Assembly: GCA_016787485.1 (NCBI GenBank)
Contig: JAEUUL010000038.1
Coordinates: 62,001 to 126,000 of the forward strand
DNA from: Bacteroidota bacterium
Lineage (GTDB): Bacteria > Bacteroidota > Bacteroidia > NS11-12g > UBA955
Direction: 5' to 3'
DNA length: 64,000 bases
Made by a program: the position numbers and the translations under genes. Each line of letters begins with the position of its first letter. The first letter of the stretch is position 1. The notes beneath the pieces are model-generated. The model searched no databases, was not told the origin of the DNA, and was given only the letters and a program-made list of their open reading frames with translations. Below, piece by piece: positions 1-64,000 of the stretch.

Positions 1-429
1 ACCCCTGAACGGTATGCTATCCTGGATGAGATTTACTCCCATAAGGAACATTTCGACGTGGACCAGTTGTATGTAAAAATGAAAAACCGAAATTACCATG
101 TAAGCCGGGCAACTGTATACAACACGCTTGACTTGCTGGTTGACAGTGGCTTGGTTATCAAGCATCAGTTCGGGCAAAACACCAGCCATTTCGAACAGGC
201 ATTCGGTTTTAAACAGCACGACCATCTGATCTGTGAGAAATGCCGAAGGGTTCTGGAATTCTGTGACCCCAGAGTTCAACAAATCACAAGCACCATGGGA
301 AACCTTCTCAAATTTTCGGTGACCCACCACGCACTTCACCTGTATGGTCAGCCTGAAACCGATGAAACAAACCACTGTAAACAATGTGGATTGGATGTAA
401 CAGAATTTAACAACGCTACCAATGGTTGA
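1..429 (+). CDS. fur: Fur-family transcriptional regulator (5' end missing)
   Basis: A metal-responsive repressor of the Fur/PerR/Zur family. The reading frame is already open at the first base of the window, so the N-terminus and promoter lie outside; 142 residues are visible. What can be seen is the winged-helix part (about residues 14-60, with the family-typical stretch [18 protein letters not shown]), followed by the dimerisation domain with HDHLICEKC (histidine ligands and the first CxxC pair) and HCKQCG (second CxxC) near the C-terminus, the structural zinc site of many Fur proteins. Which metal it senses cannot be told from this. The stop overlaps the purA start by 8 bases in another frame, so the two are probably co-transcribed and translationally coupled. 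Confidence 0.9.
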
Positions 430-1687
430 TGTAATACTTGGACTTCAGTGGGGCGATGAGGGTAAGGGCAAAATTGCTGATTACCTGACCCCGCGATACG
501 ATATAGTGGCAAGGTTTCAGGGTGGGCCAAATGCCGGCCACTCTCTGGATTTTGAAGGCAAGAAATTCGTATTGAACACGGTTCCATCCGGAATCTTCCA
601 CAAAGGCACACTCAACATCATTGGCAATGGAGTGGTGATAGATCCGGTGAGGTTGCAGGAAGAACTTGGAAGAATTGAACATGAGTGTCCGGATTACCGG
701 GACCGGTTGCTGGTATCACGCAAAGCCCATTTGATCCTGCCCACCCACCGTATTTTGGACGCAGCCTCAGAAGCTTCCAAAGGTGAGCATAAAATTGGCA
801 GCACCCTGCGCGGCATTGGCCCTACTTACCGGGACAAAACCGGGCGTTCAGGTATCCGGGTGGGTGACAGCACCGAGCCCGGATTTATGGAATTGTATCA
901 GAAAACCGTGCAGGAGCATCTGAGACAGATACAAGCATACGGATACACTGCATTTGACCTTGCCGCTGAAGAGGAAAAATTCTTTGCATCTATGGATTTT
1001 ATTCGCCAGTTGCAATTGGTGAATAGCGAATATGTGATCAACGAAGCCATTCATGCTGGGAAGAAAATTCTGGCAGAAGGGGCTCAGGGAAGCATGCTGG
1101 ATGTGGAGTTCGGTTCTTATCCGTTTGTTACATCCAGTGTTACTCTTGCCGGTGGTGTTTGCAACGGACTGGGTGTGGCACCCAAACATATAGGTAAGAT
1201 ATATGGAATCTTTAAAGCATACTGCACCCGTGTAGGCTCAGGGCCATTCCCCACCGAATTGAATGACGACATGGGGGAGTTGCTTAGAAAAAAGGGTCAT
1301 GAATTTGGTGCTACCACCGGAAGACCCCGCAGAACGGGTTGGCTGGATATGGTTGCACTGCAATACACCTGTATGCTGAATGGGGTGGATGAACTCATTA
1401 TGATGAAAAGTGATGTGCTGTGTGGAATCGATCAGCTGAAAGTAGCCACCGCGTACAACACCCCTGGCGGTACTACCCGGGAAGTACCCGCCAACCTGTG
1501 CAGTGCAGAACTTAAACCCATCTATCAGGATTTCCGGGGCTGGCCAAACGAGTTGCCACACGACAAAGGGTATGATGCACTGGATTCCAATTTCCTGACC
1601 TATGTTGAATTCATAGAACAGACCCTGAAAACTCCCGTTCGTGTTATATCTCTGGGTCCTGAAAGGCACAAAACGATAATGCGCTGA
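422..1687 (+). CDS. purA: Adenylosuccinate synthetase
   Basis: Makes adenylosuccinate from IMP, aspartate and GTP, the first committed step to AMP in the cytoplasm. The 421-residue length is normal for the family. Diagnostic motifs are present: the GTP-binding GDEGKGK at residues 11-17 with catalytic Asp12, His40 in AGHS, the IMP-site stretches [14 protein letters not shown] and EGAQGSMLD, the aspartate loop [10 protein letters not shown], and a C-terminal VISLGPER. The ATG start overlaps the end of the upstream fur gene, which suggests one mRNA. The next gene begins two bases after the purA stop, so the transcript probably continues. Confidence 0.97.
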
Positions 1688-1689
1688 TT

Positions 1690-2301
1690 GTGAAAATCAT
1701 CTGTGTGGGTCGGAATTACTCCGATCATGTGAAAGAACTGAACAATGCCATTCCGGAAGAGCCGGTCATTTTTATCAAACCAGATTCTGCGGTATTGCGA
1801 AACAATTCCCCCTTTTTTATTCCAGAATTCAGCAATGACGTGCATCACGAAGTGGAACTGGTGGTAAAAATCTGTAAAGCCGGAAAATCTATACCAGAAG
1901 CATTTGCGAATGATTACTACCAGGAAATAGGGTTGGGAATCGATTTTACAGCGCGTGATTTGCAGACAAACCTAAAACAAAAAGGCTTGCCCTGGGAAAA
2001 GGCCAAAGGCTTTGACCATTCTGCAGTAATTGGCGCATTTTACCCTAAATCGGACTTGCCGCAGTCAGTCCTTCACTTTGAATTGTACAAAAACGGCGTT
2101 GCAGTTCAATCCGGTAAAAGTTCTGACATGATGAACTCAATCCCGCAAATCATCGCCCATGTCTCTAAGTTTTTTACCCTGAAAATCGGTGATTTGATTT
2201 TTACCGGAACCCCATCCGGGGTGGGTCCGGTAAAGGAAGGAGATATACTGGAAGGCAAAATAGAAGGTAAAACTTCCTTTAAGTTTTCTGTGAAACAGTG
2301 A
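1690..2301 (+). CDS. Fumarylacetoacetate hydrolase family protein (acylpyruvase-like)
   Basis: A small single-domain FAH-fold hydrolase of 203 residues, the size of FAHD1/YcgM-type acylpyruvases and oxaloacetate decarboxylases rather than the two-domain fumarylacetoacetase. The fold markers are VGRNYSDHVKEL at the N-terminus, PVIFIKPDSA, the metal ligands in HHEVELVV (two Glu) with the Asp of GIDFTARDLQ, and FTGTPSGVGPV near the C-terminus. It begins with GTG two bases after the purA stop, so it is likely the third gene of the fur-purA transcript. The exact substrate cannot be read from sequence; acylpyruvate or oxaloacetate are the usual ones for this subgroup. Confidence 0.88.
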   Translation: MKIICVGRNYSDHVKELNNAIPEEPVIFIKPDSAVLRNNSPFFIPEFSNDVHHEVELVVKICKAGKSIPEAFANDYYQEIGLGIDFTARDLQTNLKQKGLPWEKAKGFDHSAVIGAFYPKSDLPQSVLHFELYKNGVAVQSGKSSDMMNSIPQIIAHVSKFFTLKIGDLIFTGTPSGVGPVKEGDILEGKIEGKTSFKFSVKQ

Positions 2302-2472
2302 TTCCCTGTTTGTTTGCGAGTATATTTCAAAGGTCTTCCCCCGGAAAAATCAGTAGCATACTTTTTTACAAGTCCTGTTTGAGACCAAACCAAACAACGG
2401 ATTTTATCTGATAACTCCATTTTTTACAATCCAAACCTATGGATTCAGGCTAAAAACAGGTTACTTTGTTGC

Positions 2473-4299
2473 ATGTCAGTGCGGGTGATTGTTTTGGGTA
2501 TTTTGAGCTTGTTGTTCCGGCATGTTTTGGCAGCAACTCCATTGCCACCCAACATTTACCATCTGGCACCCCCTCATTGGTTCACAGGGATTACGTCCCA
2601 GAAACTCGAGATTATCATTCATGCAGAAAACATAGACCTGTATGAGGTTTCACTTGCAGATTATCAAGGGGTTTTGCTACTGGATAAAACCAACAGCGGC
2701 AATCGGCACATTGCCTATCTGCACCTGGAAATAGAACCCAATGTGCAGGCAGGATTGCTTGAGTTCACTGCCAAACCGGCATCCAGGCGAACCCGATATG
2801 TAAAGGCTTTCCGGTTTTCGTATGAGTTAAAAAACCCAACCCGGTACGAAACAAAACCATTGAACCCGGGAGATATTTTTTATGCCGTTGAAACTGACCG
2901 TTTTTGCAATGGAAACACACTCAATGACAAATTGAACCGTGCGGGTAAAAAAGTGGATAAGGCCAACCCGAATGCCTACCACGGCGGCGATGTGGCAGGC
3001 ATCCTGTCAAAAATTCCCTATTTGCAAAAACTGGGCATTACTGCTCTCTGCGTTTCTCCGGTGATTCAGATATCTGACCCACAACCGTCCTACCCTTCCC
3101 ATATTTCTGACCATTATAATATTGATCCCGTTTTTGGTGAGAATTCAACCCTCAGAGATTTGGGTGCTGCATGCGAAACGGCAGGAATGAAACTGGTATT
3201 GGACATTTATCTTAACCATATCGGCAACCGGCATTGGCTATACCAGAATTTTGACACAGGATGGTTCCATCCCTGGGATTCAGTTATTCAGGCTCAGTCG
3301 CGGCAACTGAAAAGTTACCGCCATCCCCAAAAACAGAATTATTCCGAACAGGAATTAATCCAAAAGTCCTGGATATCTGAAACACTGCCCGATGTCAACC
3401 ACAGCAATTCGCATATGGACGCGTATTACAGACAAATGCTGCTTTGGTGGTCACTGGAAACGGGCATTTCCGGTTTCCGCATGAAGGATGCTGTGCGGGT
3501 AGACAGTCTTTGGATGGAAAGGGCAAGTCAATATTTGAAAAAGGAAAACAAGAATCTGACTTTGATTCAATTTCCTGAAAACCCCTGGACAGCGGATGAA
3601 ATTTATCTGAACAAAAACACCTGTGCGGATTGCCTGCCTTCCATCACGGCCAATCTAGCATTTACTCACAGTCTGGTTCAGGATTTACTCACTGGTTTTC
3701 AAGGGGCGCAGCTTTTTCAACTTATTTCTCTGGATTTTCTCTATCCCAGACCCCAATGGTTACTGTTGTCTGCAGATAAATCTGACACGCAGCGGATTGC
3801 AAGTAGCTTTAAGGAGGATTTCAATGGTTGGAAAGCAGCCATGGCCTTGCTTTTTACCCAGCGTGGAATTCCCTGGATAAATTATGGTACAGAAATATTA
3901 TTGACAGACACAAAACAGGATTTCCCCGGAGGCTGGGAATCTGACAGGTCGGACAAATTCTCTGAAACCGGCCGGAGTGTTGCAGAAAATGAGGCAGTAA
4001 ACTGGCTGTCTGCCCTGATTCAGTTGCATAATAATTACCCGGTCATCCGCGAGGGGCAAACGACCCAGTTTTTACCCCTGAATGGTGTATACGTCAATTT
4101 TCGCCATATGCAGGAACAAACTCTGATGGTGATTGTGAACAGAAATCCAAATATCACAAAACTGGACCTGGCCAGGTTTTATGGCCTCACAGGTGGATAT
4201 ACCCTGGCCCATGATATTCTTTCCGGAACAGATTATTCCATCTCAGGTAGTTGGGACATAAAACCGTTCCAAATCATGGTTCTTGAATTGCTGCCCTGA
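2473..4299 (+). CDS. Secreted GH13 alpha-amylase-family protein, neopullulanase/SusA-like, with a lost catalytic nucleophile
   Basis: A 608-residue protein with a signal peptide (about residues 1-20, ending HVLA), an N-terminal cyclomaltodextrinase-type beta domain (PPHWFTG), a GH13 barrel and a C-terminal beta domain. The family is confirmed by DIYLNHIG (conserved region I), DFPGGWESD, GIPWINYGTEIL and NGVYVNFR, all typical of SusA-like neopullulanases. The active site is not normal. Region II reads GFRMKDAV, so the position of the catalytic Asp, two after Arg336, is Lys338 and an Asp comes one residue late. Region IV reads DKSD instead of DNHD, keeping Asp438 but losing the His. The acid/base Glu is probably Glu369 in FPEN. 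I infer it is weakly active or inactive on glucans, perhaps a binding protein. The 171 bases upstream show no exact promoter match. Confidence 0.88.
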   Translation: MSVRVIVLGILSLLFRHVLAATPLPPNIYHLAPPHWFTGITSQKLEIIIHAENIDLYEVSLADYQGVLLLDKTNSGNRHIAYLHLEIEPNVQAGLLEFTAKPASRRTRYVKAFRFSYELKNPTRYETKPLNPGDIFYAVETDRFCNGNTLNDKLNRAGKKVDKANPNAYHGGDVAGILSKIPYLQKLGITALCVSPVIQISDPQPSYPSHISDHYNIDPVFGENSTLRDLGAACETAGMKLVLDIYLNHIGNRHWLYQNFDTGWFHPWDSVIQAQSRQLKSYRHPQKQNYSEQELIQKSWISETLPDVNHSNSHMDAYYRQMLLWWSLETGISGFRMKDAVRVDSLWMERASQYLKKENKNLTLIQFPENPWTADEIYLNKNTCADCLPSITANLAFTHSLVQDLLTGFQGAQLFQLISLDFLYPRPQWLLLSADKSDTQRIASSFKEDFNGWKAAMALLFTQRGIPWINYGTEILLTDTKQDFPGGWESDRSDKFSETGRSVAENEAVNWLSALIQLHNNYPVIREGQTTQFLPLNGVYVNFRHMQEQTLMVIVNRNPNITKLDLARFYGLTGGYTLAHDILSGTDYSISGSWDIKPFQIMVLELLP

Positions 4300-4305
4300 G
4301 GGGTA

Positions 4306-5217
4306 TCAATCCAGATGTATGAGTTTGTGAAATTCCTTCAATCGGGTATTCACGTCCTCCATTGTGATTCCTGCAATACGTTCAGTTCCAAACTTTTCTA
4401 CACAGAAACTGGCCAGACAACTACCAAACAGTATACCTTTTTTCATGGCCTCAAAACTCGTGGATCCGGTAGATGCGATATATCCTGCAAATCCACCGGC
4501 AAAAGTATCCCCGGCACCCGTGGGGTCAAATACATCTTCCAGAGGCAGAGCCGGACAGAAGAAAATCTGTCCTTCTCCAAAAAGCAGGGCACCATGTTCC
4601 CCCTTTTTAATAATCACTGTAGAAGGCCCCATCGCCTGAATTATTCTGGCAGCTTTAACCAGGCTGTGCTCACCACTTAGTTGTCGGGCTTCCTCGTCAT
4701 TGATGGTTAATACATCCACCATTTTCAATACCTGCTGCAATTGAGGCAAAGCGATATCCATCCAGAAATTCATGGTATCCATCATCACAAGTTTGGGGCG
4801 GTGTTCCAATCGTTCCAGGGTTTTTATCTGTACTTCGGGTGAAAGGTTACCCAGCATAACATAATCAGGTTTGCGCAGATGTTCCGGGATCAGGGGGTCA
4901 AAGGTTCCGAGCACATTCAATTCGGTTACCAGCGTATCCCTGCTGTTCATATCCATATGATACTTTCCATGCCAAAAGAAGGATTTTTCGCCCTGCTTTA
5001 CCTGCAGACCTGAAGTATCAACCCCGCGGGATTTGAGTGTTTCAATAAATTCAAAATCAAAATCCTCACCCACTACCGCGACAAGACCCACCCTATCATA
5101 TAAAAGAGATGTCGCCAAAGCGATGTATGAAGCGGCACCACCCACAATTTTTCCGGTACTGCCAAAAGGGGTATCAATCGCGTCAAACGCTACGGAACCA
5201 ATAACTAAAAGACTCAT
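4306..5217 (-). CDS. PfkB-family sugar kinase
   Basis: A 303-residue ribokinase-fold kinase, probably cytoplasmic, that phosphorylates a sugar or nucleoside with ATP. It shows the N-terminal GSVAFDAIDTP/GGAASYIA substrate-binding region, the TINDEEA stretch and the PfkB signature 2, DPTGAGDTFAGGF, with the catalytic base at Asp237. The PfkB family includes ribokinase, fructokinase and adenosine kinase, and nothing here fixes the substrate. It converges on the GH13 gene with only 6 bases between the two stop codons, so any terminators lie inside the coding regions. Confidence 0.9.
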   Translation of the reverse strand: MSLLVIGSVAFDAIDTPFGSTGKIVGGAASYIALATSLLYDRVGLVAVVGEDFDFEFIETLKSRGVDTSGLQVKQGEKSFFWHGKYHMDMNSRDTLVTELNVLGTFDPLIPEHLRKPDYVMLGNLSPEVQIKTLERLEHRPKLVMMDTMNFWMDIALPQLQQVLKMVDVLTINDEEARQLSGEHSLVKAARIIQAMGPSTVIIKKGEHGALLFGEGQIFFCPALPLEDVFDPTGAGDTFAGGFAGYIASTGSTSFEAMKKGILFGSCLASFCVEKFGTERIAGITMEDVNTRLKEFHKLIHLD

Positions 5218-5252
5218 CAGATATTTTTTTGCAAAAAAACCACAAAAAACAC

Positions 5253-5282
5253 TTGAAAAAAAATCGCATTCCGCTATTTTTG
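5253..5282 (+). promoter_or_regulatory. Promoter of tRNA-Asn
   Basis: A complete match to the Bacteroidota vegetative promoter: TTG at 5253-5255, 19 bases, then TATTTTTG (TAnnTTTG) at 5275-5282. Transcription would start about 5-8 bases downstream, roughly 25 bases before the mature tRNA. The match and its position ahead of a tRNA make this a useful internal reference for what a promoter looks like in this genome. Confidence 0.7.
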
Positions 5283-5314
5283 CAGTCCCATTCGGGAAAC
5301 CCCGTCTGGTAAAC

Positions 5315-5388
5315 TCCTCGATAGCTCAGCTGGTTAGAGCAATTGACTGTTAATCAATAGGTCGCTGGTTCGAGCCCAGCTCGGGGAG
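5315..5388 (+). tRNA. tRNA-Asn (GTT)
   Basis: A full cloverleaf of 74 bases. The acceptor stem pairs TCCTCGA with TCGGGGA (one G-T pair) and the discriminator is G, as usual for tRNA-Asn. The D arm holds AGCTCAGCTGGTTAGAGC, the anticodon stem is ATTGA/TCAAT around the loop CTGTTAA with anticodon GTT at 5349-5351, and the T arm holds GGTTCGAGCC. No exact CCA is encoded after the discriminator (the bases are CCCA). A Rho-independent terminator follows. Confidence 0.97.
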
Positions 5389-5396
5389 CCCAGGTA

Positions 5397-5422
5397 AAGC
5401 CATCCAATAGGGTGGCTTTTTT
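5397..5422 (+). terminator. Terminator after tRNA-Asn
   Basis: An inverted repeat AAGCCA-TCC / GGG-TGGCTT with the loop AATA, followed by a run of T. It ends the tRNA-Asn transcript. Confidence 0.85.
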
Positions 5423-5501
5423 GTTGCGACCTGAGATGGGCGAGAAGTTTATCCCGCTGATGCAGCTGTGCGAGCTGCGAGTTAACAGATGCACATGCGG
5501 G

Positions 5502-5519
5502 GAGCCCAGCTCGGGGAGC
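5502..5519 (+). repeat. Exact 18-base copy of the tRNA-Asn 3' end
   Basis: The sequence at 5502-5519 repeats 5372-5389, which is the T-arm 3' half and acceptor 3' strand of tRNA-Asn. The copies are 130 bases apart and each is followed by a similar hairpin terminator. The 79 bases between the first terminator and the copy do not fold into a tRNA that I can recognise. It may be a decayed tandem tRNA duplicate or the trace of a tRNA-targeting integrated element. Confidence 0.75.
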
Positions 5520-5524
5520 AACAG

Positions 5525-5550
5525 AAACCATCCATCAGGATGGCTTTTTT
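5525..5550 (+). terminator. Second terminator, after the duplicated tRNA tail
   Basis: A stem CCATCC / GGATGG with loop ATCA, followed by CTTTTTT. Its stem and downstream bases (TGGCTTTTTTGTTG) resemble the first terminator, so the tRNA tail and terminator appear to have been duplicated together. From here to 5687 I see no gene or further structure. Confidence 0.75.
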
Positions 5551-5687
5551 GTTGGGGCGATGGTTTATATCAAACCTGAAAAGCACAGGCACTGACACAG
5601 AAACTTCACTCAGACCGCAATGAAGGCTATCCTTCAGTAGTTCCATTCATTCAGGCCCGGACTCATCAGCCATCTGCTGGCAGACTA

Positions 5688-8486
5688 TCAGTTTCCCGAC
5701 ACCAGAAAGTGCTTCTCACTGTTACCTGAGGAAGCCTGCAATCTGAAGATATATACCCCGGGGGGAAGTGTTCCGGCATCGGCTTTGAATTCGTTCCAGC
5801 CCGGATACACAACAGATCTTCCACCCATTACCACCCGGCCGCTTGCATCCAGCACTTTGAACTCAACCGTTTCCTGCCTGTCATGCCATTTGCGAATTCC
5901 TATTTCTTTCTGTACCGGATCAGGATACAGGACAAAGTCATTCTGAATACCTGGCACATGCACTGCATTCACACCCGTTGTGCTAAATGAATGTTCTGCC
6001 CAGGTACTGTTGTTGGTACTGCAGTTGCTCCGAACCCTGCACACATAGGCTGTTCCTAATTTCAGGGATTTCAGGGTATCTTTCAACAACGCAGTCGCTG
6101 TTTCCGACACAATCCATGTGGTATCCGAAGCGCGCCTGAATTCAACCCGATAACCTTTCGCCTGTTGTGAAGCGGTCCAGCCTATAACCGCGGTAGAATC
6201 CGTTTTGCCTGATGAAACAAGGGCAGATGGAGGGTAACACGGCAATTTCACATTTCGCAAATCACTTTCCCAAACACCCCGTCCATATGTAGCTACCCTC
6301 AGTTTGCCTCCGGATTTCTGAATCTCCACCTCATTCACCGCCACCAGCGGAAGCCCGGTTGCATGCTGCAGCCACTTGTTACTCACGTTGTCCCGGTAAA
6401 ACACATCCAGATTCATACCGGCATAAATGGTTTCTATGGAGTCTTCATCCACAACCACAGAACGTGCGGCAGTTGAAGGAAGGCCTGCAGAAATATTCTG
6501 AAAAGAATCACCTGCGTTTTCACTTACAAAAATCCGGTTTGAACTGCTGTTGCAGGAAATCCAGATTTTCAGAGGATTCTTCTTACTCACAAATATGCTT
6601 GTGATGTTTGACGGGGCAGTAACTTTTGAAAAAGTATCACCGCCATCTGTAAGTCTGTATAATGTTGTTCCTTTTGCCGCGTAAATATATCTGGGATTTG
6701 AGGGAGCAACAGTCAGTACATCCATGGTTGTGTTGATACTGAAACACAATCTCTTCCACGTATAACCGCCATCTCCGGTGCGGTAAATACCGGTCCAGCC
6801 ACCCCACCAGGTGTCCTTGCTGCTCGGGTGCATGGCCAGCGGGGTAACCCAGTTGCCATTTGAGGGCTTGCTAAGGTCTGTATAACTGGCCCCTCCGTTT
6901 ACTGACCTGTATATTCCTCCGTTCTGGCTGGTACCATAAATAAAATTTGCATCTGGTGTGCTGATAAGGCAATCCATCCCATCAGCACCCAGCCAGTCTG
7001 CCCATTCTTCGTCGGTGCGGCGCACCGAAGTGCCATTGTCCTGCGCACCTCCGGCAATCACCCGCACATCAGAAGGAGCACAGGCTATTCGGTAAAATTG
7101 CCGTATTCCCAGTCCGGTGCTTAAATCCTGCCAGTCCCCTCCGGCATTGCGGCTGATATATACACCACCGTCACTTCCGGAGAATAAACGGTTTCCTGCA
7201 TATTCCAGCGCATGAATATCTGCGTGGTTATATCCCCTGCCATTTGGCCAGATCCATTCCGATGTTGCATAAAACGAATCGGCCCCGTTCTCTGATTTCC
7301 AGGAAATGATTCCTGCGATATGCACTTCATTGGCATTGGCAGGATTGGCGCAAATGGCCATATCATAGTTTGCCTGTCCCGTTGTGCCTTTTCCGTCTGA
7401 ATTGTATCCAAAAAAGTTCTTTCCCTTGCTGGCATCGCCCAATATGGTCACTTTATACGTCTTTCCGGTATCATCGGACCGGTACATCCGACCAAAAATG
7501 CTGCCCCTGGCCTGGGCCACATAAACCCTTGCCGGGTTCGCAGCAGAAACCGCCATCAGTGTGCGGCCCATTTTATACATGCCTGCCGCACTGTCTATGC
7601 CTTTCCAGGTTTTACCCGTATCTGTGCTGCGCCATACATAGTATTTTCCGGCGGAACCCGCAGCATACATGATGGCAGGTGTTGCCGGATTGAACTCAAT
7701 GTCTTCCTTGGATTCTGTTTCTACCTGGGTCCACTTTGCACCGCCATTGACCGATCTCCAGATTCCATTGCCCGCAGCAGCAAATACCATGGAGGTGTTC
7801 CATGGGTTGATTTTCACTTGCTTTGTACTGCCGGGACCACTTCCGGTAGCACTCCATGTGCTGCCCCCATTGGTGGATTTGATTACTCCACCCCCGTTTA
7901 CCGAGGCATAGACAATATTGTTGTTGGCAGGATCTATCACAATGTGAAAAATGTTCATCCATGAAGAATTCACAAAGTCCACAAGGGAAACCCAGCTCTT
8001 GCCGGCATTGGTGGATTTCCAGATTCCACCGCCTGGAGAAGATACATATATCAGATTTGTATCGGTTGCAGAAACCGCAACTGAGGTCACCCTGCCCACA
8101 CCGGGATTCCAACTGCTCGTAGGCGATTTGCGGTCGGGCCCGAGTTCTTGCCAGGCAAATCCTGCACGGCTTTGCACGCCTGCCTGCCTTAATGCGTCAT
8201 AGTAAGCCTTGTCTTCTGATTCGGGCTGCACAAACTCTCCGTTCGCGGTCAGATGAAACTGCCGTTCGTACAGCCAGCGCTGGTATTGCTTGTACCCACT
8301 ACCCTGTCCGGTCCCATGCGCTGAAAACCATGCCGCAGCCCGTTTTTCAACCTCAGGCAACGCCAAATCCCGGCGTTCCATCAGGGTAAAGATGTCTTCG
8401 TTCATCTCCGCAGACTGCGCTTTGACGAACGATGCAGAGCATACTATACAAAACAGGCAAATCAGCCCCCCCAGGCTTTGCCTCAT
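5688..8486 (-). CDS. Secreted BNR-repeat (sialidase/VPS10-like propeller) protein with T9SS sorting domain
   Basis: A 932-residue exported protein. In order: a signal peptide (GLICLFCIVCSASFVKAQ), a propeller region of about 600 residues with many Asp-box/BNR repeats of the form S-x-D/N-x-G-x-T-W (for example STNAGKSW, SVNGGAKW, STDTGKTW), one fibronectin type III domain (from PPSALVSSG) and a C-terminal type IX sorting domain with FKVLDASGRVV and PPGVYIFRL. Such proteins are moved across the outer membrane by the T9SS; binding or hydrolysis of glycans is a common guess but no catalytic site is recognised. The ATG is chosen because GGAGGG lies just upstream and because a longer start would run into the preceding gene. 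It is a paralogue of the gene at 9592-13104. Confidence 0.85.
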   Translation of the reverse strand: MRQSLGGLICLFCIVCSASFVKAQSAEMNEDIFTLMERRDLALPEVEKRAAAWFSAHGTGQGSGYKQYQRWLYERQFHLTANGEFVQPESEDKAYYDALRQAGVQSRAGFAWQELGPDRKSPTSSWNPGVGRVTSVAVSATDTNLIYVSSPGGGIWKSTNAGKSWVSLVDFVNSSWMNIFHIVIDPANNNIVYASVNGGGVIKSTNGGSTWSATGSGPGSTKQVKINPWNTSMVFAAAGNGIWRSVNGGAKWTQVETESKEDIEFNPATPAIMYAAGSAGKYYVWRSTDTGKTWKGIDSAAGMYKMGRTLMAVSAANPARVYVAQARGSIFGRMYRSDDTGKTYKVTILGDASKGKNFFGYNSDGKGTTGQANYDMAICANPANANEVHIAGIISWKSENGADSFYATSEWIWPNGRGYNHADIHALEYAGNRLFSGSDGGVYISRNAGGDWQDLSTGLGIRQFYRIACAPSDVRVIAGGAQDNGTSVRRTDEEWADWLGADGMDCLISTPDANFIYGTSQNGGIYRSVNGGASYTDLSKPSNGNWVTPLAMHPSSKDTWWGGWTGIYRTGDGGYTWKRLCFSINTTMDVLTVAPSNPRYIYAAKGTTLYRLTDGGDTFSKVTAPSNITSIFVSKKNPLKIWISCNSSSNRIFVSENAGDSFQNISAGLPSTAARSVVVDEDSIETIYAGMNLDVFYRDNVSNKWLQHATGLPLVAVNEVEIQKSGGKLRVATYGRGVWESDLRNVKLPCYPPSALVSSGKTDSTAVIGWTASQQAKGYRVEFRRASDTTWIVSETATALLKDTLKSLKLGTAYVCRVRSNCSTNNSTWAEHSFSTTGVNAVHVPGIQNDFVLYPDPVQKEIGIRKWHDRQETVEFKVLDASGRVVMGGRSVVYPGWNEFKADAGTLPPGVYIFRLQASSGNSEKHFLVSGN

Positions 8487-8566
8487 TGTGTTTCCCTCCA
8501 TTTTATTCTGTGTTATTCCTATGGGTTTATTGCTTTGACTGACTAAACGGACATGGGTTGCATTTG

Positions 8567-9469
8567 TTAAAATGCACGGAGCCAACTCAGTACGGGAATG
8601 GGCAGTGGAACCAACTTAGAATTTGCCACAACGGCGCCAAATCCGAATTGAAATGCCTTCTGTTGGTTGCCATGGAAACGTAGAGCCGGAACTACGACTC
8701 CGTTGATTTCACCATTTGAGGGGACAAGAAACGAATCGAAAATAAATGAAACCTTTTTTGAAATTCGTGACATACCCGCAACATTAAACAAAGGCTGACT
8801 GGTTACCTCTCCGTCACTTCCCAGAAAAACAGCCCCGCCACTTAAACTGATGTTGGATTTTCTTCCTCCCAGGGTGATAACACCATATGGCAATGCTCCC
8901 CAGGCATTGAGTCTAACCCAGCTTGCGGTTCCAACCAAAGCGCCAGCCCCAAAATGCACACGGTCATGCAGTTTAACAGAGTATTTTGCAGAACCTACCA
9001 ATGGAGCTGCTAACCATGTGGTCATAATTCCCAAACTGAATTTTTCAGTAATTCCAAATTCCACATCAGGGCCCCACAAGGTGATATTCGCATAACTCGT
9101 GCCTTTTCCCAGAGAATGTCCGTTTGTGGTCAATATATGTCTGGTAGAAAAAGGTTCATCACCCACATAGTCCTTTCCCTTCACGTCGGCAGGATTGATT
9201 TCGGAAATGCTTTTAATCTCATGCTTAGGTATATATATTTTGCCAATGGCTTTTGTCTCAATCAATATCTCCCTTTCATCACTCTTCAGAATTTTTCCTG
9301 CATACTCAGTACCATCATTCTTAATCACCAGATACGTCTTGGCCGTATCATACGTTTGGCCTTTACAGGCTATACCCGTATATCCGGCTGTCATAACCAA
9401 CAGGGCAACCGCAAGCCATTTGCTTGCAAACAGACGGGACAGATTTTGGGTCATGGTTTTGGATTTCAT
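8567..9469 (-). CDS. Secreted protein, probable beta-barrel, function unknown
   Basis: A 300-residue protein with an N-terminal hydrophobic export segment (about residues 18-36). A short SH3-like stretch follows (YLVIKNDGTEYAGKILKSDEREILIET), a pattern seen in Bacteroidota proteins of unknown role, and then about 180 residues rich in alternating Gly and hydrophobic residues that look like transmembrane beta strands. I do not recognise a named family. It lies between the two BNR-repeat genes on the same strand, 80 bases before the smaller one, so it may share their transcript. An upstream TAAATTCG differs by one base from the TAnnTTTG promoter element. Confidence 0.6.
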   Translation of the reverse strand: MKSKTMTQNLSRLFASKWLAVALLVMTAGYTGIACKGQTYDTAKTYLVIKNDGTEYAGKILKSDEREILIETKAIGKIYIPKHEIKSISEINPADVKGKDYVGDEPFSTRHILTTNGHSLGKGTSYANITLWGPDVEFGITEKFSLGIMTTWLAAPLVGSAKYSVKLHDRVHFGAGALVGTASWVRLNAWGALPYGVITLGGRKSNISLSGGAVFLGSDGEVTSQPLFNVAGMSRISKKVSFIFDSFLVPSNGEINGVVVPALRFHGNQQKAFQFGFGAVVANSKLVPLPIPVLSWLRAF

Positions 9470-9531
9470 AGATTTACAATTGCTACCACGAATTTACAAC
9501 CTAGTTCTGAATTTTCTGACACAACAGATTC

Positions 9532-9573
9532 TAAAAAACACAAAGAGCCTGTCTCCTCAGGAAACAGGCTCTT
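9532..9573 (-). terminator. Terminator of the large BNR-repeat gene
   Basis: A ten-base perfect stem (AAGAGCCTGT at 9543-9552 with ACAGGCTCTT at 9564-9573), followed on the minus strand by TTGTGTTTTTTAG. It lies just after the stop of the gene ending at 9592 and before the start of the next gene on that strand. Confidence 0.85.
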
Positions 9574-9591
9574 ATAAAATACATTAAATGA

Positions 9592-12500
9592 TCAGCGTTG
9601 AATTACAAAGGAACTGCTGCGGCTTTCACCGGGAAGCAGCAACTGAAGGTAGTAAACACCTGGTTCCAGTGTAGAAATATCCAGACTCAGAGCATTGTCT
9701 CCGGTTTGTGGAAGAACCCTGCTTCCGAGAACCGCCCTGCCCTGCAGATCGAGTACACGAATTTCTGCAAAAGGCACCTCAGACGTTACTGTGTACCTGA
9801 CCTGCAGCAGGTTGGCTGCGGGGTTGGGAAACAAACGCAAAGGCAGTTCTTCTGCCTGTTTCTGTAAGCCGGGTTCAAGGTCTTCCGGCGTTGTGGTGAG
9901 GTTTACTCCATAGTCTTCCACTTCTCCACTGCTGAATGTTCCGCAGTAGGACTGGTAGGCTGTGGTGCTCATCACCACACGCAGTCTTGATGCACCCAAT
10001 GTTGCGGTCGATGGCACAGTGAAGTTGATTGTTGAGTTGGTAATGTTCTTGAAAGTCTTCTGCCCGATTTGTTCACCCGCATCGGCAAAGTCTCCGTCAC
10101 AATTATAATCGATATAACCTCTCCAATAAGTGTTCTTTTTGCTTCCACTGTAACCCGGAGAAAAAGTAAGCGTGTATGCACTTCCGGGCTTCAGACTTAC
10201 CACACTGCCTGTGCCATTGTAATACCCGCCATCATTGCCGGAAGTACGGCTGAAGATGGACACGCCCACATAGTCAATGTATCCGGCTGAGGTACTGCTG
10301 CTGTTGGCACTGCAATACACTGTAAATCCTGAAGTAAGATATCCGCTGCTTCCACTGCTGCAATTCGACAGTACACGCCAGTCGTATTTCCCGGCAGCCA
10401 GCGAATTCAGTGCAATCGAATTTGTACTGCTGCCTGCGGTCGATGACCATGTGCCCGAACTACTGAGTTTGTAATCAACACTGTAGGATGTTGCACCTGA
10501 AACTGCAGACCAGCTTAAAGTTACCGAACCATTGTTTACTGTCACCGATGGGCTGGTGGGGGTTCCGCAGGTTGAAAGTGTGGTAAAGCTGCTGGCAGAC
10601 CATGCGCTGGTTCCTGATGTGCACTGGGTGCGCACGCGCCAATCATATACTGTGGTTGCACTCAATCCGGTGAGATTCACACTGGTATTGGTGGTTGCGC
10701 TGGCGGCAGTTGTCCAGGATGTGTCGCTGCTCAGTTTATATTGAACTGAATAGCTGGTTGAGCCGGAAACAGCCCCCCAACTCACAGTTGCGGAACTTGA
10801 AGTGACTGATGTGGCTGTCAATGCTGAGGGTGCACCGCATGTGGTTTGTATATTCTGCAGTCCGCTTTCCCAAACACCGCGACCATAGGTAGCCACACGC
10901 AGTTTGTTTCCTGATTTCTGAATTTCAACTTCATTGATTGCAACCAACGGCAAACCAGTGGCATGTTCAGCCCATGTGAACGTCAGGCTGTCCATATAGT
11001 AAACACCAATATTCATACCAACATACACAGTACCACTGGCATCTTCATCCACCGCAACACTGCGTGCGGACAGCGCTGGCAAACCCGAACTGATGTTGGT
11101 AAAGGTTGCGCCGGCATCGGTAGAAACATATACCCTGTTGGTACTGCTGTTGCAGGTCATCCAGATCTTTGCAGGGTTGTATTTGCTCACAAAAATGGAA
11201 GTAATTGTGGCAGGGGCGGTTATGGTTGTCCAGCTGCTGCCACCATTTGTTGTGCGGTATAAGGCAGATCCTTTACCGGCATAGATGTAACGTGTATTGG
11301 AAGGTGCTACGGCGAGTACATCCATTGTTCCTGTGATACTGCCGGAAATCAGAGACCAGGTGCTTCCCCCGTTGTTTGACCGGTACACACCGGTCCAGCC
11401 GCCATACACAGTATCCTGGCTGGTGGGGTGCATTACCAATGGGGTAATCCAGTTGCCGGTAGCAGGACGCGACAGATTTGAATAGCTGGCTCCGCTGTTT
11501 GTTGTTTTATAAATGGAACCATATTGACTGGTGCCTATCGCGACTGCAGCATTGGTGGGACTGATCACACAATCCATTCCGTCTGCTCCGAGCCAGTCTA
11601 TCCAGTTTCCACCGGTGCGGCGGAATGATGTCCCATTGTCCTGAGCACCACCACTGATCACGTTTGCATCGGTTTTAGCACATGCAATCCGGTAAAACTG
11701 ACGGATTCCCAGTCCTGCAGACCGGTCTATCCAGTCATTGCCATTATTGATACTCTTGTATACACCACCATCCGAACCCGAGTAGATGGTGCCATTCACC
11801 CATTCCAGAGCATGCACATCGGCATGGTTGTATCCAAAACTATTGGGGTAAGACCAGGCGGTTTCTGCAACAAAAGTGCTTCCCCCATCTGTAGATTTCC
11901 AGCAGATAATCCCCGCTATATGTACTTCATTCTCATTCAACGGATTCACACAGATAGCCATATCATAGGTTGCCTGTCCGCTGGTTCCGGTCCCATTTGT
12001 TTCATATCCGAAGAAGTTCGTACCACTGGAAGGACTTCCGGTGATCAATGTAGAATAGGTGCGGCCTGAATCTGTGGATTTGTACATTTTACCAAACAGA
12101 CTGCCACTTGCCTGCACAGCATAAACCACCGCAGGATTGGCAGGACTTACTGCCAGCAATGTTCTGCCGGTGGCTGTAATACCGCTTGCACTGGTAATGG
12201 CCGACCAGCTCAGTCCGCCATTTGTACTCAGCCAAACACAACTTGTACCGCTGCTGCCAGATGCATACATCGTATAGGGATTTGCAGGATTGAACTCTAT
12301 GTCTTCCATCACAGATGAAGATACCTGTGTCCAGGATGTACCTGCATTGGTACTGCGCCAGATTCCGTTATTGGCAGCAGCAAAAATCAGATTTGAATTT
12401 CCCGGAAAAACTTTAACCTGTTTGGTGCCGCTGGGTCCGCTGCCTGTAGCACTCCAGGTGCTGCCGGAATTGGTAGATTTAATCACTCCTCCGGATGACA

Positions 12501-13104
12501 ATGAGGCATAGATCACACTCGTATTTCCAGGATCAATACAAAGATGAAACACGTTCATCCAGGATGAATTCACAAAATCAATCAGGGATGTCCAGCTGCC
12601 ACCGCTGTTGGTACTTTTCCAGATACCTCCGCCGGGAGAACTGACATACATGGTGGTTGTATCTGAAGGATGAACGGCCACAGAAGTGATGCGACCCACA
12701 CCTGGATTCCAGCCGCTTGTATAACTCCAGCTCTGGGGCCCCAATTCAGACCACGTAAAAGAACTTCTGCTCTTTACACCAAAATTTTTACGCGCATCAT
12801 AATATGCTTTGTCTTCCAGTGCGGGAGAAATAAGATAACCCTTCTCATCGCTGTGAAACTTCCGTTCGTAAAGCCAGCGCTGATACTGCTTGTACCCGCT
12901 GCCCTGACCGGTTCCGTTTTTCGCAAAATACGCATCGGCCCATTCCTGAACCTGTTTTAAAGTAAGGTCCGTACGTTCCATCATCTGAAAAACGTCTGTC
13001 TGTGCCTGCACAGAACCGGCTATTGCTGTAAACAGCAAACCAGTGGCCGCATTCCGCATCCACCTGGTTGCGAAATGCCAATTCGATTGTTGTGTTTTTT
13101 CCAT
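9592..13104 (-). CDS. Large secreted BNR-repeat protein with FN3, GEVEDY and T9SS sorting domains
   Basis: A 1170-residue exported protein. It has a signal peptide (TGLLFTAIAGSVQAQ), a propeller of BNR/Asp-box repeats (STNSGGSW, STNAGTSW, TTNGGSSW and others), two fibronectin type III domains (starting near CGAPSALTATSV and CGTPTSPSV), a GEVEDY domain (YWRGYIDYNCDGDF ... FSSGEVEDYGV) and a C-terminal type IX sorting domain (LRLFPNPAANLLQV ... LEPGVYYLQL). The first 700 residues align closely with the neighbour at 5688-8486, down to GQGSGYKQYQRWLYER near the N-terminus, so the two are paralogues that differ mainly in the C-terminal modules. A strong ribosome site, AAAGGAGG, precedes the ATG. 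Confidence 0.88.
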   Translation of the reverse strand: MEKTQQSNWHFATRWMRNAATGLLFTAIAGSVQAQTDVFQMMERTDLTLKQVQEWADAYFAKNGTGQGSGYKQYQRWLYERKFHSDEKGYLISPALEDKAYYDARKNFGVKSRSSFTWSELGPQSWSYTSGWNPGVGRITSVAVHPSDTTTMYVSSPGGGIWKSTNSGGSWTSLIDFVNSSWMNVFHLCIDPGNTSVIYASLSSGGVIKSTNSGSTWSATGSGPSGTKQVKVFPGNSNLIFAAANNGIWRSTNAGTSWTQVSSSVMEDIEFNPANPYTMYASGSSGTSCVWLSTNGGLSWSAITSASGITATGRTLLAVSPANPAVVYAVQASGSLFGKMYKSTDSGRTYSTLITGSPSSGTNFFGYETNGTGTSGQATYDMAICVNPLNENEVHIAGIICWKSTDGGSTFVAETAWSYPNSFGYNHADVHALEWVNGTIYSGSDGGVYKSINNGNDWIDRSAGLGIRQFYRIACAKTDANVISGGAQDNGTSFRRTGGNWIDWLGADGMDCVISPTNAAVAIGTSQYGSIYKTTNSGASYSNLSRPATGNWITPLVMHPTSQDTVYGGWTGVYRSNNGGSTWSLISGSITGTMDVLAVAPSNTRYIYAGKGSALYRTTNGGSSWTTITAPATITSIFVSKYNPAKIWMTCNSSTNRVYVSTDAGATFTNISSGLPALSARSVAVDEDASGTVYVGMNIGVYYMDSLTFTWAEHATGLPLVAINEVEIQKSGNKLRVATYGRGVWESGLQNIQTTCGAPSALTATSVTSSSATVSWGAVSGSTSYSVQYKLSSDTSWTTAASATTNTSVNLTGLSATTVYDWRVRTQCTSGTSAWSASSFTTLSTCGTPTSPSVTVNNGSVTLSWSAVSGATSYSVDYKLSSSGTWSSTAGSSTNSIALNSLAAGKYDWRVLSNCSSGSSGYLTSGFTVYCSANSSSTSAGYIDYVGVSIFSRTSGNDGGYYNGTGSVVSLKPGSAYTLTFSPGYSGSKKNTYWRGYIDYNCDGDFADAGEQIGQKTFKNITNSTINFTVPSTATLGASRLRVVMSTTAYQSYCGTFSSGEVEDYGVNLTTTPEDLEPGLQKQAEELPLRLFPNPAANLLQVRYTVTSEVPFAEIRVLDLQGRAVLGSRVLPQTGDNALSLDISTLEPGVYYLQLLLPGESRSSSFVIQR

Positions 13105-13306
13105 AGTTTCCTCCTTTGTTTTCCGGGTTAACGGACATCAATGTTCAGATTAAATTCCGATAAAACCAAAAATTTTATTTCATTATTTTTTATTCGGCTA
13201 TAATTTCAAGATTTTCGGTATTAAAAATCAACAGTCTCTCATCCGATATTTTAAACGTCCCAACGAACTCTGAAATCAGAACCTCACAGGGAAGTATTTT
13301 CGCAGC

Positions 13307-14218
13307 ATGCATACGCTGGTTGAAATACAGCAGGTTTCAAAAAGTTTTGGCACTGTTCCGGCTGTTTCGGAAATCAGTTTTCAAATCCCCGAAGGAAGCA
13401 TTTACGGCCTGTTGGGCCCCAATGGTGCGGGTAAAACCACATTGATCCGGATGATTACCACCATCACCCGTCCGGATTCCGGACAAATCTTATTTCAGGG
13501 AGAACCACTCACAGAAAAAAATGCGCTGAACATGGGTTATATGCCCGAAGAAAGAGGCCTCTATAAAAAGATGACTGTGTGGAACCAACTGCTGTTTTTT
13601 GCGGAACTGAAAGGATTGAAATCAGCAGAAGCCAAAGAACAGGCAAAATACTGGATGAGGCGGCTTGATATAGAACCATGGGCGGGTAAAAAAATGGAAG
13701 AACTGAGCAAGGGAATGGCACAAAAGGTACAATTCCTTACCACCATCCTGCATCAGCCCAAACTCATTATCCTCGATGAACCTTTCAGTGGCTTCGACCC
13801 CGTAAATGCCGAAATGGTAAAGGAACTCATTCTGGAGCTCAATAAAAACGGTTCTACAATTTTGTTCAGTACACACCGTATGGACAATGTGGAAGAGATG
13901 TGCAGTCACCTGGCCATCATCAACAAAGGGAAACTGGCACTGAACGGAGAAACAGGTGGATTGCGCCGAAAAAAATTCGCACTGGAATATGAAGCAGGAT
14001 TCAAATCCCCGGTTAGTTTTTCTGGGCAAGATTTTACACCCGTAAAAGAGACAACTTCTCCCGATGGCAGACAGATGTACACCTTCCGGCTGAACAATGA
14101 AGATGAACAACCTGCATTGCTGAAAGCTTGTTTAAATGCCGGCAATCTCGTTCACTTTACAGAATTGCTGCCTACCATTCACGACATTTTTGTACAAACC
14201 GTAAAAGAACAACAATGA
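13307..14218 (+). CDS. ABC exporter ATP-binding protein, NatA-like
   Basis: The ATPase half of an ABC-2 type exporter, 303 residues. Walker A is GPNGAGKT at residues 37-44, the signature is the variant LSKGM at 133-137, and Walker B is LIILDEP with Asp157/Glu158, followed by an H-loop in FSTHRMD. A C-terminal extension of about 80 residues resembles the accessory domain of NatA/YhaQ-type ATPases. Its stop overlaps the start of the permease gene in ATGA, so the pair is translationally coupled. The transported substrate is unknown; NatAB of Bacillus exports sodium. Confidence 0.92.
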   Translation: MHTLVEIQQVSKSFGTVPAVSEISFQIPEGSIYGLLGPNGAGKTTLIRMITTITRPDSGQILFQGEPLTEKNALNMGYMPEERGLYKKMTVWNQLLFFAELKGLKSAEAKEQAKYWMRRLDIEPWAGKKMEELSKGMAQKVQFLTTILHQPKLIILDEPFSGFDPVNAEMVKELILELNKNGSTILFSTHRMDNVEEMCSHLAIINKGKLALNGETGGLRRKKFALEYEAGFKSPVSFSGQDFTPVKETTSPDGRQMYTFRLNNEDEQPALLKACLNAGNLVHFTELLPTIHDIFVQTVKEQQ

Positions 14219-15534
14219 ACAAGATCTGGGTTATACTGAAAAGAGAATACCTTACCCGTGTCCGCAATAAAACGTTTATAATCATGACGTTTGCCGGACC
14301 ATTGATTATAGCGGCTTTCTATGCAGCCATTGCATTGGTCATCACAAGGGATGCATCGGACAAGGAGAAGAAAACGGTGTTTATCTCAGACGAGTCCGGC
14401 GTTTTCAATGCTGCGCTGGACAGCATGGGAAATTACCGCTTTGTGCAAAAGAAACTGGAAGAAAATGAAGCCCGGAAAGCGGTACAGAATAAATCCGCGC
14501 ATGCTGTTCTGCTCATCCGTGACCTCAACTTATATAAACTGGATTCTGTAACCTGGCTATCGCAAAAAACATTATCAATCAAACAAAGCGAAGAACTGAG
14601 AAGCACCCTGTCGGAAATTGTGTACCGGAAAAACCTGACCCAAATGGGATTGAGGCAAAGTACCATAGATAGTTTGAGGCCAAAAACGCGGTTACAGATG
14701 CTTGAGATTGACCAGGAGGGGAATGCAAAATCTTCCAGTACCGGAATCAAAAGTGGCATTGGATTTGGCCTTGCTTTGCTTATTTATCTCTTCATTTTCC
14801 TGTATGGCAACATGGTCATGCGCAGTGCCCTGGAGGAGAAAACAAACCGGATTGTAGAAGTGATTGTGAGTAGTGTAAAACCTTTCCAGATGATGATGGG
14901 CAAGATACTGGGCGTAGCCCTGGTGGGATTAACCCAATTTACTGCATGGCTTATTCTGGGGGGCATTGCCATTGCCGCAATTGGGTCTGCAGTGGGAATG
15001 AAAGGTCCGGCTGGCATGCAGCAAACAATGAAAACCATGCCTGCACAAAACACACAGGAAATTCAAAAAATCATGGAACAATCTGAAGGACTGGATGCGC
15101 TGTTCAATCTGCCTTATACCCAGATTATCGCCGTATTTCTGTTGTTTTTTCTGGGCGGATACCTCCTGTACAGCAGCTTGTTTGCGGCCATCGGTTCTGC
15201 AGTTAACCAGGAAACAGATGTACAGCAATTTATTTTTCCCGTTTCCATGCCCCTGGTATTTGGATTTGTCATTGCACAAACGGTGGTTTTTCAGGATCCA
15301 AATGGCCCGATGGCCAAATTGTTCTCCTATATTCCGTTCACATCGCCAGTGGTGATGATGGTCAGAAGTCCGTTTGGTGTTAGCTGGGCAGAGATTGCCA
15401 TTTCTGCATCCATCCTGTTTCTCACATTTCTGTTCTTTGTATGGATTACCGGTCGCATTTACCGTGTAGGCATTCTCATGTATGGGAAAAAACCCACCTG
15501 GAAAGAACTGGGAAAATGGATATTTATGAAATAA
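14215..15534 (+). CDS. ABC-2 type permease, NatB/YhaP-like
   Basis: The membrane half of the exporter, 439 residues. One N-terminal membrane segment (IIMTFAGPLIIAAFYAAIALVI) is followed by a large extracytoplasmic region of about 140 residues and then five or so further membrane segments, the arrangement of the ABC2_membrane_3 family. The stretch RSALEEKTNRIVEVIVSSVKPFQMMMGKILGV is typical of this family. The start was taken at the ATG overlapping the stop of the ATPase gene. No other component is encoded nearby, so the two proteins probably make a complete transporter. Confidence 0.9.
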   Translation: MNKIWVILKREYLTRVRNKTFIIMTFAGPLIIAAFYAAIALVITRDASDKEKKTVFISDESGVFNAALDSMGNYRFVQKKLEENEARKAVQNKSAHAVLLIRDLNLYKLDSVTWLSQKTLSIKQSEELRSTLSEIVYRKNLTQMGLRQSTIDSLRPKTRLQMLEIDQEGNAKSSSTGIKSGIGFGLALLIYLFIFLYGNMVMRSALEEKTNRIVEVIVSSVKPFQMMMGKILGVALVGLTQFTAWLILGGIAIAAIGSAVGMKGPAGMQQTMKTMPAQNTQEIQKIMEQSEGLDALFNLPYTQIIAVFLLFFLGGYLLYSSLFAAIGSAVNQETDVQQFIFPVSMPLVFGFVIAQTVVFQDPNGPMAKLFSYIPFTSPVVMMVRSPFGVSWAEIAISASILFLTFLFFVWITGRIYRVGILMYGKKPTWKELGKWIFMK

Positions 15535-15561
15535 CTACGGATTAAGTCATTCATATTTTTT

Positions 15562-15607
15562 TTAGTATTTTAATACTAATTTTATCCTTTAGTACTTTCA
15601 TACTAAA
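15562..15607. repeat. Two similar AT-rich hairpins upstream of the amidase gene
   Basis: Two inverted repeats follow each other: TTAGTAT/ATACTAA with a four-base loop (15562-15579), and TTTAGTA/TACTAAA with a six-base loop (15588-15607). Both carry the half-site TTAGTA. They lie between the permease stop and the amidase start. They could end the exporter transcript or serve as a pair of operator sites for the amidase gene; the lack of G or C in the stems speaks against a strong terminator. Confidence 0.45.
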
Positions 15608-15679
15608 TGAATATATATTCTGAATATTTTTACTTCAAAATTTGATTTATTCAGAACAACTGCGACATTTGTTTCAGAC

Positions 15680-16654
15680 ATGGAAACCAAAAACGGATTT
15701 AATCTGATGACTCCGGCTGAATTTGAAAGCTGGATTACGGCACAAAATGTAGCACGTACCATCCTGTATGTGCAGCAACACCACACCTATATTCCCAATT
15801 ACGCCCATTTCAATGGCAGCAATCATTTTACCCTGCAACAGGGCATGAAAAACTCGCATGTGGCATTGGGCTGGGTGGATGTTGCCCAGCATTTCAGCAT
15901 CTTCCCGGATGGCAAAATCTGCACGGGACGCAGTCTGGAATGGAATCCGGCCGGTATTTACGGCTTTAACAGCTATGCCATCTGCATAGAAAACGTAGGA
16001 TACTTCGACACCGGCAACGACACCATGAATGCGGCACAGGCCGACAGCATTGTCAGGGTCACTGCTGCCTTGTGCAAAAGGTTTGGCATTCCGGTAAACG
16101 AAGACCGCATTGTATATCACCACTGGTTTGATCTGAACAACGGGGCACGTACCAATGGCAGTGGGGTTACCAAAACCTGCCCCGGGACCGGATTCTTTGG
16201 CGGAAACACTGTAGCTGCCGCCAAGGCAAATTTCTATCCGAAAGTTCAGGCGATACTCCAGGGCTCAGGTCCGGCTGCACAGCCCCCTGCGGTTCTGAAA
16301 TACGGATGTGTAAACACCAATGTGCTGAATGTGCGCACCACAGCATCCTCATCGAGCCCTGTGACAAACACCGTCAGACTCGGTTCTGTAATCCGCATTT
16401 ATGAGGAGAAGAATGGCTGGTACCGAATTTCTGCCAGCAGACAGGAATGGGTGTACGCCAGTTATGTAAAAATCGTAAAACGGGCTACGGTAAATGCGGA
16501 TGTACTGAACGTTCGTTCGGGTCCGGGAACAAACTTTAACAAAATGGCGGAGGTAAGAAAGAATGAAGAAGTTTTTGTCTATGATGAACAGAATGACTGG
16601 TGCAAAATCAGTCTGGATGAACGCTGGGTGAGCAAGGCTTACCTCACATTCTGA
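15680..16654 (+). CDS. N-acetylmuramoyl-L-alanine amidase with two SH3b domains, no signal peptide
   Basis: A 324-residue zinc amidase of the Amidase_2/PGRP fold, which cuts the bond between muramic acid and L-alanine in peptidoglycan. Likely zinc ligands and catalytic residues are His34/His35 (QQHHTY), His147/His148 (YHHWFD) and Lys165 with Cys167 (KTCPG). Two bacterial SH3 domains follow (about residues 208-265 and 270-324), each with LNVR, giving probable cell-wall binding. The protein starts METKNGFNLM with no hydrophobic export segment, and the frame upstream offers no in-frame ATG, GTG or TTG that would add one. How it reaches the wall is therefore open; lysins and contact-delivered effectors share this feature. 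Confidence 0.88.
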   Translation: METKNGFNLMTPAEFESWITAQNVARTILYVQQHHTYIPNYAHFNGSNHFTLQQGMKNSHVALGWVDVAQHFSIFPDGKICTGRSLEWNPAGIYGFNSYAICIENVGYFDTGNDTMNAAQADSIVRVTAALCKRFGIPVNEDRIVYHHWFDLNNGARTNGSGVTKTCPGTGFFGGNTVAAAKANFYPKVQAILQGSGPAAQPPAVLKYGCVNTNVLNVRTTASSSSPVTNTVRLGSVIRIYEEKNGWYRISASRQEWVYASYVKIVKRATVNADVLNVRSGPGTNFNKMAEVRKNEEVFVYDEQNDWCKISLDERWVSKAYLTF

Positions 16655-16679
16655 AGAGAAACTCAAGACGGATTGGGCA

Positions 16680-17573
16680 TCAGCGCACAAACCGAACAAA
16701 CGTTCCGGTAGGCAAACCCCTGCCCGAACGATCATTCAATATCAGTTCACCACTGTCAAATTTCTGGCCCGGGAAATGATCCTGTATGAGATTCTCTGTG
16801 ATTAAGGGAGAAAATCCCATGCTGTAAAGATTGATCAGGAGAAAAGCATTCTTGCCTTCAAGCAATTGGGCACACAGACCCAGCAACTCATTGATTTGTT
16901 TTTCAAGCACCCATTTTTCCCCGTCAGGCCCGCGGCCATAGGCGGGTGGATCGAGAATGATTCCGTGGTATGTTTTCCCCCGTTTCACTTCGCGTTGTAC
17001 AAATTTAAAGGCGTCTTCAACCACCCAACGGATGCCATCCAGGCCGCTGCTTTCCATATTCTCCCGGCTCCAGCTTACCACAGGCTTCACACTGTCTACG
17101 TGAGTTACATCAGCCCCTGCCTGACATGCTGCCAGGGAAGCTCCACCCGTATAGGCGAACAGATTCAGTACTCTGGGTTTCTGCGGTTGCACGGATTGAA
17201 TTGCAGAAACAGATCGTGCGATATAATCCCAGTTTTCAGCCTGTTCGGGAAAAATACCCACATGCTTGAACGAGGTGAGTGCAAGCCGCATGCGGAAATG
17301 AAGGAGTCCGTTTTTATACTGCACCTGCCAGCGATCAGGCATACCGGTTTTCAATTGCCAGTTGCCGGATTCCGCATCTCTGTCATTTTTACGGGTAAAC
17401 ACTGCATGGCACTGCTTTTCCCATTCTCTTTCAGGCAGCGATTTCGACCAGATGGCCTGTGGTTCCGGACGCCTCAGAATGTATTTCCCGAATCGTTCGA
17501 GTTTTTCAAAATCCCCGGAATCCAGTAATTCATATTCCGGCAAAACAGATGTAACGACCCGATTGAATGACAC
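16680..17573 (-). CDS. Class I SAM-dependent methyltransferase, rRNA (RlmI/RlmL-like)
   Basis: A 297-residue cytoplasmic methyltransferase of the family that modifies cytosines or guanines in 23S rRNA. The N-terminal part has an LRRPEPQAIW stretch found in this group, the SAM-binding motif I is NLFAYTGGAS at residues 137-146, the acidic motif II is VTHVD, and motif IV is DPPAYGRG at 208-215. The start is GTG. The exact rRNA position is not predictable from sequence. It converges on the amidase gene with 25 bases between stops. Confidence 0.85.
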   Translation of the reverse strand: MSFNRVVTSVLPEYELLDSGDFEKLERFGKYILRRPEPQAIWSKSLPEREWEKQCHAVFTRKNDRDAESGNWQLKTGMPDRWQVQYKNGLLHFRMRLALTSFKHVGIFPEQAENWDYIARSVSAIQSVQPQKPRVLNLFAYTGGASLAACQAGADVTHVDSVKPVVSWSRENMESSGLDGIRWVVEDAFKFVQREVKRGKTYHGIILDPPAYGRGPDGEKWVLEKQINELLGLCAQLLEGKNAFLLINLYSMGFSPLITENLIQDHFPGQKFDSGELILNDRSGRGLPTGTFVRFVR

Positions 17574-17680
17574 ATTGCAAAACTACGGATGATTTACCCA
17601 ATGTTTATTTTATGTACAGAAGTGAACAAATCCCAGACTCAGGGAAATCAGATTTTGTATTTAAAGCGAATCACATCCTG

Positions 17681-20296
17681 TCAGAAGAGTGTATTGCCGT
17701 TGTTTCCCTTTTCCCGGGATTCTTCGGCAAATTGCTCCACCACAGATTGGGTGCTGCCTGGCGGTGGTTCACCTACTCTGTTGCCTTTCAGGGTAATTTT
17801 TTTCACCTTATCCTGAGAGAGTTTTGCGCCTACACTCTTCCAGCCTTTTACCTCGGTAAATTCTGCCATTTTAATGAGTGTTTCCTGCTTCACCCCTTTC
17901 TTATCCTCAGTTACAACCTGGATTTCAGCTTCTTCTGAAGTACTCGCGCACACAAGAGTGGAGCCTTTTTCCTCGCTGATAAAGATGAATTTCTTTCCCA
18001 TTGTGGTTGTCTCAATCTGAAACCGTTTTACAAAATAGTTTTTTGATTTCCCGTCCAGGTAAACAACCTGCAGGTTCTGCGCCGGATAAAATTTCTGCAT
18101 CAGATATACTTCCTCCGAATCGAACCGGTTGATGAGTTCGTAATTCGACAACTCATAGGAACCATCATTGTAAATAACCAGAACCCGGTCGTCGCCGTCG
18201 AATTCTCCCAGAAACTGTCCTCTGCCCTCTCCGTTCAGCCGGCCGGTCATTTCATCGTACCACACTTTCACACCACCCAGGGTGGAAATGCCTTTTTCCC
18301 TGAGTTCCACTTTGCGCACAGGGTAGCGGGTAAGCAGGTTTCCCTGTGCACTTTTTCCCTTAATAGCCAGGGTGGCAAAATCATAATCGAACTGTTTCAC
18401 CCTTGCGTTCGCCATGCTGCTGAGGTGAATGGTAATTTTCTCAGCTTCTCCATTCGGATTGGCTGTAAAATACAGGACATCACTGCCGGGATTACCTGCA
18501 GTAAGGTCGTATTCTTTATCGCGGATGAGTCCTGTGGCATTGAACCGTTTCACCATGGCGCGTTTTGCGGAGCCATCCCAGTAAACCACATTGTAGGTTG
18601 TACGTTCATCGTTCTTGCGCCAAACATCCACATGAACGAGGTCTTTTCCATAAAACACCTTGTCCGACACCTTGCTGATCATATATTTACCATCCTTGCG
18701 GAAAGCAATGATGTCGTCTATATCGCTGCAATCGGTGATGAATTCGTCTTTCTTCAGGCTGGTTCCAATAAATCCCTCCTTTTTATTGGCATACAGTTTC
18801 ACATTGGCCGCCGCAACCACATTGGCCTCAATGGTATCAAACGCCCTTATTTCTGTTTTCCTTTCCTTGCCTTTGCCGAATTTCTTAATGAGATTTTTGA
18901 AATAATCCACGGCAAAATCCACCAGATTTTCCAGATGATGTTTTACACGGGCTATGTCGTCTTCAAGGGCCTGAATATGTTCATCGGCCTTAAAACTGTC
19001 GAACTTGGAAATACGCTTAATGCGGATTTCCGTGAGCCTCACAATGTCTTCCTCAAGCACCGGCCTGCGCAGTCTGGGCTTAAAAGGCTCCAGCCCTTCA
19101 TCAATGGCAGTAATCACCGCTTCCCAGGTCTCTGCTTCTTCTATGTCCCGGTAAATGCGGTTTTCTATGAAGATTTTTTCAAGTGAACTGAAATGCCATT
19201 TGTCTTCAAGTTCACCCAACTCAATTTCCAACTCTCTGCGAAGGAGATGCAGGGTATTGTTGGTGCATTCTTTGAGTATTTCGTTTACAGAAAGAAACCG
19301 GGGTTTGTCATCGCTGATAACGCAGGCAAGGGGTGAAATAGAAATTTCACAGTCTGTAAACGCATACAGTGCATTGATGGCCATATCCGGGCTCACACCG
19401 GGCATCAGCTGAATTTCAATGTCCACTTCTGCAGCGGTGTTGTCTATCACCTTGCGGATTTTTATCTTTCCACTGTCATTGGCCTTGATGATGCTTTCGA
19501 TGAGACTGCCGGTGGTGGTACCAAATGGAATCTCGCGAATGGAGAGTGTGCTTTTATCCCGTTCTTCAATTTTTGCACGCACCCGCACCCGGCTTCCCTT
19601 TCGCCCCTGGTTGTACATGCTGAAATCGGCATATCCGCCGGTGGGGAAGTCGGGAAGTATCTCCACTTTTTTGCCTTTCAGCAAATCAATACTTGCCTCA
19701 CACAATTCCAGAAAATTGTGGGGCATGATTTTGGTGCTGAGACCCACAGCGATTCCCTCTACCCCCTGAGCAAGAAGAAGGGGAAACTTCATAGGCAATG
19801 CCACAGGTTCACGCTTACGCCCATCGTAACTCAACTGCCATTCTGTGGTTTTCTCGTTGAAAGCCACCTCCAGCGCAAACTGAGAAAGGCGGGCCTCAAT
19901 ATATCGCGGCGCGGCAGCGCTGTCGCCTGTGCGCACATCCCCCCAGTTACCCTGGGTATCGATGAGCAGGTCTTTCTGTCCCAGATTCACCAGGGCATCG
20001 CCAATGGCTGCATCGCCATGCGGATGATAAGCCATGGTTGCCCCAATGATGTTGGCTACTTTGTTAAAACGACCGTCATCCATTTCGTACATCGCATGCA
20101 AAATGCGGCGCTGCACGGGCTTCAATCCATCATCCAGCGAAGGCACGGCTCTTTCCAGAATCACATAGGATGCATACTCCAGAAACCAATTCCGATATTG
20201 TCCGCTTACCGGAATAACTGTTCCCAGATGGTGCTCTTCAGCACTATCCTGCTCTTTGTTCAGGTCTGGGTCCGGATTTTCGGGATCGAATGGCAT
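17681..20296 (-). CDS. parC: DNA topoisomerase IV subunit A
   Basis: The DNA-cleaving subunit of a type IIA topoisomerase, 871 residues. The winged-helix and cleavage core start at residue 33 (QYRNWFLEYASYVILERAVPS), the quinolone-region motif is HPHGDAAIGDAL, and the catalytic tyrosine is Tyr132 in AAPRYIEARLS. A coiled-coil arm and a divergent C-terminal domain follow. The C-terminus ends with an acidic, glycine-rich tail. Bacteroidota genomes usually carry this protein as the partner of a ParE like the one at 56058-57953, but here the two genes are about 36 kb apart and in opposite directions. A GyrA assignment is less likely given the short C-terminal domain without a clear GyrA box. Confidence 0.88.
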   Translation of the reverse strand: MPFDPENPDPDLNKEQDSAEEHHLGTVIPVSGQYRNWFLEYASYVILERAVPSLDDGLKPVQRRILHAMYEMDDGRFNKVANIIGATMAYHPHGDAAIGDALVNLGQKDLLIDTQGNWGDVRTGDSAAAPRYIEARLSQFALEVAFNEKTTEWQLSYDGRKREPVALPMKFPLLLAQGVEGIAVGLSTKIMPHNFLELCEASIDLLKGKKVEILPDFPTGGYADFSMYNQGRKGSRVRVRAKIEERDKSTLSIREIPFGTTTGSLIESIIKANDSGKIKIRKVIDNTAAEVDIEIQLMPGVSPDMAINALYAFTDCEISISPLACVISDDKPRFLSVNEILKECTNNTLHLLRRELEIELGELEDKWHFSSLEKIFIENRIYRDIEEAETWEAVITAIDEGLEPFKPRLRRPVLEEDIVRLTEIRIKRISKFDSFKADEHIQALEDDIARVKHHLENLVDFAVDYFKNLIKKFGKGKERKTEIRAFDTIEANVVAAANVKLYANKKEGFIGTSLKKDEFITDCSDIDDIIAFRKDGKYMISKVSDKVFYGKDLVHVDVWRKNDERTTYNVVYWDGSAKRAMVKRFNATGLIRDKEYDLTAGNPGSDVLYFTANPNGEAEKITIHLSSMANARVKQFDYDFATLAIKGKSAQGNLLTRYPVRKVELREKGISTLGGVKVWYDEMTGRLNGEGRGQFLGEFDGDDRVLVIYNDGSYELSNYELINRFDSEEVYLMQKFYPAQNLQVVYLDGKSKNYFVKRFQIETTTMGKKFIFISEEKGSTLVCASTSEEAEIQVVTEDKKGVKQETLIKMAEFTEVKGWKSVGAKLSQDKVKKITLKGNRVGEPPPGSTQSVVEQFAEESREKGNNGNTLF

Positions 20297-20376
20297 TGCG
20301 GGGCTTCAAAACAAATACAAGCCAGGCAACCGTTCAAACAGGGTTATGCACAAAGAATCCAGCGGAATTGCACATT

Positions 20377-21057
20377 CTACAATTTCCACACCAGTGTGGT
20401 TCGCAATCCGGTCCTTCCGGGCAGTATATCCAGGTCCAGGGTTTGTAACGGGGCTGCCGCAGAAGCATTGCGTGAATATGAATACCTTAGGTCCAGCATG
20501 CTCACAGGGACACTCATTTCCACCAGAAATCCATGATGGATAACTCTTTGCAACCGGGCAACTCCTTCGAGCCGGATGCTTGCCTGTCGACGGGCAGATA
20601 CTGCCAATCCGTTTACAGGATCCAACGCCCTGTTAAAATCAAATATCGGGTTTGCCGCCGCAGCATATTGCAGTCTCCATTGCCCGTTTCTGCTCTGCCA
20701 GGTAGTTCTTCCCCACTCCAGCCGCGCCGCCATTCTGAAATAACCCGTTTGCAACGATGCTCCCTGATTCTGATTGTCGGTACTGTCCGGCAGATATAGC
20801 ATCCCTTTATAGTTGCCGAAACCCAACTGACTGATTCCGGCTTCGGTAAAAAACCCGTTGCTGTTTTCACGGTTTAGCGCGATGATGGGTCGCACTAAAT
20901 AACCGGCATTGTCTTTGGGGCGCACAGAATATTCGGGCACCCATTCCAGGGTTTGCATCAACCCGGCCTTAACAAATCGGGACACTCCCTGCCCTGTTAG
21001 ATATACAGAATGGGACAGCAACAGGAAAAGAGCAGCAGTTTTTGGAACCTTGAACAT
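20377..21057 (-). CDS. Secreted or outer-membrane protein, function unknown
   Basis: A 226-residue protein with a signal peptide (KTAALFLLLSHSVYLTGQG) and a body of alternating polar and aromatic/hydrophobic residues ending in TTLVWKL, the kind of C-terminus seen in outer-membrane beta barrels. I do not recognise a family. The start was placed at the ATG that follows GGGAGGTTTT, rather than an ATG eight codons earlier. It is transcribed in the direction of parC, 80 bases ahead of it, so it may be the first gene of that transcript. Confidence 0.6.
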   Translation of the reverse strand: MFKVPKTAALFLLLSHSVYLTGQGVSRFVKAGLMQTLEWVPEYSVRPKDNAGYLVRPIIALNRENSNGFFTEAGISQLGFGNYKGMLYLPDSTDNQNQGASLQTGYFRMAARLEWGRTTWQSRNGQWRLQYAAAANPIFDFNRALDPVNGLAVSARRQASIRLEGVARLQRVIHHGFLVEMSVPVSMLDLRYSYSRNASAAAPLQTLDLDILPGRTGLRTTLVWKL

Positions 21058-21242
21058 AAAACCTCCCGACATTGGATACAAAATTCAGCCTTAACAGCCA
21101 TTTCGCGGGCACCTGTGCAGCGGTTTTGACAAACCTGCGACCAATTCCGGACAGAGAAATTACAAAGCCCGGCACTCATCGTTTCAATCCCTGATTTGTC
21201 GAATGCAAAGACTCAAAACCTGCCATTTTGTCATATTTTTAG

Positions 21243-21250
21243 TATATTTG
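21243..21250 (+). promoter_or_regulatory. Promoter -7 element of the sigma-54 regulator operon
   Basis: TATATTTG is an exact TAnnTTTG element 40 bases ahead of the start codon. A TTTG lies only 12 bases upstream, closer than the usual 17-23, so the -33 element is uncertain. A GGAGGGG ribosome site follows at 21275-21280. Confidence 0.5.
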
Positions 21251-21289
21251 CGCTAAAATTGTTAGTTACGAACGGAGGGGAATTTTTTG

Positions 21290-22546
21290 ATGGAAATACA
21301 GAGTATAAAACAACGATTCGGGATTATTGGCAATAGTCCATTGCTTAACACGGCTTTGGAAACTGCTGTAAAAGTAGCCCCTACAGATATGAATGTGCTG
21401 ATTCTGGGAGAAAGTGGAGTGGGCAAAGAGAGCTTCAGTAAGATTATTCACCAGCTCAGTGGAAGAAAGCATGCTCCTTTTATTGCTGTAAACTGTGGTG
21501 CCATTCCCGAAGGTACGATAGACAGTGAATTGTTTGGCCATGAAAAAGGTGCCTTTACCGGGGCAACGGATAAGCGCAAAGGTTACTTTGAAACTGTCAA
21601 TGGCGGTACCATATTTCTGGATGAGGTGGGCGAACTTCCTTTGGGAACACAAGCCAGACTTCTTCGCATACTGGAAAACGGAGAGTTTATAAAGGTTGGA
21701 AGCAGCGCGGTCCAAAAAACAGATGTACGTGTGGTATGTGCAACCAACCGCGACCTGCTGGAAAGAAGCCGGCAAGGCAAATTCCGTGAGGATTTGTATT
21801 ATCGTCTGGCTACGGTTCCCATTCGTGTTCCCAGACTGAGTGAACGAAAAGAGGACATTTATCTGCTGTTTCGCAAGTTTGCCAGTGATTTTGCGGAATC
21901 TCACCATAGCCGCCTGCTTGAACTCACCCCGGAAGCACAGCAATTGCTGAGTCAATACAACTGGCCGGGAAATGTGAGGCAACTGAAGAACGTGACTGAG
22001 CAAATTTGTGTATTGGAAGACGGACCTGTAATCGGCGCTGACGTTTTAGCGCGATATCTGCCTGCAACTGAGCCCAGCCTGCCTATGCTTCTGGGAAAAA
22101 CCGACAGTTTTGGGGAAGGAATGAGTGAACGGGATGTGTTTTACAAAGTATTGCTGGATATGCGCAGGGATGTAAATGACCTGAAAAAGGTGGTTTTCGG
22201 CATGCTTGAAGGCAGTTCTATGCCTGCACAGCAGTCGGCTCAGGCGCTGCACACTCCTGCTGATGCGAATACCCAGTCCACCTTGGTAATTGCACCTGCC
22301 GCGATACCTTCCGTCATCAATGAGCCGGTCATACTGGCAGAACAGACAGAAACGCCGGAACATGAATATGTTGAGGCAGAAAGCCTGATTGATAACAGTG
22401 ACAACCTGAGCCTGGAGAGCAAAGAACTGGAACTGATACAGCGTGCGCTGGAAAAAAACAGAGGCAAACGCAAACTGGCGGCTGAAGATCTTGGCATTTC
22501 CGAACGTACACTGTACCGCAAAATCAAGCAATATGAACTGGACTAA
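21290..22546 (+). CDS. Sigma-54-dependent transcriptional activator (Fis-type)
   Basis: An AAA+ enhancer-binding protein of 418 residues that would activate RNA polymerase carrying sigma-54. The AAA+ domain begins at once: Walker A GESGVGKE at residues 40-47, the sigma-contact loop GAFTGA at 87-92, Walker B GGTIFLDE at 105-112 and the sensor region NWPGNVRQLKN. After a variable linker of about 120 residues comes a C-terminal Fis-like helix-turn-helix (RKLAAEDLGISERTLYRKIKQ). There is no N-terminal receiver, GAF or PAS domain, so it is not controlled by a classical phosphorelay. Its end overlaps lptE by 14 bases. Confidence 0.93.
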   Translation: MEIQSIKQRFGIIGNSPLLNTALETAVKVAPTDMNVLILGESGVGKESFSKIIHQLSGRKHAPFIAVNCGAIPEGTIDSELFGHEKGAFTGATDKRKGYFETVNGGTIFLDEVGELPLGTQARLLRILENGEFIKVGSSAVQKTDVRVVCATNRDLLERSRQGKFREDLYYRLATVPIRVPRLSERKEDIYLLFRKFASDFAESHHSRLLELTPEAQQLLSQYNWPGNVRQLKNVTEQICVLEDGPVIGADVLARYLPATEPSLPMLLGKTDSFGEGMSERDVFYKVLLDMRRDVNDLKKVVFGMLEGSSMPAQQSAQALHTPADANTQSTLVIAPAAIPSVINEPVILAEQTETPEHEYVEAESLIDNSDNLSLESKELELIQRALEKNRGKRKLAAEDLGISERTLYRKIKQYELD

Positions 22547-23042
22547 AATTCTTATTGCCGGCGCGGCATTGTTGCTTTCTTCCTGTTGTGGAAAATGGTA
22601 CAATTTCCGGGGAGTAAACATCCCGGCAGATGTACAAACCTTCTCTGTTGACTTTTTCGGAAACGAGGCGCAACTTGTGAATCCACAGCTCAGCATGAAC
22701 TTCACAGAAAAACTGAAAAACAAATTCCAGGGTGAAACGAGACTGGGATTGAGCAGTTCCAGCGGAGATTTCAAACTCAGCGGGGCCATAAAGGATTACC
22801 GGGTGGAACCAGCCGCACTGAACAACACCACTGGTACTTCTCAAAACAAATTCACCATCTCAGTGCGGGTCACATTTGAGTGTCCAAAACACCCGGAAAA
22901 GAACTTTACCGACCGTGAATTCTCATTTTTCCGCACATTTGATGCGACAGAAAACTTTTCCGGTGTGGAAAGCAATTTGTCAGCAGACATTTCAGACAAT
23001 ATCATACAGCAGATATTTGCTGCCATAGCACTGGACTGGTGA
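22533..23042 (+). CDS. lptE: LptE-like LPS-assembly lipoprotein
   Basis: A 169-residue outer-membrane lipoprotein. The signal peptide ends in the lipobox LLSSC with Cys18, followed by GKWYNFRGVNIP. In this phylum, proteins of this size directly after a sigma-54 activator belong to the LptE family, which plugs the LptD barrel and helps place lipopolysaccharide on the cell surface. No LptD gene is in the window. The ATG lies inside the end of the upstream activator gene and the stop overlaps the next start (GTGA), so three genes are coupled. Confidence 0.8.
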   Translation: MNWTKILIAGAALLLSSCCGKWYNFRGVNIPADVQTFSVDFFGNEAQLVNPQLSMNFTEKLKNKFQGETRLGLSSSSGDFKLSGAIKDYRVEPAALNNTTGTSQNKFTISVRVTFECPKHPEKNFTDREFSFFRTFDATENFSGVESNLSADISDNIIQQIFAAIALDW

Positions 23043-24331
23043 ACGCAGAAAAACTCTCACAAATCGGGCTTACCCCGGGGTTGATTACTCCACAGGATGC
23101 GCTGGAACTGGAACAGCTCGCCAGGGATTTCCCTTGGTTCGCCACACCACAGGTATTGTTGTGCCGTTATTACCACGAGCACAATGACTACCGCTATGCA
23201 GAAAACCTGACCAGAACTGCACTGCGGGTTCCTGACCGGGCATGGTTGAAAGACTGGATACATCACAACCCTGAACCGGAAAATGATGCCGTTGTGGAAG
23301 AATTGCCAGCCGCAACGGAACCGCATGCAGAAGCCACCAAAGACATTGAAGAAAACGAAACAGTGGCAATCCTGCCCGCAAGTGAAGTGGCAGAGGCAGA
23401 CACCTCAGTTGACACAGCAATTACACACGCAGTAACTGGAACCGGAACTGCGCCGGAGGCTGAAGCACAAATGATGATTGAAAACCCTCCTGAGAAAGAA
23501 GAAAAGCTGTCCGATCCGTGGCCGGAGGAAGAGGTATTTGAGGAAATAGGCACGTTTGATGAAGCCCTGACTCCCACGACTATCCCGGAAATTGAAGTAC
23601 AGAACCGGATTGAGGCACCCGTGCAGGACCAGATTGAGGAGAGATCAGAAATCAGGGAAGTGGAATATACAGGGACTGTGCTCATGCCCGGCGACTCCGG
23701 GGCTTTGTCGTTGCTTGAAGCCAGTGATGAAGACCTGAGAGCCGAAACACCCGGACCTGACCTTTACAATGCCGGGATACGGTTACAGGTGCTGGATGAA
23801 ACAGAGGGAACCATGGCTGCCAGCTTAAAGACAGAATCAGCCGAAAAACAGCCGGTTTCAAAACCAGAATCTGAATACGAAGACATTCCCCGGCCCAAAC
23901 TCGTAAAACGCGCCGCGGTATACAACATAGAAGACTATTTCAGTGAAGAGCCGGAAATACAGACGGGAGATGACTTTTTTTCCTGGCTCAGCCACCCTCG
24001 CAAACCAGAGAACAGGCAACAGCCGGAAGATGCAACCCTCAGGCAAGACGAGCACAAAACGCACAAGGACGAACTAATAGACCGCTTTATTCGCACCAAT
24101 CCAGGGGTAAGCAGACCCAAGGCAGAGTTTTATCAACCCCAGTTACAGGCTAAAAAAAGTGAAACACTGCCCGATGACCTTGTCACAGAAACACTGGCAC
24201 GGGTATACGAAAAACAGCAGAATTTTCAGGGCGCAATCCGCATTTACGAGAAGTTGCAATTGAAATTTCCGCAGAAAAGTACGTACTTTGCAGCCCTGAT
24301 CGAAAAAATTAAAGAAGAACTCAAATCATGA
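23039..24331 (+). CDS. Hypothetical protein of the lptE-secG operon
   Basis: A 430-residue acidic protein with no signal peptide. The first 80 residues are helical (LEQLARDFPWFATPQVLLCRYYHEHNDYRYAENLTRTAL) and resemble TPR-like helices. The middle, about residues 85-320, is low in complexity and rich in Glu, Pro and Thr. The last 60 residues form another helical repeat (ETLARVYEKQQNFQGAIRIYEKLQLKFPQKSTYFAALIEKIKEEL) that reads like one TPR. I do not recognise a named family. A GTG start overlaps the lptE stop and its own stop overlaps secG (ATGA). Position suggests a role in envelope biogenesis, but that is inference. Confidence 0.75.
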   Translation: MNAEKLSQIGLTPGLITPQDALELEQLARDFPWFATPQVLLCRYYHEHNDYRYAENLTRTALRVPDRAWLKDWIHHNPEPENDAVVEELPAATEPHAEATKDIEENETVAILPASEVAEADTSVDTAITHAVTGTGTAPEAEAQMMIENPPEKEEKLSDPWPEEEVFEEIGTFDEALTPTTIPEIEVQNRIEAPVQDQIEERSEIREVEYTGTVLMPGDSGALSLLEASDEDLRAETPGPDLYNAGIRLQVLDETEGTMAASLKTESAEKQPVSKPESEYEDIPRPKLVKRAAVYNIEDYFSEEPEIQTGDDFFSWLSHPRKPENRQQPEDATLRQDEHKTHKDELIDRFIRTNPGVSRPKAEFYQPQLQAKKSETLPDDLVTETLARVYEKQQNFQGAIRIYEKLQLKFPQKSTYFAALIEKIKEELKS

Positions 24332-24627
24332 CCTTTATACTCATACTCGGAATCATCGTTTCCATCCTGCTGATGCTAATCATTCTGGTGCAAAACCCCA
24401 AAGGTGGAGGGCTCGCTTCCAACTTCTCACAGGGCAACCAGATTTTTGGCGTGGAACGCACCACAGATATCGTAGAAAAAATCACCTGGGGTGGTGCCAT
24501 TCTCATAGTAGTTATTTCCCTGGTAGCCGCATCTTTTGGCAAACCTGCCACTTCCAAGCGCAACTCAAACAAGCCTGCTACAGAGCAGAAAGCTGACCTT
24601 CCGGACGTGAAAGTTCCGAAGAAATAA
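24328..24627 (+). CDS. secG: Preprotein translocase subunit SecG
   Basis: The small SecYEG subunit that helps SecA-driven protein export through the inner membrane. The 99 residues form two membrane segments (residues 2-21 and about 52-70) around the conserved cytoplasmic loop QNPKGGGLASNF, followed by a charged tail. It is the last gene of the operon starting at 21290, coupled to the preceding gene by ATGA and followed by a strong terminator. Confidence 0.95.
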   Translation: MTFILILGIIVSILLMLIILVQNPKGGGLASNFSQGNQIFGVERTTDIVEKITWGGAILIVVISLVAASFGKPATSKRNSNKPATEQKADLPDVKVPKK

Positions 24628-24646
24628 GACACTACCTTGATACACG

Positions 24647-24676
24647 AAAAGGCCGTTCGCAAGACGGCCTTTTTTT
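24647..24676 (+). terminator. Terminator of the sigma-54 activator-lptE-secG operon
   Basis: A perfect ten-base stem AAAAGGCCGT / ACGGCCTTTT with loop TCGCAAG, followed by further T residues. Confidence 0.92.
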
Positions 24677-24758
24677 GTGACCGTTGAAAAATTATCTGAC
24701 CTTTCAGGCAACTTGCCCTTAAAATATCGTCTTAGTGTTAAAAGCAATTGTTGATGTT

Positions 24759-25733
24759 ATGAAAAAGAACAAGTTAAATTTAATAATCTGCAACCTGCTG
24801 GTCATGGTACTGGCACTTGTTGCCTGCGGTCGGGAATTGAATTATATCAACCCCTTGCCCAATGCGAAGTTTTCCGCCGGAGCTTTCAGCATAGCTGATC
24901 TGCAAGCCCAGAACCTGCCACCGGTCCAGACATTCACCATCAATATGGCGAACAGCCAACAGTTGACCTGCAGCGGAGGCACCCAGCTTATGATAGAACC
25001 CGGCAGCCTGATGGTTGACGGAAAGCCCGCCACGTCAGGTACGGTTCAAATTCAGGTAAGAGAACTGCAACAACCTTCTAAAATTATTCTGACCGGAATC
25101 ACCACTCAAACCGACAATGGAATGCTGGAAAGCGCAGGTATGATAGAACTGGAAGCCAACATACCTGATGCTCCGGCGAAAAGGGTGGATGTAAATCCGA
25201 CCCAACCCGTTTATATGGCCGTGCCGGCATCTTCAAAACCGGGTGCATCAACCAGTGGTTTCGGTTCATTCTATTTCAATCCATCCAACCAAACATGGAC
25301 TGCAGGAACAGACACAGCAAACAGAATCTGGCGCAACAACCAGTGGATGTTCAATATGCCGGTTCGTAAAAAAGGCTGGATCAACTGCGACCGTTTTTAC
25401 CATCAAAAGCCATGCTCAGATATAAGGGTTGTGCTGCCCGATACATTCATGGGTTGCACGGATGTGTTTGTGGTGGTTCATAAACTGCGCAGCGCCATCC
25501 GATTATACCTTGATACAAGCAAGCGTGAGTTCAATGTAAAAAGCAGAGGTTACGATGGATTTCCGGACACCCTGCTGGTAACAGCCATCTGCCACGGTGT
25601 AAAAAATGGGTTGTTCTATGAATATGACACCACCTTCAATGTGGCACCAGGACTGAAATTCCATATGAAACCCGTGATGAAAAACAGAAAGGAGCATGAA
25701 AAATGGCTGGCTACCATCTTCGACGAGGAATAA
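24759..25733 (+). CDS. Lipoprotein, function unknown
   Basis: A 324-residue predicted lipoprotein: the signal sequence ends LALVAC with the lipidated Cys23. The body is beta-rich, with a stretch GGTQLMIEPGSLMVDGKPATSGTVQIQVREL that resembles domains found in Bacteroidota surface proteins, where a stable low-complexity core is preceded by a GT/IPxGAL-like motif. No catalytic residues stand out. The next gene starts 31 bases before this one ends, so both are probably translated from one mRNA and may act together in the envelope. Confidence 0.75.
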   Translation: MKKNKLNLIICNLLVMVLALVACGRELNYINPLPNAKFSAGAFSIADLQAQNLPPVQTFTINMANSQQLTCSGGTQLMIEPGSLMVDGKPATSGTVQIQVRELQQPSKIILTGITTQTDNGMLESAGMIELEANIPDAPAKRVDVNPTQPVYMAVPASSKPGASTSGFGSFYFNPSNQTWTAGTDTANRIWRNNQWMFNMPVRKKGWINCDRFYHQKPCSDIRVVLPDTFMGCTDVFVVVHKLRSAIRLYLDTSKREFNVKSRGYDGFPDTLLVTAICHGVKNGLFYEYDTTFNVAPGLKFHMKPVMKNRKEHEKWLATIFDEE

Positions 25734-26419
25734 TTCTGCACCTCTGTTGCAGTCTGTTTTGCCTGCCATTGACGGCACAAACCTGGTTTTACGGAGCCGG
25801 AACACAGGTCACAGGGAGTACATTTCAGGCGCGAAATGATTTTCGCAGCGGAGCAACCCCTGCCATTGGATTGGGTGCGGCGGCCTACCTCAGACACACC
25901 AGTTATCCGCTTCGTTTGCGTGCAGGACTCGATGCAACATTTGGCTTCCGTGCAGATCAGGACAAGATTGAAAATGCCAGACTCCAATTCTCACAGGTCT
26001 GGTACATTTCACCCTCTTGTGGACTGGAAATACCCATTCACCATGTAAAACAGGAACAATTCACCTATGTTTATCTGGGTTACAAAAAGCCTTTCAAAAT
26101 GCTGGAGGCCAACTATTACGATGTGCAACCAAACAGCGGTTTCCGCCAGCAATTTGTGTATTCACCCGTATTGTATGAACTGGGAATAAGCAGGGAACTG
26201 AACAGAAAAAAACACAGTATCCGTTATTCCCTGATTGCAGCCGTGGAGCAGATTCAATACACAAATGCTCCCAAACAGTTTGGACTTTATGCGATAAATG
26301 CAAGTGTGGGCTGGGTTCTGAACCGACAGGCAAAAATGACATTCACGCGGGGATGCCACCGCACCATGCAGACAACCGATGCCTTCCCGGCACCGAACAA
26401 ACATTCTAAAAAGAAATAA
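25703..26419 (+). CDS. Secreted outer-membrane-like protein, function unknown
   Basis: A 238-residue protein with a signal peptide (GIILHLCCSLFCLPLTAQ) and a body of repeated aromatic, alternating strands (FYGAGTQVTG, YVYLGYKKP, HSIRYSLIAAVEQ, YAINASVGWVL) like small beta-barrel proteins. The tail is basic (PNKHSKKK). No family recognised. It overlaps the upstream lipoprotein gene by 31 bases in another frame, suggesting coupled translation. Confidence 0.65.
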   Translation: MAGYHLRRGIILHLCCSLFCLPLTAQTWFYGAGTQVTGSTFQARNDFRSGATPAIGLGAAAYLRHTSYPLRLRAGLDATFGFRADQDKIENARLQFSQVWYISPSCGLEIPIHHVKQEQFTYVYLGYKKPFKMLEANYYDVQPNSGFRQQFVYSPVLYELGISRELNRKKHSIRYSLIAAVEQIQYTNAPKQFGLYAINASVGWVLNRQAKMTFTRGCHRTMQTTDAFPAPNKHSKKK

Positions 26420-26428
26420 ACGTTCGGG

Positions 26429-28105
26429 TTACTGATTCAATTTGGCCATCAGATCCAAACCATGCTGCCGTGAAGTTTCTTTAGCAATTTCATAACCGGC
26501 ATCGGCATGGCGGATCACACCCATTCCGGGGTCATTGTACAGCACACGTTTCAGCCGGCGGTCGGCATCTTCAGTCCCGTCTGCCACAATGACCATGCCG
26601 GAGTGGATGCTATAGCCCATACCCACACCACCTCCATGGTGCAGGCTTACCCAACTTGCGCCTCCTGCAGTATTCACCAGTGCATTCAGGATGGGCCAGT
26701 CGGCAACTGCATCACTTCCATCCAGCATGGCTTCTGTTTCACGGTTTGGCGAGGCAACAGAGCCTGTATCCAGGTGGTCACGTCCAATGACGATGGGTGC
26801 TTTAACCTTCCCGGTGCGCACCAGTTCATTAAACAGCAATCCGGCCTTTTCTCTCTCGCCCTGACCCAACCAGCAAATGCGGGCAGGTAATCCCTGAAAG
26901 GCAATTTTATCCTGTGCCATAGCGATCCAACGGTGCAGGCTTTCGTTTTCCGGAAACAGTTTTAAAATTTCACGGTCTGTGGTATAAATATCTTCCGGAT
27001 CGCCGCTGAGTGCCACCCAGCGGAAAGGGCCTTTACCCTGGCAAAACAAGGGGCGTATAAAGGCAGGCACAAAACCGGGAAAATCAAAAGCATTGGTCAG
27101 TCCTTTTTCAAATGCACGGCCACGCAGATTGTTCCCGTAATCAAAGGTGACAGATCCGCGGTTTTGTAACTCCAGCATGAGTTTTACATGATGAACCATG
27201 GTGGAATAACTCAATTCCACATACTTATCCGGATTATCCCTGCGGAGGCGGTCTGCTGCTTCCACATCCATTCCTTCGGGATAATAACCTATCAGCGGGT
27301 CATGCGCACTGGTCTGGTCCGTAAGTGTTTCCGGTGTGATACCGCGCTGCACCATCCGTTCCAACAAATCCACTGCGTTGCACAGAACACCGATGGAAAC
27401 TGCATCACCCCGTTCTTTGGCTGTGAGTGCCATATCAATTCCCTGATCCACAGTTCTGGCCATCATATCCAGATAGCGGGTTTCAAGCCTTTTGCGTATG
27501 CGCCATTCCTCTACCTCGGCAATAAGGGCTACCCCCCCGTTCATGGTGATGGCCAAAGGCTGTGCACCACCCATGCCGCCCAATCCGGCTGTGACATTCA
27601 GGGTGCCTTTCAGGCTGCCGCCAAAATGCTGACGGGCACATTCGGCATAAGTCTCATAGGTGCCCTGCACAATGCCTTGTGAACCGATGTAAATCCAGCT
27701 TCCGGCGGTCATTTGTCCATACATCATCAGACCTTTGGCTTCCAATTCACGGAAATGGTCCCAGTTGGCCCAGTTCGGTACCAGTTGGCTGTTGCTTATG
27801 AGTACCCGCGGAGCATCTTTATGGGTAGGCAGGATAGCGACCGGTTTGCCACTTTGCACGATCAGGGTCTGGTCTTCCTCCAGTTGTGTCAATGCTTTGA
27901 GAATATTGTCAAAGGCCGGCCAGTTTCTGGCCGCTTTGCCGAGTCCTCCATACACAATCAGGTCTTCGGGGCGTTCTGCCACCTCCGGATCCAGATTGTT
28001 CTGTATCATGCGGTAGGCCGCTTCCTGCACCCAACCCTTGCAGGTCAATTGGGTTCCTGTGGGTGCTGTTACTATGCGTTTTCCGGTTTCCACTGCTTCA
28101 CTCAT
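26429..28105 (-). CDS. hutU: Urocanate hydratase
   Basis: Second enzyme of histidine breakdown, converting urocanate to imidazolone propionate with tightly bound NAD. The 558-residue length is normal for the family. Motifs seen include [35 protein letters not shown] (written here in parts of one conserved block), [29 protein letters not shown] and the active-site region [17 protein letters not shown] near the C-terminus. The start at MSEAVETG fits the family better than an ATG 20 codons earlier. The other hut genes are not in the window, so hutU stands alone here, converging on the upstream secreted-protein gene with 9 bases between stops. Confidence 0.97.
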
Positions 28106-28116
28106 TTTTGATTCTG

Positions 28117-28124
28117 CAAAGGTA
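28117..28124 (-). promoter_or_regulatory. Promoter -7 element of hutU
   Basis: On the minus strand TACCTTTG matches TAnnTTTG exactly, 11 bases before the hutU ATG. No TTG lies 17-23 bases upstream. If used, the mRNA would have a very short leader. Confidence 0.45.
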
Positions 28125-28178
28125 ATACAATGCCCGGTGGACTTGCGGAGAATGGCATCAATCATTTATCATTGCACC

Positions 28179-28607
28179 ATGCACTCCGGTTTTTATTCCA
28201 TTTTCTTTGTAACAGCCATATTCCTTTGTGGATGCAGCCATAAAGAAGACAAAACCCTTTACGGCAGTTGGGAACCATTGAAGGAATGGAACACAGAAAC
28301 AGCAAAATGGGATACTGCGGAATTCAACTTCTTCATCACCGTATCCGGTTCCTGTGAAAACATATCCGTTGAAAAAAACCTGTATGGGGATCTGGCCGCA
28401 CCCGTGGTGAATTTTCCCAATCCACGCTGCTTTGGCAACCGCATGGAACTCAGTTTCGACGACACCACGTACGGCAGCGGAGATTCACGCGAGAAATACT
28501 ATTTTAAACTGAGTCCGGGCCGGGATTCTCTGATAGGAACCCGCACCATTGTCATTGACGATGGCAAGAAACCGTCGGTAAAAAAACTCATATTCCGGCG
28601 CATCTGA
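28179..28607 (+). CDS. Small lipoprotein, function unknown
   Basis: A 142-residue predicted lipoprotein. The start codon was chosen so that the signal peptide (FYSIFFVTAIFLCGC, lipidated Cys19) is at the N-terminus; longer reading frames run into hutU. The mature part has YGSWEPLKEWN and an alternating strand pattern like small lipocalin-type domains found in Bacteroidota lipoproteins, but I cannot name the family. It is divergent from hutU with 73 bases between start codons. Confidence 0.65.
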   Translation: MHSGFYSIFFVTAIFLCGCSHKEDKTLYGSWEPLKEWNTETAKWDTAEFNFFITVSGSCENISVEKNLYGDLAAPVVNFPNPRCFGNRMELSFDDTTYGSGDSREKYYFKLSPGRDSLIGTRTIVIDDGKKPSVKKLIFRRI

Positions 28608-28617
28608 CTGCTCAGAC

Positions 28618-30747
28618 TCAGGAATCAAACTTCATGGTGAGGCTGATTCGCTTTCGGCCGGCATCCACATCCATAACCCGTACCGTTACATGCTGACCCA
28701 GACTTACCACTTCCAAAGGATGCTTCACAAATTTGCGGCTGAGTTGTGAAACATGCACCAGGCCGTCCTGTTTCACACCAATGTCCACAAATGCGCCAAA
28801 GTCTGTGATGTTGGTAATAACCCCCTTTAGTTCAAGCCCCGGTTCCAGGTCGCTGATTTTACGCACGGAATCGCTGAATCCCACTTCCAGCAAATCCCCT
28901 CTGGGGTCCAGTCCGGGCTTTTTCAACTCATGAACAATATCCTTCAATGTGGGGAGTCCTACGCCCTCTGACTCAGATATGTACTGATCGAGTGGAATTT
29001 TATCCGCTTTCTCCGGATCTCTCAACAGTTCCTCCAGAGGCATTTTCATATCTGCCGCCATTTTTTGAACCAAGGGGTAGCGTTCCGGATGCACAGCGCT
29101 GTTGTCCAAAGGATTCCCGGCATTCCGGATTCGCAAAAAACCGGCACATTGCTCAAAGGCTTTGTCTCCCAGTCTTGGCACATCAGCCAATTGCCGGCGG
29201 CTGCGGAATGGACCATGGACTTGCCGGTATTCCACGATGTTCTTCGCCAGCACCGGGCCCAGACCACTCACCCTTTCCAGCAACCATGCACTGGCCGTAT
29301 TCAGATTTACCCCCACTGCGTTCACCGCCGATTCCACCACTTCATTCAATCTCTTCTTCAATTGCACTTGTGATACATCGTGCTGATACTGGCCCACACC
29401 AATGCTTTTGGGGTCAATCTTCACCAACTCTGCCAGCGGATCCATCAGCCTGCGGCCTATACTCACGGCACCTCTCACGGTAACGTCTTTATCGGGAAAT
29501 TCCTGACGGGCTACCTCAGAAGCGCTATACACGGAGGCCCCTGCCTCATTCACCATATATACCGGCAGGTCAAGACCGGAGACAGACTTACAGAAAGTTT
29601 CTGTTTCGCGCCCGGCCGTGCCATTTCCTATTGCAATGGCAGCAGGCTTGTATTTTTCCACCCATTGCCGCAGAAGATTGGCTGCAGCCGTGGTTTGCCT
29701 CTGGGGTTCGTGCGGAAAAATGGTTTCATGTGCCAGTAAATTGCCATTGGCATCAAGGGCCACCAGTTTGCAACCGGTTCTGAAACCCGGGTCTAAGGCC
29801 AGCAGGGCTTTTTCTCCCAGCGGTGGTGCCAGCAACAATTGCTTTACGTTGGCCGCAAACACTGCTATGGCTTCCTCCTCTGCCCTTTTGCGCACCACGT
29901 CAAACAATTCAGATTCCAGTGAGGGATGCAGCAGGCGATCCCATGCGTCTGTCATGGCAAGTTGTATCTGATCCTGGGTATCTCCATACCCCCGCAGGCA
30001 GTGCCGCTTCAACAACTGTTTTACGGTATACCCATCACATTCAGCCTGCATTTTCAGCCAACCCTCATTCTCGCCGCGGCAGATGGCGAGAAACCGGTGG
30101 GATGGACACGCCATTAGTTTCTCACGATGATCGAAGTAATCGCGGTATTTCTGGGCTTCGGGCACAGTGGCTTTGCCGCGGGTAACCCGGCAATGCAATA
30201 CAGCGCTATCCTCCATCATCCTGCGGCATTTTGCCCGCAGGGCAGCATCTTCACTGATCCACTCGGCCACTATATCCCGTGCATTTTCCAGTGCTTTTGC
30301 CTTCCCTACGGCAGGGTCTGGCACCATTTGTTCCCATTTGTGCAACCAGGCATCTCCCTTTTGGGCAAACATGGCTTGCGCCAGTGACTCATACCCTGCT
30401 TCCCTCGCCACATCAGCACGGGTTCTTCTGCGGGGTTTAAAAGGCAGGTACAAATCTTCCAACTGCTGCAATTCAACAGCTTGTTGCAAAGCCTGTTTGA
30501 GTTCGGGAGTCAGTTTGCCCTGCTCCTGTATCTGCGTCAGTATATAGGTTCTGCGTTTTTCCAGTTCCTGCAGATCTGCGTACAAATCCACCACATTGCG
30601 CAGTTCCACCTCATCCATATTGCCGGTTTTTTCCTTGCGGTATCGCGCAATAAACGGAATGGTGGCTCCCTGGTCCGTGAGGCGCAGCACCTGCTGCACC
30701 TGCCATTCTTTCATCTTTAAGGTATCGGCAATTCGTCTGGCAAACAT
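28618..30747 (-). CDS. tex: Tex-family RNA-binding transcription accessory protein
   Basis: A 709-residue cytoplasmic protein. It contains the N-terminal Tex helical region (QGATIPFIARYRKEKTGNMDEVELR), a YqgF/RuvC-like domain (LLALDPGFRTGCKLVALD), a helix-hairpin-helix part (VGVNLNTASAWLLERVSGLGPVLAKNIVEYR, split over two motifs) and a C-terminal S1 RNA-binding domain (ITDFGAFVDIGVKQDGLVHVSQLS). Tex proteins bind RNA and affect transcription and are highly conserved. The start at MFARRIAD is preferred over an ATG 21 codons upstream. It is divergent from the GyrI-like gene. Confidence 0.93.
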   Translation of the reverse strand: MFARRIADTLKMKEWQVQQVLRLTDQGATIPFIARYRKEKTGNMDEVELRNVVDLYADLQELEKRRTYILTQIQEQGKLTPELKQALQQAVELQQLEDLYLPFKPRRRTRADVAREAGYESLAQAMFAQKGDAWLHKWEQMVPDPAVGKAKALENARDIVAEWISEDAALRAKCRRMMEDSAVLHCRVTRGKATVPEAQKYRDYFDHREKLMACPSHRFLAICRGENEGWLKMQAECDGYTVKQLLKRHCLRGYGDTQDQIQLAMTDAWDRLLHPSLESELFDVVRKRAEEEAIAVFAANVKQLLLAPPLGEKALLALDPGFRTGCKLVALDANGNLLAHETIFPHEPQRQTTAAANLLRQWVEKYKPAAIAIGNGTAGRETETFCKSVSGLDLPVYMVNEAGASVYSASEVARQEFPDKDVTVRGAVSIGRRLMDPLAELVKIDPKSIGVGQYQHDVSQVQLKKRLNEVVESAVNAVGVNLNTASAWLLERVSGLGPVLAKNIVEYRQVHGPFRSRRQLADVPRLGDKAFEQCAGFLRIRNAGNPLDNSAVHPERYPLVQKMAADMKMPLEELLRDPEKADKIPLDQYISESEGVGLPTLKDIVHELKKPGLDPRGDLLEVGFSDSVRKISDLEPGLELKGVITNITDFGAFVDIGVKQDGLVHVSQLSRKFVKHPLEVVSLGQHVTVRVMDVDAGRKRISLTMKFDS

Positions 30748-30827
30748 GCAGCCTCGAAAATACCGGACTACCACAGCTTCCTGAAAATCAGTTTTACCAA
30801 AACTATCCACGGCATACCTTTGCCGGA

Positions 30828-31316
30828 ATGGCTGCTCCTTCCTTTCAGCTTCTGACTTCCCCCCAAAGATGGATAGCAGGTATTCCCGCCAATTTTGAAA
30901 ATGTAATGCAGGCCGATACCCGCCATTGGCAACAGTTTATGCCACGGTTGCGCGGGATAAAAAACCGGCTGGGCGGGCATCTGGTCTCAGCCAGTGTATA
31001 TCAGCCATCAGAAAACGGCCTTTTCAACCCGTTTGCCCCTGTACAAAAATGGGCTGGCGTTGAAGTGGAAACCGGGGAGGCGCTGCCTGAAGGCATGCAC
31101 ACGCTTCTGATTCCGGCAGGAGAGTATGCTGTATTCAGATACCAAGGGTTGCCATCGGGTGCTTCTTCTTTTTTCAAGGCTGTATTCTCAGAAAGCCTTC
31201 CCCAGGCCGGGCTACTTATCGATAGCCGACCCCATTTCGAATTGTTACCCCCCGGCTACAGTGCCACCGATCCCAACGCAGAGGAAGAAGTGTGGGTGCC
31301 GGTGATGAGGATGTGA
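30828..31316 (+). CDS. GyrI-like / AraC effector-binding domain protein
   Basis: A 162-residue protein that looks like a stand-alone GyrI-like (SRPBCC-neighbouring, effector-binding) domain: an N-terminal half with RWIAGIP and an internal repeat of the same layout with GEYAVFRYQG and a C-terminal EVWVPV. Such domains bind small hydrophobic ligands and are often fused to MerR or AraC regulators; no DNA-binding part is present here. Its stop codon overlaps the predicted 3' end of the tracrRNA on the other strand by about one base. Confidence 0.7.
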   Translation: MAAPSFQLLTSPQRWIAGIPANFENVMQADTRHWQQFMPRLRGIKNRLGGHLVSASVYQPSENGLFNPFAPVQKWAGVEVETGEALPEGMHTLLIPAGEYAVFRYQGLPSGASSFFKAVFSESLPQAGLLIDSRPHFELLPPGYSATDPNAEEEVWVPVMRM

Positions 31317-31405
31317 AAAAGTGCCTTAAACACAGCGACCCCACTTGCGTGAGGCCCCTGGAGTAGTTTTCACAACGGAATAATCCTTATTGTGAATTGC
31401 TTCAC
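31316..31405 (-). ncRNA. tracrRNA of the type II-C CRISPR system
   Basis: About 90 bases on the minus strand, directly upstream of and divergent from cas9. The 5' end is the anti-repeat: 31390-31402 contains TTGTGAATTGCTT on the plus strand, identical to 13 bases of the repeat in crRNA sense, and pairing continues past a one-base bulge. After it comes AAGGATTATTCCGTTGTGAA, a stretch characteristic of Bacteroidota II-C tracrRNAs, then a stem CCTCAC/GTGGGG closed by a GCAA tetraloop (31339-31354), and a T run at 31316-31320. The last hairpin before the T run is weak (GTG/CAC). The anti-repeat fixes the sense of the array: crRNAs come from the minus strand. Confidence 0.9.
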
Positions 31406-31408
31406 TTG

Positions 31409-31439
31409 CAAAATTAGAAACTATTTACCAATTTGCAAA
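31409..31439 (-). promoter_or_regulatory. Promoter of tracrRNA
   Basis: On the minus strand TTTG (31436-31439) is followed after exactly 19 bases by TAATTTTG (31409-31416), a full match to the Bacteroidota promoter. Transcription from about 31405 would start precisely at the anti-repeat, so the primary transcript needs no 5' trimming. The -33 element sits in the cas9 leader, 6 bases from the cas9 ATG, so the divergent cas9 and tracrRNA promoters must overlap or interlock. Confidence 0.8.
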
Positions 31440-31444
31440 TAATT

Positions 31445-34400
31445 ATGAAATCAAAATTAATTGTAGGTTTAGATATTGGAGTCAATTCCGTAGGATTTGC
31501 AATTATTAAAGAACCTGAAAGTGGTGAACCTCAGATTCTAAAAATGGGTGTTCGCATTGTAAATGAAGATCCCAACTTTCATTTGAAATTTTATCAGGGC
31601 AATTCCGCCAGCCGCAATGCTGACAGAAGAACCAACCGCGGAATCAGGCGCGGAACAGACAGATATCAATTGCGCAGAACCCTATTAACCGAAATATTGC
31701 AACAATACAACATGATGCCAGATGAAGACCTGATGCTTAAAGTATCAGCGTTGGAATTATATGGATTACGGGCTAAAGCAGCGGTTGAAATGGTTACATT
31801 GCCAGAATTGGGTAGGATATTTTTTCACCTGAATCAGAAACGGGGATATAGCAGCATGCGCAAAGGATATAATCCTGAGGAATCAGATTCTGAATATCTG
31901 GCCAGGATTCAGGAACTGCATGAGGAAGTAGAATTTCAAACGATTGGCCAATATTGCTATAAGAAACTCCAGAAGAACCCGCTATATCGTCTTAGGGAAA
32001 GCACATTTCTACGAACTGACTACCAACGGGAATTTGATGCGATATGGAATGAGCAAAAAAAGCATTATCCATCTTTACTTACTGGTGGACCCGAAGAAAA
32101 AGATAACCGGGGTACTTTATACCGTGCAATACGAAACGAAATCATTTATTACCAAAGACCTCTGAAAAGTGCAAAGCATTTGGTTTCCAATTGCACATTT
32201 GAACCTTACAAAAAGGTCATACCCAAATCTCATCCACTGTTTCAAAGTTTCAGAATCTGGCAAGTGATAAATAACCTGGTAGCCAAGGCATACGATGGAG
32301 AAGAAGTGCTTCCCACTGAAATTCAGAGATTGAAGTTATTTGAAGAATTACATTTAAAGCGCAAAATCTCTGCTACAGGTATATTGAAAATCATGGGGCT
32401 AAAAAATGGAGAATACACCCTGAATTATGAAGAAATTCCCGGAAATCTCACATGGATTAACTGTTATCTTGCACTGAAAGAGATTGGAGAAGAAACCTTA
32501 ATGAGGTCCTGGTTGAGTCAGGGTGTGGAATATTCCGAGCAACATCCTTTCGTCAAATACTGGCATATCACTTATAGTCTGGAAACCGAAAAAGATGTAA
32601 TTCACGCATTACAATCCCAATTGAATTTCACTGAAACGGCCGCAGTTCAAATCGCAAAAAAAATAGGATATACCAATGATTACGGTTCATTGAGTTCTAA
32701 AGCTATCCGCAGAATTTTGCCACACCTGTTAAAAGGCTTGACCTACGACAAGGCCGTTCTTGAAGCCAAATATGAACACCACAGCAATATATATAACGTA
32801 ACCAACATTAAAGACATTTTACCTCCAGTATTGCCAAACACATTGAGAAATCCGGTTGTTGAACAGATTCTCAATCAGGTTGTCAATGTAGTTAATACCA
32901 TTACTGACAGGTATGGCAAACCCGACGAGTTTCGGATTGAAATGGCAAGGGAGTTAAAAAGCAATGCAAAAAAAAGAAAGCGCGTATTTACTGAAAATAA
33001 CAACAGAAAAAAACAAGCTGATGAAATCATCCATGATTTAAAAGAACGATATGGATTCAAAAGGGTAAATATGCGTGATGTGCAAAGATGGCGGCTATGG
33101 GAAGAAACGGACCAGATGTGTTTGTATTGCACCAGGCATATCAAATTTGAGGATGTATACAAAGGCAATGCAGACATAGAACATATCATACCCAGAAGCC
33201 GCATATTCTCTGATGCGCATACCAACTTTATTCTTGCGCACACCTCCTGCAACCGGAACAAAGGCCAAATGACAGCTTATGATTATATGGCATCAAAGCC
33301 CAAAGAAGATTTTGAGGCCTATTTATCCAGTATAGCTAAGCTTTTCAAATTGAAAAAAATCAGCACACCCAAAAGGGACAATCTCTTAATGAAAGGTGAT
33401 GAAATCCCTTCAGACTTTCTAAACAGGCAGCTAAATGACACACAATACGTAGCAAGAGAAACCATTGCTATGCTCAAACAGGTTTGTAAAAATGTATATA
33501 CAACCACAGGAAGCGTGACAGATCTGCTCAAAGAAAAATGGAATTTAAAGCATGTACTTGAAGAGGTGAATATGGAGACATACCGTGAAGCGGGACTTAC
33601 CAATCCTGTGGAAGTACTACCCGGGAAAATAGTGGAGAAAATAACCAACTGGGAAAAGCGCAAAGACCACCGCCACCATGCGCTGGATGCACTCGCCATT
33701 GCCTTAACCAAACAATCCTATATTCAAAGACTGAATACGCTTTCAGCCAATTATCTCACCTATCAGAATTTAAAAGAATCTCCATACGATTTCCCTGCGC
33801 CCATCAAAGATATGCGCAAACTGGTGACCGAACACCTGAATGGGATTCTGGTCAGCTTTAAAAAACCCAATTCCAAATTGTTGACCAAAAAGACCAACAA
33901 AATCAAGCTGGCCAATGGGAAAACCGCAACACAGGAAACCTGGGTACCCAGAGGCAGTTTGCACAACGACACCATAATGGGAAGAATAAAAAGATACAAA
34001 AAGACAGACTGGAAGGAGGCGTTAGAGAATCCCGGCAATTTGGTATCGGTTGAAGTAAAAACTGCATTGCTTGAATTTGTAAAATCATCCGGTGATGCCA
34101 AAAAAGCTTTGACCACATTGAAAAAAGAAGGATTAAATGTGAATGGAGCTATCATAACTCAACCATTGATTTGGGACTATGTATTTACAAAAAGGGTAAA
34201 GTTATCTGAACAACTGACGACTGCCCAAATAACCAAAATAGCGGACACCAGAATCAAACGCCTGGTTGAGCAAAGGGTAAAAGAAGCTGGAAGTATTAAA
34301 GCCGCATTCAAAGATTATGCAAGCAATCCGATTTATTTAAATGAGAACAAACGAATCCCGATAAAAACGGTAACCGTTGAGGATAGGAGTTCACTTGTAC

Positions 34401-34847
34401 CTGTAAGAACTGGCTACGCCGTATTGGGAAACAACCACCATGCTATTATTTATAAGGATGCGACTGGTAAGTTTACTGAAAAAATTGTTTCGTTTTGGGA
34501 GGTCGTTGAAAGTGCTTTACAAAATTGGCGAACCACAGGGAAAATTTATCCGGTGATCAATACAAATCCTGACCCGGAAAAGGGTGAAGTCTATATGACT
34601 CTTCAAATCAACGACTTGTTTCTAATAGAATTACCTGAGGAACTAAAACACAGCCATGAGACAAATCAACTCACACCTTATATATATCGTTTGCAAAAAT
34701 TGAGTGCGGGTGATTATGTTTTCAGACATCAATACCAAACCAATTTAGAACTCGAACTCCCCTTTGCGATGAAAAGAATACAATCATTGTCGAAATTTAC
34801 CACGATTCAAAAGGTGCAAATCAATGCTTTGGGTGAAATTATAAGAA

Positions 34848-34855
<8 letters not shown>
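31445..34855 (+). CDS. cas9: CRISPR-associated endonuclease Cas9, type II-C
   Basis: The RNA-guided effector nuclease, 1136 residues, compact as in many II-C systems. RuvC-I is LIVGLDIGVNSVG with Asp10; an Arg-rich bridge helix follows (ASRNADRRTNRGIRRGTDRY); RuvC-II is RIEMARELK with Glu499; the HNH domain has a zinc-like CLYC, catalytic Asp577 and His580 in DIEHIIPRSR, and Asn603 in CNRNKG; RuvC-III is HHALDA with His745 and Asp748. All nuclease residues are intact. The rest should be the wedge and PAM-interacting domain. I use the ATG at MKSKLIVGLD rather than a TTG four codons earlier, which falls in the tracrRNA promoter. Lines I counted are near 28-48 percent G+C, lower than the neighbours, suggesting transfer. 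cas1 follows with an 8-base overlap. Confidence 0.98.
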
Positions 34856-36100
<1,245 letters not shown>

Positions 36101-36210
36101 CAGAATGCAAAAAAAGGAAGTTTCACTGCAAACTGGCCGTCACATTCCACACAATCTCAATCCTAAAACAAAGGATAAAGCCCGCCCATGGCGAACTTTA
36201 TCCTTTTACG
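36101..36210 (+). other. cas2-array interval (leader-like region)
   Basis: One hundred and ten bases between the cas2 stop and the first repeat. No promoter consensus is seen in the plus direction. In the usual II-C layout the cas2-proximal end is where new spacers enter, and the damaged repeat at the far end (38717-38752) supports this. The last 41 bases hold the hairpin described separately. Confidence 0.6.
36170..36206. terminator. Two-way terminator hairpin between cas2 and the CRISPR array
   Basis: A perfect 11-base stem, AAAGGATAAAG / CTTTATCCTTT, with an inner CGCC/GGCG stem around CAT. It is followed by TTTT on the plus strand and by CCTTTGTTTTAG on the minus strand, so it could stop transcripts arriving from either side: the cas operon and the minus-strand crRNA transcripts. 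Confidence 0.7.
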
Positions 36211-38752
36211 GTTGAAGCAAATTTAAGTCTGAAAGCAATTCACAACTCAGTCGTGATTACACAGCAACCGGAACTAGTTGAAGCAAATTTAAGTCTGAAA
36301 GCAATTCACAACCTATTGCCATACATGGTTTGTACCTTACCGGTTGAAGCAAATTTAAGTCTGAAAGCAATTCACAACTTTAACAGATGTTGCAAGTGCT
36401 ATGGGAACGTTGAAGCAAATTTAAGTCTGAAAGCAATTCACAACGAAAGAGTTGGAAGGATTGCGCGATACGTTGTTGAAGCAAATTTAAGTCTGAAAGC
36501 AATTCACAACAGTGCCTATAAGGTTGCTACTTCCAGTTATGTTGAAGCAAATTTAAGTCTGAAAGCAATTCACAACAAAGAAATGTTTGCCGTTATTGTA
36601 TTTGAGGTTGAAGCAAATTTAAGTCTGAAAGCAATTCACAACAGCCTGCAAGTGTGGAAACTGCGGATAAACGTTGAAGCAAATTTAAGTCTGAAAGCAA
36701 TTCACAACCCAGGTCCACAACGGTATCCCAGTCCAGAGGTTGAAGCAAATTTAAGTCTGAAAGCAATTCACAACGCGAACTGTACGATAAGGGAAAAGTG
36801 CTGTGTTGAAGCAAATTTAAGTCTGAAAGCAATTCACAACGGAAAGGGAAAAAAGCCAGTGCATGCGGGAGTTGAAGCAAATTTAAGTCTGAAAGCAATT
36901 CACAACTACCCGCTGTAATTGCATCATGTGTGGCAGGTTGAAGCAAATTTAAGTCTGAAAGCAATTCACAACCGGCAGGAATAGCATAGTTGCCACCTGC
37001 GGGTTGAAGCAAATTTAAGTCTGAAAGCAATTCACAACAAATGTGGAATCGGTACTGGCGGCACTTAAGTTGAAGCAAATTTAAGTCTGAAAGCAATTCA
37101 CAACTGCAAGCCCTACAGAAGTAACTACTGTGATGTTGAAGCAAATTTAAGTCTGAAAGCAATTCACAACTAACAGGGCAAAGTATTCATCCGAAGTCAT
37201 GTTGAAGCAAATTTAAGTCTGAAAGCAATTCACAACCAAAATGCCAAAGCATCTGACCAACAGATAGTTGAAGCAAATTTAAGTCTGAAAGCAATTCACA
37301 ACATTGATGTAACGCATGATGATATTGTTGCAGTTGAAGCAAATTTAAGTCTGAAAGCAATTCACAACTAGGCGAGGCATACCACTACCAGGAGTGGGGT
37401 TGAAGCAAATTTAAGTCTGAAAGCAATTCACAACCAGACGTTGCAAGAAACTTGACACCCGAATGTTGAAGCAAATTTAAGTCTGAAAGCAATTCACAAC
37501 CGCATCCGGTTCATCCAGCCCACACCGTACGTTGAAGCAAATTTAAGTCTGAAAGCAATTCACAACAACGGGGTTTTGTTAATCAGCGCATTTTTCGTTG
37601 AAGCAAATTTAAGTCTGAAAGCAATTCACAACTGTACTTAATCGGTAATTTGTGCCGGGGTGTTGAAGCAAATTTAAGTCTGAAAGCAATTCACAACATA
37701 GGCAATATATATTCATTTTCAGCGGAAGTTGAAGCAAATTTAAGTCTGAAAGCAATTCACAACATATATTGGGGATACCATACGGCAAAAAAAGTTGAAG
37801 CAAATTTAAGTCTGAAAGCAATTCACAACTTGCCATTGCCGTTAAGGAAAACCCGTTTAGTTGAAGCAAATTTAAGTCTGAAAGCAATTCACAACAGTGT
37901 ACCTGTTGTACAGGTCAGCACATAGGTTGAAGCAAATTTAAGTCTGAAAGCAATTCACAACCCGCGCTTTGCATATAGCGCAAGTTTAGCCGTTGAAGCA
38001 AATTTAAGTCTGAAAGCAATTCACAACAGTTCGTGCGCCTTGCTGTTTGCGGCTTCAGTTGAAGCAAATTTAAGTCTGAAAGCAATTCACAACCTATATT
38101 CTGTATGCCGCGCAGGTATGCTGGTTGAAGCAAATTTAAGTCTGAAAGCAATTCACAACTTGGGGTTTTGGGTGGCATGCCACTGCTGGGTTGAAGCAAA
38201 TTTAAGTCTGAAAGCAATTCACAACGTGTTTCCAGCGCGCTAAAACTTTCGCGGGGTTGAAGCAAATTTAAGTCTGAAAGCAATTCACAACGCGCAAAAA
38301 TCACAATAACGCCATATAAACGTTGAAGCAAATTTAAGTCTGAAAGCAATTCACAACTGCCAGCATGTACTTCAGCACCTGGGCTATGTTGAAGCAAATT
38401 TAAGTCTGAAAGCAATTCACAACGCAGTAGGTCTGCATCTGTGGCGCGGTTGTGTTGAAGCAAATTTAAGTCTGAAAGCAATTCACAACAAGGAAATGTT
38501 TGCCGTTATTGCATTTGAGGTTGAAGCAAATTTAAGTCTGAAAGCAATTCACAACTATATGAAGATGTTGGGGTATTGGTTAAAAGTTGAAGCAAATTTA
38601 AGTCTGAAAGCAATTCACAACGTTTGAATTCTTGGCAAATGACAAAAATGGTTGAAGCAAATTTAAGTCTGAAAGCAATTCACAACGTGGGAAACCGTCT
38701 GGGCTGATTCTGTGGCGTTGAAGCAAATTTAAGTCTGAAAGCAATTCACATT
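36211..38752. CRISPR. CRISPR array, 39 repeats and 38 spacers, transcribed from the minus strand
   Basis: The 36-base repeat begins GTTGAAGCAA and ends AATTCACAAC on the plus strand. I located 39 copies, starting at 36211 and then every 66 bases except after repeats 22 and 37, where the period is 65. Thirty-six spacers are 30 bases and two are 29. All copies look identical except the last (38717), whose final two bases are TT instead of AC. The anti-repeat of the tracrRNA pairs with the minus-strand sense of the repeat, so crRNAs have the form spacer followed by GTTGTGAATTGCTTTC... Read in that sense each repeat carries TTG (position 2-4), 17 bases, TAAATTTG (position 22-29): a promoter. Spacers 6 and 35 are near-identical. 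No spacer target was recognised by eye in this window. Confidence 0.98.
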
Positions 38753-38771
38753 AAGTCTGCGAATTGAACAG
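38751..38771. repeat. Degenerate partial repeat at the far end of the array
   Basis: Directly after the truncated last repeat comes TTAAGTCTG followed by CGAATTGAACA. The first nine bases equal positions 13-21 of the repeat and the rest can be aligned with gaps to its second half. It reads as the remnant of an older repeat fused to the last one by loss of a spacer. Confidence 0.5.
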
Positions 38772-38808
38772 CATTTAAAGCGTATACTTCTTTTGAAAAA
38801 ACAAGAAC

Positions 38809-40380
38809 TCACATCTTCTGAACCGGTACCACCTGCCTGTATTGCAGATCCTGATATACCAGCAGGTATTTGCCCGCCGGAATATGCGCCAGAGACATTT
38901 CCAGACGGTGGCTGCCTGCAGGCATTTGGGTGTCAACCAGTGTTTCCACCATCCGTCCGGCATAATCCATCAGAGAAATCTGCACCCTTTGGCCACTGCT
39001 GATGTATTGCAAGACCGCACTATCGGTAAACGGATTGGGATTGCAACTGAGCAGCAGCCTGCCTTTGCCGGCCAGACTCCGCACTGCGTTTCCGTTGCAT
39101 CCCTGTGCAATCAGTGGCAGGTAATTGAATTTTTTGAGCAATATGTTTTCCACCTGGGTATCATTCAGGCAAAACCAGTCGTTGAGCAGGGTGGCATAAA
39201 TCTGTCTGAAGTCGTACTGCATGGGCAGGTTATCGTCCACCTTTACCGTTGTGGGGATGGTGGGGTTTACTCCGGTCATTTTGCCCCCATTCACAGCGTT
39301 ACCAAAGATGAAGACAGGGGCTGCGGCACCATGGTCAGTTCCCATACTGTCATTGCTGCGGATTCTGCGGCCAAACTCGCTGAGGGTAGCACCCACCACA
39401 CGGTCTGCAATGCCCAGAAATTCACAATCGGCCTGAAACGCCACGATGGCATCGTTCAGGGTTTTCATCAGGTTGGCATGGATGCCTTTGGTGGGATCTG
39501 TTTTGTCCGATTGTGAACTGTGTGTATCAAATCCGCCAATGCTCACCATATACACCCTGGTTTGCAAACCACCTGCCACAAGGCGGGCCACCGTTTTCAG
39601 CTGATTGGCAAGGTCGGTATCCGGATAGGGTTTCTGCGATGTGACTTTAGCAGCCGCATTCTTTATGGTTTTGCTGTAAGCACTGGTTTGCTCGGCTATG
39701 GTGCGCACATAGGTCAGTTGTTCGCCGGCATGGGTAGAAGGTGCCGTATCCGGAATCCCGATGGTGCTGTTGAATACATTGTTCGGATCGGTGATAGCCA
39801 TACCCAGATTGGTGGCCGGGCCCTGAAACATGAGGGTGAGCAGACTGCCCACCTGTATGCCAAGCGGGTCAGGATTGGCGGTGCTGGGGTAACCCACCGG
39901 AAAACCGGGGTATTCCATGTTCAGGTAGCGGCCTGCCATGCCCGATGCCACGTACTGGTCGCTGTCGCTGGCGCTGAACCATATATCCTGACTGCGGAAA
40001 TGCGAATAATTCTGATTGGGGTACCCTACAGACTGCACGATATGCAATTTGCCGTTGTTGTACATCTGCTGCAACCCCTGCAGGGATGGATGCAGTCCGG
40101 TTGCAGTTGTCCCGTTCAATCCCAATACTTTGTTGGATGGAATCAGTATATTGCTTCGTGCAGTGGACAAATTGCTGTATTGGTCCAGCGGGATGACGGT
40201 ATTCAATCCGTCGTTTCCTCCTGCAAGGTCTATCAACACCAACACATGGTCGGTTTGTGTAGCCATTGCTGCCAGTCTGGACAGCAACGAATCGGGCCGC
40301 ATGGCTGCCAGGGCATTGTTATTCACAGTTACCGGAAGCAGGGCAGCACCGGTGGTTTTTAAAAATGTGCTTCTTTTCAT
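38809..40380 (-). CDS. DUF1501-domain protein with T9SS sorting domain
   Basis: A 523-residue exported protein. The N-terminus MKRSTFLKTTGAALLPV resembles the twin-arginine-like leaders of DUF1501 proteins (Lys-Arg rather than Arg-Arg). The DUF1501 core shows VLIDLAGGNDGLNTVIP, YPNQNYSHFRSQDIW, STIGIPD, GGFDTHSSQ and LSEFGRRIRSNDSMGTDHG, an alkaline-phosphatase/sulfatase-like fold of unknown activity. The last 80 residues are a type IX sorting domain (LSCNPNPFTDSAVLQY ... PAGKYLLVYQ). The start follows the DUF1800 stop by 10 bases; an ATG 17 codons earlier would overlap it. The pair is a common Bacteroidota and Planctomycetes neighbourhood. The CRISPR array begins 56 bases after the stop on the same strand. 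Confidence 0.9.
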   Translation of the reverse strand: MKRSTFLKTTGAALLPVTVNNNALAAMRPDSLLSRLAAMATQTDHVLVLIDLAGGNDGLNTVIPLDQYSNLSTARSNILIPSNKVLGLNGTTATGLHPSLQGLQQMYNNGKLHIVQSVGYPNQNYSHFRSQDIWFSASDSDQYVASGMAGRYLNMEYPGFPVGYPSTANPDPLGIQVGSLLTLMFQGPATNLGMAITDPNNVFNSTIGIPDTAPSTHAGEQLTYVRTIAEQTSAYSKTIKNAAAKVTSQKPYPDTDLANQLKTVARLVAGGLQTRVYMVSIGGFDTHSSQSDKTDPTKGIHANLMKTLNDAIVAFQADCEFLGIADRVVGATLSEFGRRIRSNDSMGTDHGAAAPVFIFGNAVNGGKMTGVNPTIPTTVKVDDNLPMQYDFRQIYATLLNDWFCLNDTQVENILLKKFNYLPLIAQGCNGNAVRSLAGKGRLLLSCNPNPFTDSAVLQYISSGQRVQISLMDYAGRMVETLVDTQMPAGSHRLEMSLAHIPAGKYLLVYQDLQYRQVVPVQKM

Positions 40381-40390
40381 GTTCCGGCTC

Positions 40391-41971
40391 TTAGAAAATC
40401 TGATAATGGGGGGATTGGGTAAGGTACACATACAGATTTTGCAGGCGCGTACTCACCACTTGTTTTTTCGTAGTATCTCCGGGGTTGTTGATATAGTCAT
40501 TCCACGCATCCGACCAGTAACTGTCTGAGCTTTGTCCGCTGAGTAATATTTGTTTTTTAATAAGAAAAACGGTGGTACTCAGAATGTCAATCAAATACAT
40601 GTCACCCAGCAAATCGGACAGAAACTGATTGGGGTCTGCCACATTGCTGAACTGCGCTGCTGCTTTTACCGGATCGAAGGAATTGTTGTACCCGCCATAC
40701 AGCATATAATTGGTATAATTGATGCGTTTGGGAAGGGTATCGCTGTTGATCCAGATCTGATAATACTGAGGCCCCTGATAAAAAGCAGGCCATCCCGCCA
40801 CATTTGGCGGATCTCCCAGAGCCTGGGCCTGAATATAGGCGGTATAATACAGGTCAAGATAAAACCTGTAGACTGTTTCCAACGGAGCCGATGGCGGGGT
40901 TATGCTGTTTTCGCGGGCAAATCCAACCACCAGATCCAACGGTGTTTTTATTTGTGCACCCACTACAGACGCATCATAAAAATGCTCGCTTTTGAGCAAT
41001 TTATCCAGTACCGGTTTGAGATTGTAACTATTGTTTCTGTAGATTGTGGCAAGCGGTTCAATGATATTTGTCTCTACCGTTGCATCAATTTCATGGTATA
41101 CAAAATAGCGATAGATTTTGCGGCAAATAAATTTCGCACATTCATCGGTGGCCAGTATCATATCCACCAGTTCATCCAGCTCTCCTGCACCTGCTGAGCC
41201 TGATTTTCCGGTGATCACCTTATTTCCGTAAAATGCACTGAACGTTTTGTCTCCGGTGTCGTGCAGGGTGTCGAAAAATTTATAGGTTTGTGCATTCCAG
41301 TCCAAACTGTGACCGGTAAGAATACGGGCAGCTTCCTTCACATCATTTTCGGTATACTGGCTTCCACTGCCCTTTCCCACCCCAAAAAGCTCCTGCAATT
41401 CCCTTCCGTAATTTTCATCGGGCGAAAATTTGGTATTCAGGTAGCCGTTGAGATAATGCAGCATCTGCGGATTTTTGCTCACTTCTATCATGAGTGTACG
41501 CAGGGGTGAAAAAGTGTGGGTGCGGAACAATTCGATCAAACGGTAGGCCGCAGTGGCCCCGCCCCCTGCTTTCAATTCTGTTACAAAATGATCACTCCAG
41601 AACACCATCATCTTTTCCTGAATGCTTCGGCCCTGATTCACCAGATTCGAAATCCACCAGGCTTTCAGTGATTCACCACGAAAGAAATTGGTGGTTCCAT
41701 CCCCATAGGTTCCGTTTACCCAGGTGCTGCCTTTGGGCACATTGTCGGCATCTTTCATGGGCGTGCCGCTGTTGTCCAGACCTTCGTAATAGTTGAGTGG
41801 TGGCGCGGGGGCAGAACCGGGCAATGTAAGCAACTCATCTACAGACTGGGTAATCGTTTTACCCAGGAAATACTCTACGTCTGCAGGTTTTGCACCGTAC
41901 AGGGTTCTTTTGAGCAAATGCACCACCTGTCTTCGTCCCCAGGTACCGGTATATGGATTTAATCCTGACAT
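40391..41971 (-). CDS. DUF1800-domain protein
   Basis: A 526-residue protein of the DUF1800 family, which is almost always encoded next to DUF1501. Typical features are the N-terminal HLLKRTLYGAKPADVEYF, KMMVFWSDHFV, the NYGRELQELFGVG block, DVKEAARILTGHSLDW, KFICRKIYRYFV and GDPPNVAGWPAF. No clear signal peptide is present at the chosen ATG, so its location is uncertain. The function of the family is not established. It is the first gene of a two-gene unit with the DUF1501 protein. The 217 bases upstream show no exact promoter match and no other gene. Confidence 0.9.
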   Translation of the reverse strand: MSGLNPYTGTWGRRQVVHLLKRTLYGAKPADVEYFLGKTITQSVDELLTLPGSAPAPPLNYYEGLDNSGTPMKDADNVPKGSTWVNGTYGDGTTNFFRGESLKAWWISNLVNQGRSIQEKMMVFWSDHFVTELKAGGGATAAYRLIELFRTHTFSPLRTLMIEVSKNPQMLHYLNGYLNTKFSPDENYGRELQELFGVGKGSGSQYTENDVKEAARILTGHSLDWNAQTYKFFDTLHDTGDKTFSAFYGNKVITGKSGSAGAGELDELVDMILATDECAKFICRKIYRYFVYHEIDATVETNIIEPLATIYRNNSYNLKPVLDKLLKSEHFYDASVVGAQIKTPLDLVVGFARENSITPPSAPLETVYRFYLDLYYTAYIQAQALGDPPNVAGWPAFYQGPQYYQIWINSDTLPKRINYTNYMLYGGYNNSFDPVKAAAQFSNVADPNQFLSDLLGDMYLIDILSTTVFLIKKQILLSGQSSDSYWSDAWNDYINNPGDTTKKQVVSTRLQNLYVYLTQSPHYQIF

Positions 41972-42188
41972 TGGTTGATTGGTTGTACAATTTTACAAAA
42001 TATTCGCATCATGCCCTCATCCAATCAACTGTCTTTTGAAAAATTTAATATTCAGACAGAACCCGGATACGCTGTCGGCTGATTGCAGGTTTCACGATTT
42101 TTCAGCCGGAGCAGACCTTCCCCGCCGGATTTCGGCACATTATAGTTGCCGGGATCAAAGGGTTACGCATAGCGGGAGCCCGGGCTAT

Positions 42189-43082
42189 TTACCGCAACCT
42201 TTGGTCCTGCCGGGCAATGTCAAGCAGGCCGGCCAAGCCACCGTGTGATTCAAAATCTGTATAACCCCACCAATTGGCAAATCCCTGAAACAGAGATGAG
42301 GCATCATGGGACTGAAGCAAAGAAACGGATTGTGAACCGGCACTCTTGCTCAGTTTCCGGCCTTGCTCCAGCAACAAATCATGGTGCAGAAATACCGTGT
42401 TGTGAAAATTCGGGAGCCCAAGTGTCTCTGACAGATACAACTGCATGCCTGTAGCGGGCAGCAAATCCATGCCCCTGGCAATATGTGATATACCATATTG
42501 CATGTCATCTGCCAGCGAGGCCAACTGGTAGGCGGCCAACCCATCCCTGCGTTTTACCACAAATGAGCCAAAGGCTTCGGCGGGATTCAAAGCCACCTCT
42601 CCCAGCAACCGGTCTTGAAAACGAATATCCTCAGTATGTGTTATGCGCAGGCGCCAGCTGCAATCCGGCGAATCCAAATCCAGTCCCAGGCGTTCACAAT
42701 ATCCGGGGTAAAGCCCGCCAGTCCCTTCCAACTGTGAACGGCTGCACGTGCAGGCAAAAACACAGTCCTTCTCCCGCAGCCGGCAGAGCAGTGATTCATA
42801 TGCATCAAGGCGCAATTGCTGAGACCAGTTCTGTGCAAAATCATCCGGTCCTGTGGGACCCAGGTCCCAGTCCAGTCCAAGGAAATCCAGCACCCGGAAA
42901 ATGTCTTCCACATATTGGGACCGAATCCTTCCGGCATCCAGGTCGTCAAGCCGCAGAAAGACTCCACCGCCATTTGCCCGGGCCCAGAGCCAGTTCAGCA
43001 GCAGATTGTACACATTCCCTATGTGCAAATATCCGCTGGGCGTAGGTGCCAGCCTCCAGCGCTGTTTACCTTGCTCACTCAC
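42189..43082 (-). CDS. gluQ: Glutamyl-Q tRNA(Asp) synthetase-like protein
   Basis: A 297-residue class I aminoacyl-tRNA synthetase core without an anticodon-binding domain, the hallmark of GluQ, which attaches glutamate to the queuosine of tRNA-Asp instead of the 3' end. The HIGH motif is HIGN in APTPSGYLHIGN, the KMSKS loop is KLSKSAG, and a probable zinc site is formed by CACTCSR with YPGYC. The catalytic RLDDLD replaces the RIEDTD of full-length synthetases. A truncated glutamyl-tRNA synthetase is the alternative, but the length and zinc cysteines favour GluQ. Its GTG start lies in the last 8 bases of the helicase gene. Confidence 0.85.
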   Translation of the reverse strand: MSEQGKQRWRLAPTPSGYLHIGNVYNLLLNWLWARANGGGVFLRLDDLDAGRIRSQYVEDIFRVLDFLGLDWDLGPTGPDDFAQNWSQQLRLDAYESLLCRLREKDCVFACTCSRSQLEGTGGLYPGYCERLGLDLDSPDCSWRLRITHTEDIRFQDRLLGEVALNPAEAFGSFVVKRRDGLAAYQLASLADDMQYGISHIARGMDLLPATGMQLYLSETLGLPNFHNTVFLHHDLLLEQGRKLSKSAGSQSVSLLQSHDASSLFQGFANWWGYTDFESHGGLAGLLDIARQDQRLR

Positions 43083-45240
43083 TCTGGTTTATTTTCACTC
43101 TTTTCAGGAAGTTCTGAACATAACGAATCTGACCGAATGAATATTCGGGTGGCAGATGCGTTTTTGCCACAGTAAGTGGTTCATCAGGATATTTTTCCAG
43201 CACACTTTGTATTTCAGATATATGTGCTTCCGGCAGCAACTGTTCCAGTTCAATCATCCCCATCAGCAGTGCACGGGCCAGGTGCCCCTCTACGGTAGAC
43301 ACGGCCAGTCCTCTCGCTTCGGCGATTCCGGCGGCATCCATGCCTTCTTGAAAAAACTTCACGGTGGTTTCAAGCGTGGACCCCGCTTCTCTTTCAGGCT
43401 TATCCGATACTTCCGGCACTGTTGGCTCAATCCCGGTATATAATTTTTCTCCGTTAAGAGAAACGGTGCGCATGGCGACCGGCTTGGTTTCCAGCAGAAG
43501 CTGCATATCTGAACAACACTGATAAAACTTACCCGCTTTGGATTTCCCCTGATGGGGTTTGGCCCAGACCTGAAACGGCCGTGTAAGTTCCTTATCCAGT
43601 TCAGCACTGAAATAATCTATCGCCCTGGTTACCCTTTCCTTCAACCAGATCATGCTTTCCTGCTCGTTCTGCGATTGCTGCAAATATTCTTTGATCTGCA
43701 GATGAAAACGGTCTGCCACTTCCTGCAGTTTCCGCAACGCCTTATCCATCAGCAAGCCTTGCCGGCGAACTTCGGTTTCCTTTTTCTTTGAAATGCGGAT
43801 GGCTTTCTTCTCCCAATCCTCTACTGCCGACATGAGACCCTGAAAAGAAAGCAGTTGCATAAGCCGCGTGTACTCAAATGTGCGGCGATCGGCTTCCAGC
43901 CGGTTTTCCAGGGCACCTTCCTTCATATTTCTTTCAGAAAACCGCACAATGCGCGGATCGCAGATAATGTTGCGGTTGGAAACCATACTGTGCAGGACCA
44001 TTCCTTCCATAGACGTACACCTGCTGAGGGCAACATAGACCTGCCCCGGAGCAAATGACTCTCCAGCATCTATGATGGCCTTCTGAAAAGTAAGTCCCTG
44101 CGATTTGTGAATGGTGATAGCCCAGGCCAGTCTCACAGGATACTGAATGAAACTGCCAACGCTGTTCTGTTCAATTTTCTGTTCTGCATCGTTTACCGAG
44201 TAGCGGATATTCTCCCATGTCTCTTTCTGCACGGTAATGGTTTCATCTGTATCCGGAAAGCGGATGGTGAGACCTTCGTCCCGGTCTATTTTCTCCACCA
44301 GTCCGATTTTACCATTAAAGAATTTTCGTTCACCACTTGTATCATTCTTCACAAACATGACCTGGGCACCGGTTTTTAACCGCAACGTTTGTTCGGTTGG
44401 AAACATATTTTCGCCAAAATCCCCTTTAATTTCTGCACTCAACTGATGTTCTCTGCCTTCCAGTTTCTGCAATTCCCTTTCATTGATTGCATCGGCTTTT
44501 TTGTTGTGGGTAGTGAGGGTAATAAACCCGGGCTCATCGGGTACAAAGTCTTTGTTATAGCACTGTTTCAGGTCTTCATAGTCTTCTTCCTGCAAATCCT
44601 GATGCCGTATATTATTCAGAATACGGATAAAATTCCTGTCACTTTGCCGGTATATTTTTTTCAGTTCCACATACACCGGATCCAGCTGTTTAAATGCCAG
44701 TGAATCGAAAAAATAGGGGCTGTCGTAATATCTGCCCAGCAAAGCCCACTCATCGTCTTTTACAACCGGTGGCAACTGATACATGTCACCAATACACAGC
44801 AGTTGCACTCCCCCATAAGGCAATTGACTGCGCCGCACATACCGCAGGGCGAGATCCACTTCATCCATGAGATCGGCGCGCACCATACTCACTTCATCCA
44901 GCACCAGCAATTCCATTTCGCGCAGCAGTTTCACCTTTTCACTCCGGTAATGAAAATGGGTGACAAGATGGGAAGGGTTATTCGCCATGTTGGGATCCAC
45001 AGGGTCATTTACCGGAATATATGCCCTGGTAGGCAATCCGAACATGGAATGAATGGTCATTCCGCCTGCATGGATGGCAGCGACTCCGGTAGGTGCAACC
45101 ACTACATATTTTTTACCGCAATCCGGCAAAACGGTTTTTAAAAAGGTTGTTTTTCCAGTTCCTGCCTTACCTGTAAGATAGATGGCAGTAGAAGTATTCC
45201 TGATAAAATCCCGAGCCAGTTCCCATTCAAAATTTTCCAT
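43075..45240 (-). CDS. PIF1-like helicase with C-terminal helix-turn-helix domain
   Basis: A 721-residue superfamily 1B DNA helicase. Walker A is GKAGTGKT at residues 24-31, Walker B is LLVLDEVSMV, followed by GVQLLCIGDMYQLPPV (motif III) and, near residue 400, TIHKSQGLTFQKAIID and VYVALSRCTSMEGMVL (motifs V and VI). The N-terminal TPTG-like block APTGVAAIHAGGMTIHSMF is diagnostic of PIF1. The last 100 residues contain a helix-turn-helix (GMDAAGIAEARGLAVSTVEGHLARAL) as found at the end of RecQ-like and YpbB proteins. It probably unwinds structured DNA or RNA-DNA hybrids. It is coupled to gluQ. Confidence 0.92.
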   Translation of the reverse strand: MENFEWELARDFIRNTSTAIYLTGKAGTGKTTFLKTVLPDCGKKYVVVAPTGVAAIHAGGMTIHSMFGLPTRAYIPVNDPVDPNMANNPSHLVTHFHYRSEKVKLLREMELLVLDEVSMVRADLMDEVDLALRYVRRSQLPYGGVQLLCIGDMYQLPPVVKDDEWALLGRYYDSPYFFDSLAFKQLDPVYVELKKIYRQSDRNFIRILNNIRHQDLQEEDYEDLKQCYNKDFVPDEPGFITLTTHNKKADAINERELQKLEGREHQLSAEIKGDFGENMFPTEQTLRLKTGAQVMFVKNDTSGERKFFNGKIGLVEKIDRDEGLTIRFPDTDETITVQKETWENIRYSVNDAEQKIEQNSVGSFIQYPVRLAWAITIHKSQGLTFQKAIIDAGESFAPGQVYVALSRCTSMEGMVLHSMVSNRNIICDPRIVRFSERNMKEGALENRLEADRRTFEYTRLMQLLSFQGLMSAVEDWEKKAIRISKKKETEVRRQGLLMDKALRKLQEVADRFHLQIKEYLQQSQNEQESMIWLKERVTRAIDYFSAELDKELTRPFQVWAKPHQGKSKAGKFYQCCSDMQLLLETKPVAMRTVSLNGEKLYTGIEPTVPEVSDKPEREAGSTLETTVKFFQEGMDAAGIAEARGLAVSTVEGHLARALLMGMIELEQLLPEAHISEIQSVLEKYPDEPLTVAKTHLPPEYSFGQIRYVQNFLKRVKINQSE

Positions 45241-45303
45241 AAGCTGCGATAAAAAACAAATCCGTACTAAAAGGACGAATATAATTCAATGAGGCCGATT
45301 TCT

Positions 45304-45311
45304 TACATTTG
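45304..45311 (+). promoter_or_regulatory. Possible promoter -7 element
   Basis: TACATTTG matches TAnnTTTG exactly 37 bases before the ATG of the membrane-protein gene. No TTG is found 17-23 bases further upstream. Confidence 0.4.
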
Positions 45312-45347
45312 CCCTGCGCATCAGAGCTGTATGCCCTTCTACAACAG

Positions 45348-45746
45348 ATGAAATTCATGCGGTTTTTCCTGATATTCCTGCTCATTTTTACGGGATTGAA
45401 TGCATGTGTGGCCGGATGCATGTTTATGCTCAGACCCGGAGGGGAATTGCTGGGAATGGATACATCATACCTTAAACACTCCCCCTTTGATCATTATTTT
45501 CTGCCAGGCCTTGTATTGTTTCTGGTTATTGGAATTTTCAGCCTTTACACAGGGTATGCAGTTATCCGTAAAAGAAGTTATTCACTGGGCTTTGCCCGGT
45601 TGCAGGGGGTATTGCTTTGTGGCTGGATTGCAATACAAGTAACTCTGGTGCGTGAAATCAATTTTCTGCACATTACCATGTTCTCTGTTGGAGTTGCCAC
45701 AGGTCTGATATCCCGGGCAATCCAAAAGAACGTTAACAGAACTTAA
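45348..45746 (+). CDS. Integral membrane protein, function unknown
   Basis: A 132-residue protein with four predicted membrane segments (about residues 4-26, 45-67, 78-98 and 104-122). The first includes FLIFLLIFTGLNACVAG. No named family recognised. It is divergent from the helicase gene, and its stop lies 10 bases from the convergent mutase gene. Confidence 0.7.
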   Translation: MKFMRFFLIFLLIFTGLNACVAGCMFMLRPGGELLGMDTSYLKHSPFDHYFLPGLVLFLVIGIFSLYTGYAVIRKRSYSLGFARLQGVLLCGWIAIQVTLVREINFLHITMFSVGVATGLISRAIQKNVNRT

Positions 45747-45755
45747 GGACCTGCA

Positions 45756-48700
45756 TTAAACGTTGCGGCGGTACTGCCCACCCACCTGAAACAGGGCTTC
45801 GGTTACCTGTCCGAGTGTGCATACTTTACAGGCTTCCATCAGCAGTTCAAACACATTGTGGTTCTGTATTGCTGCTTCCTGTACCTTACGCAGTGCAGCC
45901 TGAGCCGCCTCTTTGTTTCCGGTATGCAGGTTGTGCACAGTGTTGATCTGAAATTCCTTTTCATCGGTGGTACTGCGAATGACTTCCTGCGGCTGTGTGG
46001 TAGGTGAACCTTTGCTGCTGAGGAATGTATTCACACCTATGATAGGCAATTCACCACTGTGTTTCATGGTTTCATAATAAAGACTTTCTTCCTGTATTTT
46101 TCCGCGCTGGTACATGGTTTCCATGGCTCCCAGCACCCCGCCGCGTTCTGTAATGCGGTCAAATTCCGAAAGAACCGCCTCTTCCACAAGCCGGGTCAAT
46201 TCTTCAATGATGAAAGAGCCCTGCAACGGATTTTCATTTTTAGCCAGTCCCAGTTCTCGGTTGATGATCAACTGAATAGCCATTGCACGGCGTACGCTTT
46301 CCTCGGTAGGTGTGGTTATGGCCTCATCATAGGCATTGGTATGCAGGCTGTTGCAGTTGTCGTAAATGGCATAGAGTGCCTGAAGTGTGGTACGGATATC
46401 GTTAAAATCAATTTCCTGCGCATGCAAACTGCGCCCGCTGGTCTGAATATGGTATTTCAGCATCTGGCTGCGGGCATTGCCACCATATTTCAGCTTCATG
46501 GCTTTTGCCCATATACGGCGCGCAACCCTGCCTATCACAGCATACTCCGGATCGGTGCCATTGCTGAAGAAAAAGCTGAGGTTGGGCGCAAAATCATCGA
46601 TATGCATACCCCGGCTGAGGTAATACTCTACAAACGTAAATCCGTTGGCCAGGGTAAAGGCGAGTTGGGAAATGGGGTTGGCACCTGCTTCTGCAATGTG
46701 GTATCCACTGATAGAGACACTATAGAAATTCCGTACCTTTTTGTCAATAAAATATTGCTGAACATCTCCCATAAGACGCAGGGCAAATTCGGTACTGAAA
46801 ATGCAGGTGTTCTGCGCCTGATCTTCCTTAAGAATATCGGCCTGAACGGTGCCACGCACCTGGCTGAGGGTATAGCTCTTGATTTCGGCATACACTTCAG
46901 CCGGCAAAACCTGGTCTCCGGTAACTCCGAGCAACATCAGTCCCAGCCCGTCATTGCCTTCAGGAAGCGGACCATTGTACACAGGACGGGGCACGCCTTT
47001 CTCCGCATAGATCTGCTCAATTCTGGTATTGACTTTTTCCTCCAGCCCATTGGATTTGATATATTTTTCGCATTGCTGGTCTATGGCGGCATTCATAAAG
47101 AATCCCAGCAACATGGGTGCCGGGCCGTTGATGGTCATGGATACCGAAGTTTTCGGGTCGGCCAGATCAAAACCGGAGTACAATTTTTTGGCATCGTCCA
47201 GACAGCAGATGCTCACTCCACTGTTGCCTATTTTACCGTATATATCAGGGCGGACGTGGGGATCGCGTCCGTAAAGGGTCACCGAGTCAAACGCGGTACT
47301 GAGCCGCTTGGCTGGCATTCCCAGACTTACATAATGGAAACGTTTATTGGTTCTTTCAGGCCCGCCTTCTCCGGCGAACATGCGGGTGGGGTCTTCTCCT
47401 TCGCGCTTGTACGGATAAATTCCGGCAGTGTAAGGGAAATAACCCGGTGTATTTTCCTGCAGTGCCCAGCGTACCCTGTCGCCCCAGGAACTGAAAGCAG
47501 GCAATGCCACCTTGGGAATTTTCAAATGGCTGAGACTCTCTGTGTAATTTGCCACACTGATTTCTTTGTCGCGCACTTTGAAGGTAAAAACCTCATCTTT
47601 ATATCGCTTTTCCTCTGCTTTCCAGTGCGAAAGCATAGCCCAGATGTTCGGATTCAGATCTTTTCTGGCACGGTCAAATTCAGCAAACATCAGTTCCAGT
47701 ATATCGCGCTTACCCTCTTTGGCACCCTGCAAAATGGCTTCCCGCTTGTCATCGATATCTGCTGCCTCATCCATCGGAGTAGAGGAAAATGCCGCAATGG
47801 TTGTGGCCATGCCATACAGAGTATCCGCGATTTTCGCCTGACGGTTCACATCCTCATCGTAACGGCGGTTGTTTTCCGATATTTCACTCAGGTACCGGGT
47901 ACGTCCCGGAGGAATCACGAAGATTTTTTCACTCATCTCATCCGTGGCATGAAAACCAGAATGCAAATCAGCACCGGTTTTTACAGCAACTGCGTCCATG
48001 ATTGCACGGTATAACTTATTCATACCCGGATCGTTGAATTGACTGGCGATGGTGCCATAAACCGGCATTTCTTCCGGTTTCAGATCAAATCGTTTTTGAT
48101 TCCTCTGAACCTGCTTCTGCACATCGCGCAGCGCATCCAGTGCTCCCCTTTTGTCAAATTTATTCAGGGCCACCAAATCGGCAAAATCCAGCATGTCTAT
48201 TTTTTCAAGCTGGGATGCAGCGCCATACTCGGGGGTCATCACATACAGGCTCACATCACAGTGTGCTGTAATTTCCGTGTCACTCTGCCCGATTCCAGAG
48301 GTTTCAACGATAATCAGGTCAAATCCTGCTGTTTTGAGAATCGCAATGGCATCATCCACATGAGGACTCAGGGCAAGATTGGCTTGTCTGGTGGCCAGCG
48401 ATCGCATGTAAACCCTGCTGGTATTGATGGAATTCATGCGGATGCGGTCACCGAGCAATGCACCGCCCGTTTTGCGTTTGCTGGGGTCAATAGAAATAAT
48501 CCCTATATGTTTATCCGGAAAATCAAGTAAAAACCGCCGTACAAGTTCATCCACCAATGAACTCTTGCCTGCCCCGCCGGTTCCGGTAATTCCCAGCACC
48601 GGCACTTTAGCAGCCTTGCCCTTTTCACGAACCGACTGAAGAACATTGGCATGTTTTTCCGGATAATTTTCTGCAGCACTGATTAACCGGGCAATGGCAA

Positions 48701-49187
48701 GGTGATCTTCTGCACGCAGGTTCTCAGCCTCGTTGCCCAGATTTTCGCCTGTGGCAAAGTCAGATTTCTGAACCAGATCATTGATCATACCCTGCAATCC
48801 CATAGATCTCCCATCATCCGGGCTGTAAATCCGGGTGATACCATACTGCATAAGTTCCTGAATTTCCGCCGGAAGAATCACGCCACCACCACCGCCAAAT
48901 ATGCGGATATGCCCGGCTCCTTTTTCCTTCAGCAAATCATACATGTAGCGGAAATACTCATTGTGCCCGCCCTGATAGCTGGTCATGGCTATGGCATTGG
49001 CATCTTCCTGAATGGCTGTGTTCACCACGTCCATTACACTGCGGTCGTGGCCCAGATGAATCACTTCGCAACCTGTAGACTGTATGATGCGGCGCATCAC
49101 GTTGATGGCGGCGTCATGTCCGTCGAAAAGGCTGGCGGCGGTAACGATGCGTACTTTATTGGAAGGGGTATAAACCTGGGTATCCAT
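45756..49187 (-). CDS. icmF: Fused B12-dependent acyl-CoA mutase with built-in G-protein chaperone (IcmF type)
   Basis: A 1143-residue single-chain mutase. The N-terminal B12-binding domain carries DGHD with His24, the expected cobalt ligand. A MeaB-like GTPase follows, with Walker [10 protein letters not shown] at residues 202-210 and [19 protein letters not shown]. The catalytic TIM-barrel part begins near residue 560 with [36 protein letters not shown] and [13 protein letters not shown]-like [12 protein letters not shown]. This order (B12, G domain, mutase) defines IcmF, which interconverts isobutyryl-CoA and n-butyryl-CoA, and in some members isovaleryl-CoA and pivalyl-CoA. A methylmalonyl-CoA mutase would have the B12 domain at the C-terminus. 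TATTTTCG 27 bases before the start differs by one base from the promoter -7 element. Confidence 0.93.
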
Positions 49188-49336
49188 AGATAAAATGCTG
49201 TATGAGAGTGCGAAAATACATAATGAAAGCGGTTAACGGGGAGACAAGGCAAAGAGTTGCTGCAATATTATGAACCGGGCACACAGGCGCGCGCATTACA
49301 ACATTGCTGCTGCACACCCCCAAAAATTTTACCAAT

Positions 49337-49374
49337 AAATATTTTTATTTATTTTATTAAACTTTCATGCAACC
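49337..49374 (+). promoter_or_regulatory. Shared upstream element of the first small lipoprotein gene
   Basis: AAATATTTTT (49337-49346) and CATGCAACC (49366-49374) recur ahead of the paralogous gene at 50310-50334. CATGCAACC ends 50 bases before this ATG and 47 bases before the other. A common promoter or operator is likely. From 49188 to 49336 I see no gene. Confidence 0.5.
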
Positions 49375-49424
49375 AATGATTCTTATACCCGACAAAGATG
49401 TATAACCAACCAAAAAGAAAAGAC

Positions 49425-50102
49425 ATGAAAAAGCAAATGATTTACATGGCAATGGCGGGGGCCTTGCTCCTGTTTGCCGCCGAAGGCTGCAAGAAAGCCA
49501 GCACTGTAACCACTGTGGATGATGTGGAAAGCTTAACCACACAAGCAGGGAACGACATGAACAATGTTCCCGTGTATGCTGACGATAACACTGGCAATGT
49601 TTACATGGAAAACGAGGGAATTTCTGCAGATTTTCAGGTAGAAGATGCAGATATGGATTTTGTAACCGGTCCTGCGGGTGGAGGGGGCAATGACAGTATC
49701 CGTGCGGGTATCCGTCAGCGTTCATTTGTAAAATGCTTAAGCGGATTGGGATTAAGCAGCGGACAAAAAGACAGTGTGCGCCATCTCCTTGGTGGATTTA
49801 TGGAATGCAGACATACAGCACTGAACCGTGCCCGTGAATTGTACCATCAGTTGCAAAAACACTACAAGGCAAAAGCCGACAGTCTGATGGCTCAGTTTCG
49901 CGCAGGCAGCATAACCAAGGCACAACTGGCAGCAGGCATGGCCAGCATTCGGGTGCAATTCCGCACAGATTTGCGCGCAAAACACATAGCCGAAAAGCTG
50001 GATGATGCACTGCGCAATTGTTTCGAAAAATTCCTGCGTCAGTTGCGCGGGGTGCTCACTACAAACCAATGGAGGGCGTTTGTAGCCTGCCACAAGAGAT
50101 AA
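49425..50102 (+). CDS. Small helical lipoprotein, Spy/CpxP-like (copy 1)
   Basis: A 225-residue predicted lipoprotein: the signal peptide AMAGALLLFAAEGC carries the lipobox Cys. An acidic, disordered stretch of about 75 residues follows, then a long helical domain with four conserved cysteines (KCLSGL, ECRHTAL, NCFEKF, ACHKR) and a final LTTNQWRAFVACH that resembles the LTxxQ motif of the periplasmic Spy/CpxP family. The assignment to that family is tentative. The start is the ATG after AAAAAGAAAAGAC rather than one nine codons earlier. It is followed by a strong terminator and a paralogue in the same direction. Confidence 0.75.
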   Translation: MKKQMIYMAMAGALLLFAAEGCKKASTVTTVDDVESLTTQAGNDMNNVPVYADDNTGNVYMENEGISADFQVEDADMDFVTGPAGGGGNDSIRAGIRQRSFVKCLSGLGLSSGQKDSVRHLLGGFMECRHTALNRARELYHQLQKHYKAKADSLMAQFRAGSITKAQLAAGMASIRVQFRTDLRAKHIAEKLDDALRNCFEKFLRQLRGVLTTNQWRAFVACHKR

Positions 50103-50133
50103 TCTGAAAGCAGGAAAATAAGAGGGGGGGGTA

Positions 50134-50163
50134 AAAAGGGTCGCAAATGCGACCCTTTTTTTA
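50134..50163 (+). terminator. Terminator of lipoprotein copy 1
   Basis: A perfect stem AAAGGGTCGCA / TGCGACCCTTT with a two-base loop, followed by TTTT. The following stretch up to 50381 has no gene; only the shared element described next is seen. Confidence 0.92.
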
Positions 50164-50309
50164 TGGGAATAAACCAGTTTTCTTCAACACGACTGAGGAC
50201 TTTATTCCTTTATTTTGAGAGACAGTACAGAGAGGCATAATAACTGCTTAGGATAAATGATTAATGGACAGTATACCACAATTGAAACACCCAAATATTA
50301 TCATTGTAA

Positions 50310-50334
50310 AAATATTTTTCTTTTCCATGCAACC
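50310..50334 (+). promoter_or_regulatory. Shared upstream element of the second small lipoprotein gene
   Basis: AAATATTTTT at 50310-50319 and CATGCAACC at 50326-50334, both exact copies of bases at 49337-49374, but with a shorter gap between the two blocks. Confidence 0.5.
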
Positions 50335-50381
50335 TTTGTTTATTTTATGAGTCAAACAAGTATATCAAACGAAAGGAAAGT

Positions 50382-51071
50382 ATGATGAAAAACAAAATTC
50401 AAATCGCCGCTTTAGCACTGGGGGTAGTGCTTGTGGCCTTCAGCTCATGCCGTAAAAATGACGTGCAGAAATTCACTTCTGATTCAGATATGGAAATAAC
50501 TGCACTGGTGCAGCAACCCGAAGCAGAGATGAATGAACCGGTCGTTGAATTCGACAATGAAAATGCCAATTTTTCAATCGTGAACGAAGGTATTTCTACA
50601 GATTATCTGGCAGATGAAACCGACCTGGAAGTTGCGGAGGGCCCAGGAAATGGGTTGAACGATCAGGACAGGGCAGGGATTCGTTCCAAATCCTTTATTG
50701 CCTGTCTCCGCGGGCTGCAATTGGGTGAACGCCAGGTAGCTGCTGTAAAGAAAGCACTGGGTGCATATAAAGACTGCAGGGAACATGCCATTCGCAGGGC
50801 AAGAGCTATTTATGCTGAATTGCAGCAAGCCTATAAAGCAAAAGCCCAAAGACTGATGGAGCTGGCCAAATCCGGAAAAATAAGCAGGGAACAACTGGCA
50901 AAAGGACTGCACGAATTGCGTCTGAATTTCAACAAAGAACTGCGTGCAATGCAATTAAAGGAAAAACTGGACATTGCATTGCAAAATTGCTACCGCAAAT
51001 TCCTGATATCTTTAAAAGAAATACTCACAGAAAAACAATGGGCGGCATTTGTAGCCTGCCATAAAAAATAA
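50382..51071 (+). CDS. Small helical lipoprotein, Spy/CpxP-like (copy 2)
   Basis: A 229-residue paralogue of the preceding lipoprotein. The lipobox is LVAFSSC. The acidic linker contains NEGISTDYLADETDLEVAEGPG, matching NEGISADFQVEDADMDFVTGPAG in copy 1, and the helical domain keeps all four cysteines (ACLRGL, DCREHAI, NCYRKF, ACHKK) and the C-terminal LTEKQWAAFVACHK. Copies have diverged well beyond a recent duplication, yet signal, linker and spacing are kept. A periplasmic chaperone or sensor role is a guess from the Spy-like pattern. Confidence 0.75.
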   Translation: MMKNKIQIAALALGVVLVAFSSCRKNDVQKFTSDSDMEITALVQQPEAEMNEPVVEFDNENANFSIVNEGISTDYLADETDLEVAEGPGNGLNDQDRAGIRSKSFIACLRGLQLGERQVAAVKKALGAYKDCREHAIRRARAIYAELQQAYKAKAQRLMELAKSGKISREQLAKGLHELRLNFNKELRAMQLKEKLDIALQNCYRKFLISLKEILTEKQWAAFVACHKK

Positions 51072-51091
51072 ACCCTTCTGGTTTTCCAAAA

Positions 51092-51121
51092 CAAAAACCG
51101 CACCTTGCTGTGCGGTTTTTG
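51092..51121 (+). terminator. Terminator of lipoprotein copy 2
   Basis: A stem AAAAACCGCAC / GTGCGGTTTTT with the loop CTTGCT, followed by GTT. Confidence 0.92.
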
Positions 51122-51156
51122 TTATTTGTATCAGACATTGAATGGCCTGAAAAAAA

Positions 51157-51510
51157 TCAGGGATTTGTTTCAACTGACCTTTTCTTGCCCAGCCATGCCG
51201 ATACATAAAAGTAGCCAATGAAAACAAAACCCAAAATGAAAAAGGGCACCGCCCATGCACGTTTGGTGTCGTCAAAAAAGAATTCACCACACATCCAGGT
51301 TATGTTTCCCATAATCCAGCAAGTAATTGCGATATTGTGAAAAAAATCAGCCCTGTTATTGCGGCATCTCCATGTAAGCCAGCAGGACAACAGGAATGTA
51401 GGCAAGGCCATGATGACACCAAGCCATTGCAAATCTGCCAACCAGGCAAAATCCTTCACCAACCAGAAAACCACATGCAGGTTCTCCTTTTTTCTGAGAT
51501 CCATATCCAT
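51157..51510 (-). CDS. Small integral membrane protein, function unknown
   Basis: A 117-residue protein with three or four membrane segments (WLGVIMALPTFLLSCWLTW, NIAITCWIMGNITWMCGEFFF and AWAVPFFILGFVFIGYFYVSAWL). Tryptophan-rich. I do not recognise a family. It is divergent from the GSCFA gene with 42 bases between the starts. Confidence 0.65.
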   Translation of the reverse strand: MDMDLRKKENLHVVFWLVKDFAWLADLQWLGVIMALPTFLLSCWLTWRCRNNRADFFHNIAITCWIMGNITWMCGEFFFDDTKRAWAVPFFILGFVFIGYFYVSAWLGKKRSVETNP

Positions 51511-51527
51511 GGGCCGAAGATAGCAAG

Positions 51528-51535
51528 TACCTTTG
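51528..51535 (+). promoter_or_regulatory. Possible promoter -7 element of the GSCFA gene
   Basis: TACCTTTG is an exact TAnnTTTG 17 bases before the ATG. The same octamer lies before hutU and ahcY. No -33 TTG at the proper distance. Confidence 0.4.
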
Positions 51536-51552
51536 TACTGTAAGCCTGCTCA

Positions 51553-52551
51553 ATGAAAGCGGATGAACTGAAATCCGGACTAATCACCCCTTTCCCCATA
51601 GAACACAGGGATTTTGTGGGCATGAATGATACCATGTTTTTTATGGGATCCTGCTTCACAGAAAATATGGGCCGCACTTTACACGCATTGGGTTTGGCTA
51701 CCTTTATCAATCCATTCGGCATTCTGTATAATCCCGTTTCCATGGCCCGGGCAATAGAGCAAATTGCCACAGGCTACGTTTACACAGAAGCTGACTTATT
51801 CTACCACAACGGCCTGTTCCTGAGTTTCGACCACCACGGCAAATTTGAGCATCCAGATGCAGGCCATCTGCTGGAACTTCTTAACCGGCAGACAGAAGAA
51901 GCCAGGATTTTTTTAAGTACTGCAAACATTGCCTGCCTTACATTGGGGACCGCCTATGTCTGGTATCATGTGGCTCAAAATCAAATGGTGGCGAATTGCC
52001 ATAAAGTGCCGGGCCGTGAATTTCAGCGTTACCTTTTAACCGAAACAGAGGTAAAAGACAGCCTGGTCAAAATGCGGCAGTATTTAAAAATGCTAAACCC
52101 TGGTATCCGCTTGCTTTTCACAATCAGTCCGGTAAAACACCTGAAAGAGGGAATCACGCAAAACGCGTTGTCCAAAGCCCGCCTTCTGAGTGCACTTTGC
52201 GATTTTATGCAGGATTGCGACCGTTATGCAACAGATTATTTCCCTGCCTTTGAAATTGTAAATGAAGAGTTGCGCGATCACCGTTTTTATGCAGAGGATC
52301 TGGCGCACCCATCCAGGTGGACAGTACAATACATAGCCCAACGTTTTGCCGAAAGCCGGATGGACGCTGAGTGTATAGAATACGCTGTAGCAGCGGCCCG
52401 CTGGAACCGCATGGAAAATCACCAGCCCATGGACACTTCTGCGGAATCATTGCAAAAATGGAATGCGCAAAAAACAGAATACCTGCGTGAATTCAGAAAC
52501 AGGTTTCCCGGAAAAGTGCACTGGCCATGGCGACTCAGCGACGGGGTGTGA
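51553..52551 (+). CDS. GSCFA-domain protein
   Basis: A 332-residue protein of the GSCFA family (SGNH/GDSL-hydrolase-like). The family motif is MGSCFTENMG near residue 32, followed by NPFGILYNP, LTLGTAYVWYH, FTISPVKHLKEG and the C-terminal AEDLAHPSRW, where Asp and His would complete a Ser-Asp-His-type site with the Ser of GSCF. Activity is not established; acyl-ester or glycan-ester hydrolysis is the general expectation. No signal peptide is seen. It overlaps the end of the convergent lipoprotein gene by 17 bases. Confidence 0.88.
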   Translation: MKADELKSGLITPFPIEHRDFVGMNDTMFFMGSCFTENMGRTLHALGLATFINPFGILYNPVSMARAIEQIATGYVYTEADLFYHNGLFLSFDHHGKFEHPDAGHLLELLNRQTEEARIFLSTANIACLTLGTAYVWYHVAQNQMVANCHKVPGREFQRYLLTETEVKDSLVKMRQYLKMLNPGIRLLFTISPVKHLKEGITQNALSKARLLSALCDFMQDCDRYATDYFPAFEIVNEELRDHRFYAEDLAHPSRWTVQYIAQRFAESRMDAECIEYAVAAARWNRMENHQPMDTSAESLQKWNAQKTEYLREFRNRFPGKVHWPWRLSDGV

Positions 52552-53134
52552 TTTTCTCCATGATGGCATCAACCTTCGGGGCGAGACGCTGATAGAGTGG
52601 TTCAACAGCATTTAACCGGGACGTAACTTCTTCTGTTTCCGCATAGGTATGCTTCAATTCACCACTCAGCTCGACATATTCCTTTTTAAAACCTTCAACG
52701 CTTTTGTCGTAATCTCCGCGTTTCACCGCCTTGTCCAGAGCTTTCACATGAAAAAAATGCTCCTCACTTTCAAGAACCAGATTTTTATATGTATTGGCAA
52801 TGGGCTTGTAGGTTCCAAGTATAGAATGATATTGTTCAAGTACCTGAATATCCTCTTTGCTGAGTTTGCTGCCATCGTGAAATTTACTGATTCGCAGCAG
52901 GCTGTCCATTTCCTGCCTGCGCAGGGCAATTTCGTCCATGCGGTAATTAAACCGGGCCCTGGTTTGATTCAGCACCATCCACAATGAATCCGTGCGGGTT
53001 TGACAGAAAACATGTGCATCTGAAGACGCATTGCTGTTTCCACAGGACGAAAGAAGCCAAACAAGGAATAAAATGGCGAACAAAACAACCTGAAATGACA
53101 GGAATTCCCTTTTTTTGCCAATAAGGTGACGCAT
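52535..53134 (-). CDS. Coiled-coil lipoprotein, function unknown
   Basis: A 199-residue predicted lipoprotein: the N-terminal VVLFAILFLVWLLSSC ends in a lipobox, and the mature protein is almost wholly charged helix (for example YAETEEVTSRLNAVEPLYQRLAPKVDAIM), probably a coiled coil. No family recognised. Its ATG lies 8 bases inside the start of the divergent chromate transporter gene, so the two reading frames overlap head to head. Confidence 0.65.
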   Translation of the reverse strand: MRHLIGKKREFLSFQVVLFAILFLVWLLSSCGNSNASSDAHVFCQTRTDSLWMVLNQTRARFNYRMDEIALRRQEMDSLLRISKFHDGSKLSKEDIQVLEQYHSILGTYKPIANTYKNLVLESEEHFFHVKALDKAVKRGDYDKSVEGFKKEYVELSGELKHTYAETEEVTSRLNAVEPLYQRLAPKVDAIMEKITPRR

Positions 53135-54361
53135 ACCGGTGCAAAAATAGCAAAAGCCCGCCGCTGGCAATTTTTAAAAACTGTTTTTGGGCTGGGTTGC
53201 ACTGCCTTTGGTGGTCCGCAAATGCATATCCCGTATTTTATGCGTCGCCTGGTAGATGAAAAACGCTTCTGTGACAAAGAAACCCTGTTGGATATTAATG
53301 CATTTTGCAGCATTCTGCCAGGACCCAGCACAACGCAAACCATCACTGCTCTGGGTTTCAGACTGGGCGGACCGTCGCTGGCATTTCAGGCTTTAATGGC
53401 ATGGCTTTTGCCGGGAGCCATTGTTCTGGGTTTACTGGCTATTTCCCCACGATTTCTGGCACACAAGGAATTGCGGTTTTTACCAGCTATGGTTGCAGCA
53501 TTTATGGTGTACGCAGTGGCATCCATGTTCCGGCTTATCCGCCCTGGAATGGCCAATTATTTTGTATTTGCAGTAGCCGGAATTGCGGCGTACCTCATTT
53601 CCAGCCCGTTGGTCTTTCCTCTGGGTATACTCTTCGGAGCCGTTATTACGGTACAATTCGGAAACCGTCCTTTTCAGCCAAACAAAGCGCCCTTTGGCAC
53701 AATACGCTGGGCAAACCTTCTTTTACTTGTCATTATTTTTCTCACTGTGGGTATAGGAGGGTACTTTTTAAGTGCCAATGAAAAACTGCTGGGAATAGGG
53801 CAGCCCATTATCCTGTTCGAAAACACCTATCGAATGGGTTCACTGGCTTTTGGAGGTGGTAATACCCTTGCGGCTATGGCTGTGGAACAATATGTGATTC
53901 ATAAACCCAGACTTACCATGGAGGAGTTGAACACCGGGCTGGGTCTGATTCAGGGACTACCAGGTCCCAATTTCAACCTGGCGGTATACATGAACGGACT
54001 GGCCATGCGCAATTACGGTTATGGACTTTTGGGACAATTGGGGGGATGTGTGCTTGGGATGGTGGCTATTTTTTTGCCGGGCACACTGCTTATTTTCTTT
54101 GCTTATCCCATATGGGACCGCATCCGCACCTATCCTATTGTACAACGTTCATTGGATGGCATTTTCTCTGCTTCGGCAGGTTTTATCCTTTCTGCAGCCC
54201 TCATCATCAACCTGTATTACTGGCAGCACCATCACCCCTCAACACATCCCTGGGATACCGGCCTGTTCTGTCTGACCCTGATCATCCTGATTTCAAAAAA
54301 AATACCCACCCCTTTCATCGTAATGGGCACTATTCTTGCAGGTGTCTTTTTACCTTTGTAA
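53126..54361 (+). CDS. chrA: Chromate transporter (CHR family)
   Basis: A 411-residue inner-membrane protein with two homologous halves of about six membrane segments each, the long form of the CHR family that exports chromate or other oxyanions. The halves are marked by FGLGCTAFGGPQMHIPYF with ILPGPSTTQ and by MGSLAFGGGNTLAAMAVEQ with GLPGPNFNLAVY. The start is GTG; the next in-frame ATG would remove the conserved first FGGP block, so the GTG is kept even though it overlaps the divergent lipoprotein start. Physiological substrate here is unknown. Confidence 0.9.
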   Translation: MTHTGAKIAKARRWQFLKTVFGLGCTAFGGPQMHIPYFMRRLVDEKRFCDKETLLDINAFCSILPGPSTTQTITALGFRLGGPSLAFQALMAWLLPGAIVLGLLAISPRFLAHKELRFLPAMVAAFMVYAVASMFRLIRPGMANYFVFAVAGIAAYLISSPLVFPLGILFGAVITVQFGNRPFQPNKAPFGTIRWANLLLLVIIFLTVGIGGYFLSANEKLLGIGQPIILFENTYRMGSLAFGGGNTLAAMAVEQYVIHKPRLTMEELNTGLGLIQGLPGPNFNLAVYMNGLAMRNYGYGLLGQLGGCVLGMVAIFLPGTLLIFFAYPIWDRIRTYPIVQRSLDGIFSASAGFILSAALIINLYYWQHHHPSTHPWDTGLFCLTLIILISKKIPTPFIVMGTILAGVFLPL

Positions 54362-54401
54362 CATACCCAGGTATAAATACGTACTTATAAAAGCACCCGT
54401 T

Positions 54402-55055
54402 TTGAAAACCCGAATTGTCCTCTTCTCCTTGCTGATACTGTCTGCTGTGGCACAAAAATCACATGCACAGGTGCAGGAGAATCCCAATCCTTATATCTTG
54501 TTTACAGGACTGGTGCTCACTTCAGACAGCCTGAAACCCATACCCTATGTAAGCATCAGAAACCACCGCCGTGGACTGATAGGATATACTGACGTTTACG
54601 GCCATTTTGATGTGGTCGTTCGCAAAGGTGATACCATCTGGTTTACCCAGGCCGAGAAAATCACTTCGTGGCATATCGTGCCGGATACCCTCACCGGAAA
54701 CCGGTACAATGTGGTGAAACTGATGGTGCAGGACACCATTGACATTCCGGTTATTTTTATCCGTGCACTGCCCATCAAATCCATGTTCAATCATGAGTTT
54801 GTAACCAAAGATATCCCTGCCGATGCCTATGAACGCGCCCGCCTGAATATGGAAAGCGAGGCAAATAAAGAAGCTGAAAAGTTAAAACCGGCCGATGCGC
54901 ATCAGGCGCAACAATTGCTTGCACAAACCCGCGCCAGTCAGTTGTACTACTACAAGCAGGCTCCGCCACAAAACTACCTGAGCCCGGTAGCCTGGATGCA
55001 ATTTATAGAAGCCTGGAAACGAGGGGATTTTAAAAAGAAGAAAAAGAAAAGTTAA
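54402..55055 (+). CDS. Secreted protein with carboxypeptidase-regulatory-like domain
   Basis: A 217-residue protein. The probable start is TTG, which places a signal peptide first (KTRIVLFSLLILSAVAQKSHAQ). An Ig-like CarboxypepD_reg domain follows (FTGLVLTSDSLKPIPYVSIRNHRRGLIGYTDVYGHFDVVVRKGDTIWF split over its strands), as at the N-terminus of TonB-dependent receptors, and then a helical, Lys- and Gln-rich tail. No barrel is attached. It begins 41 bases after the chrA stop and could share its transcript. Confidence 0.7.
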   Translation: MKTRIVLFSLLILSAVAQKSHAQVQENPNPYILFTGLVLTSDSLKPIPYVSIRNHRRGLIGYTDVYGHFDVVVRKGDTIWFTQAEKITSWHIVPDTLTGNRYNVVKLMVQDTIDIPVIFIRALPIKSMFNHEFVTKDIPADAYERARLNMESEANKEAEKLKPADAHQAQQLLAQTRASQLYYYKQAPPQNYLSPVAWMQFIEAWKRGDFKKKKKKS

Positions 55056-55076
55056 TTTTCTCACAGCCGGATACCT

Positions 55077-55355
55077 ATGCCCTTGGATGACCTGCTTATA
55101 ATCTTCTCAATGGCATGCTTGTGGCTTGTACTTTGGGCCAATGTAAAGAAAGAATTTATTGGCAGAACCAATGCGGGCATACAATGGGGCGTGTCGATAC
55201 TTTACCTGCTGTACTTTTTGTATGGTCTGTATTTCGGAACATCTAAAGGCAGTGCCCTCATGTGGTGGTTTTACCTGCTGATCATTACCGGATTACACAC
55301 AGCGATAAACCTGCTTTGGTTCAGCGTAAAGGTGTTGCAGCGGATTCGCAGGTAA
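55077..55355 (+). CDS. Small integral membrane protein, function unknown
   Basis: A 92-residue protein with three membrane segments (LLIIFSMACLWLVLWANV, WGVSILYLLYFLYGLYFG and LMWWFYLLIITGLHTAINLLWF) and a basic C-terminus. No family recognised. It lies 21 bases after the preceding gene on the same strand and converges with a lipoprotein gene. Confidence 0.6.
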   Translation: MPLDDLLIIFSMACLWLVLWANVKKEFIGRTNAGIQWGVSILYLLYFLYGLYFGTSKGSALMWWFYLLIITGLHTAINLLWFSVKVLQRIRR

Positions 55356-55363
55356 ACAGGGGT

Positions 55364-55927
55364 TCAATTGGCAGAAACAGTATCCTTGCGGTGCTTCATC
55401 ATATATTCGAACTGCTGCTCAGGCGAGGTGATTCCAAGATTCAGCATTTTCAACACCGTTTCGGCATGTTCGGCCAGCGGTGTACCCTTAAATTCTTTTG
55501 CAATGCGCTTATTGTACAATATGGCTTTTTCGAAAGTGCCGGTCATTTCATAATTGTGTGCAGCGGCTACCAGCGCATCCTTATACCAGGGACTCTTCGG
55601 GTACATCTGAATAAATTCTTCACACCATTTGGCAGTTTCAAATTTTCTGCCTGATCTCTCACTCAAAAGGGTTGCGGCATAGAGGTATGACTCACTGGCT
55701 GCATGTTGCGGAAAAGCAATTGCAAACGCCCTCAGACCGCGGGCCAGGGTATCTGGTACTTTTTCCAGCCCCAAAGCAAAACTATCTGCCGATTTGTCTC
55801 CGGGCTTGCCTGACGGTTTTTTCAACAGTATAGCGTCATAAGGTTTAAACGGGGCGGCCATTTTCTCAGCTGCAGAGGTGCAGGAAAAAAGGAAGATCAC
55901 AGGAAAGGCATAAGCGATGCGCATCAT
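55364..55927 (-). CDS. TPR-like lipoprotein, BamD-like
   Basis: A 187-residue predicted lipoprotein (lipobox IFLFSC). The mature protein shows TPR-type helices (FETAKWCEEFIQMYPKSPWYKDALVAAAHNYEMTGTFEKAILYNKRIAKEF in two repeats), in the manner of BamD/YfiO and related Bacteroidota lipoproteins. It is shorter than true BamD, about 240-280 residues, so a scaffold role is more likely than a core BAM subunit. Confidence 0.7.
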   Translation of the reverse strand: MMRIAYAFPVIFLFSCTSAAEKMAAPFKPYDAILLKKPSGKPGDKSADSFALGLEKVPDTLARGLRAFAIAFPQHAASESYLYAATLLSERSGRKFETAKWCEEFIQMYPKSPWYKDALVAAAHNYEMTGTFEKAILYNKRIAKEFKGTPLAEHAETVLKMLNLGITSPEQQFEYMMKHRKDTVSAN

Positions 55928-56042
55928 GATGCAAAATTAGGTTGAATTACCATACCCCTTCAGCCCTGATTGCCATTTTCGTGCAATCAAATTTCACATC
56001 AGGTTGTGCATAAATCCGGCAAAACACCGCGTTCGGGCAACG

Positions 56043-56050
56043 TATTTTTG
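56043..56050 (+). promoter_or_regulatory. Possible promoter -7 element of parE
   Basis: TATTTTTG matches TAnnTTTG exactly and ends 7 bases before the parE ATG. No -33 TTG at 17-23 bases. If used, the parE mRNA would begin at or next to the start codon. Confidence 0.4.
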
Positions 56051-56057
56051 AACCAAT

Positions 56058-57953
56058 ATGGCTGATTTGATAAACCCGGGAGAACCCAGATATACAGAAG
56101 ATGAAATAAGAAGTCTGGACTGGAAGGAGCATATACGCCTCCGACCGGGCATGTATATAGGCAAGCTGGGAGACGGCACTGCTGCAGACGACGGAATCTA
56201 TGTGCTGGTGAAAGAAGTGGTGGACAACAGCATAGACGAACATGTGATGGGCAATGGCAAGAAAATCGAAATCACAGTAGATGACCGCCGGGTTCAGATT
56301 CGTGACTATGGTCGCGGCATTCCACTGGGCAAAGTGATAGACTGCGTGAGTAAAATAAATACCGGAGGCAAATACGACAGCCGTGCATTTCAAAAATCAG
56401 TGGGATTGAACGGTGTGGGAACCAAGGCCGTGAATGCACTGAGCAGTTATTTTTGTGTTCAGAGTTTCCGCGACGGAAAGACAAAAAAAGCGGAGTTTTC
56501 CATGGGAGAACTGGTTCAGGATCACCCGGAAATGGAAAGCAAACAGAGCAATGGCACATTAATTATTTTTGAGCCTGACAACACCGTTTTCAAAAACTTC
56601 CGGTTCATTCATGAATATCTTCAGGAGCAGGTAAAAAACTACACATACCTCAATGCCGGCCTGTCTATACATTACAATGGTGAAGCATACAGCAGCAAGC
56701 GCGGACTGCTGGATTTGCTGGAACATAAAGTAAACACGGAAGAATTGTTGTATCCGGTGGTTCATGCCAAGGGTACAGATTTCGAAATCGCATTCAGCCA
56801 CACCGATTCTTACGGTGAAGAATATTATTCATTTGTAAACGGCCAATACACCACCCAGGGCGGTACACATCTGGTGGCTTTTCGTGAGGCCCTTGTAAAA
56901 ACAGTAAGGGAATTTTATAAAAAAGAATTTGAAGCTACAGACATCCGGAGTTCAGTGGTTGCCGCGATCAGTCTGCGTGTACAGGAACCTGTATTTGAAA
57001 GTCAGACCAAAACCAAGCTGGGAAGCACGGACATGGGACCGGACGGGCCCACAGTAAAAGCGGGAGTTCTTGAATTTGTAAAGAAACATGTGGATGATTA
57101 CTTGCATAAAAATCCGCAAACTGCTGATGCATTGTTGAAAAAAATAATGCAAAATGAACGGGAAAGAAAAGATATGGCTGGTGTGCAAAAACTGGCCAGA
57201 GAAAGGGCAAAGAGAGCAAACCTTCACAATAAAAAACTGCGTGATTGCCGCGTTCATTTAACCGATGAAAAAAGTGACAAAAGATTTGACACTACTTTGT
57301 TTATTACAGAAGGAGACAGCGCCAGTGGCAGCATTACCAAAAGCAGGAACAGCGAAACTCAGGCTGTTTTCAGTCTGAGGGGAAAGCCACTGAATTGCTA
57401 TGGAATGAAGAAAAAAGTGGTGTATGAGAATGAGGAATTCAACTTACTTCAGCACGCATTAAACATTGAAGAAAGCCTGGAAAACCTGCGGTACAACAGA
57501 ATTGTGCTCGCGACCGATGCGGATGTGGATGGCATGCATATACGACTGCTGGCAATGACTTTTTTCCTGCAGTTTTTCCCTGATTTGGTTCGAAACGGAC
57601 ACCTCTATATCCTGCAAACCCCTCTTTTCAGGGTCCGAAACAAAAAAGAAACCATATACTGTTACTCCCACGATGAAAAATTGCACGCGATTCAAAAACT
57701 GGGCGCTAAACCTGAAATCACACGATTTAAGGGATTGGGAGAAATCAGTCCGGACGAATTCGGACATTTTATTGGTACAGATATACGCCTGGAACCTGTT
57801 GTATTGAAAGCCGACAGCAGTATAGAAAAAGTTCTGAGCTACTACATGGGTAAAAACACACCGGAAAGGCAAGAGTTTATTATTGACAATCTTGTGGTAG
57901 AAAAAGACACTGTAGAGGAAATAAACAAAGAAACCGAAGAACTGGTGGCTTGA
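56058..57953 (+). CDS. parE: DNA topoisomerase IV subunit B
   Basis: The ATPase subunit, 631 residues, partner of the subunit at 17681-20296. The GHKL ATP site shows [25 protein letters not shown] and [14 protein letters not shown], the transducer domain follows, and the TOPRIM domain has EGDSASGS and [12 protein letters not shown]. The shorter length and the N-terminus [14 protein letters not shown] fit ParE rather than GyrB. Its stop overlaps the next gene (TTGA). Confidence 0.92.
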
Positions 57954-59347
57954 CCCCTGAAAACACCCAAATCGCTAAACAAAAAGACCAGAAATGGTTG
58001 ACTCTGAGTGGGTATTGCATTTTGGGGCTTTACGTGCTTTGGGTGCTTTGGTTCGCACAACAGCGCTGGCTGCATTCAGACAGTGCATATACCCTGTTCC
58101 GGATTCTGAATCTGGAACCTCTGTTTTACGACCGCTACGCCAATGAACTTCAGGTGTGGCCTGCACAGATTCTGGCATGGACCGGTGCACCCATAAAATG
58201 GGTTGTACTCACCCTCAACTTATCTCTGCCTTTGTTTTGGCTGATGGGTTTTCACTATTGGAAAAAACGCAGCCGTTCATGGTTTCTTTTTGCCTTGCTT
58301 CCTGTTTGCGGAGGTCCGGAATCATTTTTTCTGGGGTACAGTGAAATACTTTTCAGCGCATGGTGCCTTGCATGGATAATCAATCTGGCTGAGACGGGTC
58401 AGGCCAGGCACCGCCTGCTGTTTTTGCTTGCAGGGATTGTTCTTATGGTAGATGCACACCCAGCTTCTGTGCTATGGTTGCCACTTCTGGTTTTACTTGC
58501 ATGGCATAATTTAAACCGGCAACTGTTTTTTGCTTCTGTTGCCGGATTCTGCCTGTACTTTTTGCGGAATCTGCTTTTTCCTGTAAACAGCTATGACTCA
58601 GGTCTGATTGCACGACTTACGGACCAAGCGGTCTGGCAAAACCTCTTGTCACAATACAGCCTGTTCTACATCAAAGGGGCCTCAAAATCATGGTTGATTC
58701 CCGGCTGGATAAGTATAACCGCATTGGTTTGGACCATCCTGAAAAACCGGATCAGGGTAGTATACGCTTTTCTTTTATATGCCGCTGCTGTGCTGTTTAT
58801 CTCTCTGGTGGTATACAGCAGAGGTGATGCAACCATACTTATGGAGAAATTCTTTTATCCATTTGCTGTGGTATGTCTTTCAGCATGGCTTTTCAATTCT
58901 CAGAATGCACGATTCAGGTACGGTTTACTCGCCTCGGTAATGGTTTTATCTGCGGCCATATTTTTTTCGCGCAGTTTATGGTATTCGTCCAAATACAACA
59001 ATCGGCTTGTGGCCCTGGAACTGCTTGAAGAGCATTGCTCCGGGTCCGGTTTGCATAAAGTAGTGGTTCCATCAGAAAAACTATCGGCCGATACATTTCT
59101 CAGCCATTGGGCGCTTCCGTATGAAACACTGCTCGTCTCCTCGCTGAATAGCCGTGATACAAATGTTACGGTGCGGGGTGTCACCCGATCTGAATGGACG
59201 GGCACAAAAAAAGCAATATCAAATGAAGAATACCTTGGTGCCGAATTTGTAAAACCGGCCCTTGTGAATAAACTAAATTCCACCTATTTCCGCTTGCCAG
59301 TATCTGCCACAACTTTTGACAGTTCTGGCAGGCTGTTGCTTCGTTAA
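57950..59347 (+). CDS. Multi-pass membrane protein, possible lipid-linked glycosyltransferase
   Basis: A 465-residue protein with about ten membrane segments and a C-terminal soluble part of about 110 residues. The N-terminal [13 protein letters not shown] and the Asp-rich first loop resemble ArnT/PMT-type (GT-C) glycosyltransferases, but key motifs are not clear enough to be sure. The TTG start overlaps the parE stop, so the gene is translated from the parE mRNA. Confidence 0.55.
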
Positions 59348-59366
59348 CTTTCCGGTTAACAAAAAA

Positions 59367-60683
59367 TCAATAGCGGTAGTGGTCTTTCTTGAAGGGGCCG
59401 GTAACGTGCACACCAATATAATCGGCCTGTTCCTGGCTGAGAGTGGTAAGTTCTGCGCCGATATGCGAGAGGTGCAGCATAGCCACTTTTTCATCCAGAT
59501 GCTTGGGTAACACGTACACCTTGTTGTCGTAATTGCTGTGGTTGTTCCACAGTTCAATCTGAGCCAGAGTCTGGTTTGTGAAGCTGTTGCTCATTACAAA
59601 ACTCGGGTGACCCATGGCGCATCCCAGATTTACAAGACGCCCTTCAGCCAGTACAATAATTTCTTTGCCATTTACGGTATATACATCTACCTGTGGCTTA
59701 ATGGTGTATTTAGAACCACCATGCTTCGTATTCAGCCAGGCAATGTCAATTTCGTTGTCGAAGTGACCAATGTTGCACACAATGGTTTTGTCACGCATTA
59801 GTTCAAAATGACTACCGGTAACGATTTTACAGTTTCCTGTGGCGGTCACTATGATATTGGCCAGAGGAATGGCATTTTCGAGGCGCATAACCTGAAAACC
59901 ATCCATAGCAGCCTGCAAAGCGCAAATGGGATCAATTTCAGTAACAATAACCCGGGCACCTGAACCGCGCAAAGATTCTGCAGAACCTTTTCCTACGTCA
60001 CCATATCCGCAAACCACAGCCACTTTTCCGGCCATCATGATATCAGTGGCCCGTCGAATGGCATCAACCAGACTCTCCTTGCAACCGTATTTGTTATCGA
60101 ATTTTGATTTGGTTACACTGTCATTCACATTGATGGCAGGCATGGGCAAAGTGCCTTTGGTAACCCTCTCATACAAGCGGTGCACACCCGTGGTGGTTTC
60201 CTCGCTTATACCGCGGATACCTGAAGCCAGTTCCGAATATTTATCCAGAACTACGTTGGTAAGGTCTCCGCCATCATCCAAAATCATATTCAGAGGTTTA
60301 CGGTCCGGACCGAAATACAAAGTTTGTTCAATACACCACTCATATTCTTCTTCAGTCATCCCCTTCCAGGCATATACCGGAATACCAGCCGCAGCAATAG
60401 CGGCAGCGGCATGATCCTGAGTGGAAAATATATTGCAGGAACTCCAGGTAACTTCAGCCCCCAGTTCCTTCAGTGTTTCAATCAGAACAGCCGTTTGGAT
60501 AGTCATGTGCAGACAACCTGCAACACGCGCACCTTTCAGGGGCTGGGCATCGCGATACTCAGCGCGGATTGCCATCAAGCCGGGCATTTCTGCTTCAGCC
60601 AGTTTTATTTCTTTGCGGCCCCATTCGGCCAGTGAAATGTCTTTTACCTTGTAAGGAACGTAAGTTTGAGTATCTGTGCTCAT
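59367..60683 (-). CDS. ahcY: Adenosylhomocysteinase
   Basis: Splits S-adenosylhomocysteine into adenosine and homocysteine with bound NAD, which removes the product inhibitor of methyltransferases. The 438-residue length is normal. Motifs include [26 protein letters not shown], the NAD-binding [47 protein letters not shown] and the C-terminal [12 protein letters not shown] with DHYRY. The start at MSTDTQTY is taken over an ATG 13 codons earlier. No SAH or SAM riboswitch fold is seen in the short leader. Confidence 0.97.
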
Positions 60684-60700
60684 GTTGATTTTTCGGGGTG

Positions 60701-60708
60701 CAAAGGTA
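60701..60708 (-). promoter_or_regulatory. Possible promoter -7 element of ahcY
   Basis: On the minus strand TACCTTTG lies 17 bases before the ahcY ATG, an exact TAnnTTTG. A TATAAT also sits 11 bases upstream of it. No TTG at 17-23 bases. Confidence 0.4.
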
Positions 60709-60741
60709 CGCATTATACCCAATATACACTAAACTGGCAAA

Positions 60742-61605
60742 TCAATATTCATCCGGAGGAATGGCACTGAAGATGTCTGAAACTGGAACCTGTAAAGCAG
60801 GAAACAATTTGCCACTGGCAATGCTGCCTTCGGTAAAAGGAGGCAGACCAACATACCGGTTATTTTCAAGATGATAAATCAGTACAGTTCTGTCTGCCGG
60901 CTGCACGATCCAGTATTCTTTCACCCCACTTTCCTCATACAAACTGAATTTCACGGTCATATCATGCCGGCTTCGGCCCGGAGAAACAATTTCAAGTACA
61001 AGATCCGGAGCTCCGGTGCAGCCTCTTCGGTCTATCTTGGCAGGGTCGCAAACCACGAGCAAATCGGGCTGAACAACTGTGCTGTCCTTAGCGGCAGAAG
61101 GCACAGGCAACCGAACATCCAACGGGGCATAAAAGAGCTCACAGGATTTCCCCCTGAAGCATTGATCAAAATGAAAGTATACATCGCGCAGTGCGCGCTG
61201 ATGATTTGCTCCGGGAGCAGGACTCATTTTCACCACATGCCCCCTTATCAGCTCCACCCGATCTGTAAATGTCCACTTCAGATAATCCCAATAAGTGTAT
61301 AACGCATTGGCATTGAGAGAAGAATATGTTCCATCCGGCTCGTGAAATGAAATTTCCTGAATGCTTTGCTCCGGGAAAGAATAAGCCTGCTGTTTCCGGG
61401 TGTTTCCTGTTATTTGTCTTTCGCGGATAATGGCGACGGCTGCCTGAATTGCCTTTAACTTAAGCGGAGAACTGTCATCGGCGGATTTAAGTGCTTTGTG
61501 AATGACAGGCAGAGATATGCCTGTGCGAAGATGCACCTCCTTTTGAAGGCCATGAAAATAGCCGCTTACCAACTCCGGATACCTGGGGGTGATTTCTTTA
61601 TCCAC
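60742..61605 (-). CDS. Uma2-family (DUF820) putative endonuclease with N-terminal helix-turn-helix
   Basis: A 287-residue protein. The C-terminal 190 residues are a Uma2/DUF820 domain, a restriction-endonuclease-like fold: GANHQRALRDVYFHF, VQPDLLVVCD, GAPDLVLEIVSPGRSRHDMTVKFSLYEESGVKEYWIV with the Asp, Glu and Lys expected for a PD-(D/E)xK site. The first 65 residues, including EVHLRTGISLPVIHKAL, look like a helix-turn-helix, which is unusual for this family. Uma2 proteins are expanded in many genomes and their role is unknown. The GTG start is chosen because it follows a stretch of G; the ORF could begin eight codons earlier at TTG. Confidence 0.75.
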   Translation of the reverse strand: MDKEITPRYPELVSGYFHGLQKEVHLRTGISLPVIHKALKSADDSSPLKLKAIQAAVAIIRERQITGNTRKQQAYSFPEQSIQEISFHEPDGTYSSLNANALYTYWDYLKWTFTDRVELIRGHVVKMSPAPGANHQRALRDVYFHFDQCFRGKSCELFYAPLDVRLPVPSAAKDSTVVQPDLLVVCDPAKIDRRGCTGAPDLVLEIVSPGRSRHDMTVKFSLYEESGVKEYWIVQPADRTVLIYHLENNRYVGLPPFTEGSIASGKLFPALQVPVSDIFSAIPPDEY

Positions 61606-61657
61606 CCCCCAAAAATAAACAAAATACAACTATTCCACAAACAAAACACAAACCAAA

Positions 61658-61774
61658 TCAAAATCCGCAGTGACAACCACGGTTGGCATGACTTTTACCC
61701 GCAGAACGAGGTGTGCCGCATGAAATGCAAACAATTAGGACCATAGCCACTATCAGAACTGACTTAAGATTCAT
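61658..61774 (-). CDS. Very small lipoprotein (38 residues)
   Basis: An open frame too short for most gene finders. It starts MNLKSVLIVAMVLIVC and has a lipobox LIVCISC with the lipidated Cys19, followed by a 19-residue mature peptide GTPRSAGKSHANRGCHCGF. The upstream minus-strand TATCTTTG (TAnnTTTG) ends 5 bases before the ATG. Several Bacteroidota genomes carry tiny lipoproteins of this layout whose role is unknown. It lies in the interval between the Uma2 and dedA genes. Confidence 0.55.
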   Translation of the reverse strand: MNLKSVLIVAMVLIVCISCGTPRSAGKSHANRGCHCGF

Positions 61775-61838
61775 AATCACAAAGATACTTGTTCTCACAA
61801 ACAGAACGGATTTTTTCAACTAAAATTGTACCTTCAAA

Positions 61839-62498
61839 ATGACAACACTCAACATCCTATCAGACGGATTGCATTTTTTAACCCACCTCAACGATTACCT
61901 AACCCAATGGATGCAGGAATATGGCCTTTGGCTGTATGGTATTCTGTTTCTAATCATTTTCACAGAAACCGGACTTGTGATTATGCCTTTGCTTCCGGGA
62001 GACTCCCTGTTGTTTGCCGCAGGAGCACTGGCAGGCAACCCCGACAACAATTTCAGCATCTGGATATTAATACCATTGCTGATAGCAGCTGCACTTCTCG
62101 GCGACAATACAAACTACCTGATAGGAAGCAGGATTGGTGTTCGCATTTTCGAACTGAAATGGAAATTGCTGAAACGTGAATATCTGGACAAAACCCATTC
62201 GTTTTTTGAAAAGCACGGTGGCAAAGCCCTCATCATGGCCCGGTTTGTTCCCATTGTCCGCACATTTGCGCCCTTCGCAGCCGGCTTGGGTACTATGACG
62301 TATCAAAGATTCCTTGTCTGGTGCATCAGTGGAGCCACACTATGGGTTGTCAGCATCAGCATGGCCGGATATCTGCTGGGGTCTCTCCCCTGGGTAAAAA
62401 ACAATTTCGAGTTCATCGTTTTCGGAATCATTGGCATATCCCTAACCCCCATCCTCTTTCAATTTCTAAAAAGCCGGTTTGGCAAAACAGGGGCATGA
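61839..62498 (+). CDS. DedA-family membrane protein
   Basis: A 219-residue inner-membrane protein of the DedA/SNARE-associated family. Marks are ETGLVIMPLLPGDSLLFAAGAL, GDNTNYLIGSRIG, FFEKHGGKALIMARFVPIVRTFAPFAAGLG (split over its two conserved arms) and ISGATLWVVSISMAGYLLG, with the conserved acidic and Arg residues of the family. DedA proteins move lipid carriers such as undecaprenyl phosphate or phosphatidylethanolamine; substrate not predicted here. It is coupled by ATGA to aroE. Confidence 0.9.
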   Translation: MTTLNILSDGLHFLTHLNDYLTQWMQEYGLWLYGILFLIIFTETGLVIMPLLPGDSLLFAAGALAGNPDNNFSIWILIPLLIAAALLGDNTNYLIGSRIGVRIFELKWKLLKREYLDKTHSFFEKHGGKALIMARFVPIVRTFAPFAAGLGTMTYQRFLVWCISGATLWVVSISMAGYLLGSLPWVKNNFEFIVFGIIGISLTPILFQFLKSRFGKTGA

Positions 62499-63250
62499 AA
62501 AAACTGGGACTCATAGGCAATCCCATTTCGCACAGCCGGTCTCCTGCCCTTTTTAAAGAGTTTTTTCGAAAGGAAAACCTGCACGATTGGTCTTATGAAT
62601 TGTTTCCCCTGAATGATATCTCCGAGCTCCCATTGCTGCTGAAAAAGGAGCCGGAGCTTGTCGGTATAAACGTGACTGCTCCCTTTAAAAAAACTGTAAT
62701 TTCCTGCCTGGACGTTCTAGGGGAAGAAGCACACATCACTGGTTCGGTAAACACAATTACCATTCGTCACAGTAAAAAAGGCCCTTTCCTGGGTGGATTC
62801 AACACAGACGTCTATGGTTTTGAGGCTGCTTTGAATACCATGGGGGCGCCATTAACTCCGGCTCTGATACTCGGAAACGGAGGTGCAGCGGCAGCCGTAA
62901 AATGTGTTTTCAACAAGAAAAACATCCCCTTCATCACAATTAGCCGCAAAAGGCTCACAGATTGCATTGGTTACGACGAACTTAGTCCCGGAATGGTAAG
63001 TGACCACCCCCTCATTATACAAACCACTGTGCTGGGCATGGGCGAATATGCCGACCTGGCACCTCCCATCCCCTATAACGCCATTTCACCGGGACATTTT
63101 TGCATGGATCTGGTTTACCATCCTGAAGAAACACTATTCATGAAAAAATGTGCAGAACAAGGCGCGATGGTAATGAACGGACTCAGCATGCTGAGTGAAC
63201 AAGCATGCTGTGCGTGGAAAATATTTAAAGAAACGAATGAACAATTATGA
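62495..63250 (+). CDS. aroE: Shikimate dehydrogenase
   Basis: Reduces 3-dehydroshikimate to shikimate in the chorismate pathway. The protein has 251 residues, slightly short for AroE. The substrate site is GNPISHSRSP, NVTAPFKK with catalytic Lys65 and GFNTDVYGF with Asp105; the NADP-binding region begins LILGNGGAAAAVK; the C-terminal GLSMLSEQA is typical. Start and stop overlap the flanking genes in ATGA on both sides, so dedA, aroE and the next gene form one coupled unit. Confidence 0.93.
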   Translation: MKKLGLIGNPISHSRSPALFKEFFRKENLHDWSYELFPLNDISELPLLLKKEPELVGINVTAPFKKTVISCLDVLGEEAHITGSVNTITIRHSKKGPFLGGFNTDVYGFEAALNTMGAPLTPALILGNGGAAAAVKCVFNKKNIPFITISRKRLTDCIGYDELSPGMVSDHPLIIQTTVLGMGEYADLAPPIPYNAISPGHFCMDLVYHPEETLFMKKCAEQGAMVMNGLSMLSEQACCAWKIFKETNEQL

Positions 63251-64000
63251 ATAAATTCTGGGTGATCACCCCACTCGTTTTGTTGGCTGCAGGTTGCGGA
63301 CTATTCGGGAAAAAGTCAGTCAAAGACGAAAACGAAGAAACCGGCGAATGGCGCTGGGGAAGTGACAGCATGATGACTTGGGCTCCCAGTTCGGGGTTGG
63401 CCGCCGAAACGGAACTGCCAAATTATCGCGAAAGTGAAGAAATCTTATGGACACTGCAACACACCGAACTCTCAATTAAGCCCGATTTCCTGCATCGCAG
63501 TCTCCGGGGAACCGCAATTCTGCAACTATCCCCTTTCGGTGCAGACAGAGACACCCTGTTGCTGGATGCATTTCATTTTGAAATTCATGAATTAAAACAA
63601 CAGAACCTTTTATCGTCATCCATGCAAGAAGTGGATTTAAAATATTCCATTGCAGACAGCCAGCATATTCAGGTAGTGTTTCCCAAACCAATTCCAAAAG
63701 GCATCCAGGTTCAGATAAAGATCGAATACACGGTAAGGCCATACGACCACGACAGCAAGGGGGGCTTCGCCATCACCAGCGACCGGGGTATGTATTTTAT
63801 CAATCACGACCTGAGTGACGGTTACAAACCCCGACAAATGTGGACCCAGGGAGAAACGGAAAGCAGCAGTCACTGGTTTCCTACTTTAGATGCCCCTAAC
63901 CAAAAAATGAGTCAGCGTATAAGTATTACGGTACCTGACACAATGATTACGCTGAGCAATGGCACACTGGTTCAGCAAAAGAAAAACAGTGATTCAACAC
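63247..64000 (+). CDS. M1-family aminopeptidase-like lipoprotein (3' end missing)
   Basis: The frame stays open to the right edge, so only the first 251 residues are seen. The N-terminus is a lipoprotein signal (VITPLVLLAAGC), followed by an acidic stretch and the N-terminal beta domain of M1 peptidases: LQHTELSIKPDFLHRSLRG, VQIKIEYTVRP, MYFINHD, KPRQMWTQGE and HWFPTLDAPNQKMSQRI, all typical of the sheet ahead of the HExxH zinc site. The catalytic domain is outside the window. It starts in the ATGA overlap with aroE. Confidence 0.85.
   Translation, partial: MNKFWVITPLVLLAAGCGLFGKKSVKDENEETGEWRWGSDSMMTWAPSSGLAAETELPNYRESEEILWTLQHTELSIKPDFLHRSLRGTAILQLSPFGADRDTLLLDAFHFEIHELKQQNLLSSSMQEVDLKYSIADSQHIQVVFPKPIPKGIQVQIKIEYTVRPYDHDSKGGFAITSDRGMYFINHDLSDGYKPRQMWTQGETESSSHWFPTLDAPNQKMSQRISITVPDTMITLSNGTLVQQKKNSDST

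Follow-up and report, generated by a model that had tools for sequence, protein, structure and literature searches.

A probable promoter element of the Bacteroidota type within the repeats of a type II-C CRISPR array

In the type II-C CRISPR system of Neisseria meningitidis, Zhang et al. are said to have found in 2013 that every repeat contains a promoter and that a leader promoter is not needed; the Neisseria elements are of the sigma-70 type. The II-C repeats of Campylobacter jejuni end in an extended -10 element, GGTAAAAT (Dugar et al. 2013, PMC3656092). Among Bacteroidota, a repeat-encoded promoter was proposed for Flavobacterium columnare from a TTG alone and eight reads (Hoikkala et al. 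2021, PMC8092290), and a 2023 paper made the same TTG-based proposal for F. psychrophilum, applying the TAnnTTTG element only to cas9 (PMC10309648). The sole element named in both proposals is a TTG located 33-35 bp before each spacer, with no -7 element and no phylum-wide test, and the evidence consists either of few reads or of RNA-seq that leaves starts unmapped (PMC8092290, PMC10309648). A survey of extra repeats in II-C arrays found the first repeat to be mutated mainly in its first 15 nt with the promoter part retained (Feussner et al. 2025, PMC12080349), but it focused on extraneous crRNA and did not bring in the Bacteroidota promoter element. A 2016 study of Riemerella, using a standard predictor, reported no promoter in the repeats (PMC5006608). 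TAnnTTTG itself is the -7 element of the Bacteroidota primary (sigma-ABfr) promoter consensus (PMC7366714), and no description of it in CRISPR repeats was met in the papers and abstracts consulted after a full-text search of openly accessible journal articles. Repeat-embedded promoters are established for II-C systems, in Neisseria and Campylobacter; what appears to be new here is the -7 TAnnTTTG element within the repeats.

The locus considered here lies in a window of 64,000 nucleotides from a Bacteroidota bacterium (contig JAEUUL010000038.1, positions 62,001 to 126,000), to which all coordinates refer. Its gene content, cas9, cas1, cas2 and a predicted tracrRNA with an anti-repeat and a terminator, identifies it as a type II-C system, and the host belongs to the Bacteroidota. 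There is no fourth cas gene, csn2 or cas4, between cas9 and the array, and Rfam gave no match at the locus. Its features are as follows.

About 31316 to 31405, minus strand: predicted tracrRNA, with anti-repeat, hairpins, a terminator stem (31333-31321) and a T-run (31320-31316)
31389 to 31403, minus strand: anti-repeat GAAGCAATTCACAAT, pairing with repeat nt 1-15
31409 to 31438, minus strand: tracrRNA promoter predicted by sequence, TTG-N19-TAATTTTG, ending 5 nt upstream of the anti-repeat
31445 to 34855, plus strand: cas9, type II (TIGR01865)
34848 to 35756, plus strand: cas1, type II (TIGR03639)
35753 to 36100, plus strand: cas2 (TIGR01573), start set at the second ATG of the open reading frame
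36170 to 36206, minus strand: strong hairpin (-25.6 kcal/mol, z -4.5) just downstream, in crRNA sense, of the last repeat and before cas2
36211 to 38752, minus strand: type II-C array of 39 repeats of 36 nt and 38 spacers of 29-30 nt, crRNA sense minus
38651 to 38686, minus strand: example repeat, GTTGTGAATTGCTTTCAGACTTAAATTTGCTTCAAC, second of the array in crRNA sense
38672 to 38686, minus strand: tracrRNA-binding part of the second repeat, nt 1-15
38683 to 38685, minus strand: candidate -33 TTG of the second repeat, nt 2-4, gap 17, role putative
38658 to 38665, minus strand: -7 box TAAATTTG of the second repeat, nt 22-29 (8.1 bits with a matrix derived from tracrRNA promoters, p 0.01)
38717 to 38752, minus strand: first (oldest) repeat in crRNA sense, nt 1-2 degenerate (TTG to ATG), box kept

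In type II systems the anti-repeat base-pairs with the repeat's 5' part. Here the predicted tracrRNA lies upstream of cas9 on the minus strand with its pairing limited to repeat nt 1-15, and since it is this minus-strand anti-repeat that is complementary to those bases, the crRNA sense of the array is the minus strand. Read as crRNA, the array runs toward cas2, with all three cas genes on the plus strand. The hairpin between the array and cas2 may be a terminator or a leader element.

The locus shares with that of C. jejuni a tracrRNA, cas9-cas1-cas2 and a probable promoter located in the repeat's 3' part, which would here, too, yield one primary transcript per spacer. The C. jejuni element, however, is an ordinary extended -10 at the repeat end, with a start at spacer position 5, whereas here a TAnnTTTG element lies inside the repeat, at nt 22-29. 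As in N. meningitidis, the promoter would be borne by the repeat and no leader promoter would be needed, although the elements in Neisseria are of another type. The II-C systems of F. columnare and F. psychrophilum come from the same phylum, are transcribed toward the variable end and have had a repeat promoter proposed. A preliminary description of the locus had presented the arrangement as an independent Bacteroidota form of the Neisseria and Campylobacter solution; the occurrence of the TAnnTTTG box across the phylum supports a phylum-specific version, but the idea of a repeat promoter is not itself new, given the Flavobacterium precedent.

The same description had placed TTG-N17-TAAATTTG in each repeat in the minus sense and no such element in the plus sense, and both statements hold. 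The box occupies the identical place in all 39 repeats, and this crRNA-sense promoter element would place the array, on sequence, in the class with repeat-embedded promoters. The full motif, TTG at nt 2-4 and the box at nt 22-29, is present in 38 of the 39; the sole exception is the cas-distal repeat at 38752-38717 (AATGTG...), which has ATG at nt 2-4. In the plus sense the best -7 score is 1.9 bits, against 8.1 in crRNA sense. A start 5-8 bases past the box, which had been expected at the first bases of the next spacer, would fall at nt 34-37, that is, anywhere from the last three repeat bases to the first spacer base. Elsewhere in the window the full motif has 10 occurrences over 122,800 strand-bases (0.08 per kb of strand); a chance match within one 36-nt unit would thus be rare. 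Nevertheless, the 38 copies are one duplicated sequence, which makes the array alone a single observation and moves the real test to other lineages. Two of the spacers, at 38519-38490 and 36606-36577 on the minus strand, differ at only 2 of 30 bases, and probably represent one protospacer acquired twice from variant phages.

For this comparison, Cas9 was searched in two sets of 395 genomes (phylum and class) and the loci were retrieved, with 80 named loci added via Cas9 alignment. The resulting 201 loci, the window included, gave 150 type II arrays (Bacteroidota II-C), which were oriented by the 5' half of the repeat only and grouped into 80 clusters at an edit distance above 7. TAnnTTTG is present in crRNA sense in 32 of the 80 clusters and in antisense in 1, compared with a mean of 2.6 and a maximum of 7 in 300 dinucleotide shuffles of the 3' part; with a TTG at gap 17-23 required as well, the counts are 30 in sense, 1 in antisense and 1.5 in shuffles. 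Nor is any other pattern of the form XXnnXXXX as common as TAnnTTTG in the repeats' 3' part. Independently of the published consensus, Gibbs sampling de novo upstream of the tracrRNA anti-repeats of 55 clusters learned the motif T.92 A.92 n n T.92 T.97 T.87 G.73, which is again TAnnTTTG; the exact sequence lies within 26 nt at the anti-repeat in 31 of these 55 clusters, as opposed to 0.9% of control windows. When the matrix learned from the tracrRNA genes is applied to the repeats, 59 of 80 score at least 4 bits (antisense 4, shuffles 7.3) and 41 at least 6 bits (antisense 1, shuffles 2.1). As controls, 13 arrays taken from loci with Cas3 in the same class all lack TAnnTTTG, and none of four type II arrays from other phyla has an internal box, their repeats ending, for example, in TATAAT, TACAAT or TATGCT. 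By sequence, then, the motif in the repeats holds across lineages, and the identification of the -7 half as a repeat-embedded promoter element is well supported by this comparison. Part of the conservation of the box must reflect common descent, since TATCTTTG predominates in the repeats beyond what the consensus requires. The repeat of R. anatipestifer, one of the species sampled, contains TTG-N20-TATCTTTG, which would remove the apparent contradiction with the Riemerella study (PMC5006608).

Across 58 disjoint nearest repeat pairs, compared by gapped alignment, the six fixed bases of the box show 0.115 changes per site, as against 0.224 for the two positions within it that the consensus leaves free (p 0.005); the rates are 0.195 in the linker that precedes the box, 0.252 in the tail that follows it and 0.102 in the tracrRNA stem. 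An ungapped pairwise comparison gave no lower rate for the box, because small indels displace it, and the constraint emerges once gaps are allowed. The box is thus about as constrained, judged by these rates, as the tracrRNA stem, while its free positions are not. The suggested test had been whether promoter bases are more conserved than those needed for anti-repeat pairing; the constraint on the fixed bases is there, at a rate close to that of the stem. Nor does pairing explain the box, given that the predicted tracrRNA duplex mostly stops there: it ends at the first box base in 13 of 29 cases and before the box in 8, and the 8 overlaps are mostly at loci with a poorly defined tracrRNA start.

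The polarity of the arrays bears on where a promoter would be useful. In 60 arrays the more degenerate of the two terminal repeats is the one at the crRNA-5' end, and in 1 it is the one at the 3' end; of 143 arrays, 142 have cas2 on the crRNA-3' side and 1 on the other. These patterns indicate that spacers are added at the crRNA-3' (cas2) end, in agreement with the window, where the degenerate repeat is at the far end, and new spacers would therefore enter far from any upstream promoter. For arrays that grow in this direction an upstream leader promoter would sit in the wrong place, which favors the earlier suggestion that none is needed, with the activity of the repeats themselves inferred. 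The oldest repeats have largely lost their tracrRNA-binding half, and in 25 of 30 clusters with such truncated first repeats the box is kept. Truncation from the 5' side could account for part of this retention, and a search for hidden remnants was made as a correction; the excess is moderate when set against about 59% estimated for uniform break points. Some first repeats are changed within the box only at its free bases (L160, L105), and the same tendency of first repeats is seen in II-C systems generally (PMC12080349). In one oldest-repeat remnant (L097) the box is kept and an inverted repeat is inserted between it and the repeat end.

The repeat box matches the sigma-ABfr -7 element TAnnTTTG, and the host itself appears to use such a promoter: in 461 kb of its genome, no pattern of this form shows a greater strand excess upstream of genes than TAnnTTTG (46 versus 24). 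The longer pattern TTTG-N17-23-TAnnTTTG shows no genome-wide excess in the host over its reversal (174 versus 163), and the full motif alone is thus unfit as a promoter finder. On the minus strand, no full consensus promoter was found from the array to 48184, 9.4 kb upstream. This observation weighs against the possibility that read-through from a DUF1501-like open reading frame (38809-40431, minus strand) supplies the transcript of the array, that RNase III then cuts it and that the box is a by-product of the repeat sequence. That frame does head toward the array and stops 56 bp short of it, and a search of the interval gave no terminator. Still, we regard read-through as quite unlikely to be the explanation: it might add transcripts, yet it leaves unaccounted for a box that is constrained and strand-specific across lineages and that persists in truncated first repeats.

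Another possibility is that the box is kept for Cas1-Cas2 integration, for measuring repeat length or for crRNA processing, and not for transcription. Repeat interiors can guide integration in type II-A systems, and in the repeats studied here constraint is also seen at nt 1-4 and at the repeat end. Several observations make this reading very improbable in our judgment. The same motif precedes tracrRNA and host genes, which are not sites of integration; the start of the box ranges from nt 21 to 31 across repeats while the tracrRNA stem stays fixed; and the box mostly survives in old first repeats, which lie a long way from the end where integration occurs.

Accepting a role in transcription, one can still ask what part the TTG plays. 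TTG(2-4) hardly varies among the 80 clusters, with or without the box, and falls both within the tracrRNA stem and at the integration end, so that its role cannot be separated from these other constraints. It was lost in 28 first repeats and regained in 5, about as chance would have it, and the first repeat of the window has lost it as well. One possibility is that the -7 box acts alone, comparable to the extended -10 of Campylobacter, with TTG(2-4) kept for tracrRNA pairing and integration; its near-invariance irrespective of the box and its failure to be regained both fit, and we give this version not quite even chances. Weighing against it, a TTG stands at gap 19-20 in 21 of 35 tracrRNA promoters, and in repeats with a box the gap is mostly 18-21. 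A -33 role for TTG(2-4) is plausible. The window array has a gap of 17, which occurs in 0 of the 35 tracrRNA promoters, and of the complete promoter originally claimed for each repeat it is the -7 half, sense-specific, constrained and phylum-wide, that stands, while the -33 half is confounded.

The explanation that we consider very likely as a whole is that each repeat, read on the minus strand, would comprise two modules. The 5' module (nt 1 to about 15-22) would serve as the tracrRNA-binding tag of the preceding crRNA, and the 3' module would offer the -7 element TAAATTTG to the primary sigma factor of the phylum. RNA polymerase would then start in the last repeat bases or at the first spacer base, giving one crRNA precursor per spacer. 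Because transcription would proceed toward cas2, where spacers are added, new spacers could be expressed without a leader promoter. The tracrRNA would be made from a like promoter, TTG-N19-TAATTTTG, starting at its anti-repeat. The box, its orientation and constraint, the tracrRNA promoter motif and the array polarity can be read from the sequences; promoter activity, the start position and the use of the TTG as a -33 element are what we infer. The central claim that each repeat drives its own crRNA is strengthened by a box that is sense-specific, lies outside the pairing region, is constrained and matches tracrRNA and host promoters, with the TTG as -33 element its weaker part. In the window and in most of the related II-C systems examined, each unit of immune memory probably makes its own guide RNA, which would be a phylum-specific version of the solution known from Neisseria and Campylobacter. 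Such a mechanism would explain how II-C arrays are expressed where the RNA polymerase of the phylum does not use the usual -10/-35 promoter. It would also allow the crRNA orientation and the likely start sites of Bacteroidota arrays to be read directly from the repeat, and would guide the building of arrays that work there.

The repeats of the comparative set fall into several forms. An internal box is found in 59 clusters, mostly with repeats of 46-47 nt, and 50 of the 59 have repeats of 45-50 nt; 7 clusters of 36-nt repeats have a terminal TAnnTT-like element with TTG at 9-11 and a gap of 19; and 14 of the 80 have neither by the criteria of this analysis. We lean slightly toward a joint reading of these forms in three parts. 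Bacteroidota II-C repeats would consist of one module that binds the tracrRNA and, next to it, a -7 module, the first base of the box marking roughly where pairing stops. In the 45-50-nt repeats with an internal box, transcription would begin about 10 nt ahead of the spacer, so that crRNAs, unlike those of Campylobacter, would bear a short 5' tag derived from the repeat. A minority of 36-nt repeats would keep a terminal TAnnTT with the TTG at gap 19, and the promoter would thus have been remodeled to suit the sigma factor of the host and have changed its position in the repeat. In seven loci (L052, L083, L089, L090, L095, L096 and L098), with 36-nt repeats ending in GATATT, cas1 and cas2 lie beyond the array and point back at it, and the crRNA sense is still toward cas2. 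One genome, G469, has two type II loci (L184 and L185), one of them with a Neisseria-like repeat, GTTGTAGCTCCC...CTACAATC, without TAnnTTTG. Finally, a genome named outside Bacteroidota (Candidatus Fibrimonadaceae, L144) has a type II system of similar layout, with TAAATTTA in the repeat and TATATTTA in the tracrRNA gene.
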